Position numbers and translations under genes: made by a program. Source: Prauserella flavalba (lineage in GTDB: Bacteria; Actinomycetota; Actinomycetes; Mycobacteriales; Pseudonocardiaceae). From it: a stretch of DNA of 64,000 nt. Positions 1 through 64,000 of the stretch are shown here, piece after piece; positions within the stretch are counted from its first letter, which is position 1, and the number at the start of each line of letters is the position of its first letter. Location of the stretch: assembly GCF_003202235.1 (NCBI RefSeq), contig NZ_MASU01000005.1, positions 1,364,001 through 1,428,000 of the forward strand, given 5' to 3'. The notes beneath the pieces are model-generated. The model had not been told where the DNA came from. It searched no databases and saw only the letters and a program-made list of their open reading frames with translations.

Positions 1-1675
1 CGAAGGACGGGAACGTCCACGCGTTGACGTCGCGGTCGATCGGCACGTCGAACACCGCGGGCTCCCCCGCGGCGAACGCGTCGGCCACGCGCTGCCGCAG
101 CTTCGCCAGGCTGGTCACCACCTCGCCACCGACCCCCATCGCCCGTGCCGCCATGCCGTAGTCGACGGGTCCGAAGTCGACACCGATCGTGCGGCCGTCG
201 AAGTGCAGTTCCTGTTCCTGCCGGATGTTGCCATAGCTGGAGTCGTTGAGGACCACGACGCACACGTTGCCGCCGACGCGGGCGAGCGTCTCCAGCTCGC
301 CGAGGCTCATGCCGAGCGAGCCGTCGCCGATGAGCGCGAGCACGGGCCGCTTCGGGTCGATGAGCGAGGCCGCGATCGCCGAGGGCAGTGCGAAACCCAT
401 GTTGCCGAAGCCGACCGGCTTGATGTAGCTGTTCGGCCTCGTGATCTCCCAGAGGAACGACCACACGCCGGGGTTGCCCGCGTCGGGGATCAGCAGCGTG
501 TCGTCGGGCGCCACCTCGCGCAGCGTGCGCACGATGTCGGCGGGCGAGAGCACGCCCTCGGCGTCGGGGTCGCGCACCTCCGAGCCCTGCCACCACACGG
601 TGCGCGCCTTGCTCAGCGACGCGAGCCATTCGGCGCGGCCCTGCCTGGCCGCCTCCGCGCGGTCGCCGACCGCGGTGACCAGGTCCCGGGCGAACGACCC
701 GAGATCGCCCACCACGCCCTGCGTGACCTCGGAGTAGTAGCGGCCGATCATGGCGGGGTCGACGTCGACCTGGACCACCTCGGGCAGGGCACGCTTCCAG
801 CGGCCGGTCGACACCGCGTTGAGGCTGTTCCCGAGCGCCAGCACCAGATCGGCCTCGCCGAGCACCTCACCGGAGAGTGCGGTGCCCATCCGGCTCACGG
901 CACCGAAGACCAGCGGGTGCGTCGTCGGAACCGAGCCGATGCCGTTGAACGTGGTCACCACGGGGATGCCGAGCGCGTCGGCCAGCGCGAGCACGTCCTC
1001 GCTCGCCCGCGCGCGGTTGCCGCCGTTGCCGAGCCAGATCACCGGCCGCTTCGCGGCCAGCACGCGTTCGGCGACCCTCGCGAGCGCGACCGGGTTGGCC
1101 GACGGCCGCTCGCCGACCCAGTCGCGGCTCGGGTGCACCTCGGGGACCGAGGGCGGGTTCGCGACCTCGCCCTCGATGGTGTCGCGGGCGAAGTCGAGGT
1201 GCACCGGGCCGGGGTTGCCGGTCAGCGCGTTGACGTAGGCCTCCTCCATCGCCTGCTTGATCGACGACGCGTGCGCCACGAGGCGGGAGTACTTCACGAG
1301 CGGCTTGATCAGCTCGACGTGGTCGGCGTTCTGCGCGTCGTCCTTGTGGATGTTCTCACCGTTGTTGTTGCACGTGAGGACGAAACCGGGGCTGGAGTCG
1401 CGGTAGGCACCGCCGATGCCGGTGAGCAGGTTGGTGGCGCCGGGGCCGGTGGTGGAGATGCACGCGGCCGGCTTGCCGGTGAGCCTGCCGTAGGCGTCCA
1501 TCATCACGGCGGCGGCGTTCTCGTGCCGGGTGTGGACGACCTCGATGCCCGGGGTGTCGATGATCGCGTCGGTGATCGCCAGCGTCTGCCCGCCGACGAC
1601 GCCGAAGACGTACTCGACGCCGAAGGAGCGCAGCAGGTCGACGACCAGCTGGCCACCGGTCTTGGGAGTGCTCAT
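1..1675 (-). CDS. Thiamine-diphosphate enzyme, acetolactate synthase-like (3' end outside window)
   Basis: A large ThDP-dependent enzyme; 558 codons are visible and the C-terminus lies beyond the left edge. The N-terminal pyrimidine-binding domain carries the catalytic Glu in TRHENAAAV (E52) and the glycine-rich TTGPGATN stretch. The C-terminal cofactor-binding domain has GDGS at about residue 450, followed about 27 residues later by LNDSSYG, the GDG-to-N motif with ND in place of NN. The layout fits the acetolactate synthase / benzoylformate decarboxylase / 2-hydroxyacyl-CoA lyase superfamily. It is the last visible gene of an operon with two MaoC-like proteins and a transporter, so a catabolic lyase or decarboxylase is more likely than branched-chain biosynthesis; the reaction itself is not determined. 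The ATG start lies 37 nt after the upstream stop. Confidence 0.85.
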   Translation of the reverse strand, partial: MSTPKTGGQLVVDLLRSFGVEYVFGVVGGQTLAITDAIIDTPGIEVVHTRHENAAAVMMDAYGRLTGKPAACISTTGPGATNLLTGIGGAYRDSSPGFVLTCNNNGENIHKDDAQNADHVELIKPLVKYSRLVAHASSIKQAMEEAYVNALTGNPGPVHLDFARDTIEGEVANPPSVPEVHPSRDWVGERPSANPVALARVAERVLAAKRPVIWLGNGGNRARASEDVLALADALGIPVVTTFNGIGSVPTTHPLVFGAVSRMGTALSGEVLGEADLVLALGNSLNAVSTGRWKRALPEVVQVDVDPAMIGRYYSEVTQGVVGDLGSFARDLVTAVGDRAEAARQGRAEWLASLSKARTVWWQGSEVRDPDAEGVLSPADIVRTLREVAPDDTLLIPDAGNPGVWSFLWEITRPNSYIKPVGFGNMGFALPSAIAASLIDPKRPVLALIGDGSLGMSLGELETLARVGGNVCVVVLNDSSYGNIRQEQELHFDGRTIGVDFGPVDYGMAARAMGVGGEVVTSLAKLRQRVADAFAAGEPAVFDVPIDRDVNAWTFPSF

Positions 1676-1712
1676 GAAGGTGTTTTCCGCTTTCTGTTGT
1701 CGGTGCGGTCGG

Positions 1713-2717
1713 TCAGGACGCGGGCACGGTCACGCTCGCCCACCCGGCCGTCATCAGCCGGCCGTCGGAGTCGCGGCGCACCCAGATCTCCAGCTCGGCA
1801 CGGAGCCCGTCGGCCACCGGGGTGACCGCGGTGACGATGCCGGTCGAGGTGAACGGGTCGAAGACGTCGAGCGGGGCGAGGAACTTGACCCGCAGCCTGC
1901 CGGAGGTGAGAAAGGACGGTCCACAGCGGAGGGTCAGCAGCTGGGCGAGCACGCCGAACTGCTGCTGCCCCTGCACGATCGGCACGCGCAGGCCGCCGGC
2001 ACGGGCCACGTCGATGTCGTTGTGGATGTTGCGCACGTACTCGCCGACGCGGCTGAACACCGCCGCCTGCTCGGCGGTGATCGTCTTGTGCAGCGGGGCG
2101 AGCACGTCGCCGGGCCTGGTGGCGGCGTCGACGGTCTCGATCACCCTGGCGCCCTCGGGCACCTCGCCGGTGACGCGCTTCTCGGGCTTGGCGGAGCCGC
2201 GCCCGCCGATCGCGCCGGGGTTGGTCTTGAGGATCTCGACGCCGCGGTGCCGCACGATGCTGCGCCCGTCCTCGCCGGTGGCCTGCGCCTCCATCACGAC
2301 GTAGCCCTCACCGCGGCGCTCGTAGGCCTCGGTGTAGGTGCCGCTCAGCGTCACCACCTCGTCGAGCTTCGCCGGGCTGTCGAACCACATCTGTTCCTCG
2401 GTGTGGTAACCCACGACCTTGCTGCCGGCGTAGACGAGGGTGAACAGCTGCACGAGGTCGTTGCCCAGCAGGGCCGCCTGCCCGACACGGCCGCCGAAGG
2501 GACTGTCGTGCAGGGCCCACGGCGAGTGGTCGTCGTGGGTGAACGCGTAGCGCTTGATCTTGTGGTCGTCCACCACGACCCGGACGGTGCCGAGGTCCTC
2601 GGGGATCTCGAGGTTCTCGAACTCCGGCTCCTTGAGCCCGGCCTCCAGGTCGTCGATCTTCAGCGCCCGGCGGGGGTCGGTCAGGTCCCGCCAGGGCCGG
2701 TCGGGCGCGTTCGTCAT
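1713..2717 (-). CDS. MaoC-like double-hotdog acyl dehydratase family protein (paralogue 1)
   Basis: 334 aa, the usual length for a two-hotdog MaoC/FAS1-type protein. The N-terminal half (about 40-170) ends in the pattern YERRGEGYVVMEAQATGEDG. The C-terminal half holds the region where R-specific enoyl-CoA hydratases carry D-x4-N-P-x-H; here it reads VGEYVRNIHND, so the His is kept but the Asp-Asn-Pro arrangement is altered. The usual HGM loop is replaced by VQGQQQFG. It is paralogous to the gene at 4126-5082, and both share the V-Q-x-Q-Q-Q feature, suggesting a hetero-oligomeric pair. Its ATG overlaps the transporter stop by 4 bp (ATGA), so translation is probably coupled. Likely acts on a CoA thioester, but hydratase activity is uncertain because of the active-site change. 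Confidence 0.8.
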   Translation of the reverse strand: MTNAPDRPWRDLTDPRRALKIDDLEAGLKEPEFENLEIPEDLGTVRVVVDDHKIKRYAFTHDDHSPWALHDSPFGGRVGQAALLGNDLVQLFTLVYAGSKVVGYHTEEQMWFDSPAKLDEVVTLSGTYTEAYERRGEGYVVMEAQATGEDGRSIVRHRGVEILKTNPGAIGGRGSAKPEKRVTGEVPEGARVIETVDAATRPGDVLAPLHKTITAEQAAVFSRVGEYVRNIHNDIDVARAGGLRVPIVQGQQQFGVLAQLLTLRCGPSFLTSGRLRVKFLAPLDVFDPFTSTGIVTAVTPVADGLRAELEIWVRRDSDGRLMTAGWASVTVPAS

Positions 2718-4081
2718 CGGGCCTCCTCGTGCTCTTCGCCGATGCGGGTCATGTCGGCCTTGTTGGTCTCGGGGGCCAGCAGCGCGCACACCAGCCCGAT
2801 CACGGCGCAGACGGCGGTGATGAGCGCGATGGGCCACGGGTCTCCGTCGGTGGCGGCGAGCAGCGCCGTGGAGGCGAGCGGCCACAGTCCGATGAGGATG
2901 CTCGGCACCTGCGCGGCGAGCGACAGCCCGGTGTAGCGGACCTTCGTGCCGAACAGCTCGGAGAAGAAGGCCGGTTCGACGCCGTAGAGGGCGCCGACGC
3001 CGATCGCGTAGCCGACGGCGTAGATCACGTACATCAGCACGACCGCGTCGGCGTCGAGGATCCAGAAGAACGGGAACGACACCACCACGGCCACCACCGA
3101 GCCGAGGACGAACACGGCGCGCCTGCCGATCCGGTCGGAGAGCCTGCCGAAGAAGTAGTAGGTGTAGATCGCGAGCGCGGCCGCGACCGTGCCCGCGATG
3201 AGCACGTCGGTGCGCGGGATGTCGGTGTAGTTGGTGGCGAACGTCAGGCCGATGGTGAGGATGATGTAGCCGAACACCGCCTCGCCGAGCCGCATGCCCA
3301 TCGCGAGCAGCAGCGGCCGCTTGAACCGTGTGAACAGCTCGGCGATCGGCATCTTCTCCTTGGCCTTGTCGGTGGCCGCCTGCGCCTCGAGCTTCTCCTG
3401 CGCGGCCTGGAACGTGGGCGTCTCGGTGAGCTTGAACCGGATGAACAGTCCGACCGCGATCAGCACGGCGCTGAGCAGGAACGGAACCCGCCAGCCCCAG
3501 GACAGCAGCGCGTCGTCGGGCAGGGCGGAGACGATCGCGAAGATGCTCGTGGACATCACGAGGCCCACGGCGTTGCCGATCTGCGGGAAGCTGCCGTAGG
3601 CGCCGCGTTTGCCGGGCGGCGCGTACTCGACGGCGACGAGTGAGGCACCGCCCCACTCCCCGCCGACGCCGAAGCCCTGGATCAGCCGCAGCAGCACCAG
3701 CAGCACCGGAGCCCAGATGCCGATGTCGTCGGTGGTGGGCAGGAGTCCGATGAGGAACGTCGAGACGCCCATGAGCATGAGCGTGGTGACGAGCGCGGCC
3801 TTGCGCCCGAACTTGTCGCCGAAGTGCCCGAAGACGATGCCGCCGACGGGGCGGGCGAAGAAGCCGACGCCGAACACGGCGAACGCCGAGAGCGTGCCGA
3901 TGATCGGGTCGGCCTCGTTGGGGAAGAACAGCTCACCGAAGACGAGCGCCGAGGCGGTGCCGAAGATGAAGTAGTCGTACCACTCCACGGCGGTGCCGAC
4001 GAGGCTCGCGACGGCGGCGCGCTTGGCCAGTCTGGTGCGCTCGGCCTCGGTGGCGGGAGGAGCTGTGGCGGGTTCGGCCAT
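2714..4081 (-). CDS. MFS transporter, metabolite:H+ symporter (MHS) family
   Basis: 455 aa with about 12 hydrophobic segments. The first helix region contains GTAVEWYDYFIFG, the hallmark opening of MHS-family carriers such as ShiA, KgtP and ProP. The MFS loop 2-3 motif is GHFGDKFGRK and the loop 8-9 repeat is GRLSDRIGRR. These carriers import organic acids or zwitterions with protons across the cytoplasmic membrane. The start is well supported: AAAGGAG lies 7 nt before the ATG. It sits between two MaoC-like genes and upstream of the ThDP enzyme, so it very likely imports the substrate of that pathway. Substrate specificity cannot be read from the sequence. Confidence 0.9.
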   Translation of the reverse strand: MAEPATAPPATEAERTRLAKRAAVASLVGTAVEWYDYFIFGTASALVFGELFFPNEADPIIGTLSAFAVFGVGFFARPVGGIVFGHFGDKFGRKAALVTTLMLMGVSTFLIGLLPTTDDIGIWAPVLLVLLRLIQGFGVGGEWGGASLVAVEYAPPGKRGAYGSFPQIGNAVGLVMSTSIFAIVSALPDDALLSWGWRVPFLLSAVLIAVGLFIRFKLTETPTFQAAQEKLEAQAATDKAKEKMPIAELFTRFKRPLLLAMGMRLGEAVFGYIILTIGLTFATNYTDIPRTDVLIAGTVAAALAIYTYYFFGRLSDRIGRRAVFVLGSVVAVVVSFPFFWILDADAVVLMYVIYAVGYAIGVGALYGVEPAFFSELFGTKVRYTGLSLAAQVPSILIGLWPLASTALLAATDGDPWPIALITAVCAVIGLVCALLAPETNKADMTRIGEEHEEAR

Positions 4082-4125
4082 GATGACTCCTTTGTCGATC
4101 TGGGGGGACGGGGTGGGAGCGGGGG

Positions 4126-5082
4126 TCAGAGCAGCGGGGTGGGGCGGGCCGGGTCGTCGCCGACCCGCGCCGAGGCCCAGCCGAGTGCGGTGCGCGTGCC
4201 GTCGGCCTTGTCGACCCAGACCTCGAGTTCGAGCCTGCCGTCGCCGGTGACGCCGGAGATCGCGCCGCTCGTGGTCAGCTCGTCGCCGACGAACACGGGC
4301 GAGACGAACCGCAGGTCCAACTCGCCGGAGGTGAAGAAGCTCGCGCCGAAGAAGTCGACCACGTTGGAGATGATGAAACCGGTCTGCTGCTGGGCCTGCA
4401 CGATCGTTCGGTCGAGCCCGGACGCGGCGGCCTTCTCCGGGTGGGTGTGCACATTGGAGTAGCCGCGGCCCGCCCACGAGAACACCGACATCTGGTCCTG
4501 GGTGAACGCGAGGGAGCGGGACGGGATGCCGGCGTGCTCGGGCGCGTCGAGCCGCGCGCGGGTGACCACGGGCAGGTTCGCGTCGACCGTGCCGCGGACG
4601 GTGCGTGGCCGCTCGGCGCCCGCGGCCCTGCCCTTGCCGACCACCTCGCCCGCGACGGTGCGCATGATCTCCTTGCCGACGTGGCGCACCAGGAGCCTGC
4701 CGTCGGCCCCGCGCGCCTCGGCCTCGAGCGTCACGTAGCCCTGGCCACGGCGTTCGTACTTCTCGACGTAGCCGCCCTGGATGGTCACCGTCTCCCCGAC
4801 CGGGATCGGCGCGTGGAACGTGAGGTGCTCGTGAGTGTGCAGCCCCTGGGCCGTGTTGCCGTCGTAGTTCTCGTAGAAGAGGAACAGCAGGTCGTTGGCG
4901 AGCACGAGCGGGTGGCCGACCGGGCCGCCGAACGGCGACTCTCCGAAGTACCAGGACCCGTAGTCGTCTTCGCAGTAGGCGTAGTCGAGCACCTTGCGCC
5001 GGTCGACGGTCACGGAGACCGGCCCCATCGGCTCGGGTACCTCGACGAGCTCGTAGCGGGCCTCTTTCAGCTGCGACGGCAT
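4126..5082 (-). CDS. MaoC-like double-hotdog acyl dehydratase family protein (paralogue 2)
   Basis: 318 aa, first gene of the operon. It shares architecture and motifs with the gene at 1713-2717: SPFGGPVGHPLVLANDL near residue 50, YERRGQGYVTLEAEARGADG, and a C-terminal hotdog with AGRGYSNVHTHPEKA and VQAQQQTG where hydratases have D-x4-N-P-x-H and HGM. His is retained and the Asp is missing. The ATG is chosen because GGAGG lies 5 nt upstream; an in-frame GTG two codons earlier overlaps that ribosome site. The upstream 100 bp has an AT-richer stretch near 5110-5128 with two copies of CTAGTC 10 bp apart (minus strand), possibly an operator. Probably a subunit or partner of the other paralogue. 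Confidence 0.8.
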   Translation of the reverse strand: MPSQLKEARYELVEVPEPMGPVSVTVDRRKVLDYAYCEDDYGSWYFGESPFGGPVGHPLVLANDLLFLFYENYDGNTAQGLHTHEHLTFHAPIPVGETVTIQGGYVEKYERRGQGYVTLEAEARGADGRLLVRHVGKEIMRTVAGEVVGKGRAAGAERPRTVRGTVDANLPVVTRARLDAPEHAGIPSRSLAFTQDQMSVFSWAGRGYSNVHTHPEKAAASGLDRTIVQAQQQTGFIISNVVDFFGASFFTSGELDLRFVSPVFVGDELTTSGAISGVTGDGRLELEVWVDKADGTRTALGWASARVGDDPARPTPLL

Positions 5083-5169
5083 TGTCACCTCCAGCGGGAA
5101 CGTTGACTAGATGTATAGACGACTAGGCAGAACGTAGATCCGCGGGGCCCCCACTGTCAACCCGGCACC

Positions 5170-5193
5170 CTGAGCGCGGGGCGTACCGCTCAG
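5170..5193 (-). terminator. Inverted repeat at the 3' end of the ABC exporter operon
   Basis: CTGAGCG and CGCTCAG form a perfect 7-bp stem with a 10-nt GC-rich loop, overlapping the stop codon of the downstream ATPase gene. Position and GC-rich stem suggest a transcript end in an actinomycete, where U-tracts are often absent. No U-run follows. Confidence 0.35.
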
Positions 5194-5803
5194 CCCAGCG
5201 TGATCTCCCGGTCGGCACGGCCGATCGCGACGGGGTCGTGGCTGGCGATGAGCACGGAGGCGCCCCGGTCGGCGGCCGCACGCAGCACGTCGAGCACGAG
5301 CGCGCCCCGGCGGCGGTCCTGGTGCGAGGTCGGCTCGTCGGCCAGCACCAGCGACGCCCCGGCTGCCAGCGCCCGGCCCACGGCGGCACGCTGCTGCTCG
5401 CCCCGGGACGTCTCGCCCGGCAGCCTGCCCGCGAGGTGCGTCAGGTCCAGTGCCGCCAGCAGGCCGGCCACGTCGGCGTCCCCGGTGCGGCGGGCCGCGA
5501 ACGCGAGGTTGTCCTCGATGGTGAGCTCGTCGAGGAGGCTGATCGACTGCGGCACCACGCCGAGGTGCTCCCACGGCTGCTCGGCCATGCGCACGTCCGG
5601 CAGCGGCGGGTGCGGCTTCACCTCGCCGTCGTCGGGGGTCTCCCAGCCACCCGCGATCATGAGCAGCGTGCTCTTGCCGGAGCCGGATGGGCCCGTCAGG
5701 ACGACCAGCTCGCCCGGGTACAGCTCGAGGCTCACCGGGGCGAGCGCCGTCGTGCGCCCGTAGTCCTTGCGCACGCCGGACACCGTCAGGATCGGTCCCC
5801 CGT

Positions 5804-5807
<4 letters not shown>
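5190..5807 (-). CDS. ABC transporter ATP-binding protein (LolD/MacB type), second ATPase
   Basis: 205 aa nucleotide-binding subunit. Walker A is GPSGSGKST (about 38-46), the Q-loop lies in VVPQSISLLDELT, Walker B is LVLADEPTS and the switch His is in ASHDP. The ABC signature reads TSRGEQQR instead of LSGGQQR, an unusual substitution. It overlaps the upstream ATPase gene by 4 bp (ATGA), so the two are coupled. With the 876-aa FtsX-type permease it forms a probable exporter or envelope-remodelling machine at the cytoplasmic membrane. The two ATPases probably form a heterodimer in which this one supplies the degenerate signature. Substrate unknown. Confidence 0.88.
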
Positions 5808-6467
<660 letters not shown>

Positions 6468-6481
<14 letters not shown>

Positions 6482-9098
6482 GCAGCACCTCCGAGGGCCG
6501 GGCGGCCGAGGCCGCGCGCTGTGCCGCCGCCGAGGCCACGACCGCGGTGAGCGCGGTCGCCACGGCGAGCACGGCGAACACCGGCCAGGGCAGTGCGACG
6601 AGCGTGCCGGGCGCGCTCGCCGGGTTGAGGTCGTAGTCCGCCGCCGTCGACGCGATCACCGCGGCGGCGAGCAGCGCGCCCGTCGCGAACCCGGCCAGCA
6701 GCAGCCCGCCGACCTCCAGCACCAGAGCCCGCCAGTGCGCCCCGGCGCCGATGCCCATCCGCCGCAGCAGCACCGACGCACTGCGCCTCGCGCGCGAGCG
6801 CGCGTCGAGGTAGAGCTGCAGCCCCACCACGATCACCACGCCGGTGAGCAGCGAGACGGCCGCGAGGAAGGCGAAGGTGTAGGTGATCCCGGCGTAGACG
6901 CCGCTGGCCTGCACGTCCTCGGCGCGCGCGACGGCGCTCACCGGCAGGCCCGCCGTGGCGGCCGCGGCCACGATCTCGTCGGGATCACCGCGCGCCCACA
7001 GCTGCGGTTGCGCCGCCGGCGCCAGGTCGTCGAGCAGTGCGCGGTCGACGAGCACCAGCGGGTAGCCGGCCTGCTTTCCGGGCAGCTGCGCCACGTCGAG
7101 GAGGTCCAGTTCGCGGTGCTGGTTCCTGATCGTGAGCACGGAACCGATGTCCACTGAGGACGTTCCGGCGACGGCCGCGCCACCGCCGGAGAGGTGGCCG
7201 AGCACCTCGACGAGCGAAGGGCCGGGCAGGCCCGGGTCCCAGAAGGCGGCCTCGGCGAAGGTCTCCGGATCGACGCCGAGGACGTGGACGGTGGTGTCGC
7301 CGAGCCGCGCGTCGACGTAGCGCGTGGCCACGCTCGCGCGCCCGGCCAGCCGCGGCGGCACGGGCGCCCGCTCCCTCAGTGACAGCACCGCGTCGGCGCC
7401 GACGATCAGCTGCCCCTCGGCGTGCATCGTGCGGTCGACGGAACCGGTGACCGTGGCGCCGTACCCGGCGAGCGCGACGGGCACGGCGGTGGCGCCGACG
7501 AGCACCGAGGCCACCAGCGGCGCGGCGACCACGCGCCTGGCCGCGAGGTACACCGCGGGACGCGTCATCGACCGGGGGCGGGAACGCAGCCGGCGCAGCA
7601 TCCACCGGACGAGCCGGGCGCCGAGCATCGCCAGCCCGATCGCCAGCAGGACCGGCGACACGATGAGCCTCGGCGGGATGCGGGCGACCGTGCCCACGGC
7701 GTCGGCGGCACGCACCTGCACGTCGGCGTCGAGCACGAACCAGCAGACCACCGCCGCGCCCAGCGGCAGCACCTCCCACGGCACGCGGGCCCGCCGCCGG
7801 TGCCGCGCGGGCCGCGTGTCGTGCAGGCGCCCGGCCCGGAACCCGGCGACGGCCGCGATCACCGCCAGCGCGGCCACCAGTGCCGTGGCGGCGGCGACGA
7901 GCGAGGCCGTGGTGGCGCCGGGCGTCACGAGCGGGCTCGGGCCCGCGGCCGCGACGAGCCCCCGCGCACCGGCCCAGCCGGCGACGGCGCCGAGCACCAC
8001 GGCGCCCGCCGTTTCCAGTGCCGCCTTGCCGCCGAGCGCGAGCGGCCCCACCCCGCGCGCGGACAGCACGGCCAGCTCGGCCCGCCGCCGGTCGGCCCAG
8101 AACGCGCCGGCCGCGGCGGCGATCACGAGCCCGGCGACCGTGCCCGCCGCCGCGAGGGGCACGACCGTGCCGGTCAGCGCGGCCAGCACCAGCTCGGAGC
8201 GGTTGACCTTGTCGGCCAGCGAGGACGTGAACGCACCGCCGTACGGTGCCGAGTCGTCGAACAGGCCGGGTTCCGGCGAGTCGACGGTGTTCGCGCGCAG
8301 CCGCTCGATCCCCTCCGCCGCGGGCCGGGCGCCGACCGTGGTGAGCCCTCCGGTGTCGACCGCCCGCTCGATCCACATCGACGCTCCGGTGTCCTCGGCG
8401 ACGGCGAGCAGGTCGGCGCGCGACACGAACGCCACCGGGTACACCGGTGCGTTGCCGAGCGGGGTGCCGTGAACGGTCTCGCGCAGGCTGCACCAGAACG
8501 GCCGTTCAGGCACCGAGCGCAGGTCGCGGAACACCGCGGCCACGGGCATGGTCGCCCTGCCGTCGCGGCTGGAGAGCGTCACCTCGTCACCCACCGACAG
8601 GCCCTGGAGCTCGGCGAAACGGTCGGGCACCCACACACCCCGGCCCTCGCCCCCGGCGATCACGTCGACGTGCTCGCCGAACCCGTCGCGCGCGGCGAGC
8701 GTCACGAGCGACTGGTCGGGCACGGGCGCGGGGCCCACGCTCGCGGTGGTCAGCAGCGTCACCACCGGCCCGCCCAGGTGGTCCAGCCCACCGGTCTGGG
8801 CGCGCACCAGCTCCACCCGCCGGTCGACGAGGTCCCGCCCGACCGGATCTCCCGGAGCCTCGGGCGCGGGCCGCATCGGGACGGCACCGGTGAGCTGCAT
8901 GCCCGTCTGCCACGTGCACGACGCGTCGACCAGCTGCCTCAGCGTGGCGTTGCCCGCGGAGGACAGGAACAGCGGAGCCGCCGCGGCAGGCAACGCCACG
9001 AGCAACGCACCCACCGCGACCGCCAGGGCCACGACGGGCCTGCGCAGCAGCATCAGCGGCGCGCGCGACCACGGCGCCGGCATCCCCCAGCGGCTCAT
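6468..9098 (-). CDS. FtsX-like ABC transporter permease
   Basis: 876 aa, first gene of the exporter operon. One N-terminal transmembrane segment (about 20-42) is followed by a large extracytoplasmic domain to about residue 290. Three helices with the FtsX core follow (about 300-420), then a central hydrophobic linker, a second extracytoplasmic domain, and a C-terminal three-helix FtsX core (about 755-865). This is the duplicated MacB/FtsX organisation of actinobacterial permeases. The extracytoplasmic domain has at least two Cys residues (near CTWQTG and WCSLRE) that could pair. The start ATG has no strong ribosome site; a downstream ATG six codons later is an alternative. Exports or mechanically transmits to an unknown envelope target. 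Confidence 0.85.
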
Positions 9099-9469
9099 CC
9101 GGTGGAGTCTGTCATGTCGTCGGGCACGCTCTCCGGCTGCCGCCGATTCGTGGCCCCGCGCTTTCCGGCAGTGCCGCCGGATCGCGGCCCACCTGGTGCG
9201 CCGCCAGGCCTCGGCTCCGGCCTTGATCGCTTCGCGGAGGCGGCAGATGATCCTGCAGGGCCGGCAGTTCCTCCCGCGATGCGGACTTCCTGATTCGCTA
9301 CGGCCGCGGGGACGCCGTGCGTTGGTCCGGCCGGATCACGCGGTGACGGGCTGGGACGCCGAGCCGCCCGGAATCGTCGCCCTGGCCGGGTCGAAGGCGG
9401 CTCGGCACACCCGCCGTCGTCAGGCCGAAATCGTGAATAGGTGCGGCGGACCGGGGTAGCCGAGGCGAC
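9099..9469. other. 371-bp intergenic region, no supported gene
   Basis: This lies between the start of the exporter permease (minus) and the start of a membrane-protein gene (plus), so it should hold two divergent promoters. I saw no convincing -35/-10 pair and no recognisable protein. A short open stretch ending in LIRYGRGDAVRWSGRITR before a stop near 9343 could be a gene remnant but matches nothing I know. Confidence 0.4.
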
Positions 9470-10003
9470 ATGATGAAACACGCGCTGTGGGAAGGGCCGG
9501 CCGCCGGTGCGGCGGGAGTGCTGGCGATGACGTTGGGCGAGAAGGTGGAGCAACGCCTGACCGGTCGCCCGGACTCGCACGTTCCCGCCAGGACCATGCA
9601 ACGGCTCACCGGGATGCGGGAACGAGCCGGCCGGCAGCCGGCTCCGGTGAACCTGGCGATGCACATCGGCCAGGGCATACTGCTCGGCGTGCTGCGCTCG
9701 GTGATGGCGCACGCGGGGCTACGCGGCCCGTGGTCCTCAGCGAAGTTCGCCGTGGTGCGGCTGACCAACGACCAGATCCTGGAGAACGCCACGGGCGTGG
9801 GCTCCCCGCCGCCCACCTGGCCCCGGCAGGAACTCGTGGTGGACCTGCTGCACAAGACCGTGTACGCATTCACCACCGGCGTCGTCGCCGACGCGCTGGC
9901 CGCCCGCTCCGGCCCTGGCCCGGGGCAGCGCCACGCCGCGCTGCGTCCCGGCCGCCACGCCGACGTCGGGCCGATACCGCGCGAGCACGCCCACACCCGG
10001 TAG
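9470..10003 (+). CDS. Conserved hypothetical membrane-associated protein
   Basis: 177 aa, no family recognised with certainty. An N-terminal small-residue-rich helix (GPAAGAAGVLAMTLGEKVEQ) could be membrane-inserted, a second weaker hydrophobic stretch lies around AMHIGQGILLGVLRSVMAHAG, and a third around KTVYAFTTGVVADALA. The pattern (helix, short polar loop with RPDSHVPARTMQRL, further helices) recalls small actinobacterial membrane proteins of unknown function. The ORF opens with two consecutive ATG codons; either may be used. It stands alone between the exporter operon and rtcB. Confidence 0.6.
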   Translation: MMKHALWEGPAAGAAGVLAMTLGEKVEQRLTGRPDSHVPARTMQRLTGMRERAGRQPAPVNLAMHIGQGILLGVLRSVMAHAGLRGPWSSAKFAVVRLTNDQILENATGVGSPPPTWPRQELVVDLLHKTVYAFTTGVVADALAARSGPGPGQRHAALRPGRHADVGPIPREHAHTR

Positions 10004-10228
10004 GCGCTCCGAGCGCCCGGCGCCCCCACAAGCACCGCGGAACCACGGCCGAATCCGCTCGGCCCGCCGAACCGGAGCCCGGCCCGGCACGGGCGGCCGC
10101 TGGCCAGCCGCGCGGTAACGGGGCCGGTATGTCCACACCGGACTCACCGGGCGCCGTGACAATCCGGTTGCGCCCGCCGTGCCGAACGATCATCCTGGAT
10201 CGCCGGTACCGCAAGGGAAGGAAACTTG

Positions 10229-11419
10229 ATGTACGCGTCGGTTGACGGTGGCCGCGTGCCGATCAGGATGTGGGCGGATCCGGTCACGGTCGAGGACGCC
10301 GCGATGCGCCAGCTGCGCAACGTCTCGAACCTGCCCTGGGTGCACGGGCTGGCCGTGATGCCGGACGTGCACTACGGCAAGGGCGCCACCGTGGGCAGCG
10401 TCATCGCCATGCGGGACGCGGTGTCCCCCGCCGCCGTCGGGGTGGACATCGGCTGCGGGATGAGCGCCGTGCGCACGTCGCTGACCGCCTCGGACCTTCC
10501 CGACGACCTCGGCCGGCTGCGCAGGCGGATCGAGTCCGCGGTGCCCGTGGGCTTCGACCTGCACCGCACTCCGGTGAACCCGGCCGTCGTGCACGGCGTC
10601 GGCGGCTGGGACGCCTTCTGGCGCGCCTTCGGCGAGCTGCACCCCGGCGTGCACAACCAGCTCGACCGCGCGCGGCGGCAGGTCGGCAGCCTCGGCGGGG
10701 GCAACCACTTCATCGAGGTGTGCCTGGAGCAGGGCGGCGCGGACGCGGGACGGGTATGGCTGATGCTGCACTCCGGTTCGCGCGGCATCGGCAACGAGCT
10801 CGCCAAGCGGCACATCGACATCGCGCGCCGCCTGCCGCACAACGCCGACCTGCCCGACCCGGACCTGGCGGTGTTCGTGGCGGGGACACCGCAGATGGAG
10901 GCCTACCGGCGGGACCTGTTCTGGGCGCAGGACTACGCGGCGCGCAACCGGGCGACGATGGTGGCGCTCGTGCAGCGCGCGGTGGCCGACACCGTGCCGG
11001 GCACGCGGTTCGACGAGCCGATCTCGTGCCACCACAACTACGTCGCGGAGGAGACCTACGACGACGTGGACGTGCTGGTGACCCGCAAGGGAGCCATCCG
11101 GGCGGGTTCCGGTGACCTGGGCATCATCCCGGGCAGCATGGGCACGGGCTCCTACATCGTGCGCGGGCTCGGCAACGAGCGGTCGTTCCACTCGGCGTCA
11201 CACGGCGCGGGCAGGCGGATGTCACGCACCAAGGCCAGGAAGACGTTCACCGCGGCCGACCTGGCCGAGCAGACGGCGGGTGTCGAATGCCGCAAGGACG
11301 CGGGCGTGGTCGACGAGATTCCCGCCGCCTACAAGGACATCGAGTCGGTGCTCGCCGCGCAGACCGACCTCGTCGAGGTGGTCGCCCACCTCAAGCAGGT
11401 CGTGTGCGTCAAGGGCTAG
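10229..11419 (+). CDS. rtcB: RNA-splicing ligase RtcB
   Basis: 396 aa. RtcB joins RNA 2',3'-cyclic phosphate or 3'-phosphate ends to 5'-OH ends, using GTP and Mn2+. Diagnostic motifs are present: MPDVHYGKGATVGSV, the metal-binding Cys in VGVDIGCGM (C76), GGGNHFIE, HSGSRGIG, SGDLGIIPGSMGTG and the guanylylated His in SASHGAGR (H325). Start: ATG at 10229 preceded by GGAAGG about 7 nt upstream; a TTG one codon earlier is less likely. It is the short (about 390-aa) bacterial form. No archease, RtcA or RtcR neighbour is present, so its RNA target (tRNA repair, stress-cleaved RNA) cannot be inferred. Its 3' end overlaps the convergent membrane-protein gene by 11 bp. Confidence 0.95.
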   Translation: MYASVDGGRVPIRMWADPVTVEDAAMRQLRNVSNLPWVHGLAVMPDVHYGKGATVGSVIAMRDAVSPAAVGVDIGCGMSAVRTSLTASDLPDDLGRLRRRIESAVPVGFDLHRTPVNPAVVHGVGGWDAFWRAFGELHPGVHNQLDRARRQVGSLGGGNHFIEVCLEQGGADAGRVWLMLHSGSRGIGNELAKRHIDIARRLPHNADLPDPDLAVFVAGTPQMEAYRRDLFWAQDYAARNRATMVALVQRAVADTVPGTRFDEPISCHHNYVAEETYDDVDVLVTRKGAIRAGSGDLGIIPGSMGTGSYIVRGLGNERSFHSASHGAGRRMSRTKARKTFTAADLAEQTAGVECRKDAGVVDEIPAAYKDIESVLAAQTDLVEVVAHLKQVVCVKG

Positions 11420-12689
11420 CGACGGTGCGCTGGAGGACGTCGCACGTGTACTGCGCCTCCTCCATGAGGCGGGTGGCCTCCGCGAGCAGGATGCCGTAGG
11501 GCCGGGCGGGATCGGCCAGCGGCAGCGAATCCTGCGCGTACCCGGCCAGGCCTCGGCACTGCTCCCCGGCCTCCTCCGCGGCGGAGCACAGCCGCGGGAT
11601 CTGCTCGTCGAGGCGGTCCTCGTCGAGGTCGCCGAGCAACCGCGTGAAGTGGGTGAGGGCGGCGAGCAGGTCCCCGTAGCGCCGGAAGAACTCACCGTGC
11701 TCGGGGCCGTCGCCGTCCCGCGGGCACTGGGTGAGGCTGCGCGTCATGGACCCGACCTGGTAGGTCACGCGCTCGAGCGCGTCGATCACGGCCTGGTAGC
11801 CGGAAAACGCGCGGCGGCCCACCTGCCTGCGGAGGACCCGCCGGGGGTTGTAGACGCCGCTCTCCCTGGCCAGGTCCACGGAGGACTGCGCCTGCGACAC
11901 CAGCGGGCCGAGCCGTGCCGCGCGGTCCCGCCACCGCGCGGCGCTGTCCTCGTCGAGCTGTCCCTGGCGCAGCGCGGGGTACATGTCGCTCATCAGGTCG
12001 CACAGCGACCGGGCGAGAACGTGCACCCCGTACTCGGCGCTGCGGTAGCGCAGCGGGGGCAGGACGAGCACGTTGACCAGCACGCCGATGCCGCAGCCGA
12101 GTGCGACGAGTTCGATGATCTCGCCGAGCTGGCTCAGCCGTTCCAGCCCGCTGGCGGCGGAGACGAACGTGGAGAAGGCGAAGTAGGCCGCCGTCCCGAC
12201 CTGCGCTCCCTCGGAGCCGAGCCGCCGCCAGCGGCCGATCGTCGCCGCCGTGGCCGCGACGAGCGCGAAGGTCGCCAGTCCCGTGCCGAACAGGAACCCG
12301 AACACGAGCTGCACCGCGACTCCGGCCGCGACCGCGGCGACGTAGCGCAGGGAATGCCACACCGACTGGTAGACGGTCACCTGCAGCATCAGGACCGCCG
12401 AAAACGGCGCGAAGGCCGCCGACTCCGCCTGGAGCACGTGGTAGGCCACCGCCCAGGCCGCGGTGGCGGCCAGCGTGCTCTTGCCCACGAACACGACGGC
12501 GTGGCGTTCCTGGCCGCTGCCGCTCAGCGCCCTGCCGAGCCACTGCCGGAGGCGGGCCGCACGCCCGCGTCCCGGTGCCCCGGCCGGCCGCGGCCGTGTT
12601 CCGGTGTGCTCGGCCACCCGCACCCCCAGTTCCCGCTCGACGTTCAGGCCCGGCGTGCTCCCGGCTACCCGCGACGCCGGGCGGCGCAA
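11409..12689 (-). CDS. FUSC-family / aromatic-acid-exporter-like membrane protein
   Basis: About 426 aa if the first possible (TTG) start is used; GTG codons at about 12623 or 12617 are equally plausible. Hydrophobic helices fill roughly residues 60-200 (for example FAPFSAVLMLQVTVYQSVWHSL and the VALGCGIGVLVNVLVLPPL region). A long cytoplasmic alpha-helical C-terminal half with many Arg, Asp and Glu residues follows. The six-helix block plus soluble helical domain is the FUSC/ArAE design, associated with efflux of small aromatic or other organic acids. It lies 16 bp downstream of the MFS gene, in the same direction as the MFS and ChrB genes, so it may be part of their transcript. The substrate is not evident. 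Confidence 0.7.
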   Translation of the reverse strand: MRRPASRVAGSTPGLNVERELGVRVAEHTGTRPRPAGAPGRGRAARLRQWLGRALSGSGQERHAVVFVGKSTLAATAAWAVAYHVLQAESAAFAPFSAVLMLQVTVYQSVWHSLRYVAAVAAGVAVQLVFGFLFGTGLATFALVAATAATIGRWRRLGSEGAQVGTAAYFAFSTFVSAASGLERLSQLGEIIELVALGCGIGVLVNVLVLPPLRYRSAEYGVHVLARSLCDLMSDMYPALRQGQLDEDSAARWRDRAARLGPLVSQAQSSVDLARESGVYNPRRVLRRQVGRRAFSGYQAVIDALERVTYQVGSMTRSLTQCPRDGDGPEHGEFFRRYGDLLAALTHFTRLLGDLDEDRLDEQIPRLCSAAEEAGEQCRGLAGYAQDSLPLADPARPYGILLAEATRLMEEAQYTCDVLQRTVASP

Positions 12690-12705
12690 ACCGTGGCGGT
12701 CCCTG

Positions 12706-13887
12706 CTACCGCCCTTTCCGTCCGGTGAGGACGGCGAGGAGGCCGAGTACGGTCAGCAACCCGGCGAGACCGAGCAGGCCCAGCCCCAGCGTGGTCGCGG
12801 CGGCGAGCGCACCGACCAGCAGCGGGCCGCCGGCGTCGCCGAGCTCGCGGCCCACCTCGGCGGCGCCCAGGGTCTGCCCGAGCCGTTCGGGCGGGGTGGT
12901 GGCGGCGAGGTGCGCGAACCCGATCGGGGTCGCCAGGCCGGTCCCTGCGCCGATGGCGAGCGCGGCCACCACCAGCCCGGCGACACCGGGCAGCACGGTG
13001 GTCGCGGCCATGCCCACCGCCGCCAGCCCGAGCCCGGCGGCCATGCCCGCCCGGTCCCGGACGTGCGCGGCGTCGCGGGCGCGCCCCGCCCACGGCTGGA
13101 CCAGCGCGGCGGTGGCGGCCAGCAGGGAGACCAGCGCGCCGGTGACCAGCGGGCCGAGGCCGAGCCCGGAACCGGCGACGGGCAGGAACCCGACGCCGAC
13201 CGCGAGCGCGGCGGTGGCGCCCGCGAGCGCCGCGGTGGGCCGCAGGAAGTTCCCGGCCGCGAGCCTGCGGGCCAGATCGAGCACGGTCTGGCGGGTCCGC
13301 GGCAGCGGCGGCACGGCCGGGATGGCGACCGCGGCCCACGCGGCGACCGTGAACGCCAGCACGCCGAGCGTGCCGAACAGCAGCGGGTAGCCGCCGGCCG
13401 TGATCAGCACACCGCCGAGCACGGGGCCGAGGGTGTAGCCGAGCCCTTTCCACGCGCCGTAACCGCCGAACGCGCGACCGTGCCGAGTCCGCGGGGTCAG
13501 CCGCGCGACCAGCGCACCAGCGGCCGGGGAGAAGGCCGCCGCGGCGGCACCCTGCCCGAACCGGGCCACGCCGACCAGCGCGGGGTTGCCCGCGACGACG
13601 AACGCCGCGGACGCGGCGGCGAAGGCCAGCAACCCGCCGAGCAGCACCGGGCGTGGCCCGATCCGGTCGGCCAGCGACCCGAAGACCGGTTTGAGCAGCA
13701 CCTCGGCGCCGTCGTAGACCGCGAGCAGCACACCGAGGGTCAGCAGGGAGGCGTGCTCGGCCTCGGCATAGCCGCCGAGGCTCGCGGCGATGCTGTGCGC
13801 ACCGAACGCGGTGACGAACCCCGCCGCGTACAACGGGAACAACCTGCCTGGCGCGGCCGTGGTGGTTGCCGGTGGCTCGCCGCTCAT
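12706..13887 (-). CDS. MFS transporter (drug/metabolite efflux type) next to chrB
   Basis: 393 aa with 12 predicted transmembrane segments. MFS motif A appears as GSLADRIGPRPV at about residues 70-80, and the motif C-like GYTLGPVLGGVL is in helix 5, a feature of antiporters. The start ATG follows the ChrB-like gene stop by only 4 bp, so the two are co-transcribed. Pairs of MFS carriers with chromate-resistance-type ChrB proteins are known in actinomycetes, although chromate itself is normally moved by ChrA, which is not here. Efflux of an oxyanion or drug is an inference from this pairing. Confidence 0.82.
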   Translation of the reverse strand: MSGEPPATTTAAPGRLFPLYAAGFVTAFGAHSIAASLGGYAEAEHASLLTLGVLLAVYDGAEVLLKPVFGSLADRIGPRPVLLGGLLAFAAASAAFVVAGNPALVGVARFGQGAAAAAFSPAAGALVARLTPRTRHGRAFGGYGAWKGLGYTLGPVLGGVLITAGGYPLLFGTLGVLAFTVAAWAAVAIPAVPPLPRTRQTVLDLARRLAAGNFLRPTAALAGATAALAVGVGFLPVAGSGLGLGPLVTGALVSLLAATAALVQPWAGRARDAAHVRDRAGMAAGLGLAAVGMAATTVLPGVAGLVVAALAIGAGTGLATPIGFAHLAATTPPERLGQTLGAAEVGRELGDAGGPLLVGALAAATTLGLGLLGLAGLLTVLGLLAVLTGRKGR

Positions 13888-13891
13888 CGCG

Positions 13892-14443
13892 TCATAGCTG
13901 GTGCAGGGCCTGAAAGACCCGCTCGGTGTAGTCGGCGAGCCGGTCGGCGCAGTGCGTGAGCCGCTGTTCGGCCTCGGCCGCGGCGGGGGCGCCGAACACG
14001 TCGCGGGCCTTGATGTCCCGGTGCCAGCGGCGCAGCCGCTCCAGGCTCTGCTCTTCCTCCTCCAGCTCGGCCATCGTGAACTTGCGCTTGCGGATCTCCT
14101 CGTCGATCTCGGCGTCGAACTTGGCGCACTCGGCGAGGAACTCGGCCCACTCCTCGGCGCGTTCCGCGGTGAACAGCTCCGCCAGCCGCGCCGAGTCGGG
14201 CTCCGCCCGCCCGGTGGCGTCCAGCACGAGCACCTCGCCGTCTCCGCGCCGGGCCAGCTCGATCACCCGCGTCACCCCGTCGGCGAACATCGGAGCATCC
14301 GGCACGACCCAGGCGCCCTGACCCAGTGACAACGCCCCGGCGCGCCGCAGCTCCCGCCACACGGCCACCCGGTGCCTGCTCGGCTCGGCCGGCACCCTGA
14401 CCACCAGCAGCAGCCACCGGGATGCCTCACGCCGCTCGGTCAC
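13892..14443 (-). CDS. ChrB-like protein (chromate-resistance ChrB N-terminal domain family)
   Basis: 183 aa. It begins with RWLLLVVRVPAEPSRHRVAVWRELRRAGA, followed by LGQGAWVVPD, then an acidic coiled-coil region rich in E and R (about 105-150); this order is typical of the ChrB N-terminal domain. ChrB proteins are reported as chromate-responsive regulators or accessory resistance proteins. Only the N-terminal domain length is present; the C-terminal rhodanese-like half of longer ChrB proteins is absent. The GTG start lies only 7 nt after a TACACT hexamer (14456-14451, minus strand), suggesting a leaderless transcript. It is upstream of the MFS gene with a 4-bp gap. Confidence 0.72.
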   Translation of the reverse strand: MTERREASRWLLLVVRVPAEPSRHRVAVWRELRRAGALSLGQGAWVVPDAPMFADGVTRVIELARRGDGEVLVLDATGRAEPDSARLAELFTAERAEEWAEFLAECAKFDAEIDEEIRKRKFTMAELEEEEQSLERLRRWHRDIKARDVFGAPAAAEAEQRLTHCADRLADYTERVFQALHQL

Positions 14444-14450
14444 AGCGTTG

Positions 14451-14469
14451 AGTGTAGCGGCTGTTACAC
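14451..14469. promoter_or_regulatory. Promoter/operator between chrB-like and AlkD-like genes
   Basis: GTGTA (14452-14456) and TACAC (14465-14469) form an inverted repeat with an 8-bp spacer. On the minus strand its outer part gives TACACT, a good -10 hexamer placed for leaderless transcription of the ChrB-like gene. A repressor bound here would block that promoter. No clear -35 was seen. Confidence 0.35.
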
Positions 14470-14512
14470 ACGCGGCGCGCCCGTCCGCGACCCGGTACGC
14501 GAGGATGTGCGG

Positions 14513-15181
14513 ATGACAGCCGAGATCGCGCGGCTGCACGCGGCTTTGGAAGCCCTGCAGAGCGACACGGAGAAAGCCAAGATCACCCGGCGGCTGCCCG
14601 CGGACAGCGGCCTCACGGCGATCGGCGTTCGCATGAAGGACGTCTTCGACACCGCGAAGGCGTGGACGGACCTGGACCTCGAGCACATTCCCGAACTGCT
14701 GGCCAGTCCCCTGTACGAGGTCCGCATGGTCGGCGTGTCCGTTCTGGATTTCAAGGCACGGCGACCCTCGTTGAGCGATGCCGGCCGTCGGCGACTGTAC
14801 GAGACCTACCTCCACCACCACGACCTGATCACCGTCTGGGACCTGGTCGACCGCGCGGCGCCCCGCGTCGTCGGCGGGTATCTGCTGGACAAGTCCCGTC
14901 AACCGCTGTTCGATCTCGCGCGCTCGCCCAGAGCCATCGAACGGCGCACCGCCATCACGGCCGCCTTCTGGCTGATCCGGCAGGGCGACCTCGACGATCC
15001 GCTCGCGCTGGCGGAGCTGCTGCTGGCGGACCCGTCCGGTCTGGTCACCAAACCGGTCGGCACGGCGCTGCGCGAGGTCGGCAAGATCGATCGGCCTCGC
15101 CTGGTGACGTTCGTGCGCGAGCATCGCGACCGGATGCAGCGCCCCACGTTCCGGCTGGCCACCTCCCTGCTCGCCGATTGA
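14513..15181 (+). CDS. DNA alkylation repair protein, AlkD-like (HEAT-repeat)
   Basis: 222 aa, close to the usual AlkD length. It is all-helical with HEAT-like repeats; AlkD-family landmarks include GIRM-like GVRMKDVFDTAK (about 38-48), the YEVRMVGVSVLDFKAR helix, and VWDLVDRAAPRVVGGYLL, where the W-D pair matches the conserved AlkC/AlkD patch. Later helices contain RRTAITAAFWLIRQG. AlkD enzymes excise positively charged N3- and N7-alkylpurines without flipping the base. An in-frame GTG two codons before the ATG is possible. It diverges from the ChrB-like gene across 69 bp. Confidence 0.75.
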   Translation: MTAEIARLHAALEALQSDTEKAKITRRLPADSGLTAIGVRMKDVFDTAKAWTDLDLEHIPELLASPLYEVRMVGVSVLDFKARRPSLSDAGRRRLYETYLHHHDLITVWDLVDRAAPRVVGGYLLDKSRQPLFDLARSPRAIERRTAITAAFWLIRQGDLDDPLALAELLLADPSGLVTKPVGTALREVGKIDRPRLVTFVREHRDRMQRPTFRLATSLLAD

Positions 15182-15229
15182 TCTGATCCGGGAGCTGAAT
15201 CCCCGCGACAACGGGTGTTGGACCCCGGC

Positions 15230-15610
15230 GGCCCGAATACTCGGGTCGTGCACACCGGAACATCGGCACAAAGGACAGATCGAGCTCGCCGCTGCCGACC
15301 CCGGCCACCAGGTCGGGAACCGTGCTCCCGCACGTGGATCCGGACGCCGGGGTGGCGCTGCCGGAACACCCCGAGCTTGGCAGGCAGGTCCACGACGGTC
15401 AGCGTCTGGATGGCCCCGATCGACACCCGCCCCCGCGTCAGCCCCGCCACGGCGGCCATCTCACCGTGCGCCGCCACGACGTCGGCGACGATCCGGTGTG
15501 CCAGCGGCATCAGCGCCCGGCCCGCCTCGGTCAGCGACACCCGCCGTCCGTCCGCACCAGCGCGAGGAAATGCTGGAGCTGCCTCAGCTCGAACGAGCGA
15601 TCGTTGTGCT
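15230..15610 (-). pseudogene. Decayed LysR-family regulator (deletion, frameshifts, truncation)
   Basis: Read on the minus strand, the remnant starts with FELRQLQHFLALV (from 15593), the opening of a LysR helix-turn-helix. It then jumps directly, with a frame change near 15540, to VSLTEAGRALMPLAHRIV, which normally follows about 40 residues later. The recognition helices are therefore deleted. The effector domain continues through RGRVSIGAIQTLTVVDLP to RIHVREHGS near 15320. There a second frameshift moves the expected continuation LVAGVGSGELDLSFVP into another frame, and similarity ends around 15230. No start codon fits the first segment. The gene cannot encode a functional regulator. It lies just downstream of dgdA and is distinct from the intact LysR gene at 17019-17948. 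Confidence 0.75.
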
Positions 15611-15644
15611 CAATTCCCGGGGCAGGCGCCGTGTGACCGATGAG

Positions 15645-18728
<3,084 letters not shown>

Positions 18729-18738
<10 letters not shown>

Positions 18739-19313
18739 GGATACCGGGCGCGGATGTGGAAGCGCTCCCCCTGCGGGCCGAGGATGCTCAGGAATTCCAC
18801 GTGATGCGCGTCGGCGTTGCCGAACCAGTGCGGGAGGTGGGTGTCGAACTCGGCGACCTCACCGGCAGCGAGCACCAGGTCCTGGTCGCCGAGCACCACA
18901 CGCAGGCGTCCATTGAGGACGTACAGCCAGTGGTACCCCTCGTGGGAACGGGGGTCGGGCTCCTGGCCGGTCCCGCCCGCCGGGAGGATCTGCTTGAACG
19001 CCTGCAGCCCGCCGGGCCTGCGCGTCAGCGGGACCACGGTCATGCCGTTGCGCTTGAACGGCCGGGGATAAACCCGGGGGTCACCGCTGGCCGGGGCGCC
19101 GACGATCTCGTCGAGCGGGACCCGGTGGGCCTTGGCCAGCGGCAGCAGCAGTTCCAGGCCTGGTTTGCGCTGCCCGGACTCCAGCCGCGACAGTGTGCTG
19201 ATCGGAATGCCGGTGGTCTCCGACAGCGCGGTGAGGGTGACTCCGCCGCGGCGGCGCAGCTCGCGCAGCCGGGGCCCGACCGCGGCCAGCACGGCGTCGA
19301 ACTCGTCGCTCAT
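18729..19313 (-). CDS. XRE-family regulator with C-terminal cupin domain
   Basis: 194 aa. The N-terminal helix-turn-helix (about 12-65) reads LRELRRRGGVTLTALSETTGIPISTLSRLESGQRKPGLELL-like; the C-terminal cupin (about 105-190) holds the SHEGYHWLYVLNGRLRVVLGDQDL barrel strands. The metal motif appears reduced (EGYHWLYVLNG with few His), and a later HLPHWFGN pair could complete a site. Such XRE-cupin regulators usually sense small metabolites and repress nearby catabolic genes. A perfect 17-bp palindrome lies 31 bp before its ATG, suggesting autoregulation. It follows the nitrilase-family gene on the same strand and probably governs the nearby operons. Confidence 0.85.
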
Positions 19314-19343
19314 ATCCCAAGCTGAGCACACCTTTCCACGTCG

Positions 19344-19360
19344 GGCAAAAGTCTTTTGCC
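19344..19360. promoter_or_regulatory. Perfect palindromic operator upstream of XRE-cupin gene
   Basis: GGCAAAAGTCTTTTGCC is a perfect inverted repeat (8-bp arms, central T) in the 66-bp gap upstream of the XRE-cupin start. On the minus strand it begins within TTGGCA, a possible -35. Its AT-rich core in GC-rich DNA makes chance occurrence unlikely; the adjacent XRE protein is the obvious ligand (inference). Confidence 0.6.
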
Positions 19361-19379
19361 AATCCGCCAAAGTGCCGGC

Positions 19380-20177
19380 TCAGCCGTACAGCTCGGGACG
19401 GCGATCGGCCAGCACGTCGTTGCGTTCCGAGATCGCCTTGTCCCGCGCGCGGGACAGGTCGAGATCGGCCACGACCAGAGTGTCCTCCGTGGACTCCGCG
19501 ACCACCCAGCCGGACTCGTCGATGATCGAGGTACCGGCCGTCCATCGTTGCCCGCGCTCGGTTCCCGTGCGGTCGCAGATCGCCACGAACACCCGGTTGG
19601 TCCGCGCGGCCGCCATCGCCTGCACCACCTCGGGCGGCCGCTCCCCCTGCGGCCTCGGTACCACCGGCCAGTTGACCGGCGCCACGATCAGTTCGGCACC
19701 GCGCAGGGCCAGCGACCGCGTCAGCTCGGGGAACTCCAGGTCGTAGCAGATCAGCACGCCCACCGGACCGACCTTGGTTCGCACCACGGGAGGCGGGAGA
19801 TCGCCAGGCGTGAACACCAGCCGTTCGCGGTCCCACAGGTGGGTCTTGCGGTAAACGGCCCGCACACCGTGGCCGTCGAGCACGGCGGCGCTGTTGTACA
19901 GCGCGCCGTCGTCGCCGAGCTCGCAGAACCCGGCGACGACGGTCAGCTTCCCCGCGGCCCGCGCCCAGTCGGCGAGCAGCGGACCCCCGGCCGGGACGGC
20001 CACGGAGCGGGCCTCGGCCTCGTCGGCGAACACGTACCCCGACGAGGCCAGCTCCGGCAGCACGAGCACGTCGGCGTCCCGTAGCCGGGCCGCCCGGATG
20101 GCCGCGAGCGTCCGCGCCCGGTTCTCGGCCAGCTCACCGATCCGCGGCGCGAGCTGCGCGCACGCGACTCTCGTCAC
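19380..20177 (-). CDS. Carbon-nitrogen hydrolase (nitrilase superfamily)
   Basis: 265 aa. The catalytic triad is visible: Glu in LVLPELASSGY (about E42), Lys in VYRKTHLWDRE (about K109) and Cys in VGVLICYDLEFPE (about C143). Members hydrolyse amides, carbamoyl compounds or omega-amidated acids through a Cys thioester. The GTG start overlaps the stop of the tandem SnoaL gene by 4 bp (GTGA), so it is translated together with that gene and the histidinol-dehydrogenase homologue. Context suggests it releases ammonia from an amide intermediate of the pathway. The closest subfamily (beta-alanine synthase, omega-amidase or aliphatic amidase) cannot be fixed by eye. Confidence 0.88.
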   Translation of the reverse strand: MTRVACAQLAPRIGELAENRARTLAAIRAARLRDADVLVLPELASSGYVFADEAEARSVAVPAGGPLLADWARAAGKLTVVAGFCELGDDGALYNSAAVLDGHGVRAVYRKTHLWDRERLVFTPGDLPPPVVRTKVGPVGVLICYDLEFPELTRSLALRGAELIVAPVNWPVVPRPQGERPPEVVQAMAAARTNRVFVAICDRTGTERGQRWTAGTSIIDESGWVVAESTEDTLVVADLDLSRARDKAISERNDVLADRRPELYG

Positions 20178-21361
20178 CCGCGCTCCGGCTCGTCCCGCAG
20201 CAGCTGCGCGAGCACGTCGAACTCGTTGAACAGCGACCATTCCTCGACGATCCGGCCCTGCGCGAAGTACAGCTGCGAGATGCCCCAGAGGTGCACCCGC
20301 CTGCCCGTGGGCTCGCCGTAGAGACCGTAGCCGCGGTGGGTGCCCGCGCCGGTCCAGCGCACCGACACGCTGAAGCCGTCGGACTCGTTGCCCATCCAGT
20401 ACACCTCGTCCACCCGCACGCCGAGATCGGGGAACGTGGCGAGCAGGTTGCGGGCCATGCCACGGACGTCCGAACGCCCGTACCCGGTGCGGTTGGTGGT
20501 GCCGTGCCAGCGCACGGTCGGCGCGTAAATCCGGTCGACGGCGCTCAGGTCGCGCCGGTTGTAGACATCGTGGAAGAGCCTGCACACCTCGTACTCGACG
20601 TCGAAACCCGGCCGCTCGGGCGCCGGGTACGGCAGCGGCTTCCGCCCGCCCTCGATGCGGTCGACCTCGGCGAACGGGCGCTCGGACAGCGTGGGGAAGC
20701 CGATCCCGTTGCCGAACTCGCGGGCGGCGGCGAGCACGTCGATGCCGAGCTGCTGGAGCTTCGCCGCGGTGTTGTAGAGCACCCACTCCTCGTAGATCTC
20801 GTTGTCCCGCACCACGCAGTTGGCGATGACCCACGTCTCGAGCTTGCGGCCGGTGGGCTGGCCCCAGCGCCACGGGCCCGTGTTGTGCCCGATGTTGATG
20901 GCGCGGTGGGAGGTGACGAACCCCTCCTCGTCGGTGCCCGCCCAGATCACGTCGTCCGCGTAGTGCCTGCAGTCGGGGAAGGCGTTGATGCTCTGCATGG
21001 TGCCGTGGACGAGCTGCTCCACTCCGAAGTGGACACCGCTGTCGTCGTAGAGCCTGCAGCCGGGGCTGTAGGTGTCGTAGATGTAGCCGACGTCCTGGTC
21101 CTCCCAGATGCGGTGGGTGATCCGCACGATGTAGTCGACGATGTCCGTGTAGGTGTCCTCGAAGCCGCGCAGCGACTGCCTGCGCTCGCCCGGCTTGACG
21201 TTCGGTGCGTCGGCGCCGTAGCCGGGCCGCAGCGAGATGCCGTAGTCGGCTGGCATGGTGCGCCTGCCGGGCGCCATCGTGCCCGGTGGTGTCGACGGGC
21301 GGGTGTCGGCCTTCGCCGTCGCGGGCGCGGCCACCTCGTGGTTCTGTTCGGCCTTGGTCAT
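20174..21361 (-). CDS. Tandem SnoaL-like (NTF2-fold) protein A
   Basis: 395 aa with two cone-like NTF2 domains. The first (about 65-215) has YTDIVDYIVRITHRIWEDQDVGYIYDTYSP, a VTSHRAINIGHN strand and VRDNEIYEEWVLYN. The second (about 255-385) has CRLFHDVYNRRDLSAVDRIYAP, VRGMARNLLATFPDLGVRVDEV and GRIVEEWSLFNE. The repeats of W-x-E-E-W ends are the SnoaL/ester-cyclase signature. These folds catalyse aldol-type cyclisation, isomerisation or hydroxylation, or serve as binding modules. A roughly 60-residue Pro/Ala-rich N-terminus precedes the fold. It overlaps both neighbours by 4 bp, so it is the middle gene of a tight operon. A second such protein is at 23599-24648. Confidence 0.85.
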   Translation of the reverse strand: MTKAEQNHEVAAPATAKADTRPSTPPGTMAPGRRTMPADYGISLRPGYGADAPNVKPGERRQSLRGFEDTYTDIVDYIVRITHRIWEDQDVGYIYDTYSPGCRLYDDSGVHFGVEQLVHGTMQSINAFPDCRHYADDVIWAGTDEEGFVTSHRAINIGHNTGPWRWGQPTGRKLETWVIANCVVRDNEIYEEWVLYNTAAKLQQLGIDVLAAAREFGNGIGFPTLSERPFAEVDRIEGGRKPLPYPAPERPGFDVEYEVCRLFHDVYNRRDLSAVDRIYAPTVRWHGTTNRTGYGRSDVRGMARNLLATFPDLGVRVDEVYWMGNESDGFSVSVRWTGAGTHRGYGLYGEPTGRRVHLWGISQLYFAQGRIVEEWSLFNEFDVLAQLLRDEPERG

Positions 21362-22692
21362 CGGTTGCCCTCCTGCTCAGGACGGTAGCCCGCGAGCCGC
21401 AGTGTCGCTGTCGCGCGGTGTGCCGCCATGCCCTCGTACTCCGAGATCACGTCGACGGCCTCGGCCAGCGCCGGGGTGGCCTCCCTGGTCACGCGCTGGT
21501 AGGTGAGCGGCTTGAGGAACCGCGACACCGACAGGCCCGCGCTGTGCCTGGCGCCGCCCGCCGTGGGCAGGACGTGGTTGGTGCCCGCCATGCCCTTGTC
21601 GGAGTAGGCGACGGTGCTCCACCTGCCGAGGAAAAGGGAGCCGTAGTTGCGCAGCGCGTCGTGGTAGTAGGCGTCGTCGGCGGTGTGCACCTCCAGGTGC
21701 TCCGGGGCCAGCTCGTCCATCAGCTCCACGGCGGTCGCGGCATCCTTGGCCCACGTGACCGAGCCGTAGTCGCGCCAGGCTGGGCCGGCGATGTGCCGCG
21801 TGGCGAGTGTCTCCAGCTGGCGGTCGATCTCGGCGATCACCTCCTCGCCGAGCCGCTGCGAGGTGGTGACGAGCGCGGCCGGCGACTCGGTGCCGTGCTC
21901 GGCCTGGCCGAGCAGGTCGGCGGCCACGAGCACGGGGTCGGCCGTGTCGTCGGCGAGCACCGCGACCTCCGAGGGCCCGGCGAGCAGGTCGATCGCGACG
22001 CGGCCGAAGAGCTGCCGCTTCGCCTCGGCGACGTAGGCGTTGCCCGCGCCGACGAGCATGTCGACGGGCCGTTCGCCGAGCAGGCCGAACGCCATCGCGG
22101 CCAGTGCCTGCACTCCGCCGAGCGCGTAGGCGCGGTCGGCACCGGACAGGTACGCGGAGTACAGCACGGCCGGGTGCGCGCGCCCGTCCCGTCCCGGCGG
22201 TGTGCAGGCCAGCACGCTCGGGACACCGGCGGCCTTGGCCACGCCCACCGTCATGAACGCGCTCGCCAGCAGCGGAAACCGGCCCGCGGGCAGGTAGGCG
22301 CCGACGCGGCCGACCGGCACGTACCGGTGCCCGGTGACGAGGCCGGGAGCCAGCTCGGTCTCGAAGTCCACGAGGTGGGCGCGCTGCGCGAGCGCGAAGG
22401 CGCATGTGCGCTCGGCACCGAGCTCCAGCGCCACGCGCACGTCCTTGGGCAGCTCGTCGCCGGAGCGCTCCAGCTCGGCCGCGCTGATCTCGACATCGCC
22501 GCCCTGCCAGCCGTCGAGGTCGCGGGCGTAGCGCAGCACGGCGTCCAGGCCGTCGCGCTCGATCTCGCTCAGCATCGCCGAGACGCGCTCGGCGACCGCG
22601 GGGTCTCGCTGGGCGGGCGGCCGGTCGGCCGGGGTCTTGAGCAGCCGGTAGGAGCCGTCGAGCTCCGCGAGCCGGGAAGGACTGAATCTCAT
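21358..22692 (-). CDS. Histidinol dehydrogenase-family oxidoreductase (catabolic HisD paralogue)
   Basis: 444 aa. The HisD fold markers are present: GRVGAYLPAGRFPLLASAFMT, ALGGVQALAAMAFG, VDMLVGAGNAYVAEAKRQLFG, AIDLLAGPSEVAVLADD, LLGQAEHGTESPAAL, LAPEHLEVH and AGTNHVLPTAGGARHSAGLS. HisD oxidises an alcohol to an acid in two NAD-dependent steps at a zinc site (His and Asp ligands in GQAEHG and later). No his genes are nearby and the gene leads an operon with SnoaL and nitrilase proteins behind a LysR regulator. It therefore resembles the catabolic branch typified by HpsN (dihydroxypropanesulfonate dehydrogenase) more than histidine synthesis. Substrate unknown; a polyol or hydroxymethyl acid is likely. 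Confidence 0.85.
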   Translation of the reverse strand: MRFSPSRLAELDGSYRLLKTPADRPPAQRDPAVAERVSAMLSEIERDGLDAVLRYARDLDGWQGGDVEISAAELERSGDELPKDVRVALELGAERTCAFALAQRAHLVDFETELAPGLVTGHRYVPVGRVGAYLPAGRFPLLASAFMTVGVAKAAGVPSVLACTPPGRDGRAHPAVLYSAYLSGADRAYALGGVQALAAMAFGLLGERPVDMLVGAGNAYVAEAKRQLFGRVAIDLLAGPSEVAVLADDTADPVLVAADLLGQAEHGTESPAALVTTSQRLGEEVIAEIDRQLETLATRHIAGPAWRDYGSVTWAKDAATAVELMDELAPEHLEVHTADDAYYHDALRNYGSLFLGRWSTVAYSDKGMAGTNHVLPTAGGARHSAGLSVSRFLKPLTYQRVTREATPALAEAVDVISEYEGMAAHRATATLRLAGYRPEQEGNR

Positions 22693-22751
22693 GGCGACGA
22701 CGCTAAATCCGGTTCTGCCAAAGGACAAGACCAGTAAATCTTGAGGATCGA

Positions 22752-22766
22752 ATAGGGTTTTCCTAT
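22752..22766. promoter_or_regulatory. Inverted repeat at the start of the LysR gene
   Basis: ATAGG and CCTAT flank GTTTT and overlap the LysR ATG. The 72-bp divergent region is relatively AT-rich and also contains GGTTCTG and CAAGACC in inverted orientation, resembling a LysR box. Probably the control region for both divergent genes. Confidence 0.3.
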
Positions 22767-23661
22767 GACGTTGAAGCAGCTGCGTGCCTTCCTCGAAGCG
22801 GTGCGCACGGGTTCCTTCACCGCGGCCGCCGCGCGCATGGGCATCACGCAGGCGTCGGTGTCGGAGCTGATCCGCAAACTGGAGGACGAGCACGGCACGC
22901 CGGTGTTCTCGCGGGGTGGCCGCAGGCTCGTGCTGACCGCGGCGGGCTCGGCGCTGCTGCCGTTCGCCGAGCGCGCGGTCGCCGCCGCCGACGGCGCACA
23001 GCAGGCGCTGCGCTCGGTGCGGTCGCTGCGCGGTGGGGTCGCCACGTTCGGCCTGCTGCGCAACGCGGCCTACTACCTGCTGTCCGACCTCGCGGAGCAC
23101 TTCCACGACAACTACCCCGAGGTGCGGATCCGGCTGATCGGCCTCAACTCCGTCGAGGTCGCGGCCGCGGTCGCCGCGGGAACCGTCGAGGCCGGGCTCG
23201 TGGTGCTGCCCATCGACGACGCCGGGCTCACCGTGACGCCGCTGCTGCGCGACGAGGTGCTCTACGCCAGCACCGCGCCCGAGCGCGTGGCCGAGCCGGT
23301 GACCATCGGCGGGCTCGCGAACTCCCGGCTCATCCTCTACGACGCCCACTACGGCTGGAAGGACCCGACGCGCCGCCAGCTCGCCGAACGCGCGCAGCTG
23401 GCCGGCGTCAAGCTCGAGCCGTGGATCGAGGTGGAGCACGTCGAGTCCGCGCTGGGCCTCGTGGAACGCGGCATCGGCGACACCATCGTGTCGAGGGCCG
23501 TGGCCGAGAGCGGCTCCTGCCCGCCGTCGGTGCGCACGGTGGGCTTCGCGGAGCCGCTCTACGACACGATCGCGCTCGTGCAGCGTGAGGCCGAGGTGCT
23601 ATCCCCCGCCAGCAGGGAGCTCGCCCGGCTCGCCCAGCGGATGCTGCTCGCCCGAGGGTGA
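22765..23661 (+). CDS. LysR-family regulator divergent from the HisD-family operon
   Basis: 298 aa, full length. The N-terminal helix-turn-helix is canonical (LKQLRAFLEAVRTGSFTAAA, then ARMGITQASVSELIRKLEDE), and the effector domain starts near residue 90 (GGVATFGLLRNAAYYLLSDL). Divergent orientation across 72 bp from the HisD-family gene implies control of that operon and of itself. Its 3' end overlaps the convergent SnoaL gene by 63 bp, an unusually long coding overlap. The inducer is unknown but should be a pathway metabolite. Confidence 0.9.
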   Translation: MTLKQLRAFLEAVRTGSFTAAAARMGITQASVSELIRKLEDEHGTPVFSRGGRRLVLTAAGSALLPFAERAVAAADGAQQALRSVRSLRGGVATFGLLRNAAYYLLSDLAEHFHDNYPEVRIRLIGLNSVEVAAAVAAGTVEAGLVVLPIDDAGLTVTPLLRDEVLYASTAPERVAEPVTIGGLANSRLILYDAHYGWKDPTRRQLAERAQLAGVKLEPWIEVEHVESALGLVERGIGDTIVSRAVAESGSCPPSVRTVGFAEPLYDTIALVQREAEVLSPASRELARLAQRMLLARG

Positions 23662-24648
23662 CGGCTCGTCGCCGCGCGCCCTGGCGACCTGGGCCATGAT
23701 GGACAGTTCGTCGTAGACGCGCCACTCGCGCACGATCCGCCCGTCGCGGAACAGGAACTGCGACGAGCCGAGCAGCGTCACCGGCGAGTCCGTGACCGGG
23801 CCGTAGGCGGGGGTCCCGCTGTAGGTGCCCTCCAGCCACCACACCACGCCCACGCGGACGCCGCCGTGCGCCGGGGAGTCGTGTGCGACGACGTCCCGCA
23901 CCTCGAACCGCGCGTCCGGCAGCGGGGAGAGCAGGTCGAGCAGGCCCAGCTGGTAGCCGTCCGGCCGGGTGAGTGTGCGCTCGCGCGAGCTGTGGCAGGT
24001 GACGTCGCGTGCCACGAACTCGGTCACCTCGTGCAGCATCCGCCGGTTCCACACCGCGTCGACGAGCCCGAGCACGTGCTCGCACTCCGCGCGGTGGTGG
24101 CCGGGCCGGGCGCCCGAGTCACCCTCGGCGAGCACGTCCGCGAGCGGTGCGCGCACGCCGTCCCAGCCGGGGAACGCGAGCGTCCTGGCCACCGCGAACG
24201 GGTCGAGGCCGAGCTGCCGCACCACCGCGTACTCGTCGCGCACCACCCACTCCTCCTCCATCACGCCGCGCCGGTAGAGGCAGTTCGCGATGGTGCGCGA
24301 GGAAAAGGACCGGTGGGTCGGCGGCCCGTAGGCCGACCAGCCGGTGTGCGTGCCCGAGCTGAACACCCGGTGCGAGCTGAGGAACGCGTCGTTGCCGCGT
24401 GCCTCCCACACCACGTCCTCGGCCTGGCCGACCCGGCCGGGGAACGCCGCGATCTTCATGAGCGTCGAGCGCACCACCGGCTCGACGCCCTTGCTCGTGC
24501 CGTAGGCGCCGTGCACGATCGCCTCGGGCGCGTAGTTCTCGCGGATCAGCCCGATGCCCCTGCGCACCCAGATCCGGTCGGTCCATTCGACGATGAACTC
24601 CTCCGGATCGCGGTACGGCTCGTAGGCGATCTTGTCCACTGTGGTCAC
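23599..24648 (-). CDS. Tandem SnoaL-like (NTF2-fold) protein B, coupled to ABC importer
   Basis: 349 aa with two NTF2-like domains: the first about residues 10-160 (EEFIVEWTDRIWVRRGIGLIRENYAP, SSHRVFSSGTHTGWS, RGVMEEEWVVRDE), the second about 185-330 (LGLVDAVWNRRMLHEVTEFVA, LGSSQFLFRDGRIVREWRVYDE). The architecture matches protein A at 20174-21361, including the conserved middle insertion, but sequence identity looks modest. GTG is chosen because GGAGGAG lies 8 nt upstream and gives the family-like start. It follows the solute-binding protein gene by 17 bp, so it is the last gene of the importer operon. Two tandem SnoaL proteins in neighbouring operons suggest paired enzyme subunits or successive steps. 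Function unknown. Confidence 0.83.
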   Translation of the reverse strand: MTTVDKIAYEPYRDPEEFIVEWTDRIWVRRGIGLIRENYAPEAIVHGAYGTSKGVEPVVRSTLMKIAAFPGRVGQAEDVVWEARGNDAFLSSHRVFSSGTHTGWSAYGPPTHRSFSSRTIANCLYRRGVMEEEWVVRDEYAVVRQLGLDPFAVARTLAFPGWDGVRAPLADVLAEGDSGARPGHHRAECEHVLGLVDAVWNRRMLHEVTEFVARDVTCHSSRERTLTRPDGYQLGLLDLLSPLPDARFEVRDVVAHDSPAHGGVRVGVVWWLEGTYSGTPAYGPVTDSPVTLLGSSQFLFRDGRIVREWRVYDELSIMAQVARARGDEPSPSGEQHPLGEPGELPAGGG

Positions 24649-24665
24649 CTGGTACTCCTCCCCGC

Positions 24666-26030
24666 TCAGCGCCGGGTCAGTGTGCGGATCTGGTCGGCGG
24701 CCTCGGTGAGCTCGGTGCGGATGTCGGCGCCGTGGGCCATCTCGTTGATCGCGACCTCCAGCACGTCCTGGATCTGCGGCCAGTCGATCGTCATCGGCAC
24801 CGTGCGGGCGGTGCGCAGCGCCGACTCCTGCAGCTTCGGCAGCTCGTGGTTGGCGGCGTTCACCTCGGCGTCGAGCATGTTCGCCGTGTGCACCACCACG
24901 CTCGTGGCCGTCTCCGGATCGGACTTGTCGAGCGCGATGTCGCGTTCGGTGTCGGCGTTGGTGACCCATTTCAGGTACTCCCACGCCGCGCCCTGGTGCT
25001 CGGAGGTGTTGAGGATGCCCATCAGCCACGTGTAGCCGTAGGTGACCGTGGGCTTGCCCTCCCAGCCGGGCAGCGGGGCGACGCCGATGTCGTCGGCGAC
25101 CTCGGGCTGCACCTTGGCCGGGTCGCTGAAGTCGTCCATCTGCCACGCCCACGTGAAGACGGAGTTGGTGCGGTTCTGCTCGAAGGACTGCGTCGAGTCC
25201 GTCTCCGTCCAGTTCGTCGACGCCTGCGGGCTGTACCCGTCGCGCAGCAGCGCCAGGTACTGCTCCGTGGCCGCGATGCCCTCCGGTGTGGTGAACGCGG
25301 GCTCGCCGTCGGGGCCGAGGACGTCGGCGCCGTTGCTCCACAGCATCGACATCCACGTGAACAGGTTCTGCCCGCCGCCCCGGCCGTACTGCCCGGCGAA
25401 GGCGGCCCTGCCGTCGGCGCCGTCGAGCCGCCGCAGCTGCGCGGTGAACTCGTCCCATGTCGCCGCGGGCGTCATGCCGAGCCGTTCGTACTCGCTCTTG
25501 CGGTAGAAGAGGTTGTAGGAGAAGCCGCGGAACGGGATGCCGTACACGGTGTCGGGGTCACCGGCCCGCGCGGCCTGCTGGAACGGCGGGGAGAACTCGT
25601 CGATCGAGCGGTCCGCGCGCCGCATCACCTCGTCGAGCGGCTGCAGCCCGATCTTCGCCGAAGCGCCGTAGGCGTCGGGCCAGACCACGAGGTCGTACGT
25701 CCCGCCGCCGACCGCGGTCTCCGCGACGATCTTCTGCAGGTACGACTCGTACGGGATGTTGGCCCACTCGACGGTGATCCCGGTCTTCGCGGTGAACTCC
25801 CGTTCGGTCTTCTCCTGCAGTGCGGCGAACTGCGCGGTGGTCTTGCAGCAGCTGAGCAGGCGGATGTGCGTGCCGTCGTAGGGCTTGCCGGTGAGCAGGC
25901 CCAGCTCGTCGGTCGGGCCGGTGGCCACCGCGTCCAGCAGGTCCTGCTCGCTCGGGCCCGCGGCGCAGCCGCTCACCAGCAGCGCCAGCGCGGCGCCGAG
26001 CGCGGCCACGGCCCTCGGGGTGCGCCTCAT
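24666..26030 (-). CDS. Extracellular solute-binding lipoprotein, ABC importer (family 1)
   Basis: 454 aa. The N-terminus MRRTPRAVAALGAALALLVSGCAAG is a signal peptide with a lipobox (LVSGC), so the mature protein is a lipid-anchored binding protein. The body resembles sugar-binding proteins of the CUT1 family: TGITVEWANIPYESYLQKI, YDLVVWPDAYG, WDEFTAQLRRL, NRTNSVFTWAWQMDDF and a C-terminal WPQIQDVLEVAINEMAHG segment. It overlaps the permease stop by 4 bp. It captures the substrate for the two downstream-encoded permeases; no ATPase gene is adjacent, so a shared MsiK-type ATPase is likely. Substrate not identifiable; a glycoside or polyol is plausible. Confidence 0.92.
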   Translation of the reverse strand: MRRTPRAVAALGAALALLVSGCAAGPSEQDLLDAVATGPTDELGLLTGKPYDGTHIRLLSCCKTTAQFAALQEKTEREFTAKTGITVEWANIPYESYLQKIVAETAVGGGTYDLVVWPDAYGASAKIGLQPLDEVMRRADRSIDEFSPPFQQAARAGDPDTVYGIPFRGFSYNLFYRKSEYERLGMTPAATWDEFTAQLRRLDGADGRAAFAGQYGRGGGQNLFTWMSMLWSNGADVLGPDGEPAFTTPEGIAATEQYLALLRDGYSPQASTNWTETDSTQSFEQNRTNSVFTWAWQMDDFSDPAKVQPEVADDIGVAPLPGWEGKPTVTYGYTWLMGILNTSEHQGAAWEYLKWVTNADTERDIALDKSDPETATSVVVHTANMLDAEVNAANHELPKLQESALRTARTVPMTIDWPQIQDVLEVAINEMAHGADIRTELTEAADQIRTLTRR

Positions 26031-26920
26031 TTCACGGCTCCCATCGTCATTCCCTCGGCGAAGTGCTTGCGCACGAGCAACGCCATGATCAGCATCGGTG
26101 CCATCACCAGCAGCCCGGCCGCCGCCATCTGTCCCCAGGCGACACCCTCCGGCAGCACCAGCGTCATCAGCGCGACCGGCAGCGTCGAGGCGTCCGTGCG
26201 TGCGAGGAACGTCGGGAACAGGAACTCGTTCCACGACAACAGGAACGAGAACACGGCCGCCACGAAGATGCCGGGCGCGGCCAGTGGCGTGATCACCCGC
26301 CACAGCAGGGTCACCTGGCCGCAGCCGTCGAGCCGGGCGGCCTCCTCGATCTCGATCGGCAGCCCGTCGACGAAACCCTTGAGCAGCCACGTGATGTACG
26401 GGACGACGAGCGAGAGGTTGACCACCACCAGCGCGAGGTGGGTGTCGATGAGCCCGAGGCTGCGGAACAGCGTCAGGAACGGCAGCGCGATCGCGACGCC
26501 GGGGATGAATTGCGTGGCGACGATGGCGAGGAGCATCCCGCGGTGGCCGGGGAACCGGTACCGCGAGAACGCGTAGGCCGCGAGCAGCGCCAGCGGGATC
26601 GAGACGATGGTGGTGGCGACCGCGATCAGCACGCTGTTGACGAGTGCACCGGTGAGATCGCTGGCGCCGCCGAGTACCGCGGCGAAGTTGTCCACAGTGG
26701 GCGCGAACACCACCGCCGTGGAGAACGCGTCCCGCGCCGGTTTGAACGCGGTGAGCGCCATCCAGAAGATGGGGAACAGCACGAAGAACAGGATCGCGAG
26801 CGTCGCGAGCACGCGCAGGGCGGCGCGCACGATCGCCCAGCCGCCGGGCCGCCGTCGCGGGCGCGGCACCGGGGCGGACCGCGAGGGGGCGGGCGCGGGT
26901 TTCACGGCCATGTCGGTCAT
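26027..26920 (-). CDS. ABC importer permease, MalG-type
   Basis: 297 aa with six hydrophobic segments after a Pro/Arg-rich N-terminus. The EAA loop reads EIEEAARLDGCGQVTLLWRVITPLAAPG, the site that contacts the ATPase. The segment order and the C-terminal ending (AEGMTMGAVK, matching the usual GLTAGAVK) identify the MalG/CUT1 type. It overlaps the upstream permease gene and the downstream lipoprotein gene by 4 bp each, so all three are translationally coupled. It forms a heterodimeric channel with the MalF-type subunit. Confidence 0.93.
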   Translation of the reverse strand: MTDMAVKPAPAPSRSAPVPRPRRRPGGWAIVRAALRVLATLAILFFVLFPIFWMALTAFKPARDAFSTAVVFAPTVDNFAAVLGGASDLTGALVNSVLIAVATTIVSIPLALLAAYAFSRYRFPGHRGMLLAIVATQFIPGVAIALPFLTLFRSLGLIDTHLALVVVNLSLVVPYITWLLKGFVDGLPIEIEEAARLDGCGQVTLLWRVITPLAAPGIFVAAVFSFLLSWNEFLFPTFLARTDASTLPVALMTLVLPEGVAWGQMAAAGLLVMAPMLIMALLVRKHFAEGMTMGAVK

Positions 26921-27834
26921 TTCGCCTCCTGCTTGGCCATCGCGATGAGGTACAGGGTCGCCAGCACGCCGAGCACGAGCACGATCACCCACGACACGGC
27001 CGACGCGTAGCCGATGTCGAGGAACGTGAAGCCCTGCGAGTAGGCGAAGAAGTTGAGGCTTTCGGTGGCCCTGCCCGGTCCACCGCCGGTGGTGGTGACC
27101 ACCTGGTCGAAGATCTTCACCGAGAAGACCGCCTTCAGGAAGATCACGATCAGCAGCAGCGGCCGCAGCAGCGGGAAGGTGACACGCCAGAACCGCTGCC
27201 ACGCGTTGGCCCCGTCGATCGTGGCGGCCTCCCGCACCTCGGGCGAGATCGAGTTCAGCCCGCCGAGCAGCATGAGCGCGATCAGCGGCGCCCAGCCCCA
27301 CACCTCGGTCAGCGCGATCACCATCAGCGCCCAGAACGGGTCGCCGAGCCAGTTGATGTCGTCGGCGAAGGGCAGCACGGTGTCGAGCAGCTGGTCGTAG
27401 ACACCGGTGTCGGGGTTGAGCATGAACCGCCAGGAGAAGCCTTTGAGCGCCGGTGCCACGGCGAAGGGCAGGATCAGCAGCGCCTTGGTGAGCGCGCTGA
27501 GCCGCGTGCGGTTGTTGAGGATCAGCGCGATGGCCAGGCCGAGGCCGACCGACAGCACCACCGAGATCACGGTGAACTGCAGGGTCACGAGCGCGCTGTT
27601 GAAGAACGTGTCGTCGGTGAACACGCGCTGGTACTGCTCGAGGCCGACGAACTCGCCCGCCTCCCGTGTCTCGTTGAGCCGCCAGTGGCGGAAGCTGGTG
27701 ATGAGCGCGGAGACGAGCGGGTACACGGTCGTGAGCACGACCGCGAGCAGCGCTGGCGCGAGATGCAGGTAGGGGACGGCGTGCTTGCGCAGCCGGGACC
27801 GCTGGCGCGGCGGCGGGACGGTGGTTGCCACCAT
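26917..27834 (-). CDS. ABC importer permease, MalF-type
   Basis: 305 aa, first gene of the importer operon. Six transmembrane segments start at about residue 22 (HLAPALLAVVLTTVYPLVSAL). The EAA loop is EVREAATIDGANAWQRFWRVTFPLLRP. It lies directly behind a promoter carrying two LacI-type operator-like sequences, so the importer is probably repressed by the LacI protein encoded at 28057-29058. The protein pairs with the MalG-type subunit and a shared ATPase. Confidence 0.93.
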   Translation of the reverse strand: MVATTVPPPRQRSRLRKHAVPYLHLAPALLAVVLTTVYPLVSALITSFRHWRLNETREAGEFVGLEQYQRVFTDDTFFNSALVTLQFTVISVVLSVGLGLAIALILNNRTRLSALTKALLILPFAVAPALKGFSWRFMLNPDTGVYDQLLDTVLPFADDINWLGDPFWALMVIALTEVWGWAPLIALMLLGGLNSISPEVREAATIDGANAWQRFWRVTFPLLRPLLLIVIFLKAVFSVKIFDQVVTTTGGGPGRATESLNFFAYSQGFTFLDIGYASAVSWVIVLVLGVLATLYLIAMAKQEAK

Positions 27835-27884
27835 CGAGGGTCGACCTCCTCTGCCGGGGGAACGGCGGGGCTGGGATTCCGGGG

Positions 27885-27914
27885 AGTGTATGCGTATTCA
27901 CGAGCTGAGGGCAA
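27885..27914 (-). promoter_or_regulatory. Importer promoter with LacI-type operator 1 (27887-27900)
   Basis: On the minus strand TTGCCC (27914-27909) and TACACT (27890-27885) are separated by 18 bp and point at the MalF-type gene. The sequence TGTATGCGTATTCA at 27887-27900 overlaps the -10 and spacer. It matches the other putative LacI sites, following T-G-N-A-T-R-C-G-T-A-T. A repressor here would occlude RNA polymerase. Confidence 0.5.
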
Positions 27915-28029
27915 CGGTGGATCCGAGCCGAGTTCCGACCGCGACCTCACACCGCGCACACTCGGTTTACGTGCGGTGATGATGCGAGCGCACCCTCAGC
28001 ACCGGGCTCCGGGCATGGAACACCGGCGT

Positions 28030-28043
28030 GAATTGCGTATGTA
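28030..28043. promoter_or_regulatory. LacI-type operator-like site 2
   Basis: GAATTGCGTATGTA shares the central TGCGTAT and flanking A/T bases with site 1, about 140 bp away. It sits at the 3' end of lacI, upstream of the importer promoter, where an auxiliary site could support looping. Confidence 0.4.
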
Positions 28044-28056
28044 GGGATGCCTCGGT

Positions 28057-29058
28057 TCAGTTCGCCGAGGGCGCTCTGTGGGTGCGCCTGCCGACGAATT
28101 CGGGGGTCAGCACGACCCGCCTCGGTTCGCCCTCGTACTCCCCCGAGACGCGCTCGACCAGTAGCCCGGCCGCCGTCCGCGCCATCCCGCGCAGGTCGTG
28201 CCGCACGGTGCTCAGCTCGAAGCTCGCCCACGAGGCCATCGGGATGTCGTCGAAGCCGACCACCGTCAGCCGGCCCGGCACGTCGACGCCGAGCCTGCGC
28301 GCGGCGTCGAGCACGCCGATCGCCACGACGTCGTTGCCGCAGAACACCGCGGTCGGCGCGGGGTCGGCGGCCAGCAGCTCGGGCAGCGCGCCGAGGCCCG
28401 TCTCGAACTCGAACGGCCCGTGCCGCACGTGCGCGGGGCGCAGCGCGATGCCCGCGTCGGCCAGCGCCTGCCGGAAGCCCAGTTCCCGGTCGCGGCCGGT
28501 GCTCGTGTTGTCGGGACCGAAGATGCCGCCGATGTGCCGGTGGCCATCCGCCACCAGCTGCCGGGCGACCTGCTCACCGCCGAGCCGGTTGTCCACGGCC
28601 ACGGCGTCGGCCGGCGTGGTGCCCTCGCGGTTGAGGTACACGAACGGCAGCCCGCGCCGGCTCAGCTCGGCGGGCAGCGCCGAGTCCAGCGTCGACGTGG
28701 CGAGCACGAGGCCGTCGATCGAGCGATCCACGAGCCGCTCCGCCGACGCGGCCGCCTCGGACCGTTCGGTGAACAGCATCATCCGGTAGCCGCGCTGCTC
28801 GAGCTCGTCGTGCAGCGGGCCGACCAGATGCGGGTAGAACGGGTTCGCCACATCGGTCACCAGCACGCCGATCCGGTGGCTGATGCGGGTGGAGAGGCTG
28901 CGCCCGGCCTCGCTGGGCACGTAGTTGAGCGCGTCGGCCGCCATCCGCACCTTGCGCACGGTCTCCTCGGAGACCCGGGGGTCGCCGCGCAGCGCCCGCG
29001 AGACTGTCGGCTGCGAGACGCCGGCCAGTCGGGCCACGTCGCGGCTGGTGATCCCCAC
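28057..29058 (-). CDS. LacI-family transcriptional regulator
   Basis: 333 aa. The N-terminal LacI headpiece reads ITSRDVARLAGVSQPTVSRALRGDPRVSEETVRKV, followed by the hinge region LNYVPSEAGRSLST and a periplasmic-binding-protein-like core (IGVLVTDVANPFYPHLVGPL, DGLVLATSTLDSALPAEL, FCGNDVVAIGVLDAARRLG, VVGFDDIPMASW). GTG 29058 is chosen because GGGAGGAAC lies 3-8 nt upstream and gives the standard N-terminus; the longer upstream frame is not LacI-like. It lies between the importer operon and the divergent cupin operon, with similar operator-like sequences before both, so it very likely represses both in the absence of a sugar-like inducer. Confidence 0.92.
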   Translation of the reverse strand: MGITSRDVARLAGVSQPTVSRALRGDPRVSEETVRKVRMAADALNYVPSEAGRSLSTRISHRIGVLVTDVANPFYPHLVGPLHDELEQRGYRMMLFTERSEAAASAERLVDRSIDGLVLATSTLDSALPAELSRRGLPFVYLNREGTTPADAVAVDNRLGGEQVARQLVADGHRHIGGIFGPDNTSTGRDRELGFRQALADAGIALRPAHVRHGPFEFETGLGALPELLAADPAPTAVFCGNDVVAIGVLDAARRLGVDVPGRLTVVGFDDIPMASWASFELSTVRHDLRGMARTAAGLLVERVSGEYEGEPRRVVLTPEFVGRRTHRAPSAN

Positions 29059-29085
29059 GGTTCCTCCCGGTAGCGGTGCTGCCGG

Positions 29086-29099
29086 AAGCATACGTCCTC
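29086..29099. promoter_or_regulatory. Weaker LacI-type half-site near the lacI start
   Basis: AAGCATACGTCCTC carries the GCATACGT half of the operator consensus but lacks the second half. It lies just upstream of the LacI GTG and might allow autoregulation. Confidence 0.25.
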
Positions 29100-29133
29100 G
29101 CCTGATCCGCACGCTTCGACGCCCTGGCGGGGG

Positions 29134-29177
29134 TTGACAACGAACGGGCTGGACGGGCTACCGTGCATACGTATGAA
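29134..29177 (+). promoter_or_regulatory. Cupin-operon promoter with LacI-type operator 3 (29164-29177)
   Basis: TTGACA (29134-29139) and TACCGT (29159-29164) are 19 bp apart. TGCATACGTATGAA at 29164-29177 overlaps the expected start of transcription and contains the perfect palindrome CATACGTATG. It is the most symmetrical copy of the motif found at the importer promoter, as expected for a LacI operator. Confidence 0.6.
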
Positions 29178-29197
29178 TGAGAAGGGATCCCGCTGTG

Positions 29198-30337
29198 ATG
29201 AGTGATCGCGTGACGGTGACCGAGGCCGAGGCGGCCAGGCGCACCATCCGCCGCACCGACTTCGTCTCCTGCAACCAGGCGTTCATCGACTGCCGGACAC
29301 CGGGGTCGGATCGCAAGGAGAACTACGCGATGATCGGCCCCGGCGTCACCCAGAACGCCGACCAGGTGGTGAACCTGCGCGAACCGCACGGCTACAACAT
29401 CGGCGCCGCGGCCATGCCCAGCGGCATCACCAACAACCTGCACCTGCACTTCACCGCCGAGGTCTTCTACTGCTTCCGCGGCGAGTTCCTGCTGCGCTGG
29501 GGCGCGGACGGCAAGGACGGCGAGCTGGTCCTGCGCGAGGGCGACATCGCGTCGATGCCGACCTGGATCTTCCGCGGCTTCACCAACATCGGTCCCGACG
29601 ACGGCTGGCTGTTCACCACGCTCGGCCACGACGACACCGGCGGCATCATCTGGGGACCCTCGGTGCTGCGGGAGGCCGAGGGCCACGGGCTGTTCCTGAC
29701 CTCGGAGAACCAGCTCATCGACACGGTCGCGGGTGACGAGCCGCCCGAGGACGCCGAGCTGGTGCGGCCCATGACCGACGAGCAGATCGCCCGCCTGCGC
29801 ACCTACACCGCCGAGCAGATGCGCAGGCGGGTCGCGACCGCGGACGACCTTGAGTACTCCCCCGCGCCGTTCCTGGACAGCACGCTGCCGGGCGGCGGGG
29901 CGCAGCTGGCGCTCGTGATCGGGTACGGGATGACCGAGGACATGCACCAGGAGCCCCGCGTGTTCAACCCGCACGGCCACAACGTCGCGTGGCTGCGCGC
30001 GGAACCGGGCCAGGGCATGCTCCCTCACCGCCACGCCGAGACACAGGTGCTGCTGGTCAAGGACGGCGAGTGGGAGGTCACGCTCAACCTGCACGACGAG
30101 GTGACGGTCCGGCTCGGCCCGTGGGACATGCTGTCCGTGCCGCGCGGCGCCTGGCGGGCCCTGCGCAACGCCGGGGACGACACCGCGACGGTGCTCGTGA
30201 TCAACGGCGGCGACGGCCGGGTGCGGCTGGAGTGGGACGACGAGGTCGTCAAGGCCGCCGCGGACGCGGGTGTCGCCACCGACCACAACGGCTACGTCGC
30301 ACCGTACGCGCTCGTGCCGAGGACGATCGGCCGATGA
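29198..30337 (+). CDS. Double-cupin (bicupin) protein
   Basis: 379 aa with two cupin barrels. The first (about 65-150) has NNLHLHFTAEVFYCFRGEFLL and VLREGDIASMPTWIFRGF; the second (about 255-345) has MLPHRHAETQVLLVKDGEWEV and VRLGPWDMLSVPRGAWRALRN. Both keep the H-x-H pair followed by E or Q, so metal binding is possible at both. Bicupins include ring-cleaving dioxygenases, oxalate decarboxylases and isomerases. ATG 29198 is favoured because GAAGGGA lies 10 nt upstream; an in-frame ATG at 29177 would lie inside the operator. First gene of a LacI-controlled operon with a hydrolase and an aldolase. Specific reaction unknown. Confidence 0.82.
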   Translation: MSDRVTVTEAEAARRTIRRTDFVSCNQAFIDCRTPGSDRKENYAMIGPGVTQNADQVVNLREPHGYNIGAAAMPSGITNNLHLHFTAEVFYCFRGEFLLRWGADGKDGELVLREGDIASMPTWIFRGFTNIGPDDGWLFTTLGHDDTGGIIWGPSVLREAEGHGLFLTSENQLIDTVAGDEPPEDAELVRPMTDEQIARLRTYTAEQMRRRVATADDLEYSPAPFLDSTLPGGGAQLALVIGYGMTEDMHQEPRVFNPHGHNVAWLRAEPGQGMLPHRHAETQVLLVKDGEWEVTLNLHDEVTVRLGPWDMLSVPRGAWRALRNAGDDTATVLVINGGDGRVRLEWDDEVVKAAADAGVATDHNGYVAPYALVPRTIGR

Positions 30338-31047
30338 CGACTGCACCGCTCGTGCTGCTGCCCGGCATGCTCTGCGACGCCGGGCTGTGGGACGACGTGC
30401 GTGGCGAGCTCGGCATGTCCACAGTGGACGTCGAGCTGAGTGCGCCGAGCATCGAGGGCATGGCGAGGCAGGTGCTCGGCGCCGTCGAAGGGCCGTTCGC
30501 GCTCGCCGGGCTCAGCCTCGGCGCGATCGTCGGCTTCGAGGTGCTGCGCCTGGCCCCGGAGCGGGTCACCGGGTTCTGTGCGATGTCCACCAACGCCGGT
30601 GCTCCCCGCCCGCACCAGCTCGACCAGTGGGCCGCACTCGCCCGGCTCACCGCCGGGGGCGGCTTCGCCGACGCCGTCGAGGCGATCCTGCCGACGATGT
30701 TCGCGACCCCGGAGCCGCCCGCCGAGCACGCGCGTCGCTTCCTCGCGATGGCCTGGCGGGTGGGCCCGGCCGCCTTCCGCGCGCAGCTCGCCGCGCAGGC
30801 CACGCGCACCGACGCGCACGAGGCGCTGCGGGCCGTGCGGGTGCCGTCGCTCGTGCTGAGCGGCGGCGCCGACGCGCTGTGCCCGGAGAGCTTCCACACC
30901 GCGATCGCTTCCGCGATCCCCGGCGCGCGGCTGCGCACGCTGCCCGGCGCCGGTCATCTCCTGCCCATCGAACGGCCCGGTGAGGTGGCCGTGCTGCTCG
31001 CCGACTGGCTGCGCACCGTGCCGCGGCGGAAGGAGTCCCATGCCTGA
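30334..31047 (+). CDS. Alpha/beta hydrolase
   Basis: 237 aa. The fold is evident from LVLLPGMLCDAGLWDDV (oxyanion-side loop), the nucleophile elbow LAGLSLGAIVG (Ser about 70), the acid region LSGGADALCP and the His region LPGAGHLLPIERPG. This suits a small ester, lactone or C-C bond hydrolase with a short cap (PPAEHARRFLAMAWRVG). It overlaps the cupin gene stop by 4 bp (ATGA) and the aldolase start by 8 bp, so all three are coupled. It may hydrolyse the product of the bicupin or release an acyl fragment before the aldolase step. Confidence 0.85.
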   Translation: MTTAPLVLLPGMLCDAGLWDDVRGELGMSTVDVELSAPSIEGMARQVLGAVEGPFALAGLSLGAIVGFEVLRLAPERVTGFCAMSTNAGAPRPHQLDQWAALARLTAGGGFADAVEAILPTMFATPEPPAEHARRFLAMAWRVGPAAFRAQLAAQATRTDAHEALRAVRVPSLVLSGGADALCPESFHTAIASAIPGARLRTLPGAGHLLPIERPGEVAVLLADWLRTVPRRKESHA

Positions 31048-31780
31048 TTGCCTCAAGCGACGGCTGCTCGCCGGCGAGCGGCTGCGGGGCGGATTGCTGC
31101 GCATGCCCGCGGATTTCCTGGTGGAGCTGGCGGGCGTCGCCGGCCTGGATTTCGTGCTCGTGGACTGCGAGCACGGTCCCGCCGACCTCGTGGCGCTGCA
31201 GCAGCACATCCAGGCCGCCCAGGCGCGGGGCATCGGCGTGCTGGTGCGGGTGGGCCACGAGGAGCCCGCCCTCGTGCTCCGGGCACTGGACCTCGGAGCC
31301 GAGGGCATCGTGGTGCCGCACGTCGACACGGTGGAGCAGGCGCGGCGGGCCGTGCGCTCGGCGCACTACCCGCCGCTCGGCGACCGCGGGTTCGCCACCT
31401 ACTCGCGGGCCGGGTCGTTCGGCGCCGCGTCCATCGCAGGCCACCTCGCGGCCTCGGCCGGGACCACACTGGTGATCCCGATGCTGGAAACGGAGGCGGC
31501 GTGCGCGGCCGCGCACGAGATCGCGGCCGTGGACGGTGTGGACGCACTGGTCGTCGGCCCCGCGGACCTCTCGGTGTCGATGGGCCTCACCGGCGGCGCG
31601 GCGGAACCGGCCGTCCAGGAGGCGATGGCCCGTGCGGCCGCCGCGGCGCGGGACGCGGGCAAGCCGATGCTCAGCATCGTCGGCACCCGGGAGCAGGCCG
31701 CGAGCGCGCCGCAGAGTGCCGTGGTGTTCAACCTCGCGCACGTCCTGCTGGGCACGTTCCGTGACCTGGCCGCCTGGTGA
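31040..31780 (+). CDS. HpcH/HpaI-family class II aldolase
   Basis: 246 aa. Family landmarks include GLDFVLVDCEHGPADL, VRVGHEEP, ALDLGAEGIVVPHVDTVEQA, the metal-binding Glu in IPMLETEAA and the Asp in VVGPADLSVSMG, with RGF near RGFATYSRAG. These Mg/Mn-dependent aldolases cleave 2-keto-3-deoxy or 4-hydroxy-2-oxo acids to pyruvate and an aldehyde. The start ATG has GGAAGGAG 5 nt upstream. As the last gene in the LacI operon it should catalyse the terminal retro-aldol step. This favours a pathway converging on a 2-oxo-3-deoxy acid; the true substrate is not deducible. Confidence 0.9.
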   Translation: MPDCLKRRLLAGERLRGGLLRMPADFLVELAGVAGLDFVLVDCEHGPADLVALQQHIQAAQARGIGVLVRVGHEEPALVLRALDLGAEGIVVPHVDTVEQARRAVRSAHYPPLGDRGFATYSRAGSFGAASIAGHLAASAGTTLVIPMLETEAACAAAHEIAAVDGVDALVVGPADLSVSMGLTGGAAEPAVQEAMARAAAAARDAGKPMLSIVGTREQAASAPQSAVVFNLAHVLLGTFRDLAAW

Positions 31781-31809
31781 GCCGTCGATGGCCACCCGCG
31801 CGGCCCGGC

Positions 31810-32709
31810 CTACTTCGCGAGCCGGTCCCGCAGCCACTGGCCGATGTCGCTGATCGTCGCGTCGGCCTCGGGGGCACGACCTGCCAGCAGGGTGAACGAG
31901 TGCTGCATCTCGGGCACGACGTGGAGGGTCACCTCGGCACCCGCTTCCCTGGCGCGTTCGGTGAACGTCGTGGCGTCGGACACCAGCGTCTCCTGGTCGC
32001 CGACGTAGACGAGCGTCGGCGGCAACCCGCCCAGGTCGGCACACAGCGGATTGATCAGCGGATGCTCCGGCGACGTGTCACCGAGCACCGCCGCCCGCAT
32101 GGCTTCGAGGATGGGCCTCCGCACCACGGCGTCGGTCGCCGCGTTGGTGTCCATCGTGGTCCCGCTCAGGGTCATGTCGTACCAGGGCGAGATGGCCACC
32201 ACGGCGGCCGGGGCGGGCCTGCCCTCGGCACGGAGCCGGATCGCCAGGCTGGTGCAGAGGTTCCCGCCCGCCGAGTGACCGATACTCACGACCTGCCCGA
32301 TTCCCTGGCCGAGCAGCCACTCGTAGGCCACGACGGCGTCGTCGAGCGCGGCGGGAAACGGGTGTTCCGGCGCGTGCCGGTAGTCGAGCACCAGTGCACG
32401 CGCCCCGGCCGCCTTCGCGAGGTGTCCCGCCATCTTCCGGTCGGTGTGCATCGAGCAGACCATGAACCCGCCGCCGTGGAAGTGCAGCAACGCGCGGTCC
32501 GGGTCGTGGTCGTCCGGGATGCACCACAACGCGGGCACCCCGCCGGCGTCGACCTCGGCGTAGCTCACGCCCACCGGCTCGCGGGTGACCAGGTGGATCT
32601 CCTCGAACAGGTCACGCATGGTCGCCAGGTCCATGTCCGGCCGCGCGTCCGACCGTTCGGCGAGCGAGCGGTAGATGCCGGTCAGGTAGTGCGATTCCTT
32701 GCTGGCCAC
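31810..32709 (-). CDS. Alpha/beta hydrolase, hormone-sensitive-lipase (HSL) family esterase
   Basis: 299 aa. The HSL oxyanion motif LLHFHGGGFMV, the nucleophile GHSAGGNL (Ser about 155), the acid in VYVGDQETLVSD and the His in PEMQHSFTLL give a complete triad. These enzymes hydrolyse short to medium acyl esters. The GTG start has GGAAAGGGA 9 nt upstream; it overlaps the SDR stop by 28 bp. It is the downstream end of a nine-gene minus-strand cluster that begins with the amidohydrolase. It could release an ester intermediate of that pathway. Confidence 0.88.
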   Translation of the reverse strand: MASKESHYLTGIYRSLAERSDARPDMDLATMRDLFEEIHLVTREPVGVSYAEVDAGGVPALWCIPDDHDPDRALLHFHGGGFMVCSMHTDRKMAGHLAKAAGARALVLDYRHAPEHPFPAALDDAVVAYEWLLGQGIGQVVSIGHSAGGNLCTSLAIRLRAEGRPAPAAVVAISPWYDMTLSGTTMDTNAATDAVVRRPILEAMRAAVLGDTSPEHPLINPLCADLGGLPPTLVYVGDQETLVSDATTFTERAREAGAEVTLHVVPEMQHSFTLLAGRAPEADATISDIGQWLRDRLAK

Positions 32710-33506
32710 TTCGTTGTGTCCCTTTCCGTGATCAGGCGCCACTCGGCGCCCTCGTTGACGAACCAGCGCGGGAAGCCCCGCAGGGTCTGCCCGCCGTCCG
32801 CGAGGAGTGCGGCGCCGGTGACGTACGCGGCCTCGTCGCCGGCGAGGAACGCCACCACGTTCGCGATCTCCTCAGGACGTCCCGTCCTGGCCAAGGGCGT
32901 CTCCGCCGACACGAGCTCGCGCATCCCGTCGGCACCGAGCAGTCCGTCGGTCATGCTCGTCTCGATCACGCCGGGACAGACCGTGTTGACCCGGATCCCG
33001 TACGGGCCCAGCTCGTCGGCAAGGCAGCGTGCGAGCATCTCCGCGCCCGCCTTGGAGGCCGCGTACCCCGAGAAGAGCGTGCACGAGCGCAGGGCCGCCG
33101 TGGATGCGTTGATCACGAGCGCGCCACCGGCACCGCCCTCGACCATCTTCCTCGCGGCGGACTGGCACACCAGGAACGTGCCGTTCAGGTTGACCTCGAC
33201 GTGTCGCCGCCACACCTCGAAGTCCTGCTCCAGCACCGAACCGAAGCGGCCGTAGCCGGCGTTGGCGACACAGATGTCGAGCCGGCCGAGGCCGGCGAAC
33301 AGTCGCTCGACCGACGGGCGCGCGGTCTGGTCGTACTCGGCCGCGACCGCGTCTCCGCCGGCCGCGCGGACCACTGCCGCGGTCTTCTCCGCACCCTCGC
33401 CGTCACGATCAGCGGCGACGACGCGCACGCCGTCCCGCGCGAGCCGCACCGAGATCGCCGCGCCGATGTCGCCGGCGGCTCCGGTCACCAGCGCTACCTT
33501 CACCAT
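32682..33506 (-). CDS. Short-chain dehydrogenase/reductase (SDR) with C-terminal extension
   Basis: 274 aa. The NAD(P)-binding motif is [10 protein letters not shown], the structural motif is NAGYGRFG, the catalytic Ser is in VINASTAAL and the Tyr-Lys pair is YAASKAG. After the usual [12 protein letters not shown] ending it carries a further 35 residues or so ([21 protein letters not shown]), longer than most SDRs, which end close to the DGG. The start overlaps the preceding SDR stop by 7 bp. Probably oxidises a hydroxyacyl intermediate; cofactor choice is not clear, though ADRDG after strand 2 favours NAD. Confidence 0.87.
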
Positions 33507-34183
33507 CGGACCCACCCCCCGTCCACGAACAACGCCTGCCCCGTGATGTATCCCGCCGCAGGCGAGAGCAGGAACGCGACCGCGTCCGCGACCTCCTCCG
33601 GTTTTCCGGTGCGGCGCAACGGAAGCCCGCGGGCGATCTTGGCGCCGAGCTCGGTGAGACCGGACTCCCGCACCATGTCGGTGTCGATGAACCCAGGGCA
33701 CACGGCGTTGACCCGCACCGGTCCGAGCTCGACCGCCAACGACCGGGTCAGTGTCAGCAGCGCGCCTTTCGACGTGTCGTAGGCGAGCTGCCCGCTGAAC
33801 CCGATCACGGCGGTCGACGCGATGTTGACGATCGCACCGCGGCCGGATGCCGCGAGGTGTCCGGCGACCGCCCGGGTGACCAGGAACGGACCGGTCGTGT
33901 TCACGTCCAGCACCCGTTGCCAGTCCTCGCGCCGATGTTCGGCGAGCGTGCCACGCAGCTCGATGCCCGCGTTGTTGACGAGGTTGTCCAGCCCGCCGAG
34001 ACGGTCCAGCGACCGGGTGAGTGCCTGCCCGACCGCGGCCTCGTCGGTGACATCGACGGCGACGTCGGCGCCGCCGCGGATGTCCCAGGCCACGACGTCG
34101 TGTCCCTGTTCGCGGAGGCAGCGGGTGATGGCGGCGCCGATCCCCCGTGCCCCGCCGGTGACGATGGTGCGTGGTGCGTTCAT
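33500..34183 (-). CDS. Short-chain dehydrogenase/reductase (FabG-like)
   Basis: 227 aa, a compact [13 protein letters not shown] binds the dinucleotide, NNAGI is the structural motif, IASTAVIG holds the Ser, and YDTSKGA the Tyr-Lys pair; it ends with the classic [10 protein letters not shown]. An acidic residue after the second strand (AWDIRGG) suggests NAD(H). It overlaps the KASIII-like gene by 4 bp upstream and the other SDR by 7 bp downstream. Two SDRs in sequence may act on different stereoisomers or chain positions of a 3-hydroxyacyl-CoA. Confidence 0.9.
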
Positions 34184-35211
34184 TCGTAGGTCCCGGTGAG
34201 TCGTTCGTGGCCGGCGTAGCGTCGTTCGTAGCGCACGGCGGTCGGGTAGTCGACGCTGATCGCCCGGTCGAGCTCCCGGTCCGTCCCGGAGCCGATGGCG
34301 TTCCCGGTGGCGCGCATCAGGACGGCGTCGCTGCTCGCGCCCGCGCCATACGACAGCAGGACCACCGTGTCCCCGCTCCCGGCCCGATCGAGGACACGCG
34401 CGAGAGACAGCAGCGCGGAGGCCGATCCCGCGTCACCGATGCGATCGGCGACCAGACCTGCGCCGGTGCTCTCCCCCGGCACGCCGAGGACTTTCGCGAT
34501 CCTGGCGGGCGTGGCCGCGTCGGGCTGGCTGACGGCGAGATGACCGACCTCCTCCGCCGCGACGCCGAGCCTGCCGAACGCCAGCTTCACATGCTGCTCC
34601 AGGCCCACCCCGGTCGCGGTCATCGCCGAACCGGTGCCGCGGATGTGGCGCTCGCCGTCGAGGCGGTACCTGTCCGGCGTGTCCGTGGCGGCCGACGCCG
34701 CGCGCACCACGGTGGCCGCGCCGTCCTCGGCGCCGACCACGAACGCGGCCGCACCCGCACCCGCCGTGTACTCGAACGGATCACCGGGGGCGGCGTGCAG
34801 CGCGAGCGTGTCGGCACCGATCGCCAGTGCGCGCTCGCCGAGACCGGAGGAGACCCAGGCGATGGCGGACAGCAGCGCGGCGGTGCCTGACTTGTCCGCG
34901 CACTGCAGGTCGGTGACGAACACGTGCGGGGACAGGCCCAGCATGTCCGCGACGATCGCGGCGGCCGAGCGGGTCGCGTACGGATTGGTCTGCGTGCCGA
35001 GGAAGACCGCGTCCACCCGGGACGTCAACGCTCGCTGGGCCGCTTCCGCCGCCAATGTGATCGTGTCCACATCAGGTCCAGGGACGGCCCGCCCGCCGAC
35101 CCCGAGCCGCCGCACGACCTGCTCGGGCACGTTCCTCCAGGCCCGGAGGATGTCGGCGAGCGCGATCCTGGTCGCCGGCACGGCGACACCCGCGCTGATC
35201 AATCCCGTCAT
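34180..35211 (-). CDS. KASIII/HMG-CoA-synthase-like protein with atypical active site
   Basis: 343 aa with the thiolase fold of archaeal-type HMG-CoA synthases: [15 protein letters not shown] start, the Cys in [15 protein letters not shown] (C104), [15 protein letters not shown] and the C-terminal [15 protein letters not shown]. Where the family usually has His in HQPN, this protein has VSQPDAA, so Ser228 replaces the expected His. Claisen chemistry may therefore be impaired, or acyl transfer or scaffolding may be its role. It is encoded with a DUF35 protein and a thiolase in the order known from archaea, where thiolase, DUF35 and HMG-CoA synthase form one complex that channels acetoacetyl-CoA. 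Here the complex probably processes a longer acyl-CoA. Confidence 0.78.
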
Positions 35212-35630
35212 GGCAGCTCCCGGAACTTGTAGCCGTACTCGTAGAGGCCGTTGCTCTCGCGCCGCCATTTGCGGATCACCAGTTCGACCCGCTGCCCGGG
35301 CGTCACCGTCCGCACGTCGACCAGTTCGGCGAGCACGGACGGCCCGTTGTCGAGCTCGATGATCGCGAACGGCCGGACCGGCCGCCCACCGTGGCCGACC
35401 AGCGGCGAGTGGTCCTCCGCCGCGCAGACCACCTTTCCGGTGCGGGACAACGGCTTCTCTGCCAGGTCGGCCGACCGGCAGGACGGGCAGATCCGCCGCG
35501 CCGGGAAGTGCACGGCCTCGCAGGCGCCGCACACGGTTCCGACGAGGCGATAGCGGCCGTGGCGGTTGCGCCAGCCCCGCGCGCCGGACGCGGTGTTGAT
35601 CCGGGGGATCGGTTCACTCGGCGCCCACAT
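35208..35630 (-). CDS. DUF35 zinc-ribbon / OB-fold acyl-CoA-associated protein
   Basis: 140 aa. The rubredoxin-like zinc ribbon is CGACEAVHFPARRICPSC (about 34-51), followed by the OB-fold region (about 65-120; VVCAAEDHSPLVGHGGRPVRPFAI). DUF35 proteins bind CoA and bridge thiolase and HMG-CoA synthase or act with lipid-transfer-type thiolases. The start overlaps the thiolase gene by 17 bp and the stop overlaps the KASIII-like gene by 4 bp, so all three partners are translated together. This strongly supports one complex. Confidence 0.88.
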   Translation of the reverse strand: MWAPSEPIPRINTASGARGWRNRHGRYRLVGTVCGACEAVHFPARRICPSCRSADLAEKPLSRTGKVVCAAEDHSPLVGHGGRPVRPFAIIELDNGPSVLAELVDVRTVTPGQRVELVIRKWRRESNGLYEYGYKFRELP

Positions 35631-36810
35631 GTCGTGACCTCCCCGTCGCTCGGCGCAGCACGGCGACCGCGCTGGTGCTGTTATTGCCACCCATCGCCTG
35701 GCACACCGCGACCTCGGGATCGCGGACCTGCCGGACTCCGGCCTCGCGCCGCAGCTGCCGGACGGACTCGACGACGACGTTGATCCCGGTCGTCCCTGTC
35801 GGATGGCCGAGCCCGATGCGGCCGCCGTCGGTGTTGGCGGGGCAGCGGCCGTCGAGCGCCGTCTCACCGGCCTGCACCGCGAGCGCGGCCTTGCCCGCGG
35901 GAAAGATGCCGAGCCCTTCGAGGTGGAGCGAGCCCATGATCGTGAAACAGTCGTGCACCTGCGCCACATCCACGTCCCCGGCGCCGATACCGGCCTGCCG
36001 GTAGGCGCTGTCCGCCGCGATCGCTGTCGGGAGTGCCCGCACGATGTCGCCGTCGTATCCGGGGTGGCCGAACTTGGCGGCGAGCCCGTTCGGTCCGGTC
36101 GCCTGAGCGATGCCCGCGATGACGGGCGCGTCCGGAACCTCGTCGGCCGCGACGAGCACGACCGCGCTGGATCCGTCACAGGCGCGCCCGCACGCGGCGC
36201 GCGTGATGGGCTTCGACACCCACCCACTGTCGAGCACGTCGGCCGTCGTGATGTCGGGGCGTCCCGTGTCGACCGCGACCGGGTTGTGCCGCGCGTACCA
36301 CCGGTCGGCGACCGCGAACGCGGCGACGGCCTCCTCCGAAGTACCGTGGACCTGCAGGTAGCGAGCGTGCATCAACGCCATCGTGTCCACGAAGTCGAAC
36401 CCGGCGGCCGCCTCGAAGTCGGCGTCCACATAGGACAACATGGAGTCGGCCGTCGTGGTCGTGTCCGACTGCTTCTCCACTCCGGCCACGAGCACGCACC
36501 GGTGTGCTCCGGACTGGATCATCCTGATCCCGGCCTGCACCGCCATCAGCCCGCCAGCGCACGCGCCGACGAGCTGGCCGAACGGAACCGGGGTCAGGCC
36601 AAGCTCGTCAGCGGTGACGGCGCCCAGGTTCTGCTGTTCGAACGTCTCCGGCAGGGTGCACGAGACCATCCCGCCGTCGATTCGCCCCAGGTCCATGCCC
36701 GCGTCGGCGACGGCCGCCAGCGACGCTTCCACGATCAGGTCCTTCCACGACCGGGCCGGGAAGAACCCGTGGCGGGTGATGCCGGCACCGGCGACGGCGA
36801 CCCCGGTCAT
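35614..36810 (-). CDS. Thiolase (SCP-x/acetyl-CoA acetyltransferase type)
   Basis: 398 aa. Nucleophilic Cys in VGACAGGLM (C84), the catalytic His in AQVHDCFTIMG, and the second His in RIGLGHPTGTTG are all visible; the C-terminal block AMGGNNSTSAVAVL replaces the C-x-G loop of classical thiolases, as in the SCP2/DUF35-associated branch. It either condenses acyl-CoAs or, in this catabolic setting, cleaves a 3-oxoacyl-CoA. It overlaps the amidohydrolase stop by 4 bp and the DUF35 start. The subtype is typical of sterol or polyketide side-chain removal and of HMG-CoA-type complexes. Confidence 0.9.
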   Translation of the reverse strand: MTGVAVAGAGITRHGFFPARSWKDLIVEASLAAVADAGMDLGRIDGGMVSCTLPETFEQQNLGAVTADELGLTPVPFGQLVGACAGGLMAVQAGIRMIQSGAHRCVLVAGVEKQSDTTTTADSMLSYVDADFEAAAGFDFVDTMALMHARYLQVHGTSEEAVAAFAVADRWYARHNPVAVDTGRPDITTADVLDSGWVSKPITRAACGRACDGSSAVVLVAADEVPDAPVIAGIAQATGPNGLAAKFGHPGYDGDIVRALPTAIAADSAYRQAGIGAGDVDVAQVHDCFTIMGSLHLEGLGIFPAGKAALAVQAGETALDGRCPANTDGGRIGLGHPTGTTGINVVVESVRQLRREAGVRQVRDPEVAVCQAMGGNNSTSAVAVLRRATGRSRHVGAE

Positions 36811-37751
36811 GATCCCGCCTCCAGCAACCGCGAGGCGTTACCCGACAACCAGGCCTGGAGTGCGGTGTCGGTGAGGCCGAGCCCCGCGAACTCACCGGCC
36901 AGCTCACCCGCACTGCGGCCGCTGACCCACGTCGTGCTGCCGAAGAGGACCTTGCGCCGCAACGGTCCCTCGACGCGCGCGAGCACCGGTTCCCAGCCGT
37001 AGCCGGGCGTGCGCATGGCCGACGCCCGGTGCGTCGAGCTGTCGAGATAGACGTGCTGGTGCCGCTGGGCAACCGCGGCCATCTCACCGAGCCACGGCCA
37101 TCCGCCGTGGCCGGCGACGATCCGCAGCGCGGGGTGCCTGCCCGCGAGCCGGTCCAGCTGCCACCACGAGCACGAGTCGACCGGCCGTGCGGTGGCGAAG
37201 TTCTGCCCACAGTGGATCCAGACGGGCAGCCGCTCTCGTTCGGCGTAGGCGAAGACCGGGGTGAACGCCTCGCTGAGAACGTCGGCCTCGTCGAGGAACG
37301 GGATGATCGAGAAGCCGGTCGCGCCGAGTTCCCGGTGCGACCGGACGGCTTCCCGTTCCGCGGCCGAGGGGTCCTTGAGGGAGATCCCCGCCCAGAAGCG
37401 CAGCTCCGTACGCCCGTCGACCAGGGCCGCGACCCGGTCGTTGACGGTGCCGCCCGGGATCTTCCACATGCCGCCGTGCACCACCTGGCAGGTGACACCG
37501 TCGGCGCTCAGCCGCTCGACGTGCTCGCCGACGTCGAGGCCCAGCCGCCCCGGTTCGACGAGCAGGTCGACCGCGGAGAACGGGTCCCTTTCGACGGTCT
37601 CCCGGTAGCGGCCGGGGTCGGCGCCTGCCTGATCGCACAGCCTGCGCGCGAACACGCTGAGGTAGCGCGGGGCGTCGGCCGCGAAGGCGCCGAGGTAGGC
37701 ACGCCAGCAGTCGCGGTCGTAGGCCACCTCGCAGATATCGACGATGTGCAT
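36807..37751 (-). CDS. Amidohydrolase (TIM-barrel, Amidohydro_2-like) with reduced metal site
   Basis: 314 aa from the second ATG (37751); an ATG two codons upstream (37757) is possible. The barrel strands ending in PVWIHCGQNF, VAGHGGWPWLGEM and FGSTTW match the Amidohydro_2 family of decarboxylases and lactonases. The N-terminal H-x-H motif is absent (the start is MHIVDICEV) and the usual final Asp of FGSD is Ser-Thr, so metal binding is doubtful. A TTGACA -35 (37789-37784) with an AT-rich -10 (TAAACA) 18 bp away fits leaderless transcription from 37751. First gene of the nine-gene cluster, opposite a TetR regulator. Confidence 0.78.
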   Translation of the reverse strand: MHIVDICEVAYDRDCWRAYLGAFAADAPRYLSVFARRLCDQAGADPGRYRETVERDPFSAVDLLVEPGRLGLDVGEHVERLSADGVTCQVVHGGMWKIPGGTVNDRVAALVDGRTELRFWAGISLKDPSAAEREAVRSHRELGATGFSIIPFLDEADVLSEAFTPVFAYAERERLPVWIHCGQNFATARPVDSCSWWQLDRLAGRHPALRIVAGHGGWPWLGEMAAVAQRHQHVYLDSSTHRASAMRTPGYGWEPVLARVEGPLRRKVLFGSTTWVSGRSAGELAGEFAGLGLTDTALQAWLSGNASRLLEAGS

Positions 37752-37765
37752 GAACATTTGTTTAT
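37750..37765. promoter_or_regulatory. TetR-type operator-like site, amidohydrolase promoter
   Basis: ATGAACATTTGTTTAT contains the near-palindrome TGAACA-tt-TGTTTA over the likely -10 of the amidohydrolase promoter. It strongly resembles the sequence at the ligase promoter (40062-40077), so both are probably bound by the TetR protein encoded between them. Confidence 0.5.
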
Positions 37766-37777
37766 CTCGACGGGACG

Positions 37778-37793
37778 GTCCATGTCAATGGAC
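37778..37793. promoter_or_regulatory. Inverted repeat GTCCAT-gtca-ATGGAC in divergent promoter
   Basis: A perfect 6-bp inverted repeat with a 4-bp spacer overlaps the TTGACA -35 of the amidohydrolase promoter. It also lies where the -35 of the TetR promoter is expected. Either the TetR operator itself or a site for another regulator. Confidence 0.45.
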
Positions 37794-37808
37794 GTTCATA
37801 CATCGGGC

Positions 37809-37814
37809 TAGAGT
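37809..37814 (+). promoter_or_regulatory. Probable -10 of leaderless TetR gene
   Basis: TAGAGT lies 6 nt before the ATG at 37821, the spacing expected when transcription starts at the initiation codon. No ribosome-binding site precedes the ATG. Confidence 0.35.
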
Positions 37815-37820
37815 GGCGGC

Positions 37821-38474
37821 ATGACGACCGCACCCACGGAGAAGACGGCGCGACGGATCGAGGCGACCGCGGTCGAGCTGTTCTTCCGCGAGGGATACCC
37901 GAAGACCAGCATCCGGGAGATCACGTCGGCGCTCGGCCTCACACCGGGCGCGCTGTACAACCACTTCCGGTCGAAGGAGGAGCTGCTCTACGCGATCGTG
38001 TCGAAGACGCACGCCGCGATCGAGCAGACACTGGAGGAGGCACTGCTGCGGGCGGGCGACGACCCGGTGCGCCAGCTGTGGGAGGTGACGCGCTCGCTGA
38101 CGGTGTTCTACACCGAGCACCAGAAGGAAGCGATCATCAGCAAGCAGGAGTACAAGCGCCTGCCCGACCCGCACCCCGCCGAGATGCTCAGCAGCGAGCG
38201 CCGGATCCGGCGCACGGTCGAACGGATACTGGAGCGCGGCGTGCGACAGGAGCTGTTCCACCTCACGCTGCCCGGAGGGCGCGAGGCCGACATCCCGATC
38301 ATGGCGAAGGCGATCCTGGACCAGATGATTAACGCCGGCGTGTGGTTCCGGCCGGACGGCAGGCTCGGCGTGGCCGACCTCGCCGACCAGTACGCGGGGC
38401 TGCTCGTGCAGATGGCGGGCGTCGCCCCGGACGTGGCGCGGGCGGCTACCCTGCCGTCAACCGGTCGCGCTTGA
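37821..38474 (+). CDS. TetR/AcrR-family regulator
   Basis: 217 aa. The N-terminal helix-turn-helix is complete (RRIEATAVELFFREGYPKTSIREI, TSALGLTPGALYNHFRSKEELLYAI). The C-terminal ligand domain is the type seen in acyl-CoA-responsive repressors of fatty-acid or steroid catabolism. It lies divergently from the amidohydrolase cluster and convergently with the ligase gene, which it overlaps by 29 bp. TGAACA-type sites at the amidohydrolase and ligase promoters suggest it represses both and is relieved by an acyl-CoA intermediate (inference). Confidence 0.9.
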   Translation: MTTAPTEKTARRIEATAVELFFREGYPKTSIREITSALGLTPGALYNHFRSKEELLYAIVSKTHAAIEQTLEEALLRAGDDPVRQLWEVTRSLTVFYTEHQKEAIISKQEYKRLPDPHPAEMLSSERRIRRTVERILERGVRQELFHLTLPGGREADIPIMAKAILDQMINAGVWFRPDGRLGVADLADQYAGLLVQMAGVAPDVARAATLPSTGRA

Positions 38475-40020
38475 CCGTGATGCCGGCCGCCTCGCGGTCC
38501 CAGGTGTCGGCGGTGACGCCCTCGCCGCGCAGGCGGTGCTTCTCGATCTTGCTGGTCGGCGTCTTCGGCAGGTCCGGGACGATCCGGATATAGCGCGGAA
38601 CCATGAAGTGCGGCAGCCGCTCGGTAAGCGTCGCCAGCAGCTCCGCTGGGTCGAGCCTCGCGCCGGCCACGGGCGCGACCACCGCGAGAACATCGTCCTC
38701 GCTGTCCGGCGACGGCACCGCCACCACCGCCGCCTCCCGCACGAGCGGGTGCGCCAGCACCTCCCTTTCGACCTCGAACGACGAGATGTTCTCGCCACGC
38801 CTCCGGATCGCGTCCTTGACACGGTCGACGAAGAAATACTGGCCGCTCGCGTCGCGGCGGAACGCGTCCCCGGTGTGGAACCAGCCGTTGCGCCACGCCC
38901 TCGCCGTCGCCTCGGGCATGCCCCAGTACCCGGAGTTCATCGCCCACGGCCGGTCGGTGCGAAGGATCAGCTCGCCCGGCTGCCCGTCGGGCACCTCGCG
39001 GTCGTGTTCATCGACCAGCCGCGCCTGCACGCCCCGGCGCAGCCGCCCGCATGTCCCGGGCGTCGCGGGCTGCGGCTCGGAGATCAGGGGCACGGACGTC
39101 TCCGTCATGTTGAACAACGACACCACAGTGACGCCGAACCGCTCGGCGAACGCGGGCGCGTCCTCGGTCAGCGGAACCATGAACACACGCCGCAGCGGGT
39201 GGTCCCGGTCGGCCGGCCCGGCCGGGCGCTTCGACAGGTAGCTCGCCATGACCCCGAGCAGGGTCACGTGCGTCGTCCCGGTCGCGCGCACCGTGTCCCA
39301 GAAGGTGTCCGTGCTGAAGCTCTCCACGATCGCGACCGACGCCCCGGCCAGCAGGGCCGCATACACCCCGATGGTGCCGCCTGCGTGGAACAGCGGCAGG
39401 TTGACCATGTACCGGTCGCCGGGGGCGAAGTTGCCGTCGAAGGGCACGCTCGAGGCCGTGGCCAGGTGGGTGTACGAGCACGTGACGCCCTTCGACGGAC
39501 CGGTGGTGCCCGAGGTGAGGATGATCGCGTACGGATCCCACGGCTTCACCGGCGCGTCGGGCGTCACCGGCCCTCGGCCGTCGTCAAGCACCTCCCCGGA
39601 ACGCACCGGCACGACGTGCTCGAGCGCGTGGTCCACCTCCTGGAGCCGGTCGATCAGGCCGGGATGGGCCAGTAGCACGCGCGCCCCGGGGAGCTCGAGT
39701 GCGTGTTCGAGCAGGCCACCGCGGAAAGCCGGGTTCAGCGGAACGTAGATCGCGCCGAGCAGGTTCGCGCCGAACCACACGCGCAACGCGTCGGCCCCGT
39801 TGGGCAGCCACGACAGCACGCGGTCGCCGTGGCGCACCCCGAGCTCCCGCAGCCTCCGCGCCATCGTGCTGGCGGCGGCCCAGGCCTGCCGGTAGGTCCA
39901 GGACCCGCCGCCGGGGAACGTCGCGAAGACCTGCTCGCCCCGCGTGCTCGCCTGCCCGGCCAGCAGCGGGCCGAGCACGCAGTCCTCGGGAGCGGGTACC
40001 TCGGGGCTCCACCAATCCAT
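38446..40020 (-). CDS. Acyl-CoA ligase (AMP-forming, class I adenylating)
   Basis: 524 aa. The phosphate-binding loop is ILTSGTTGPSKGV (about 165-178), the A5 motif is LFNMTETSVPL, the A7-A8 region is FHTGDAFRRDASGQYFFVDRVKDAIRRRGENISSFEVE, and the A10 Lys lies in LPKTPTSKIEKHRLR. It converts a carboxylic acid, ATP and CoA to the acyl-CoA, the entry step for the cluster upstream. Start ATG 40020 is chosen because GAGGAG lies 5 nt upstream; an ATG 8 codons earlier has a weaker site. Sequence features such as WGMPEATARAWRNGWFHTGD are close to crotonobetaine/carnitine-CoA-ligase-like enzymes (CaiC type), but the substrate is uncertain. Confidence 0.9.
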   Translation of the reverse strand: MDWWSPEVPAPEDCVLGPLLAGQASTRGEQVFATFPGGGSWTYRQAWAAASTMARRLRELGVRHGDRVLSWLPNGADALRVWFGANLLGAIYVPLNPAFRGGLLEHALELPGARVLLAHPGLIDRLQEVDHALEHVVPVRSGEVLDDGRGPVTPDAPVKPWDPYAIILTSGTTGPSKGVTCSYTHLATASSVPFDGNFAPGDRYMVNLPLFHAGGTIGVYAALLAGASVAIVESFSTDTFWDTVRATGTTHVTLLGVMASYLSKRPAGPADRDHPLRRVFMVPLTEDAPAFAERFGVTVVSLFNMTETSVPLISEPQPATPGTCGRLRRGVQARLVDEHDREVPDGQPGELILRTDRPWAMNSGYWGMPEATARAWRNGWFHTGDAFRRDASGQYFFVDRVKDAIRRRGENISSFEVEREVLAHPLVREAAVVAVPSPDSEDDVLAVVAPVAGARLDPAELLATLTERLPHFMVPRYIRIVPDLPKTPTSKIEKHRLRGEGVTADTWDREAAGITVKRDRLTAG

Positions 40021-40061
40021 GTCGACTCCTCTCGCCTTCATCGTCCCTCTAGCGGCCGTAT

Positions 40062-40077
40062 ATGAACACTTATATAC
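40062..40077. promoter_or_regulatory. TetR-type operator-like site, ligase promoter
   Basis: ATGAACACTTATATAC matches the site at 37750-37765 at most positions (ATGAACA-Y-TT-R-T-W-T-A pattern). It is embedded in the imperfect palindrome GTATAT-gaacactt-ATATAC. On the minus strand it overlaps TATATA, the likely -10 of the ligase gene. Confidence 0.5.
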
Positions 40078-40139
40078 TTCGCCGACGCGGCGCAACGCAA
40101 CCGCGGACATCGAGGACGCTGTCGAGGATCGGAGCGGTC

Positions 40140-41348
40140 ATGAGCCAGGGCATCTGCGCACCCGAGTTCGCCCGGGTGCGCGAGGAGTTCGAGCGCAACT
40201 TCGCGGAACGGGGCGAGGTCGGGGCGTCGGTGTGCGTGACGATCGACGGTGAGTCGGTGGTCGACCTTTGGGGCGGGCTGGCTGACCAGGAACGTGGCAC
40301 ACCGTGGGAGCGGGACACCATCAGCGTGACGTTCTCGGCGAGCAAAGGCGCGACGGCACTGTGCCTGCACGTGCTCGCCGCACGCGGCCAGGTCGACCTC
40401 CACGCCCCAGTCACCGCGTACTGGCCGGAGTTCGGCCGCACCGACATCACCGTCGGGATGGTCCTCTCGCACCAGAGCGGCGTCACCACGATCGGCGAGA
40501 CACTGCCGGACGGCGCGTTCTTCGACTGGTCGCTGATGACGAAGACGCTGGCGTGCCAGCGGCCGGAGTGGGAACCCTGCTCGAGGCACGGCTACCAGGC
40601 GCTCACCTTCGGCTGGCTGGCCGGCGAGCTCGTGCGGCGGGTCAGCGGCCGCTCGCTGGGCACGTTCCTGCGCACCGAGGTGGCCGAGCCGCTGGGCCTC
40701 GACCTGTGGTTCGGCCTGCCGGAGAGGGAGGAGCCGCGGGTGGCGCCGATGATCTTCCCGAGCGGCGACGCCGGCGAGGACCAAGCCCGGTTCATGATCC
40801 TCATCGGCACCGAGCCCGAGTCGGTGCCCGCGCGGATCTTCCTCAACTCCGGCGGCTACATGCTGCCAGGACCGCTCGGCTTCGACTCGCGCGCAGCACA
40901 CGCGGCCGAGATCGGTGCGGCGGGCCTGATCACCAACGCTCGGGGCCTGGCCGGCCTGTACGCACCACTGGCGTGTGGTGGGGAGCTCAACGGGATCCGG
41001 CTGGTCGGGAAACGCGAGCTGTCCCGCATGCGCACCACCGTCGTGGCAGGGCCCGACGCCACGCTCCTGCATCACACGCGGTTCTCGTACGGCTTCATGC
41101 GGTCCACGGACAACCGGCACCGGGAGCCGCACCTGCGCGACAGCATGATCCTGTCACCCGACGCGTTCGGTCATCCCGGTTTCGGAGGGGGAATCGGTTT
41201 CGCGTCCCCGGCGAACCGCATGTCGTTCGCCTACACCATGAACGGCATGGGCCCCGGCACGCTGCTCAACCCGCGCGGGCAACGGCTGGTCGACGCGGTG
41301 TACCGCAGTCTCGGCTACACCGACGACTCCGCCGAGGTGTGGCAGTGA
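40140..41348 (+). CDS. Serine hydrolase, class C beta-lactamase-like esterase
   Basis: 402 aa. The S-x-x-K motif is VTFSASKGATA (Ser about 69), the Y-x-x motif is HGYQALTFGW (Tyr about 153), and the third motif region is FGHPGFGGGIGF, where H-x-G replaces K-T-G as in EstB-type esterases. This pattern belongs to the beta-lactamase-fold carboxylesterases and acyltransferases rather than true beta-lactamases. There is no signal peptide, so it should be cytoplasmic. It diverges from the acyl-CoA ligase over 119 bp that hold the TetR-like site, so it may belong to the same regulon and cleave an ester or lactone precursor of the acid. Confidence 0.86.
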   Translation: MSQGICAPEFARVREEFERNFAERGEVGASVCVTIDGESVVDLWGGLADQERGTPWERDTISVTFSASKGATALCLHVLAARGQVDLHAPVTAYWPEFGRTDITVGMVLSHQSGVTTIGETLPDGAFFDWSLMTKTLACQRPEWEPCSRHGYQALTFGWLAGELVRRVSGRSLGTFLRTEVAEPLGLDLWFGLPEREEPRVAPMIFPSGDAGEDQARFMILIGTEPESVPARIFLNSGGYMLPGPLGFDSRAAHAAEIGAAGLITNARGLAGLYAPLACGGELNGIRLVGKRELSRMRTTVVAGPDATLLHHTRFSYGFMRSTDNRHREPHLRDSMILSPDAFGHPGFGGGIGFASPANRMSFAYTMNGMGPGTLLNPRGQRLVDAVYRSLGYTDDSAEVWQ

Positions 41349-41358
41349 TGAGCCGCCC

Positions 41359-42252
41359 TCAGCGACTCACGTCGGCGACCACGCGGAAGCCGAGGTTGCC
41401 GCTGGAGCTGTCCGGAGTGTTGCCGGTGCGCGCGGCGACCCGGTAGCGGTTGCAGTACGAGTCGTGGCACAGGTACGACCCGCCGCGCATCGCCCGGTTG
41501 GTCCGGTCGGGGTCGAACCACTCGGCCGTCCACTCCCAGACGTTGCCCGAGGTGTTGTACAGACCGAACCCGTTGGGGCGGAAGGCATCCACCGGCGCGG
41601 TACCGGCGTAGCCGTCGTCCTCGGTGTTCCGCACCGGGAACCTGCCCTGCCAGATGTTGCACCGGTGCTCGCCGTCCGGGGTCAGCTCGTCGCCCCACGG
41701 GTAGCGCATCTGGTCGAGGCCGCCGCGCGCCGCGTACTCCCATTCGGCCTCGGTCGGCAGCCGCACCCCGGCCCACGCGCAGTAGGCGACCGCGTCGTTC
41801 CACGACACGTGCACCACGGGATGGTCCTGTCGCGCCTCGACGTCGCTGCCAGGGCCCTCCGGTGCCCTCCAGTACGCTCCCCCGACGGCGCACCACCACG
41901 GCGTCTGCTCCGGCCTCGGCGACCGCTTGCGCAGCTCGGCGGGGACGAAGCGGGCGAAGACGTAGGTCCAGCCGAACTTCTCGGCCTCGGTGCGGTATCC
42001 GGTGGCGTCCACGAACTCGGCGAAGCGGGCGTTGGTCACACAGAACGGGTCGATCGCGAACGGCGCGACGGTCACCTCCCTGATCGGCCCCTCGCGGTCG
42101 TCGGGGAACCCGTCGGCGTCCTCGGTGCCCATGCGGAAGGTCCCGCCCGGCACCGTGATCAGCCCGTCGGTGACGTGGGTCGTGCCGGGGTTCGTCCCCC
42201 GGCTCGCCTCGGCCACCGGCCCGGACCGGGACGGCGGGCAGCACTCGGACAT
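41359..42252 (-). CDS. Formylglycine-generating enzyme (SUMF1/FGE family)
   Basis: 297 aa. It oxidises a Cys (in a C-x-P-x-R motif) of a sulfatase to formylglycine with O2 and copper. The catalytic pair lies in GGSYLCHDSYCNRYRVAAR (C262 and C267), and TPDSSSGNLGFRVV, WEWTAEWF and RLPTEAEWEYAARGG are all hallmark blocks, so it is a true FGE rather than a generic SUMF-domain protein. Start ATG 42252: GGAGG lies 8 nt upstream; the in-frame GTG three codons earlier lies inside that site. No sulfatase gene is in this window, so its client lies elsewhere or outside the window. An N-terminal CC pair (SECCPPSRSG) is typical of actinobacterial forms. Confidence 0.95.
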   Translation of the reverse strand: MSECCPPSRSGPVAEASRGTNPGTTHVTDGLITVPGGTFRMGTEDADGFPDDREGPIREVTVAPFAIDPFCVTNARFAEFVDATGYRTEAEKFGWTYVFARFVPAELRKRSPRPEQTPWWCAVGGAYWRAPEGPGSDVEARQDHPVVHVSWNDAVAYCAWAGVRLPTEAEWEYAARGGLDQMRYPWGDELTPDGEHRCNIWQGRFPVRNTEDDGYAGTAPVDAFRPNGFGLYNTSGNVWEWTAEWFDPDRTNRAMRGGSYLCHDSYCNRYRVAARTGNTPDSSSGNLGFRVVADVSR

Positions 42253-42335
42253 GGGCGGCACCTCCTGTTTCCGCGCTCCACCCTAGGGCGCCGCCGCGCG
42301 GGCACGGTCGCCGAGGCCCACGCGACACACTCCTC

Positions 42336-42728
42336 GTGCGGCCACCCGCACATGGTGGTGCGGTGGTCGTAGGCGTCGGGGGAGGCGATCAGGCCGAGCG
42401 CGCCGGCGAGGCGTTCCGCAGGACGTTCGCCGAGCTCGGCGCCGAGGTGACGGTGCTGCCGCCGGAGGCCGACTTCGACGAGACGGACCTCGACGGCACC
42501 ATCCCCGGCCGGGCCAGGCTGCGCGGGCCGAAGCTGGGCCGCTTCGAGCTGACCAACTTCGTGCGCGCGATGCCCGCCCAGCTGAAGACCGTCGACCGGC
42601 ACCTCGAGCCCGGCGTCGACGTGGTGCTGTGCGACCCGTTGTTCCTGGCCGGGATGGCGCTGGTGCTGCGCGAGCACCGGCCCCGCGTGCTGGCGCTGGG
42701 GTTCGTGCCGCTCACGGCTCCCGCGCTG
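42336..42728 (+). pseudogene. Glycosyltransferase fragment (GT-B, MGT type)
   Basis: Reading frame from about 42360 contains AGEAFRRTFAELGAEVTVLPPEADFDETDL, then GRFELTNFVRAMPAQLKTVDRHL and DVVLCDPLFLAGMALVLRE-type residues. These are the middle of the N-terminal domain of macrolide-glycosyltransferase-like proteins. The first about 40 residues (Rossmann start, GHxxP) and the whole C-terminal UDP-sugar-binding domain are missing. The similarity stops at GFVPLTAPALL, exactly where the decayed deacetylase gene on the other strand ends (42729). It is therefore a remnant left by a rearrangement. The in-frame extension past 42728 is a shadow of the opposite-strand gene. Confidence 0.6.
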
Positions 42729-43670
42729 TTAGACCACCTGGACGGCGCCGGTCGTCGCGTTCCAGATGAGGGCGCCGTGCTGGAAGTTGCTGCGGTGGCC
42801 CTCGGCCACGGCGAACTCGTCGCTCACTGGAAGGCCCAGCCTGCTTCCCGTGCCGCCGAGCCGGATGTACTCACTCAGGATCGTTCCGTGCACCTCGTGC
42901 GCCCCGGTGGCGGACGACTAGTAGACGTTGCCGCCCTGGAATTGGGAGCCCCGCCCTCCGGTCACGCCGACCTCGTCGCTGAGCGGATACCCGAGCAGTC
43001 CCCGTCCCCACCCGAGCGCGGCCCACTTGTCCCGGATCATCCCGTGCACCTCGTGCGCCGCCGTCTCCGGGCTCCAGTAGATCGAGCCCTTCTGGAAGTG
43101 GTTGTGCCAGCCCACGCCGTCCGGAGTCGCAGTCTCGTCGGTGCGCGGGAAGCCGAGCACCGAGTTCCTGGCCCCCAGCGCCCCGTACTTGTCGCCGATG
43201 ACGCCCCTAATCACCGCCAGGTAGGGGGTGGTGAAGCCGTACCCCATCGAGCGGAGGGTGGAGATCACAGACGGCAGCGCGGCCGTGTCGGTGGACTCGT
43301 TGCTCAGGTGCATCACGATGGTCGCCCCGGGCACGGTGTGTTGGCGCACGCGCTGCAGGATCTGCGCCGTCGAGGCCCCCTGGTAGCCCGTGGTGTCGAA
43401 CGTCCAGTCGAAGCCGTTCTCCCGCAGGATTCTCAGCACCTCCGCCGGATTGCCGGGGCTCCAGTAGTCCGCGTCGAACGTGAGCGTGACCGCCCTGGTG
43501 GTCGTGTTGTACGCGCGCGTGAACACTTTCGCGGAGGCCGGCGCCGTGTCCGACATCGGCGCCCGCGCAGTGTCCTCCGCGCGCGCGGCGACCGGCGGGT
43601 CCACCACTTCGTCGTGATGACGGGATAGCCCCCGCGAGCGGGTCGGCTGTTGCGGTCTCACCTCAGCCAT
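42729..43670 (-). pseudogene. Polysaccharide-deacetylase/LGFP-repeat protein, decayed
   Basis: The original protein had an N-terminal NodB deacetylase domain and C-terminal LGFP repeats. The NodB start is there (VTLTFDADYWSPGNPAEVLRIL) with its first Asp. Directly after RENGF it continues with DWTFDTTGYQGAS, which belongs to the domain end, so about 65-70 residues with the H-x3-H zinc site are lost. LGFP repeats follow (SVLGFPRTDETATPDGVGW; WGRGLLGYPLSDEVGVTGG). In the second repeat a TAG (42918-42920) stands where the first repeat has Trp (IYW versus VY-stop). Beyond it the frame stays open with another repeat to a TAA at 42729-42731. Inactive as a deacetylase; a truncated 250-aa product could be made. 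Confidence 0.75.
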
Positions 43671-43771
43671 CCCCTTGCCTTGCCCAGTCTTCTCGCTCCG
43701 GGAGGGGCCGCGAAGGGTCGAACGTCACCGGCACGGCCCGAGGGCCCGAGGTTCTCCGTGCCGCAGGCGCG

Positions 43772-44134
43772 CTACCCGCCGGACGATGGGGCCTGCCACA
43801 GCAGACCGACGATCGCTCCGCCGGGGTCGGCGAACAGGGCGAAGGCCATGCTCTCGTCGATGTCCGTTGGCGGCACCACGACCTCGCCGCCGAGCTTCCG
43901 GATCTCCGCCAGCTTCGCGCCGAGATCGTCGACCCGCACGTAGATCGTCACGTACGGCGGCCGGTCCGCGGGCGAGCGCATGATGCCCCCCGCGAGGCCG
44001 CCGTCGCCCGGCTCGGCGATCGTGTAGTCGGGTCCGGCGTCGGTCATGGTCCAGCCGAAGGCCTTGCCGTAGAACTTCCGCAGCGCGGCCATGTCGTGGC
44101 CGCCGATCTCCCAGTGCACGACCGGATCACCCAT
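43772..44134 (-). CDS. VOC-family (glyoxalase/bleomycin-resistance fold) protein
   Basis: 120 aa, one vicinal-oxygen-chelate module pair: [22 protein letters not shown], then [21 protein letters not shown] and [16 protein letters not shown]. His in HWEI and Glu-like positions near the C-terminus could bind metal, but the lone copy cannot be assigned a substrate. The ATG at 44134 has GGAAGG about 8 nt upstream. It overlaps the PEP synthase stop by 8 bp and is the last gene of the stress-protein/ADH/PEP-synthase operon. Small VOC proteins of this type accompany dormancy genes in other actinomycetes, but the role is unknown. Confidence 0.78.
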
Positions 44135-46409
44135 TTCCCACACCTTCCTTCGAAACGAGCCCGAGCAGGAGCCTGCGCTCGGCCGAGGCGATCGCGGCCC
44201 TGGCGGAGGCGACCGCGTCCGGGTTCACCGAGATCGACGTGATGCCGAGGCGCACCAGGTGGTCGGTGAACGCGGGGTCGTTGGACGGTGCCTGCCCGCA
44301 CAGCGACGACGTGATACCGAGCCGGTGCGCCGTGGAGACGATCTGGCCGATGGCGTCGAGCACGGCCTCGTCGCTCTCGTCGAACAGCTCCGCGCAGAGC
44401 TGGGAGTCGCGGTCGACGCCGAGCATCAGCTGGGTCAGATCGTTGCTGCCGATGGAGACGCCGTCGATACCGAGGCCGACGTACCGGGGAAGCCAGTACA
44501 GCACCGACGGCACCTCGGCCATGATCCACCGGTGCAGGCCCCGCTGCGCGCCGAGCGGGCTCGCGTCGACGAGCTCCAGGCAGGCCTCCAGTTCCCAGCG
44601 GGTCCGCACGAACGGGATCATCAGGTGCAGGTTCGGCGTCTCCTCGCGGACCCGTGCCAGTGCCCGCAGCTCCAGGGCGAACAGGTCCGGCTGGCGGATG
44701 TAGCGGTAGCAGCCCCGGTAACCGATCATCGGGTTGCTCTCGTCCGGTTCGTACGCGGCGCCCCCGGCGAGACCGCGGAACTCGTTGCTGCGCATGTCGA
44801 TCGCCCGGTACACCACCGGCCGGGGCGCGAACGCCGATGTGATCCGGTGCAGCGAGCCGACCATCGCGTCCACGAAGGATTCCTGCTCGCCCTTAGCGAT
44901 GAGGTCGCGAGGATGGCGGCCGCCCAGTGCCTCGGTGAGCATGAACTCGGCGCGCAGCAGCCCGACCCCGTCCACGGGTTGCGCCGCGACGGCGCGCGCC
45001 TGGTCCGGCATCGCGAGGTTGACGTACAACCGGGTACCGATCGCTTCGGCGGGCGCGGGCACAGCGGTCGCCGAGGGAGCGGTGACGCGGGCCGGGCGCA
45101 CGGCCGCACCGGCCGACACCGTCCCCTCGCCGCCGTCGACGGTCACCAGCTGCCCCGGTGTGAGCACGCTCGTCGCGTTCCCGGCGCCGACCACGCACGG
45201 CACTCGCAGCTCGCGGGCCACGATCGCCGCGTGGCACGTCATCCCGCCGCCGTCGGTGACCAACGCGGCGGCCCGCCGGATCGCGGGCACCCAGTCCGGG
45301 TTGGTCATGGGGGCCACCAGCACCTCGCCGTCCTGCAGCAGCGGGCCCTCACCGGGATCGGTCAGTACCCGCACCCGGCCGCCGGCCGTGCCCGGTGACG
45401 CCGCGAGCCCGGTCACCAGCGGCGTGCCCCCGAGCGGCTCAGCCGTCCCTGCGGGCACGGTCAGCGTCGTGATCGGGCGCGCCTGCACGAGCCAGGTCCG
45501 CTCGGCGTCGATCGCCCACTCGACGTCCTGCGGCCGCCCGTAGTGCTCCTCGACGCGGATGCCCAGGCGCACCAGTTCGCAGACATCCGCGTCGTCGAGC
45601 ACCCGGCTCCGCGTGTCCTCCTCCGGAAGGCTGATTCGCTGGTCCCGCCCGTCCGCACCGCGCACGATCTCGAAGTCCTTGCTGCCCACCCGGACGCTGA
45701 GTACCGTCGGCCCGTCCTTGCCCACGACGTAGGTGTCCGGTTCGACGGAGCCGCTGACCACGGCCTCGCCCTGCCCGAACGACGCCTCGACCACGGACAC
45801 CGTCCGGTCGCCCGTGCGCGGATCGGCGGTGAACAGCACACCCGACCGCCGCACGGTCACCATGCGCTGCACCACCACCGCGATCGCGGGCTCGGCGGTG
45901 AGGACCCGCTCGGCGCGGTAGGAGACGGCGCGCGGAGAGAATAGCGACGCCCAGCAGGCCGTGATCCGGTCGAGCAGCTCGGCATCGCCGGAGACGTTGG
46001 TGAAGCTGGCGTTCATGCCCGCGAACGACGCGTCCGCGCTGTCCTCACCGGTCGCCGAGGAGCGCACGGCGACCGCGGCCGACTGCCCCAGCCGGTGATA
46101 GGCGCCCAGCACGCCTCGCCGCAGTTCGCGGTCGAGCGCGGCCTTGCCGACCAGCGCGCGCAGACGTTCACAGGCGGCGGCCAGCCGGGAGGGCTCCTCG
46201 ACGAGCCCGAGCGCCTCGGTGTGCAGCTCGGCCAGCTCTGCGCGCACACCGGCCCTGTCCATCGCGGACAGGTAGCCGTCGCGGAGCACTACGAAGCCGG
46301 GAGGGACCGGGAATCCCGCGGCGGACAGCTCGCCCAGGTTAGCTGCCTTGCCGCCCGCGCGGTCCTCGTCGCGCAGGCCGATCTCGGCCAGGTCCAGCAC
46401 GGGGGTCAT
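44127..46409 (-). CDS. ppsA: Phosphoenolpyruvate synthase
   Basis: 760 aa, three-domain layout. The N-terminal ATP-grasp domain has [22 protein letters not shown]-type and [20 protein letters not shown]; the phosphohistidine domain has [13 protein letters not shown] (H393); the C-terminal PEP-binding barrel has [30 protein letters not shown] and the catalytic Cys in SSLCGQAPS. The order matches PEP synthase rather than pyruvate phosphate dikinase, which is longer. It makes PEP from pyruvate and ATP (AMP + Pi) and feeds gluconeogenesis. In actinomycetes a PEP synthase or PPDK is often in the dormancy regulon. Start: GAAGG 10 nt before the ATG. Gap to the ADH gene is 17 bp. Confidence 0.92.
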
Positions 46410-46426
46410 CGAGTCTCTACCTTCGC

Positions 46427-47473
46427 TCAAGGCGTGATGACGGCGCGGCCGACGAGTTCGCCCGCCGCGAGCCGGTGGTAGGCCTCGGGCGCCTCGGACA
46501 GGGGGAACGCCGTCGCCATGGCGCGCAGCAGCCCGCGCGAGGCCAGGTCGAGCACCTCGACCAGCTCGGGGCGGGTGCCCCAGTACGTCGTCTGCACCGA
46601 GAGCTCGTAGGGCAGCCCGAAGAACGACACGGGCAGCGTGCCGCCACCGAGGCCGATGATGGTCAGCTCCCCGAGCGTCCGTGCGCACGCCGCGCCGAGG
46701 GCGAGCGTCGCGTCGTTGCCCACGCAGTCGAGCACGACATCGGCACCCCGGCCGCCGGTGAAGTCCCGGATCACGTCCGCCCCCGCCTCGCCCGGCGCGA
46801 GCACCAGGTCGGCGCCCTCATCGGTGGCCAGCGCCCGGGCGTCGGCACGGGTGTCCACGGCAACGATCCGCGCGGCGGTGGTGGCCTTGAGGATCTGGAT
46901 CGCCAGGTGGCCCAGCCCACCGACGCCGATCACCACCGCGGTGGAGCCGGGCGGCAGCTTCGGCCACGCCCTGCGCACCGCGTGGTACGGCGTCAGCGCC
47001 GCATCGGTCAACGGTGCCGCGGTGACCGGGTCCAGGCCCGCCGGAAGCGGAACGAGATGACGGGCGGCAGGCACGAGCATGAACTCGGCCATGCCGCCGT
47101 CGAGCCCCAGCCCACCCCCGCCACCCGGGACGGGCGCCGCCGCCAGGTTCTCACAGTAGGTGTCGGCACCGGCCTGGCAGCGCGGGCACGTGCCGCACCC
47201 CCACGGCCCGTACACCGCGACGGCCTGGCCCGGCTCGAGGCCCGTCACTCCCTCACCGAGCGCGTGCACCCAGCCCGCGTTCTCGTGGCCGAGGGTGAAC
47301 GGAGGGCCCCACGGCAGCTGCCCGGCCGCGAAGTCGTGCATGAGGTGCAGGTCCGAGTGGCAGGCACCAGCCCCGCCGATGCGGACCACCACCTGCCCGT
47401 GCCCCGGCCGCGGCTCGGCCACGTCGACGAGCACCGGCTCGGACTTCCACTCCAGCAACCGGAGCGCCTTCAT
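46427..47473 (-). CDS. Zinc-dependent alcohol dehydrogenase (MDR family)
   Basis: 348 aa. Catalytic zinc ligands are in GACHSDLHL (C38, H39) and LGHENAG (H62, E63). The four structural-zinc cysteines are in [17 protein letters not shown]. The cofactor fold is at [14 protein letters not shown] with an Asp after the second strand (AVDTRAD), favouring NAD. It resembles hypoxia-linked alcohol dehydrogenases that dispose of NADH under oxygen limitation. It overlaps the universal stress protein gene stop by 4 bp and continues to the PEP synthase gene. Confidence 0.92.
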
Positions 47474-48369
47474 CGCTCTGCCCTCCCCCGCTGGTGGCGG
47501 ACGACGAGCACGGGGCACTGCGCGTGGTGGATCAGCGCCTGGCTGGTGGAACCGAGCAGCATTCCCCGGAAACCGCCCCGGCCCCGGCTGCCGACCACCA
47601 CGAGCGACGCTGTGCGCGAGCGTTCCAGCAGCTGGCGCCGCGGCCGGTCCAGCACCACGACCCGCTCCACGGTGACGTCAGGGTAGCGCTCCTGCCAGCC
47701 CGCGAGTCGTTCCGCGAGGAGACGCCGCTGGTCCTCCTCGTGACGGCCGGTCTCGAAGTACCCGCGGCCGGTGTCGTACTCGAGGTCCAGCCACGCGTTG
47801 ACGGCCACCAGCGGCACACCGCGCAAGGACGCCTCCCGGAACGCGACCGCGACGGCCTCCTCGCTTACCGGGCTGCCATCGATACCCACGATCACCGGGC
47901 CGTCCACCGCGGCACCACCGTTCTCACGGCGTCTGACCACAGTCACGGGGCACTCGGCGTGGCTCGTCACCGCCACCGCCGTGGATCCCAGCAGCATCCC
48001 GGTGAAGCCGCCGCCGCCCGTGGCGCCCAGCACGATCATGGCCGCCGACCGCGACTCCGCCACCAGCGCGGGCACCGAGTCGTTGTTCGGCATCGCCGTC
48101 TCCACGCGGACGGCGGACTCCGCGAGTTTGGCCTCGTGCTCGGCGGCGGAAAGCAACCGCTTCGCCTCGGCCTCGAAGATCTCGTAGACCTCGGGGCTCG
48201 GCGGCAGATCGGTGCCGTAGCCCTGCATGACGGTGTAGGCGTGCACGATCCGCAACGTCCGGTTGCGCCGCGCCGCCAGCGCGGCGGCCCACCGGATGGC
48301 ATCCATCGAGGCCTCCGAGCCGTCGGTGCCCACCACGATCGGGCCGTCCGAGATGTCCCCAGCAGTCAT
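47470..48369 (-). CDS. Tandem universal stress protein
   Basis: 299 aa with two UspA domains. Each has the nucleotide-binding Gly motif: GATGGGGFTGMLLGSTAVAV in the first and GSRGRGGFRGMLLGSTSQAL in the second, with VVGTDGSEAS and IVGIDGSPVS openings. The G-2x-G-9x-G-S/T pattern means ATP binding is likely. This is the Rv2623/Rv2005c-like type of tandem USP, associated with hypoxic dormancy in mycobacteria. It leads the operon USP-ADH-PEP synthase-VOC, behind an intergenic region with three DosR-like boxes. ATG has a ribosome site (GGAGAG) 5 nt upstream. Confidence 0.93.
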   Translation of the reverse strand: MTAGDISDGPIVVGTDGSEASMDAIRWAAALAARRNRTLRIVHAYTVMQGYGTDLPPSPEVYEIFEAEAKRLLSAAEHEAKLAESAVRVETAMPNNDSVPALVAESRSAAMIVLGATGGGGFTGMLLGSTAVAVTSHAECPVTVVRRRENGGAAVDGPVIVGIDGSPVSEEAVAVAFREASLRGVPLVAVNAWLDLEYDTGRGYFETGRHEEDQRRLLAERLAGWQERYPDVTVERVVVLDRPRRQLLERSRTASLVVVGSRGRGGFRGMLLGSTSQALIHHAQCPVLVVRHQRGRAER

Positions 48370-48425
48370 GGTTCTCTCCTTTTCGCTCCGGCCCGACGGT
48401 AGGAATTCGCGGGCCGCTCCCGCTG

Positions 48426-48439
48426 CGGCCGTTGGTCCC
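48426..48439 (-). promoter_or_regulatory. DosR/OsdR-like box 1 (for minus-strand USP operon)
   Basis: On the minus strand the site reads GGGACCAACGGCCG, matching the pattern G-K-G-A-C-C-N-N-C-G-G-C-C-C. It lies 57 bp before the tandem USP start, a suitable distance for activation. Confidence 0.5.
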
Positions 48440-48447
48440 CACCGCCG

Positions 48448-48461
48448 GGGACCTTCGGCCG
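48448..48461 (+). promoter_or_regulatory. DosR/OsdR-like box 2
   Basis: GGGACCTTCGGCCG sits in the same 210-bp divergent region and, with box 1, forms the larger inverted arrangement GGTCCCC-accgcc-GGGGACC. It may serve either direction. Confidence 0.5.
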
Positions 48462-48507
48462 CCCGGGGCCCACGCCGGCCAACCGGTTACCTCCGGGCCC
48501 CACGCCC

Positions 48508-48521
48508 GTGACTTACGGCCC
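48508..48521 (+). promoter_or_regulatory. DosR/OsdR-like box 3 (for plus-strand USP gene)
   Basis: GTGACTTACGGCCC closely resembles the mycobacterial DosR half pattern (GGGACTT). It lies 58 bp before the single-domain USP start, facing the plus-strand genes. Confidence 0.5.
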
Positions 48522-48579
48522 TAGAGCGCCACGGCCCGCCGGGTGAGGATCGGGCCAACCGCGGAACTGGGAGGACGAC

Positions 48580-49038
48580 ATGGCGGGCAATGGCAGCACG
48601 GGTATGCGCAAGATCGTGGTCGGCGTCGACGGCTCGGCCGCCGCCGAGCACGCCCTGCGCTGGGCCGCGAGCGAAGCCGTCCTGCACGGCGACGAGATCG
48701 AGGCCATCGCCGTCCGCGAGCGCGACGAGTTGCTGCCCGGCACCTCGTTCAGCTTTCAGCCCCACGGCCGCCACCCGGTCACTGACGAGGAGGACACCCG
48801 GACGTACCTCCACGCCGCCGTCGCCACGGTGGCCCCCGTGGTGCCCGTCACCGAGACGGTGCTCGTCGGCGACCCAGCCACGGAACTGGTCAAGGCCTCG
48901 GCTGGCGCGGACATGCTCGTCGTCGCCAGCCATCGCTACGGCCCGTTCGCGGAGATCCTGCTGGGCAGCACCTCCGCCGACTGCGTTCGGCACGCGCAGT
49001 GCCCCGTCGTGGTCATCCCAACCAACCTGACCCGCTGA
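48580..49038 (+). CDS. Universal stress protein (single domain)
   Basis: 152 aa, one UspA domain. It starts with KIVVGVDGSAAAEHALRWAASEA and carries the nucleotide motif ASHRYGPFAEILLGSTSADCV, where the first Gly positions are altered (SHRYG for GxxG), so ATP binding is uncertain. It has GGGAGGA 5 nt upstream of the ATG. It faces away from the tandem USP gene, with three DosR-like boxes between. Probably first gene of a plus-strand operon with the two hypothetical genes that follow. Confidence 0.92.
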   Translation: MAGNGSTGMRKIVVGVDGSAAAEHALRWAASEAVLHGDEIEAIAVRERDELLPGTSFSFQPHGRHPVTDEEDTRTYLHAAVATVAPVVPVTETVLVGDPATELVKASAGADMLVVASHRYGPFAEILLGSTSADCVRHAQCPVVVIPTNLTR

Positions 49039-49060
49039 GCCGAGCGAGGAGCGCGAAACC

Positions 49061-49693
49061 ATGACCGAGACCCGATCCACAGTAGACGGCAAGGCCGGCG
49101 AGCAAGCCCCGTCACTGGCCGACCGGTTCGCCCCGAAGCCCGCGACCACACAGGCACAGCACCTGATCGTGAACACCGACACGGCTAAGGCCTACCGCGC
49201 AGTGCGCGAACTCGACTTCACCGACATCCGCGGCCCGATCGTCGGTGCCGCGATGTGGGTCCGCGGCCTGCCCGAGCGCTGGCACAACCGCAAGCACGGC
49301 CCGCCCCGCGAGCCGACCCGCATGACGCTGGACGACATGGAACACGGCTCCGACTGGGTCATTCTCGGCGAGACCTCAGGCTCGGAGATCGCCGCCGGGG
49401 TGGCGGGCCGCTTCTGGAAGCCGGTGGTGCAGTGGCATCACGTCGACGCGAGCGAGTTCGCCGACTTCGACGAGCCCGGTTTCGGCAAGATCGTGATGTC
49501 GTTCTCGGTGCGCCCGTACGGAATCGGCTCGCTGGTCAGCTACGACATCCGCGTCTCCATCAACGACACGATGTCCACAGCGGCCTTCGCCGTCTACTGG
49601 AAGACGGTCTCACCGTTCGTCGCGGCGATCCAGCGCGCCACGCTCCGCACGATCAAGGCCAACGCCGAGCATCCCGCCCCGGAGAACGCGTGA
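49061..49693 (+). CDS. Conserved hypothetical protein (possible SRPBCC-like fold)
   Basis: 210 aa, soluble. After a flexible start (about 1-30), HLIVNTDTAKAYRAVRELDFTDI resembles the first helix and strand of SRPBCC-type lipid-binding folds (VDAPPERVWEAL pattern). Later strands contain WVILGETSGSEIAAGVAGRFW, KIVMSFSVRPYGIGSLVSYDIRV and TMSTAAFAVYWKTVSPFVAAIQ, typical of that fold's C-terminal long helix. No catalytic residues can be named. It lies 22 bp after the USP gene with a good ribosome site (GAGGAG) and overlaps the next gene by 4 bp (GTGA), so it is probably co-regulated with the dormancy set. Confidence 0.7.
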   Translation: MTETRSTVDGKAGEQAPSLADRFAPKPATTQAQHLIVNTDTAKAYRAVRELDFTDIRGPIVGAAMWVRGLPERWHNRKHGPPREPTRMTLDDMEHGSDWVILGETSGSEIAAGVAGRFWKPVVQWHHVDASEFADFDEPGFGKIVMSFSVRPYGIGSLVSYDIRVSINDTMSTAAFAVYWKTVSPFVAAIQRATLRTIKANAEHPAPENA

Positions 49694-50028
49694 ACGCCTG
49701 GAAGCTGACCGTCGGCTACACGGACCACGACGGCGTCGTCGAGACCACGGCGGTCCTCGGAGACGGCGCGCGAGCCTACCGGGGTACCGGCCGCAGCGGC
49801 CCCGCCCACGGCTGGCCCCACGTGCGCTCCGTCCAGCTCGTCGCCAACGACCTTGCCCTGGTCCACGCGCTGGCGGAGCTCACCGATGCGCTGGACGAAG
49901 CGGCCCAGTCCGCGGACGGGCCGGTCGCCGAGGGGGCGCATCAGCCGGGCCCACCGTGGGGCCGGCGCGGTCCGTCACCTGACCTCATGGGTGGTCCCGC
50001 CGGGCCGGCTCCTGCTCGGCCAGCGTGA
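49690..50028 (+). CDS. DUF1876 (Rv1738-like) small protein
   Basis: 112 aa. The first 75 residues (WKLTVGYTDHDGVVETTAVL, YRGTGRSGPAH, ANDLALVHALAELTDALDEAA) follow the DUF1876 layout: a W-x-V strand, acidic-hydrophobic strand, G-x-G-x-A-like turn and a final helix. Rv1738 of M. tuberculosis has this fold, belongs to the DosR regulon and has been compared with ribosome-hibernation factors. The C-terminal about 35 residues are Pro/Gly-rich and overlap the convergent ATPase gene by 44 bp, so they are probably not conserved. The GTG start is coupled to the upstream stop. Assignment rests on pattern matching, not on a search. Confidence 0.65.
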   Translation: MNAWKLTVGYTDHDGVVETTAVLGDGARAYRGTGRSGPAHGWPHVRSVQLVANDLALVHALAELTDALDEAAQSADGPVAEGAHQPGPPWGRRGPSPDLMGGPAGPAPARPA

Positions 50029-52273
50029 AGAACGCTTCCTCCTCCTGCGCGAAGTGCAGGGTCAGGATGGCGTCCAGGCCGTAGAGGGTCGCCCGCAGGT
50101 CGTCGACCTGATCGGGCTGAATGCCCTCCGGGGCCTCGCGCAGGTGCCTGCCGAGTCTCCGGCACAGGCGCTCGATCTCGGCGTGGCTCCGGCTCATCGT
50201 CACCGTTCCCTCGGGACCGCCGAGCACCCCGGTCAGCGCGGGGTAGAGCTCGGTCTCCTCCGACCGCTCGTGCGGCAGCAGCCGTTCGGCGAGGAGCCGG
50301 TGTGCGCGCCAGACCGCGGCGTCGGCGTCCGCTCCGGCCCCGTCGCCGAGCGCGTCGGCCGCCTGCCGCACCGCGGCACGCACCGGCAGCAATGTCTCGT
50401 GCTCGCCGGAGAACCGCCGCAGCAACGCGTCGGCGTCGTGGTTGCGCCTGCCCACCGGCGTGCGCAGCACCCGCAGCGCGTTGGCAATGACGGCGAGGTC
50501 GATGCCTTCCTGCACCACGGCCCCCGCGACCGGGAGCAGCCAGCCCGCGGCGGCCGCGAGCATCGCCACCACCGACAGCGCCGTGCCAGCGACCGCGCTC
50601 TGGAGTGCGACGCGCCGGGTACGTCTCGCCACCTCCACCCCGTCGGCGAGCCGGTCGATCCGGTCGTCCACGATCACCGCGTCCGCGGCCTGAACCGCCG
50701 CCGTCGAACCACGCGAGCCCAGTGCGATGCCGATGTCGGCCGCGGCCAGCGCCGGCGCGTCGTTGACGCCGTCGCCGACCATCACGGTGACGCCCCGTCG
50801 CCGTTCGGCCTCGACGCGGGCGATCTTGTCCGCCGGGCTCGCCTTCGCCTGCACCTCGTCGATGCCGAGCAGGCCGGCGACCTCCTGTGCGTTGTCGACC
50901 CGGTCGCCGGTGAGCAGGACCACGTGGCCGAGGCCGGTCGCGCGCAGGCGCCGCATCGTGCGCGCGGCGTCGATCCGGATGCGGTCGCGGATCAGGATCG
51001 CCGCGGCCAGTTCGCCGTCCACCTCCACCCACACGACCGTCGCCAGGTCGAGCCTGCCCCGGCGGGCCGCGGCCGTGGCCCATCCGGGCAGGACCACGCC
51101 GTCGTCGAGCCTGCCGACGCGAACCCGATGACCGTCGGTGACGCCCGCCGCGCCGCGGCCCGGCTCCTCGGTGACGTCCTCGGCGGGCGCGGGCCCGGTA
51201 CCGGAGCGGGCGGCGGCCCGCAGCACGGCGCTCGCCAGCACGTGCGGCGAGTACTGCTCCACACCCGCGGCGAGCCGCAGCACACCCTCGGAGGTGAAGC
51301 CCGCCGCGCACACCACGTCGGTCACCTCGGGACGTCCCGCGGTGACTGTGCCGGTCTTGTCCATCACGAGCGACCGCGCGTGGCCGAGCAGCTCCAGTGC
51401 GGCGCCATCCTTGACGACGACACCGGCCCGCGACATGCGGGACATGCCACCGGTCACGGCGATCGGCACGGCGAGCAGCAGCGGGCAGGGGGTGGCCGTG
51501 ACCAGCACGGCCACCGCCCGGACCGCCTCCCCCGTCACCGCCCACGCGCCTGCCGCGAGCGCCACCGCGACGGGCAGGAACCAAACGGCGACGCGGTCGG
51601 CCAGCCGCGCGACCGGTGCCGCGGCGGCCGCGGCCTGCTCCGCGAGCCGGACCACGCCGGCATACGTGCTGTCGTCGGCCGTCCGCGCCGCCCGGAGATC
51701 GAGTACCGCCCCGGCGTTGACCACGCCGCTGCGGACCGGCTCCCCGGCCGCGCGGTTCACCGGTTCCGGCTCGCCGATGAGCGCCGACTCGTCGATCACG
51801 GCCTCGCCCAGCACGGTGCCGTCCACCGGCACGACCTCGCCCGGCAGCACCACGACGACGTCCCCCGGGCACACGTGGTCCACCGGCACGGTCTCGACCT
51901 GTTCGCCTGCCCGCACGTGCGCCTGGCGGGGCGCCCGCTCCAGCAGGGCGGACAGGTCTCTGGCCGCCCTGCGGCCCGCGACCGCCTCCAGCACCCGGCC
52001 GGTCGCGACCATGAGGGCCACCACCGCGCCGGCCAGGAACTCACCGAGCGCGAGCGTGCCGCCCAGTGCGAGCACGGCGAGCAGGTCGGCACCGTAGCGG
52101 CGTCGCCGCAGCTGGGCGACCACCCAGCCGAGCGCGGGCACCAGCGTCACCGCCGTCACGGCCGCCCACAGCGCCCGGGCGAGCCCGGGTTCGAACGGCC
52201 ACGCGAGCCCACCGGCCGCCAGCCCCGCGCCGACACCCGCGAGCAGCAGTACCTCGCGTGACCTCCCCCGCAT
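49985..52273 (-). CDS. P1-type ATPase fused to C-terminal hemerythrin-like domain
   Basis: 762 aa. Residues 1-605 form a heavy-metal-type P-ATPase: actuator motif near ALIGEPEPV (TGES-like), intramembrane T261-P-C263-P, phosphorylation site DKTGTVTAG (D305) and hinge GDGVNDAPALAAADIG (500-516). There is no N-terminal HMA domain. Residues 620-755 form a helical HHE domain with His and acidic residues at H625, H658, H668, E672-673, H697, H740 and E744-745, the hemerythrin-type di-iron spacing. In the dormancy island the domain could sense O2, iron or redox state and gate transport. The TPC motif is neither CPC (copper) nor SPC (zinc/cobalt), so the ion is unknown. Encoded after hsp20 with a strong hairpin between. 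Confidence 0.9.
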   Translation of the reverse strand: MRGRSREVLLLAGVGAGLAAGGLAWPFEPGLARALWAAVTAVTLVPALGWVVAQLRRRRYGADLLAVLALGGTLALGEFLAGAVVALMVATGRVLEAVAGRRAARDLSALLERAPRQAHVRAGEQVETVPVDHVCPGDVVVVLPGEVVPVDGTVLGEAVIDESALIGEPEPVNRAAGEPVRSGVVNAGAVLDLRAARTADDSTYAGVVRLAEQAAAAAAPVARLADRVAVWFLPVAVALAAGAWAVTGEAVRAVAVLVTATPCPLLLAVPIAVTGGMSRMSRAGVVVKDGAALELLGHARSLVMDKTGTVTAGRPEVTDVVCAAGFTSEGVLRLAAGVEQYSPHVLASAVLRAAARSGTGPAPAEDVTEEPGRGAAGVTDGHRVRVGRLDDGVVLPGWATAAARRGRLDLATVVWVEVDGELAAAILIRDRIRIDAARTMRRLRATGLGHVVLLTGDRVDNAQEVAGLLGIDEVQAKASPADKIARVEAERRRGVTVMVGDGVNDAPALAAADIGIALGSRGSTAAVQAADAVIVDDRIDRLADGVEVARRTRRVALQSAVAGTALSVVAMLAAAAGWLLPVAGAVVQEGIDLAVIANALRVLRTPVGRRNHDADALLRRFSGEHETLLPVRAAVRQAADALGDGAGADADAAVWRAHRLLAERLLPHERSEETELYPALTGVLGGPEGTVTMSRSHAEIERLCRRLGRHLREAPEGIQPDQVDDLRATLYGLDAILTLHFAQEEEAFFTLAEQEPARRDHP

Positions 52274-52306
52274 GCCGCGACCTCCCTACGCCGATGGACG
52301 GCACGC

Positions 52307-52342
52307 CCCGGCGGCGCGGGCCGGAACGGCCGCGCCGCCGGG
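52307..52342. terminator. GC-rich hairpin between hsp20 and P-type ATPase genes
   Basis: The arms CCCGGCGGCGCGG(g)CCG and CGGCCGCGCCGCCGGG pair around GAA with one bulge, a very stable stem. It lies after the hsp20 stop and before the ATPase start, both minus strand, so it may terminate most hsp20 transcripts or attenuate ATPase expression. No U-tract follows. Confidence 0.55.
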
Positions 52343-52350
52343 AACCCCTG

Positions 52351-52755
52351 CTACTTGCCCGCCACCGGAATCTGGCGCGCCTCCCCGGTCTTCTCGATCG
52401 GGATCGTCACCTCGAGGATCCCCTTGTCGTAGCTGGCCGCGATCTTGTCGGCGTCCGCGCCAGCGGGCAGGCGGACCGTGCGCGCGAACGAGCCGTAGTG
52501 GAACTCACTCCGGCCCTTCTCCTTCTTCTCCTCGCTGCGCTGCGCAGTGATCGACAGCTCGTCCTTCTCCACCGTGATGGTGATGTCGTGCTCGGGGTCC
52601 AGACCGGGCAGCTCGGCCCGCACCACGTACTTGTCCTCGGTGAGGTAGTCCTCCAGCCGCATCCACTGCCGCTCGGAGAGCGACCCGAACGGGAACTCCG
52701 ACTCGAGCCAGCGGAACATGTCGGGCAGGGAACCACGCGGAACCAGCGACGTCAT
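52351..52755 (-). CDS. Small heat-shock protein, Hsp20/alpha-crystallin
   Basis: 134 aa. The alpha-crystallin domain (about 40-130) has YVVRAELPGLDPEHDITITVEKDELSI, FARTVRLPAGADADKIAASYDKGILEVTIP, ending with the A-x-x-x-n-G-I-L sequence. It is an ATP-independent holdase that forms oligomers. HspX (Rv2031c) of M. tuberculosis is the classic DosR target of this family, and this gene sits in the equivalent context. AGAGG lies 6 nt before the ATG at 52755; the longer upstream frame has no ribosome site. It is followed by the ATPase-hemerythrin gene. Confidence 0.95.
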   Translation of the reverse strand: MTSLVPRGSLPDMFRWLESEFPFGSLSERQWMRLEDYLTEDKYVVRAELPGLDPEHDITITVEKDELSITAQRSEEKKEKGRSEFHYGSFARTVRLPAGADADKIAASYDKGILEVTIPIEKTGEARQIPVAGK

Positions 52756-52843
52756 GGCAACCTCTTTCCAGTCGGTTTTCGTGCCGCCTCCAGGCAACGC
52801 TTACCCACCGGGTCCTGTGCAGAGTCTCCTTGCTCTGTTGGGA

Positions 52844-52857
52844 AGGACGAACGGCCA
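52844..52857. promoter_or_regulatory. DosR/OsdR-like box 4
   Basis: AGGACGAACGGCCA lies in the 163-bp divergent region between hsp20 and the GNAT gene, 89 bp before hsp20. It matches the shared pattern at the GGAC and CGGCC cores. Confidence 0.4.
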
Positions 52858-52869
52858 CATTCCGGCCTG

Positions 52870-52883
52870 GTGACCCTCGGCCC
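52870..52883. promoter_or_regulatory. DosR/OsdR-like box 5
   Basis: GTGACCCTCGGCCC is one of the best matches to the shared box and lies 35 bp before the GNAT start. It could also serve hsp20 in the other direction. Confidence 0.5.
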
Positions 52884-52918
52884 TTTCCGGAGCGCACCAG
52901 CGGCGGTACCAAGGTCGC

Positions 52919-53448
52919 ATGGGCGAGAACGAGAGCTGGGCGCTCTTCAGCAAGCGAGCCGCGCTGGCCGACGGCCGGAGCGTGGTGGTGACGCCGCTGA
53001 CCCCGGCGGACGTCGACGAGCTGGGGCAGGCGCTGCTGCACGCGGATCGGGAGACTCTGTACCAGCGCTTCTGCGGCACCGCGCCCCGGGTCACACCGAC
53101 GCTCCTGCGCCACCTCACCGAACTCGACCACGTGCGCCGGTTCGCGGTCGTGGCGCGGAACACCGAGGGACGCGGTGTCGCGGTGGCCCGCTACGAGGCC
53201 ACCGAGGCGTCCGGCGTCACCGAGGTCGCGGTTGCCGTGCATCCGGACTGGCCGCGGCAGGGCCTGGCGACGGCGCTCGTGCGCACATGCTCACGGAGGC
53301 GGCCCGTACCCACGGTTTCACCCACTTCCGGGCCACCTACCTCGCCGGCAAGAAACCGGTCGCGGAGCTGCTCGACGGCGCCGGGGCGCGCCGGAGCATC
53401 ACCGAGGGCATGGCCGACGCTGTCGTCGAATTGGTCCGCACCGAGTGA
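52919..53448 (+). pseudogene. GNAT acetyltransferase with frameshift
   Basis: The first frame starts at the ATG 52919 with VVVTPLTPADVDELGQALL, LDHVRRFAVVA and EVAVAVHPDWPRQGLATALVR, the GNAT A-motif region (R/Q-x-x-G-x-A/G, here RQGLAT). At about 53285-53290 the expected continuation MLTEAARTHGFTHFRATYLAGKK shifts to another frame and runs to a TGA at 53446-53448. Adding one base (for example CGGCAC for CGCAC) restores a continuous protein of about 176 aa. This is either a true frameshift mutation or an assembly error. Acetyltransferases of this type occur in dormancy regulons (the mycobacterial Pat-like group), but without a cNMP domain here. Box 5 lies 35 bp upstream. Confidence 0.75.
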
Positions 53449-53472
53449 TCGAGGTCCCCCGGCGCGCGAAAG

Positions 53473-53486
53473 AGGACCTTCGGCCT
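53473..53486 (+). promoter_or_regulatory. DosR/OsdR-like box 6
   Basis: AGGACCTTCGGCCT lies 60 bp before the ftsH-like start and repeats the core of boxes 2 and 5. It suggests that this FtsH is part of the regulon. Confidence 0.5.
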
Positions 53487-53546
53487 CATGACGATCTCGG
53501 GCACAGCGGCGACGCTGATCCGGTGGGCCGAGCCTGAGGAGAAGCC

Positions 53547-55457
53547 ATGTCGCGCACCGCGAAGCCGGGTCCGCCACCGGATCCCGCCCCGAAGCAGCCA
53601 CCACCAGCGCCGCCCGCCTGGCGCCGGTGGCTGATCCCGCTGGCCCTGCTCCTCACGCTCGCACTGCTGTTCGTGCCGAACCTGTGGTCGAACCCCGTCT
53701 CCCCGCTGTCCTATACCGAGTTGCTCTCCAAGGTGGACAGACGACAGGTCGCGTCCGTGACGATCGACAGCGACGGCGCCATGAACGGCACGCTGCGGGA
53801 CGGCTCCCACTTCAGCAGCCAGTTACCCACCGCGCTGGAGGACACCCGGCTGGCCCCCAGGCTCCAGGCGGCCGACGTGGAGGTGAACGGTGAGAAGGCG
53901 GGTACGGCGTGGGGCGGCCTGCTGCTCGGCCTGCTGCCCCTGGCGCTGCTGGTGGCGTTCTTCGCCTGGACGGGACGGCAGACCCAGCGTGCCTTCTCCG
54001 GCGGTGGGCTCGGGGGCTTCGGCCGGTCCAAGGCCAAGGTCATCGACGCCGAGCGGCCGAAGACCCGCTTCGCCGACGTGGCGGGCTACGAGGGCGTGAA
54101 GCAGGAGATCGGCGAGGTCGTTGACTTCCTGCGCGATCCGGGCAAGTACGCCGCGGCCGGCGCGAAGGGGCCGCGCGGGGTGATCATGGTGGGCCCACCG
54201 GGTACCGGCAAAACGCTGCTGGGCCGGGCGGTGGCGGGCGAGGCGGCCGTGCCGTTCCTCGCGATCACCGGATCCGCGTTCGTGGAGATGTTCGTCGGCG
54301 TCGGGGCCTCCCGCGTCCGGGACCTCTTCGAGGAGGCCCGGCGGCGGGCACCCGCGATCATCTTCATCGACGAGCTCGACGCCGTGGGCAGCAGACGGGG
54401 TGTGGGCCTCGCCGGCGGGCACGAGGAACGCGAGCAGACGCTCAACCAGCTACTCGCCGAGATGGACGGCTTCGACCAGAGCAGCGGCGTGGTGGTGCTC
54501 GCTGCCACCAACCGGCCGGAGGCGCTCGACCGGGCGCTGCTGCGGCCGGGACGCTTCGACCGGCAAGTCACCGTGCCGCTGCCGAACCAGGCAGAGCGGG
54601 CCGCGATCCTGGCCGTGCACGCGCGCGGCAAGCGCCTCGCTCCCGACGTGGACCTGCTGCGGCTCGCCCGCGCCACCCCGGGGTTCTCCGGGGCAGACCT
54701 CGCCAACATCGTCAACGAGGCGGCCATCAACGCCGTGCGGGCCGACCGCACGATCATCGGCCGGTCCGACCTCGGCGCCGCCCGCGACCGCGTGCTGCTC
54801 GGCAGGCGCGAGACGTCCAACGCGCTGCTGCCGGAGGAGCGGCACTCGGTGGCGATCCACGAGTCCGGGCACGCACTGCTGGCCGCGCTCTGCGAGCACG
54901 CCGACCCGGTGGACAAGGTGACGATCCTGCCCGCGGGCATGGCGCTGGGCGCGACCGAGCAGCTGCCGGAGGCCGAGCGGCACCTCTACAGCGAGGGCTA
55001 CCTGACCGACCAGCTCACCGTGCGCCTCGGGGGCCGCGCCGCCGAGCTCGTGGTGTTCGGCCAGGGCTCCACCGGTGCCGTCAACGACCTCACCGGCGCC
55101 ACCCAGCTCGCCGCGCGCATGGTCACCCAGTTCGGGCTCTCCCCCGTGCTAGGCCCGGTGGGCTACGAGTCCGGGGAGCCCGCCTTCCTCTCCGGCTCCG
55201 GGGAGCCGGCCGTCCGCCCGTACTCCGAGCAGACCCAGCGGAAGGTGGACGAGGAGGTGGCCCGCCTGCTGCGCGACGCCGAGGACCGTGCCATCGGGCT
55301 CCTGTCCCGGCACCGGCCCGCGCTGGAGCGGCTCGCTGCGGAACTGAGGGAACACGAGACCGTGGACGGCGAGACGGTGCTCAACGTCCTGCGCGCCGAG
55401 GGCGAGCCCGCGACGACGCCACCGGACGTCACCGCGGTCGCGGTTCACAACGAGTAG
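53547..55457 (+). CDS. ftsH: ATP-dependent zinc metalloprotease FtsH (additional copy)
   Basis: 636 aa. A Pro-rich N-terminus (1-25) precedes two transmembrane segments (about 26-46 and 118-138) that bracket a short extracytoplasmic domain. The AAA domain has Walker A GPPGTGKT (216-223), Walker [12 protein letters not shown], the second region of homology [11 protein letters not shown], and the pore loop [13 protein letters not shown]. The zinc protease domain has HESGH (438-442), with a downstream acidic ligand in [22 protein letters not shown]. It lacks the long C-terminal tail of some homologues. FtsH degrades membrane and regulatory proteins; a second, stress-specific copy here may remodel the membrane on entry to dormancy. 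AGGAGAAG ribosome site is close to ATG. Confidence 0.93.
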
Positions 55458-55912
55458 GGCTGCCCGGGCCAGGTGTCGTGCGGCCTGGCCTCGCCCGACA
55501 GCGCCACGACCCTGGCGACCCCCAAAAGCGTCACGACGATCGAGAACCCGATGGCGAGGTTGATCAGGGCGGTGGCGAGCCTGGCTCCGAGGTCGACCGA
55601 CAGGCTCAGCGGCACGACGATGCCGATCGCGGTCACCAGCGCTCCGATCCAGCCGAAAAACAGCCGCGCCCGCGGGGTGGTCAGCAGCAGCACGTGCAGC
55701 AGCGCGGTGGCGAGCACCGCGACCGCCGCGGAGCCCAGCGCGTAGGTCACCGTGTCGGCCCCACCCCAGGCACCCTCACCCTCCGGCGCGAGCACCGCGA
55801 CCCCGACCAGGCTGCGGGCGACGAGAATGCCGACGACGGCGACCAGTGCGGCGACACAGGCGCTCGCCGCGCCGCCCGCCCACAACGTGCCTGCCTTGAC
55901 CTGACGGTTCAT
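55445..55912 (-). CDS. Small integral membrane protein (DUF6069-like)
   Basis: 155 aa from ATG 55912; a TTG at 55957 would add 15 residues but overlaps a regulatory box. Four hydrophobic segments are predicted: AASACVAALVAVVGILVAR (about 14-32), the ALGSAAVAVLATALLHVLLL region (about 58-77), FFGWIGALVTAIGIVVPLSL (about 84-105) and ALINLAIGFSIVVTLLGVARV (about 115-135). The layout is that of a DUF6069-type membrane protein; the family label is tentative. It overlaps the convergent ftsH by 13 bp. It has no known activity; its promoter region contains DosR-like boxes. Confidence 0.7.
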   Translation of the reverse strand: MNRQVKAGTLWAGGAASACVAALVAVVGILVARSLVGVAVLAPEGEGAWGGADTVTYALGSAAVAVLATALLHVLLLTTPRARLFFGWIGALVTAIGIVVPLSLSVDLGARLATALINLAIGFSIVVTLLGVARVVALSGEARPHDTWPGQPYSL

Positions 55913-55949
55913 GCGCTTCAGGGTCTGGGTGCGGTCAACGGGAACGACA

Positions 55950-55963
55950 GGGGCCAAGGGCCT
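55950..55963. promoter_or_regulatory. DosR/OsdR-like box 7
   Basis: GGGGCCAAGGGCCT, palindromic (GGCC...GGCC), sits 38 bp before the membrane-protein ATG 55912 and at the far end of the region upstream of the ligase operon. Confidence 0.35.
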
Positions 55964-55970
55964 CCACCTG

Positions 55971-55984
55971 GTGACTTTGTGCCC
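55971..55984 (+). promoter_or_regulatory. DosR/OsdR-like box 8
   Basis: GTGACTTTGTGCCC matches box 3 at 11 of 14 positions and lies 60 bp before the ligase start, with the same orientation and distance as other boxes. Confidence 0.45.
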
Positions 55985-56043
55985 CCGCCCGCAGTACCTC
56001 CAGCCCTGTCGCCCTGCCCCGTCTCCGCTGGATCGTGCTGACC

Positions 56044-57806
<1,763 letters not shown>

Positions 57807-57810
<4 letters not shown>

Positions 57811-58772
57811 ACGTCAAGGAACGCGAGCGGCTGCTGCGTCAGATGATCCGCATCCGCCGATTCGAGGAACGCTGCGTCGAGCTCTACAGCGACTCGAAGA
57901 TCCGCGGCTTCATGCACCTCTACATTGGCGAGGAGGCGGTCGCCGCAGGCGTGCTCCCCGCGCTGGGCCCCGGCGACGCCGTGGTGTCGACCTACCGCGA
58001 GCACGGTCACGCGCTCGCCCTCGGCATCCCGATGGAGGCGGTACTCGCCGAGATGTACGGGCGCACCAACGGCTGCAGCCGCGGCCGAGGCGGCTCGATG
58101 CACCTGTTCGACGCGGGCAGGCGGTTCTACGGCGGCAACGCCATCGTCGGCGGCGGGCTGCCGCTCGCCGTGGGCCTCGCACTCGCGGACGCGATGCAGG
58201 GCAAGGCGCTGGTCACCGCGTGTCTGTTCGGGGACGGGGCCGTTGCCGAGGGTGAGTTCCACGAGTGTCTCAACCTGGCCGCGCTGTGGCGGCTACCCGT
58301 CCTGTTTTGCTGCGAGAACAACTTCTACGCGATGGGCACGGCGCTGCGTCGCGCGCAGGCGCAGACCGACCTGGCGCTGCGCGCCAGCTCGTACGGGATG
58401 CCCGCGTGGCCGGTCGACGGCATGGACCCGGTCGCGGTCACGGAGGCCACCGAGCGCGCGGTCGAGTCGATCCGCGGCGGCGCAGGCCCCTGTTTTCTGG
58501 AGCTGCGCACCTACCGATTCCGGGCCCACTCGATGTACGACGCGGAACGCTATCGCGCCAAGTCCGAAGTGGAGGAATGGCGACAACGTGACCCCATTCC
58601 GCGGCTCACCGAGTCGATGCGGAACGACGGCGAGCTCGACGACGCGGCGCTGGCGGCCATCGAGTCCGAGGTGGAGGAAGAGCTCGCGGCGGCGATCGCC
58701 GCGGCCGAGGCCGGTGCGCCCGAACCAGTCGAGGGCCTCACCCGGTTCGTCTACGCGGAGCGGCGACCATGA
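57807..58772 (+). CDS. 2-oxoacid dehydrogenase E1 component, alpha subunit (PDH-like)
   Basis: 321 aa. The ThDP-binding motif [31 protein letters not shown] is complete (GDG-x-NN), with Tyr-Arg-Glu-His in [10 protein letters not shown] and a [10 protein letters not shown] block. The last residues include the phosphorylation-loop-like [13 protein letters not shown]. With E1beta it decarboxylates a 2-oxoacid and reductively acetylates the lipoyl group of E2. It is coupled by 4-bp overlaps to both neighbours. The sequence resembles the PdhA of acetoin/pyruvate dehydrogenases of heterotetrameric type rather than the AceE homodimer that is usual in actinomycetes. Confidence 0.92.
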
Positions 58773-59740
58773 CCACCACCTACCGGCAAGCGCTGCGCGA
58801 GGCGCTGCGCGAAGCGCTCGCCAAGGACGAGCGGGTCTTCCTCATGGGCGAGGACGTCGGCGCCTACGGCGGCTGCTTCGGTGTGAGCCTCGGCCTGCTG
58901 GAGGAGTTCGGCCCCGAGCGCGTCCTCGACACCCCGATGTCCGAATCGGCGTTCGTCGGGGCCGGCATCGGCGCCGCGCTCGGCGGCATGCGCCCGATCG
59001 TCGAGATCATGACGGTCAACTTCAGCCTGCTCGCACTCGACCAAATCATGAACAACGCCGCGACCCTGCGGCACATGTCCGGGGGCCAGCTGGGCGTGCC
59101 GCTCGTCATCCGGATGACCACCGGCGCGGGCAGGCAGCTCGCGGCGCAGCACTCGCACAGCCTGGAGGGCTGGTACGCGCACATCCCCGGGCTCCGGGTC
59201 GTCGCGCCGGCCACGCTCGCCGACGCGAGAGGGATGCTGTGGACGGCGCTGCTGGACCCCGATCCGGTGCTGCTGTTCGAGCACGGCGCCCTGTACAACG
59301 TCTCCGGCGAACTGGAACCCGACGCCGGGCCAGTGGACATCGACACCGCCGCCATCAGGCGACCGGGCCGCGACGCCACGCTGGTCGCCTACGGGGGAAC
59401 GGTGCGCACCGCGCTGGAGGCCGCGGGCCGGCTCGCCGCGGACGGGATCGACGCGGAGGTCATCGACCTGCGCACCCTGCGCCCGCTGGATGTCGAGACC
59501 GTGCTCGCCTCGGTGCGCCGCACGCACCGGCTCGTCGTGGTCGACGAGGGCTGGCGCACCGGCAGCCTCTCCGCCGAGATCTCCGCCCGTGCCGCCGAGT
59601 TCGCGCTGTACGACCTCGACGCACCGGTCGAGCGGGTCTGCACCGAGGAGGTGCCCATCCCCTACGCGAAACAGCTCGAGGACGCCGCCCTGCCACGCGC
59701 GGACGACGTGGTGGCCGCCGTGCGCCGGGCGGTGAGCTGA
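58769..59740 (+). CDS. 2-oxoacid dehydrogenase E1 component, beta subunit
   Basis: 323 aa. It carries the transketolase-like pyrimidine domain ([52 protein letters not shown]) and the C-terminal domain ([31 protein letters not shown]). GEDVG holds the catalytic Glu for ThDP activation; [11 protein letters not shown] shows the E1beta loop. Start overlaps E1alpha by 4 bp; one base separates its stop from the E2 GTG start. Together with E1alpha it forms an alpha2beta2 decarboxylase. Confidence 0.93.
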
Positions 59741-59741
59741 G

Positions 59742-61010
59742 GTGGTCGAGTTCCGGATGCCCTCGCTCGGGGCCGACATGGACGAGGGCACTGTCCTGGA
59801 ATGGCTCGTGGCCCCGGGCGACGTGGTGCACAAAGGTGACGTGGTCGCGGTGGTCGACACCAGCAAGGCCGCGGTGGAGGTGGAGTGCTTCGACTCGGGG
59901 ACCATCGAACGGCTGATCGTTCCCGTCGGTGAGACGGTTCCGGTGGGCACGCCGCTCGCGGTGATCGGCGACGGCCGGCTGCGGGCGGGCCCGGCGCCCG
60001 AGCCGGTGGCGGAGCCCGCCCCGGTGCCGGAACTTCCGCGCCCGCCGAAGGTCCTGGCTTCGCCTCCGGTACGCACCTACGCGAAGCAGGCCGGGGTCGA
60101 CCTCGCCTCCGTGCACGGCACGGGCCGGGGTGGCGCGATCACCCGCGCCGACGTCGCACGGGCGCTACCCCCGCCGCACGGCGAGCCGGAGCCGCCGCCC
60201 GCGGTCAAGGTCTCACCCTACGCCCGGCGCCTCGCCCGCGAGCGGCATGTCGACCCGGCCACGCTGCCGGGTCCAGTGGTCCACGCGCGGGACGTCCCGG
60301 CCACCGCCCGCGGCCCGGTCCCTGAACAGCCCGAGCGGGACCGGGGCGGCGGGATGCGCGAGGCCATCGCGTCGCTGATGTCGCGGTCCACGAAGGAGAT
60401 TCCGCACTACTACCTCTCCACCACCATCGACCTGCACACCGCGCTGGAGTGGCTGCGCGAGCACAACCGCGGCGTCAGCGTGCACCGCCGGGTTGTCCCC
60501 GCCGCGCTGCTGCTCAAGGCGACCGCGGTCGCCGCGGCGGAGGTTCCCGCGCTCAACGGGCACTGGATCGAGGGGTGCTTCCACCCCTCCGGGACCGTGC
60601 GGCTCGGCGTGGCGGTGTCGCTGCGCGGAGGCGGTCTTCTGGTGCCCAGCCTCGAAGATCCCGGCGCGAGCGCGCTCGACGAGCTGATGCGCACGTTGAC
60701 CGGCGTCGTGACGAGGGCACGGAGCGGAAGGCTGCGGTCCTCGGAGCTGGAGCCCGCGACGCTCACCGTGACCAACCTCGGCGACCTGGGCGTCGAGTCG
60801 GTGCAGGGGGTCATCTACCCGCCCCAGGTCGCACTCGTGGGCTTCGGCGCGATCAGCAAGCGCCCCTGGGCGGTCGGTGACCTGCTCGGCGTCCGGCCGC
60901 TCGTCACCGCCACCTTGGCCGCCGACCACCGCGCCAACGACGGCGCCACGGGCGCCCGCTTCCTCGGCACACTCGACCGACTGCTGCAACGACCGGAGGA
61001 ACTACGATGA
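59742..61010 (+). CDS. 2-oxoacid dehydrogenase E2 component (dihydrolipoamide acyltransferase)
   Basis: 422 aa. One lipoyl domain (1-80) with the lipoylated Lys in VVDTSKAAVEVE (about K44), then a Pro-rich linker, one clear E3-binding domain (VRTYAKQAGVDLASVHGTGRGGAITRADV, about 108-140), a degenerate second copy (YARRLARERHVDPATL) and the acyltransferase core. The active site reads ADHRANDG (usual DHRxxDG), so catalysis is expected. The GTG start is set by the overlap with E1beta and by the lipoyl domain. No E3 gene is here, so a shared lipoamide dehydrogenase is assumed. It overlaps the ACP gene by 4 bp. Confidence 0.92.
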   Translation: MVEFRMPSLGADMDEGTVLEWLVAPGDVVHKGDVVAVVDTSKAAVEVECFDSGTIERLIVPVGETVPVGTPLAVIGDGRLRAGPAPEPVAEPAPVPELPRPPKVLASPPVRTYAKQAGVDLASVHGTGRGGAITRADVARALPPPHGEPEPPPAVKVSPYARRLARERHVDPATLPGPVVHARDVPATARGPVPEQPERDRGGGMREAIASLMSRSTKEIPHYYLSTTIDLHTALEWLREHNRGVSVHRRVVPAALLLKATAVAAAEVPALNGHWIEGCFHPSGTVRLGVAVSLRGGGLLVPSLEDPGASALDELMRTLTGVVTRARSGRLRSSELEPATLTVTNLGDLGVESVQGVIYPPQVALVGFGAISKRPWAVGDLLGVRPLVTATLAADHRANDGATGARFLGTLDRLLQRPEELR

Positions 61011-61264
61011 CCGCCGAACCGTTCACCCCGGACCGCGCTCGCGACGCCGTCCGCACCGCGTTGCTGGGCATCGTGCCCGACGCCGAACTCGACGACGTGC
61101 GCCCGGACGAGAACCTGCGGCAGGCGCTGGAACTGGACTCCATGGACTTCCTCGCCTTCGTGCGCAGGCTGGCCGACGCCACCGGCAAGGAGATCGACGA
61201 GGACGACTACCCCCGGCTCGAGACGCTCGACTCCTGCGTGGGTTTCCTGACGACCGGGAACTGA
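61007..61264 (+). CDS. Acyl carrier protein
   Basis: 85 aa, acidic. The phosphopantetheine Ser is in LELDSMDFLAFVRRLAD (about S46), and the helix pattern (RDAVRTALLGIVPDAELDDVRPDENL) is standard. It is co-encoded in the PDH-like operon, 4-bp overlap with E2 and 6 bp before the hydrolase. An ACP in this setting suggests that an acyl group made by the dehydrogenase or activated by the ligase is carried on ACP rather than only on CoA. It is not part of a fatty-acid operon. Confidence 0.92.
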   Translation: MTAEPFTPDRARDAVRTALLGIVPDAELDDVRPDENLRQALELDSMDFLAFVRRLADATGKEIDEDDYPRLETLDSCVGFLTTGN

Positions 61265-61270
61265 GGCGCG

Positions 61271-62092
61271 ATGCCCGAGCCCGAGATCGCCCACGGCACC
61301 CTGCACTCCGACATGCCGTTCCTGCGCCTCGGCAGCGGACGGCCATTGGTGTTCCTGCCCGGCATCACACCACATCACCGGCAGCCGAGTGGTTCGGAGG
61401 CGCGGTTCCAGCTGCGGCAGCTGCGCCCGTTGGCGGAGGGCCGCCAGGTGTGGTGGGTCAACCGCAGGCCGGGTCTCGCCCAGCACGTGACGATGGCTGG
61501 CCTCGCCGCCGACTACGCCGGGGCCGTGCACCACCTCCGGTTCACCGGCCCGGTCGACGTGGTCGGGGTCTCGACCGGCGGCAGTATCGCGTTGCAGCTC
61601 GCCGCCGACCACCCGGATACGGTGCGCAAGCTCGTGGTCGTCTCCGCCGCGTACCGGCTCGGCGATGCGGGCCGGGAGGCTCAGCGCCAGGCCGCTGCCT
61701 GGCTGCGCGCGGGCAGGCCGCGCAGGGCAGCGGCGACGGTGATGAGGATGCTGGGCACCGGCCCGCTGAGCCGCGGCACGCTGGGCGCGTGCGGCTGGCT
61801 CGCCGGCAAGGGAGTCCTCGGCGACGGTGACCCCGACGTGCTGGCGACGATCGGCGCCGAGGACCAGTTCGACCTCGAGTCCCGGCTCGGCGACATCGCC
61901 GCGCCCACGCTGGTCGCCGGCGGTGCGCGGGACTCCTTCTACGGCGAGGAGTTGTTCACGCGTACCGCGGCGCTCATTCCCAAAGCGGAGCTGACCCTGT
62001 ATCCGGGCAAGGGGCATCTGAGCACGCACGTCCACGAGGTCGCCGCCGACGTGCTCGCGTTCCTCGCGCCGGACGGGGACGGCGGCCCTTGA
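61271..62092 (+). CDS. Alpha/beta hydrolase
   Basis: 273 aa. The fold shows LVFLPGITPHHRQPSG (oxyanion loop), VVGVSTGGSIALQL (Ser about 99), an acid in VAGGARDSFY and the His in YPGKGHLSTHVHE. It could be a thioesterase that frees product from the ACP or a lipase-like enzyme; neither is decidable. Last gene of the operon led by the ligase; it ends 6 bp before the convergent carbamoyltransferase-like gene. The ATG is preceded by GAGG within 6-9 nt. Confidence 0.85.
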   Translation: MPEPEIAHGTLHSDMPFLRLGSGRPLVFLPGITPHHRQPSGSEARFQLRQLRPLAEGRQVWWVNRRPGLAQHVTMAGLAADYAGAVHHLRFTGPVDVVGVSTGGSIALQLAADHPDTVRKLVVVSAAYRLGDAGREAQRQAAAWLRAGRPRRAAATVMRMLGTGPLSRGTLGACGWLAGKGVLGDGDPDVLATIGAEDQFDLESRLGDIAAPTLVAGGARDSFYGEELFTRTAALIPKAELTLYPGKGHLSTHVHEVAADVLAFLAPDGDGGP

Positions 62093-62098
62093 CCGTCC

Positions 62099-62989
62099 TC
62101 ATCGGACACCTGGAGACTCGCCCTTCCCCTGGAGCACCGTGTACAACGCCGCCTGGTTGAGCGGCCTGCGGTTCGCCGCCTGCTGGAACACCCGCGACCG
62201 GGGGCCATGCACGAGCTCGTCCGCCCCCTCGCGGTCTCGATTCGGGGGCAGCTCATGCAGCACGACGGCCTCGGGCCTAGCGAGCGACAGCAGCGGACCG
62301 TCCACCCGGAACGGTGGAGGCACGGAGGGCGCGGGGTCGCCCGTGGCAGGCCATCTCCCGGCGTACACCGCGCTCGCCTCGGCGACCGCCGCCCGCGGGT
62401 ACCGCGTGAGCAGCACGCTGCTGCCCGTCGCGGTGGCGATCTCCCCCGCGGCCGCCACGCCGGCGGCGGCGGGTGGGCACTCCTCCGGTGTGGCGAGGAC
62501 GACGTCCACTCCCGCGAGCGCGGCGGCCTGCGCGAGACTCACGGCGACGCCGTCACCGGGACCGACATAGGCGAGGTGCCTGCCGCCGAGGTCGTCGAAC
62601 AGCTGCCGCAGGGTGAGGACGTCGGCGAGGCTCCGCAGCGGCAGGGCGTCGAGCACCGGCACGGTCGCGGCCGCCGCGAGCCGCGACAGGTCCTCGCCGG
62701 GTAGGCCGTGGGTCACGATCACCGACCCATACGCGGACAGCGCACCGGCCGTGTCCTCGACGGGTTCGGCACAACCGGTGATCGTCGTCGGCACGCCGCC
62801 GAGCTGCACCACGGCCGCGTCGAGGGACACGCGCGTGTGCGTCGACGGTGTGCCGAACCACAGCACCACCAGCTGGTTCTCCACCGCGTACGGGGTGCGG
62901 CCCGGGTCGTGGACGTACAACTCCGCGAGGTTCAGCAGCCGTTGCGCGTCCTGAGGGCTCAGGTCGGCGGCGGTCAGCAGGTCCCTCAT
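62099..62989 (-). CDS. Aspartate/ornithine carbamoyltransferase-like protein with altered motifs
   Basis: 296 aa, close to the family length. The fold is suggested by the start (RDLLTAADLSPQDAQRLLNLA), the carbamoyl-phosphate loop at STHTR (49-53, usual STRTR) and HELPPN (245-250, usual HCLP-R). The middle H-x-x-Q motif is replaced by LPLRSL (116-121), and the first Arg of STRTR is His. Two of the three phosphate-binding elements are therefore degenerate, making classical carbamoyl transfer doubtful. It overlaps the PhoU gene by 4 bp (ATGA) and is the second gene of that minus-strand unit. In actinomycete dormancy islands a paralogous carbamoyltransferase is known, but no role is established. 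Confidence 0.72.
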   Translation of the reverse strand: MRDLLTAADLSPQDAQRLLNLAELYVHDPGRTPYAVENQLVVLWFGTPSTHTRVSLDAAVVQLGGVPTTITGCAEPVEDTAGALSAYGSVIVTHGLPGEDLSRLAAAATVPVLDALPLRSLADVLTLRQLFDDLGGRHLAYVGPGDGVAVSLAQAAALAGVDVVLATPEECPPAAAGVAAAGEIATATGSSVLLTRYPRAAVAEASAVYAGRWPATGDPAPSVPPPFRVDGPLLSLARPEAVVLHELPPNRDREGADELVHGPRSRVFQQAANRRPLNQAALYTVLQGKGESPGVR

Positions 62990-63660
62990 GGCTCGACCCC
63001 CAGCCGCCCGGTCCCGGAGGACCGGACGCGCGCGCCGGCGACGTAGGAGACCCGCTTGGCCAGCGAGACCGCGTGGTCGGCGTACCGCTCGTAGTAGCGG
63101 CCCAGCAGGGTCACGTCCATCGCGGTCGCGATGTCCACGCCCTCGGCGCCGCTGAGCAGCTGGCGGTAGAGCAACGCCTGCAGGTGGTCCAGCTCGTCGT
63201 CGTCCCGGTCGAGCTCGGCCGCGGCATCCGGGGCCCAGCTCAGCATCGCGTCCCTTGCCCCACCGGCCAGCCTGCCCGCCACCGCCCCCATCGCGGTGAT
63301 GGTGGGCCGCAACGAGCCGGGCACGACCTCACTCGGATACCGCTGCGCTGCCAGCTCGGCAACATGGCGGGCGAGCGTACCCATGCGAGCCAGATCGGCA
63401 CTCATTCGCAGCCCCGCGACGATCAGCCTGAGGTCGCGCGCCACCGGCTGCTGGCGGGCGAGCAGGCCGATCGCGCGCTGATCGAGCTCGTGGTGCTCGG
63501 CGGCCAGGGTCTGGTCGTCCGCGATGACCAGCTCCGCCAGTTCTCGGTCGGTGTCGAGCACGGCACGCGTGGCGCGCACCAGCGCGTCGTGCGCCGACTG
63601 GGTAAGCTCCACCAACCTTGCGCGGAAGGACGACAGCTCCTCGTGGTATACCTCGCGCAT
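62986..63660 (-). CDS. phoU: PhoU-family phosphate-signalling protein
   Basis: 224 aa of two repeated three-helix bundles. The first (about 1-105) has REVYHEELSSFRARLVELTQSAHDALVRAT and the E-x-x-x-D motif in LDQRAIGLLARQQPVARDLRLI; the second repeats the pattern with MGAVAGRLAGGARDAML and RYYERYADHAVSLAKRV. PhoU binds metals and tunes Pst transport and PhoR signalling, and is linked to persistence. No pst or phoR genes are in view. It starts the PhoU-carbamoyltransferase unit and faces the phosphoribosyltransferase across 166 bp that contain DosR-like sequences. Confidence 0.9.
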   Translation of the reverse strand: MREVYHEELSSFRARLVELTQSAHDALVRATRAVLDTDRELAELVIADDQTLAAEHHELDQRAIGLLARQQPVARDLRLIVAGLRMSADLARMGTLARHVAELAAQRYPSEVVPGSLRPTITAMGAVAGRLAGGARDAMLSWAPDAAAELDRDDDELDHLQALLYRQLLSGAEGVDIATAMDVTLLGRYYERYADHAVSLAKRVSYVAGARVRSSGTGRLGVEP

Positions 63661-63743
63661 CGGGTGACCTCACAGATCGCCGGGTTCGGGCGCCGGTGAA
63701 CGCCGTCACCTGCCTTGCTACTCCGGACGCGGCCGTCACGGCA

Positions 63744-63758
63744 GGGCCCAATGGGCCC
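63744..63758. promoter_or_regulatory. Perfect inverted repeat GGGCCC-aat-GGGCCC
   Basis: A 15-bp palindrome in the PhoU/phosphoribosyltransferase divergent region, 84 bp before PhoU. It resembles box 7 (GGGGCCAAGGGCCT) and may be a DosR-like site of lower match. Confidence 0.35.
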
Positions 63759-63777
63759 CTGTTGGCCTCGGTGCCGA

Positions 63778-63791
63778 GGGACGAACGCCCC
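63778..63791 (+). promoter_or_regulatory. DosR/OsdR-like box 9
   Basis: GGGACGAACGCCCC lies 35 bp before the phosphoribosyltransferase start, in the same position as box 5 relative to its gene. Confidence 0.45.
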
Positions 63792-63826
63792 TGGCGGCCG
63801 GGACCACACACACGCACGATGGGGTC

Positions 63827-64000
63827 ATGCTCTTCCGCGATCGCGCGGATGCCGGACGGCGGCTCGCCGACCGGTTAATGCCGCTGCGCGGCGAGGACAT
63901 CGTGGTGCTCGGCCTGCCGCGCGGCGGCGTCCCCGTCGCGTTCGAGGTGGCCCGCGCGCTCGCCGCACCGCTGGACGTGATCATGGTCCGCAAACTCGGG
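63827..64000 (+). CDS. Phosphoribosyltransferase-like protein (5' part, cut by window edge)
   Basis: 58 codons visible. The start [20 protein letters not shown] and [33 protein letters not shown] match the N-terminal region of actinobacterial phosphoribosyltransferases, like the N-terminal part of Rv0571c, a DosR-regulon gene. The catalytic PRPP loop (acidic pair, usually about 30-40 residues further) lies beyond the window, so activity cannot be judged. No ribosome site is obvious; the upstream box 9 supports regulation with the island. Confidence 0.8.

Follow-up and report, generated by a model that had tools for sequence, protein, structure and literature searches.

A P1B-5-type metal ATPase with a C-terminal hemerythrin-like domain in a predicted low-oxygen gene island of Prauserella flavalba

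In the actinobacterium Prauserella flavalba, one reading frame joins a P-type metal ATPase to a C-terminal domain resembling hemerythrins. This raises the question whether the fusion is genuine, in which setting the pump is made and what the additional domain contributes to it. The locus was analysed within a stretch of 64,000 nucleotides from contig NZ_MASU01000005.1, here called the window. The fusion architecture as such is already known; what is new is evidence placing the pump in an oxygen-starvation (dormancy-type) gene island, and the gain consists of a corrected set of metal ligands and an assignment to a low-oxygen regulon that is supported at the level of sequence. We assign a probability of roughly 0.85 to the main reading, namely that a P1B-5 pump whose hemerythrin-like domain binds metal lies in a low-oxygen gene island. 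The features are collected in Table 1.

The ATPase and its C-terminal domain

The gene is a single open frame with an ATG start and encodes 762 amino acids. A Pfam scan detected the E1-E2_ATPase domain (actuator; 2e-38) and the Hydrolase domain (phosphorylation and nucleotide part; 1.8e-25), and NCBIfam assigned a P1B heavy-metal ATPase core with both TIGR01525 (6.7e-145) and TIGR01512 (2.9e-135) above the cut-off. All elements of the P1-type ATPase described in the initial annotation are present, namely DKTGT at residue 305, GDGVNDAP at residue 500 and the TPC variant of the membrane motif. TPC(P) in membrane helix M4 and QExxD in the last membrane helix are features of the P1B-5 class. A model of the whole protein reached a pLDDT of 87.3, and its Foldseek neighbours are P1B ATPases for Cu, Zn and Cd whose structures have been solved.

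Table 1. Positions of the ATPase gene, its motifs and proposed ligands, neighbouring genes and promoter boxes in the window
Feature	Coordinates	Strand	Basis or conservation
P1B-5-type metal ATPase with C-terminal hemerythrin-like domain, 762 aa	49985..52273	-	ORF, domain matches
TPC motif, residues 261-263, membrane helix M4	51485..51493	-	49/49 rows covering the site
DKTGT phosphorylation motif, residues 305-309	51347..51361	-	sequence
GDGVNDAP hinge motif, residues 500-507	50753..50776	-	sequence
QEGID, residues 588-592, last membrane helix	50498..50512	-	Q588, E589, D592 in 50/50 rows
Hemerythrin-like helical bundle, residues 613-753	50015..50437	-	Pfam PF01814, models
H625, proposed Fe ligand	50399..50401	-	49/49 domains
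H668xxxE672, proposed Fe ligands	50258..50272	-	H 49/49; E 46, D 3
H697xE699, proposed Fe ligands, HxE spacing as reported for P1B-5	50177..50185	-	49/49 each
H740xxxE744, proposed Fe ligands	50042..50056	-	49/49 each
Hsp20 gene, directly upstream of the ATPase, 77-nt gap	52351..52797	-	ORF, domain
Universal stress protein, two Usp stretches	47470..48369	-	domain
Universal stress protein, one Usp stretch	48580..49038	+	domain
DosR/OsdR-like box, 11 of 13, upstream of hsp20	52870..52883	+	matrix
DosR/OsdR-like box, 12 of 13, upstream of hsp20	52905..52918	-	matrix
DosR/OsdR-like box, 12 of 13, divergent USP promoter	48426..48439	-	matrix
DosR/OsdR-like box GGGACCTTCGGCCG, 12 of 13, divergent USP promoter	48448..48461	+	matrix
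DosR/OsdR-like box, 12 of 13, divergent USP promoter	48508..48521	+	matrix

Conservation was assessed in 83 protein rows, comprising the best 80 of at least 487 loci encoding relatives in a contig scan, a Sinorhizobium plasmid copy (L084), the pSymA copy of S. meliloti 1021 (L085) and the window protein. Fifty rows were assigned to the TPC class: 49 in which the motif was seen and one fragment (L062) that starts after the motif and was added for its hemerythrin part. TPCP (residues 261-264) is invariant in the 49 of 49 rows covering the site, the relatives being the best 80 of at least 487 loci. The motif of the last helix was read from the alignment, since a simple pattern search had hit other segments in part of the rows.

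The C-terminal hemerythrin fusion proposed earlier was upheld by profile, conservation and model. Pfam PF01814 matched residues 618-751 at 2.4e-12, its score of 47.9 bits exceeding the cut-off of 25.3, and the domain was found by Pfam in all 33 aligned tails that were scanned (the window protein and 32 relatives). Among the 50 TPC-class rows, the window included, 49 carry the fusion, the relatives again being the best 80 of at least 487 loci; the exception is L048 from a Rhizobiales contig. When the domain alone was modelled from 33 aligned sequences, a helical bundle was obtained with a pLDDT of 93.6. Its helices (model residues 6-22/25-38, 44-77, 84-109 and 116-155) make four segments, of which the first is broken, and a di-iron site within this bundle is predicted.

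A Foldseek search of the domain against the PDB gave no match at E <= 0.001. The second row was 3cax, which we take to be a hemerythrin-type bundle, with a TM score of 0.68, and the designed bundle 8tn1 scored 0.71. Because designed bundles match equally well, Foldseek by itself identifies a four-helix bundle and cannot name the family. No relative came up when the PDB was searched by sequence with this part of the protein, the single row having an E value of 0.33. The hemerythrin assignment thus rests on the profile match and the ligands, with the fold search supporting a four-helix bundle.

The ligand list was in part corrected. H625, H668, H697, H740 and E744 of the original proposal stand, each being present in 49 of 49 domains, and E672 and E699, which it lacked, were added. 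H658 was rejected as a ligand, since histidine occurs at this position in only 17 of the 49 domains. The pattern common to these domains, among the matches listed, is H-Hxxx[E/D]-HxE-HxxxE. Passages of a 2022 review (PMC9388753) give the P1B-5 ligand motif as H-HxxxE-HxE-HxxxxD. The H-HxxxE-HxE part of this motif agrees with the window protein, whereas the last acidic residue is here either E744 (HxxxE) or E745 (HxxxxE) and not an aspartate. Position 745 is E in 42, D in five, Q in one and L in one of the 49 domains. Measured against the same passages, the final aspartate also fails in the pSymA protein, which has L745, while E744 is kept throughout. Identity over the hemerythrin domain alone falls to 35% among 33 aligned rows; that all 49 domains nevertheless keep the ligands points to a functional metal site, and a functional site is not in itself evidence of gating.

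Relatives and characterised P1B-5 pumps

The initial annotation knew of no characterised example of such a fusion, a statement that did not hold. According to passages of PMC9388753, a hemerythrin-like domain is present in some P1B-5 members, and two P1B-5 ATPases with this domain at the C terminus have been characterised, one from Acidothermus cellulolyticus (Traverso 2010) and the other, Nia, from the root-nodule bacterium Sinorhizobium meliloti (Zielazinski 2013); Nia is also treated in passages of PMC4932525. The fusion is a member of this already characterised family. The A. cellulolyticus protein (UniProt A0LQU2) has, by its description in PMC9388753, an architecture like that of the window protein, with at least six transmembrane helices, actuator and ATP-binding domains and a C-terminal hemerythrin-like domain.

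Over its full length, the window protein aligns to the pSymA protein of S. meliloti 1021 with 44% identity across 763 columns. The record is unannotated, and we infer that this protein is Nia (SMa1163). It shares with the window protein TPC, QExxD, the C-terminal hemerythrin-like domain and the pattern H-Hxxx[E/D]-HxE-HxxxE, and differs in having D at position 672 and L at 745. Ni2+ and Fe2+ are reported as substrates of Nia, and both induce nia (PMC4932525, passages). Another source (PMC7762939, passages) counts Nia among the iron-exporting P-type ATPases but places it under P1B4; PMC4965479 mentions it solely in the reference list. PMC11841059, in the passages concerned, deals with a pump of the copper type, a cbb3 oxidase and a hemerythrin that is a separate protein of one domain, which is different from a fusion.

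ATPases of the P1B-1 to P1B-4 groups (CopA, ZntA and CtpD) share the P1B core, DKTGT and GDGxNDAP. They differ in the membrane motif, as among the matches listed the 33 non-TPC rows have CPC in 30 cases and no motif that could be read in three, and in their extent, as the matches of these rows to the window protein stop at or before residue 628 and leave most of the hemerythrin part uncovered. In a tree of 82 rows, 49 TPC rows including the pSymA protein were split off by a branch with an SH-aLRT of 100. This tree was built by a quick method without the hemerythrin part and without L062, which was too short; it is unrooted, and the program warned of long branches and uneven composition.

With a match of more than 600 bits taken as the mark of the TPC/P1B-5 class, 13 of 60 genomes contain a member (the P. 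flavalba genome, which is counted, and 59 relatives), and none of the three genomes of the same genus does. A scan of plasmids gave 220 records at E <= 1e-30, of which 60 were listed. Twenty-two plasmid loci were fetched, and domain presence in these copies was judged by match ends and gene lengths. Two TPC copies are too short for the domain by their annotated coordinates, L104 from Agrobacterium with 590 residues and L105 from Paracoccus with 618. Together with L048, they indicate that pumps of this class can do without the domain.

Promoter boxes and gene neighbourhood

An Hsp20 gene lies directly upstream of the ATPase on the same strand and is probably its operon partner. Two genes for universal stress proteins (USP) are transcribed divergently nearby. 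The ATPase is further surrounded by genes for a PEP-utilising enzyme, an alcohol dehydrogenase, a GNAT protein and an FtsH-like protease, and by a weak Rv2632c-like gene below the Pfam cut-off.

Sequences resembling DosR/OsdR boxes were found in the promoters of this cluster. All four window sites scoring at least 12 of 13 fall in cluster promoters, three between the divergent USP genes and one at hsp20, a placement of four sites that was reached by none of 300 matrices with permuted columns (mean 0.02); this result is partly circular, because the matrix was built with knowledge of the window sites and with an M. tuberculosis consensus in mind. The box at 48448 and the OsdR site predicted for SCO0216 of Streptomyces coelicolor in passages of PMC5069765 have the 13 bases GGGACCTTCGGCC in common. 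The window holds no excess of boxes: four sites score at least 12, where 20 block shuffles average 6.1, and 25 score at least 11, where the shuffles average 74.6. With a four-base spacer and at most two mismatches, window sites were rarer than in shuffles (51, the shuffles having 100 on average), and searches for a box with a five-base spacer were no better than chance (5 against 8.5 expected; 7 against 7.6 expected). The signal lies in the location of the best sites and not in their number.

The matrix was then frozen and applied to 44 relatives (L004-L049 minus L017, which is cut short, and L048, which has no hemerythrin part). The tested windows were the 300 nucleotides upstream of homologues of the ATPase, USP, Hsp20, PEP-enzyme, FtsH and similar genes. 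In these loci, which are not mutually independent, 25 of 104 sites fell within the 3.9% of bases that were tested (permuted mean 3.4), and 16 of these 25 lay upstream of the ATPase in 1.8% of bases (permuted mean 1.6); neither figure was reached by any of 300 permuted matrices. Only three of 16 sites with the full score of 13 were inside the tested windows. A site at the pump itself, from 400 nucleotides upstream to 60 downstream of the start, was present in only 15 of the 44 relatives, and further actinobacterial plasmid copies had a site near the ATPase start in one of six cases. The pSymA copy has one DosR/OsdR-like site scoring 12 upstream.

Sites of the FNR/FixK type were counted at 16 proteobacterial plasmid copies, over about 420 bases per copy, with the background taken from those loci and L048 outside the counts. 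Ten sites matched at least seven of eight positions against about 4.2 expected, and four were exact against about 1.3 expected. This signal is weak and suggestive only.

The island extends beyond the window. A stretch of 69 kb that begins at the USP promoter in the window and runs outward contains five of the 20 near-consensus sites of the genome; the reversed pattern, used as a control, occurs 11 times genome-wide. The 60 kb adjoining the window contain eight sites scoring at least 12, of which five are intergenic and three are not, by rough gene calls. Domains were scanned in 20 of the 39 gene-like frames of these 60 kb, revealing two GAF-HisKA_3-HATPase sensor kinases, two Usp proteins, a WS/DGAT, a nitroreductase, a phosphoketolase, two P-type ATPases with cation-ATPase domains, a GAPDH, a cation-efflux protein and others.

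The neighbouring genes appear to be the company of a DosR/OsdR dormancy regulon. The locus resembles the OsdR regulon of S. coelicolor and the mycobacterial DosR/DevR regulon in the box core GGGACCTTCGGCC, in Usp proteins, GAF kinases, WS/DGAT and nitroreductase, and in a weak Rv2632c-like neighbour. The main text of the OsdR paper (PMC5069765) contains no word starting with "ATPase", and the mycobacterial regulon includes the P-type ATPase CtpF, which published abstracts describe as a calcium pump. The probable hypoxia regulon of the initial annotation gains support from the placement of all four boxes in cluster promoters, the enrichment in relatives and the genes of the island, and the low-oxygen assignment is supported as a prediction. 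Among the literature matches listed, which covered mostly papers outside subscription, P-type ATPase, hemerythrin and DosR regulon were not found together, and name variants of P1B-5 and hemerythrin led to no further publication among the matches listed; this is weak evidence that the link of the pump to a DosR/OsdR-type regulon is unpublished.

Possible roles of the fused domain

The protein would act as an ATP-driven membrane pump, most likely exporting Fe2+ and/or Ni2+, the substrates reported for Nia, and would be made together with Hsp20 from a low-oxygen promoter of the DosR/OsdR type. Within the membrane, the path of the metal may be formed by TPC and QExxD. To judge from conservation, the cytoplasmic C-terminal bundle would hold a di-iron site made up of H625, H668, E672, H697, E699, H740 and E744. 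The bundle would probably signal iron and O2 or redox state to the pump, so that a rise in cytoplasmic Fe2+ or a fall in O2 would alter turnover. We give such gating at the domain an even chance of being correct. Several points count against the main reading. Deletion of nia in S. meliloti CCNWSX0020 left tolerance to Cu, Zn, Cd, Pb and Ni unchanged (PMC4932525, passages), TPC pumps lacking the domain exist, boxes at the ATPase start occur in a minority of loci, few of the full-score sites are inside the tested windows, the matrix was built with the window sites known, and neither metal nor gating can be read from sequence.

The strongest alternative holds that the domain is a store or buffer for iron or O2, or a tether for assembly, and that the pump is unregulated and constitutive once made. 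We regard this as quite plausible, at somewhat under even odds. The role of the domain, in O2 or redox sensing versus iron sensing, is called unclear in passages of the 2022 review (PMC9388753), which leaves room for such a function, and the TPC pumps without the domain (L104, which has a similar gene setting, L105 and L048) speak for it. Set against these points is the retention of the ligands in all 49 domains, with identity down to 35% among 33 aligned rows, which argues for a working metal site, if not for gating itself.

A second alternative is that the domain senses cytoplasmic iron and not O2, in the manner of FBXL5, an iron-responsive hemerythrin, and opens the pump at high iron. It is favoured by the reported transport of Fe2+ by Nia and the induction of nia by Fe2+ and Ni2+ (PMC4932525, passages), by the non-canonical ligand set H-HxxxE-HxE (PMC9388753, passages) and by the ferritin-family and VIT-family neighbours of one plasmid copy. 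However, the low-oxygen setting suits an O2 signal equally well, and both signals can be coupled. We consider control by iron in place of O2 possible but less likely than not. Chance composition or a spurious fusion of reading frames, which the GC content of the window (69-75% in 4-kb steps) and long frames overlapping the ATPase gene might suggest, is refuted by the PF01814 match over the curated cut-off, the presence of the fusion in 49 of 50 TPC-class rows and the confident model of the domain.

Returning to gating by O2 or iron, a broader and unlikely extension would be that the actinobacterial DosR/OsdR-type regulon possesses its own gated metal exporter. Low oxygen would induce it through the GAF kinases, and it would be tuned a second time by O2 or iron at the di-iron domain; iron set free as cells enter hypoxia would then be expelled only in the absence of O2. 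The proteobacterial members would be under the same control through other low-oxygen regulators, for which there is the weak FNR/FixK-like signal.

The predicted low-oxygen promoter and the stress-protein partner offer a testable setting for the role of the domain in the pump, which predicts induction by hypoxia and a pump activity altered by O2 or iron. The ligand list over 49 sequences indicates the residues for mutation, and the natural members without the domain can serve as controls. Around the plasmid-borne pumps, a USP gene lies within about 3 kb in six of the 15 annotated loci. L104 adjoins USP, Hsp20 and phosphoketolase genes, and the copy next to the ferritin-family and VIT-family genes comes from Mycolicibacterium. 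One further plasmid copy is found near hemN and alcohol dehydrogenases, and another near hypE.

Genes around the pump and past the window

A predicted stress/dormancy-type island extends 60 kb beyond the window in the P. flavalba genome (contig C5:1428001-1488000). A domain scan covering 20 of the 39 gene-like frames in these 60 kb detected two GAF sensor kinases, universal stress proteins (USPs), WS/DGAT, a nitroreductase and a phosphoketolase, as well as two P-type ATPases in addition to the window pump. Within the window, the ATPase gene is convergent with a small gene weakly resembling the Rv2632c-like family, which is known from mycobacteria. The 210-aa protein has homologues with 31-65% identity, located close to USP genes, in four of the related loci that encode pump homologues (L007, L047, L009 and L011).

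Features of the window and hemerythrin-domain matches elsewhere in the genome
Feature	Location	Strand	Search result	Open frame
210-aa protein gene	window 49061-49693	+	no Pfam match at 0.001	
Small protein gene, weak Rv2632c-like	window 49693-49941	+	Pfam 9.4e-4, below cut-off	
Hemerythrin-domain match	C13:200310-200666		E 5.7e-19	239 aa
Hemerythrin-domain match	C33:7764-8168		E 3.3e-18	344 aa

Hemerythrin domains and pumps that lack them

Besides the window pump, the P. flavalba genome holds two hemerythrin-domain matches, on contigs C13 and C33. The domain is missing from the TPC-class pumps of an Agrobacterium plasmid, a Paracoccus plasmid and a Rhizobiales contig, which represent natural controls for its role. 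The Agrobacterium pump gene adjoins USP, Hsp20 and phosphoketolase genes.

Neighbours of plasmid-borne pumps

On a Mycolicibacterium aubagnense plasmid, ferritin-family and VIT-family genes adjoin the P1B-5-like pump, pointing to iron as its candidate substrate. The pump of a Sinorhizobium plasmid lies close to an SCP2 gene and two genes of the U32 family, presumably an oxygen-independent ubiquinone set. The pump of a Rhizobium plasmid has hemN nearby, and a box search found an exact FNR/FixK-like box upstream of it.
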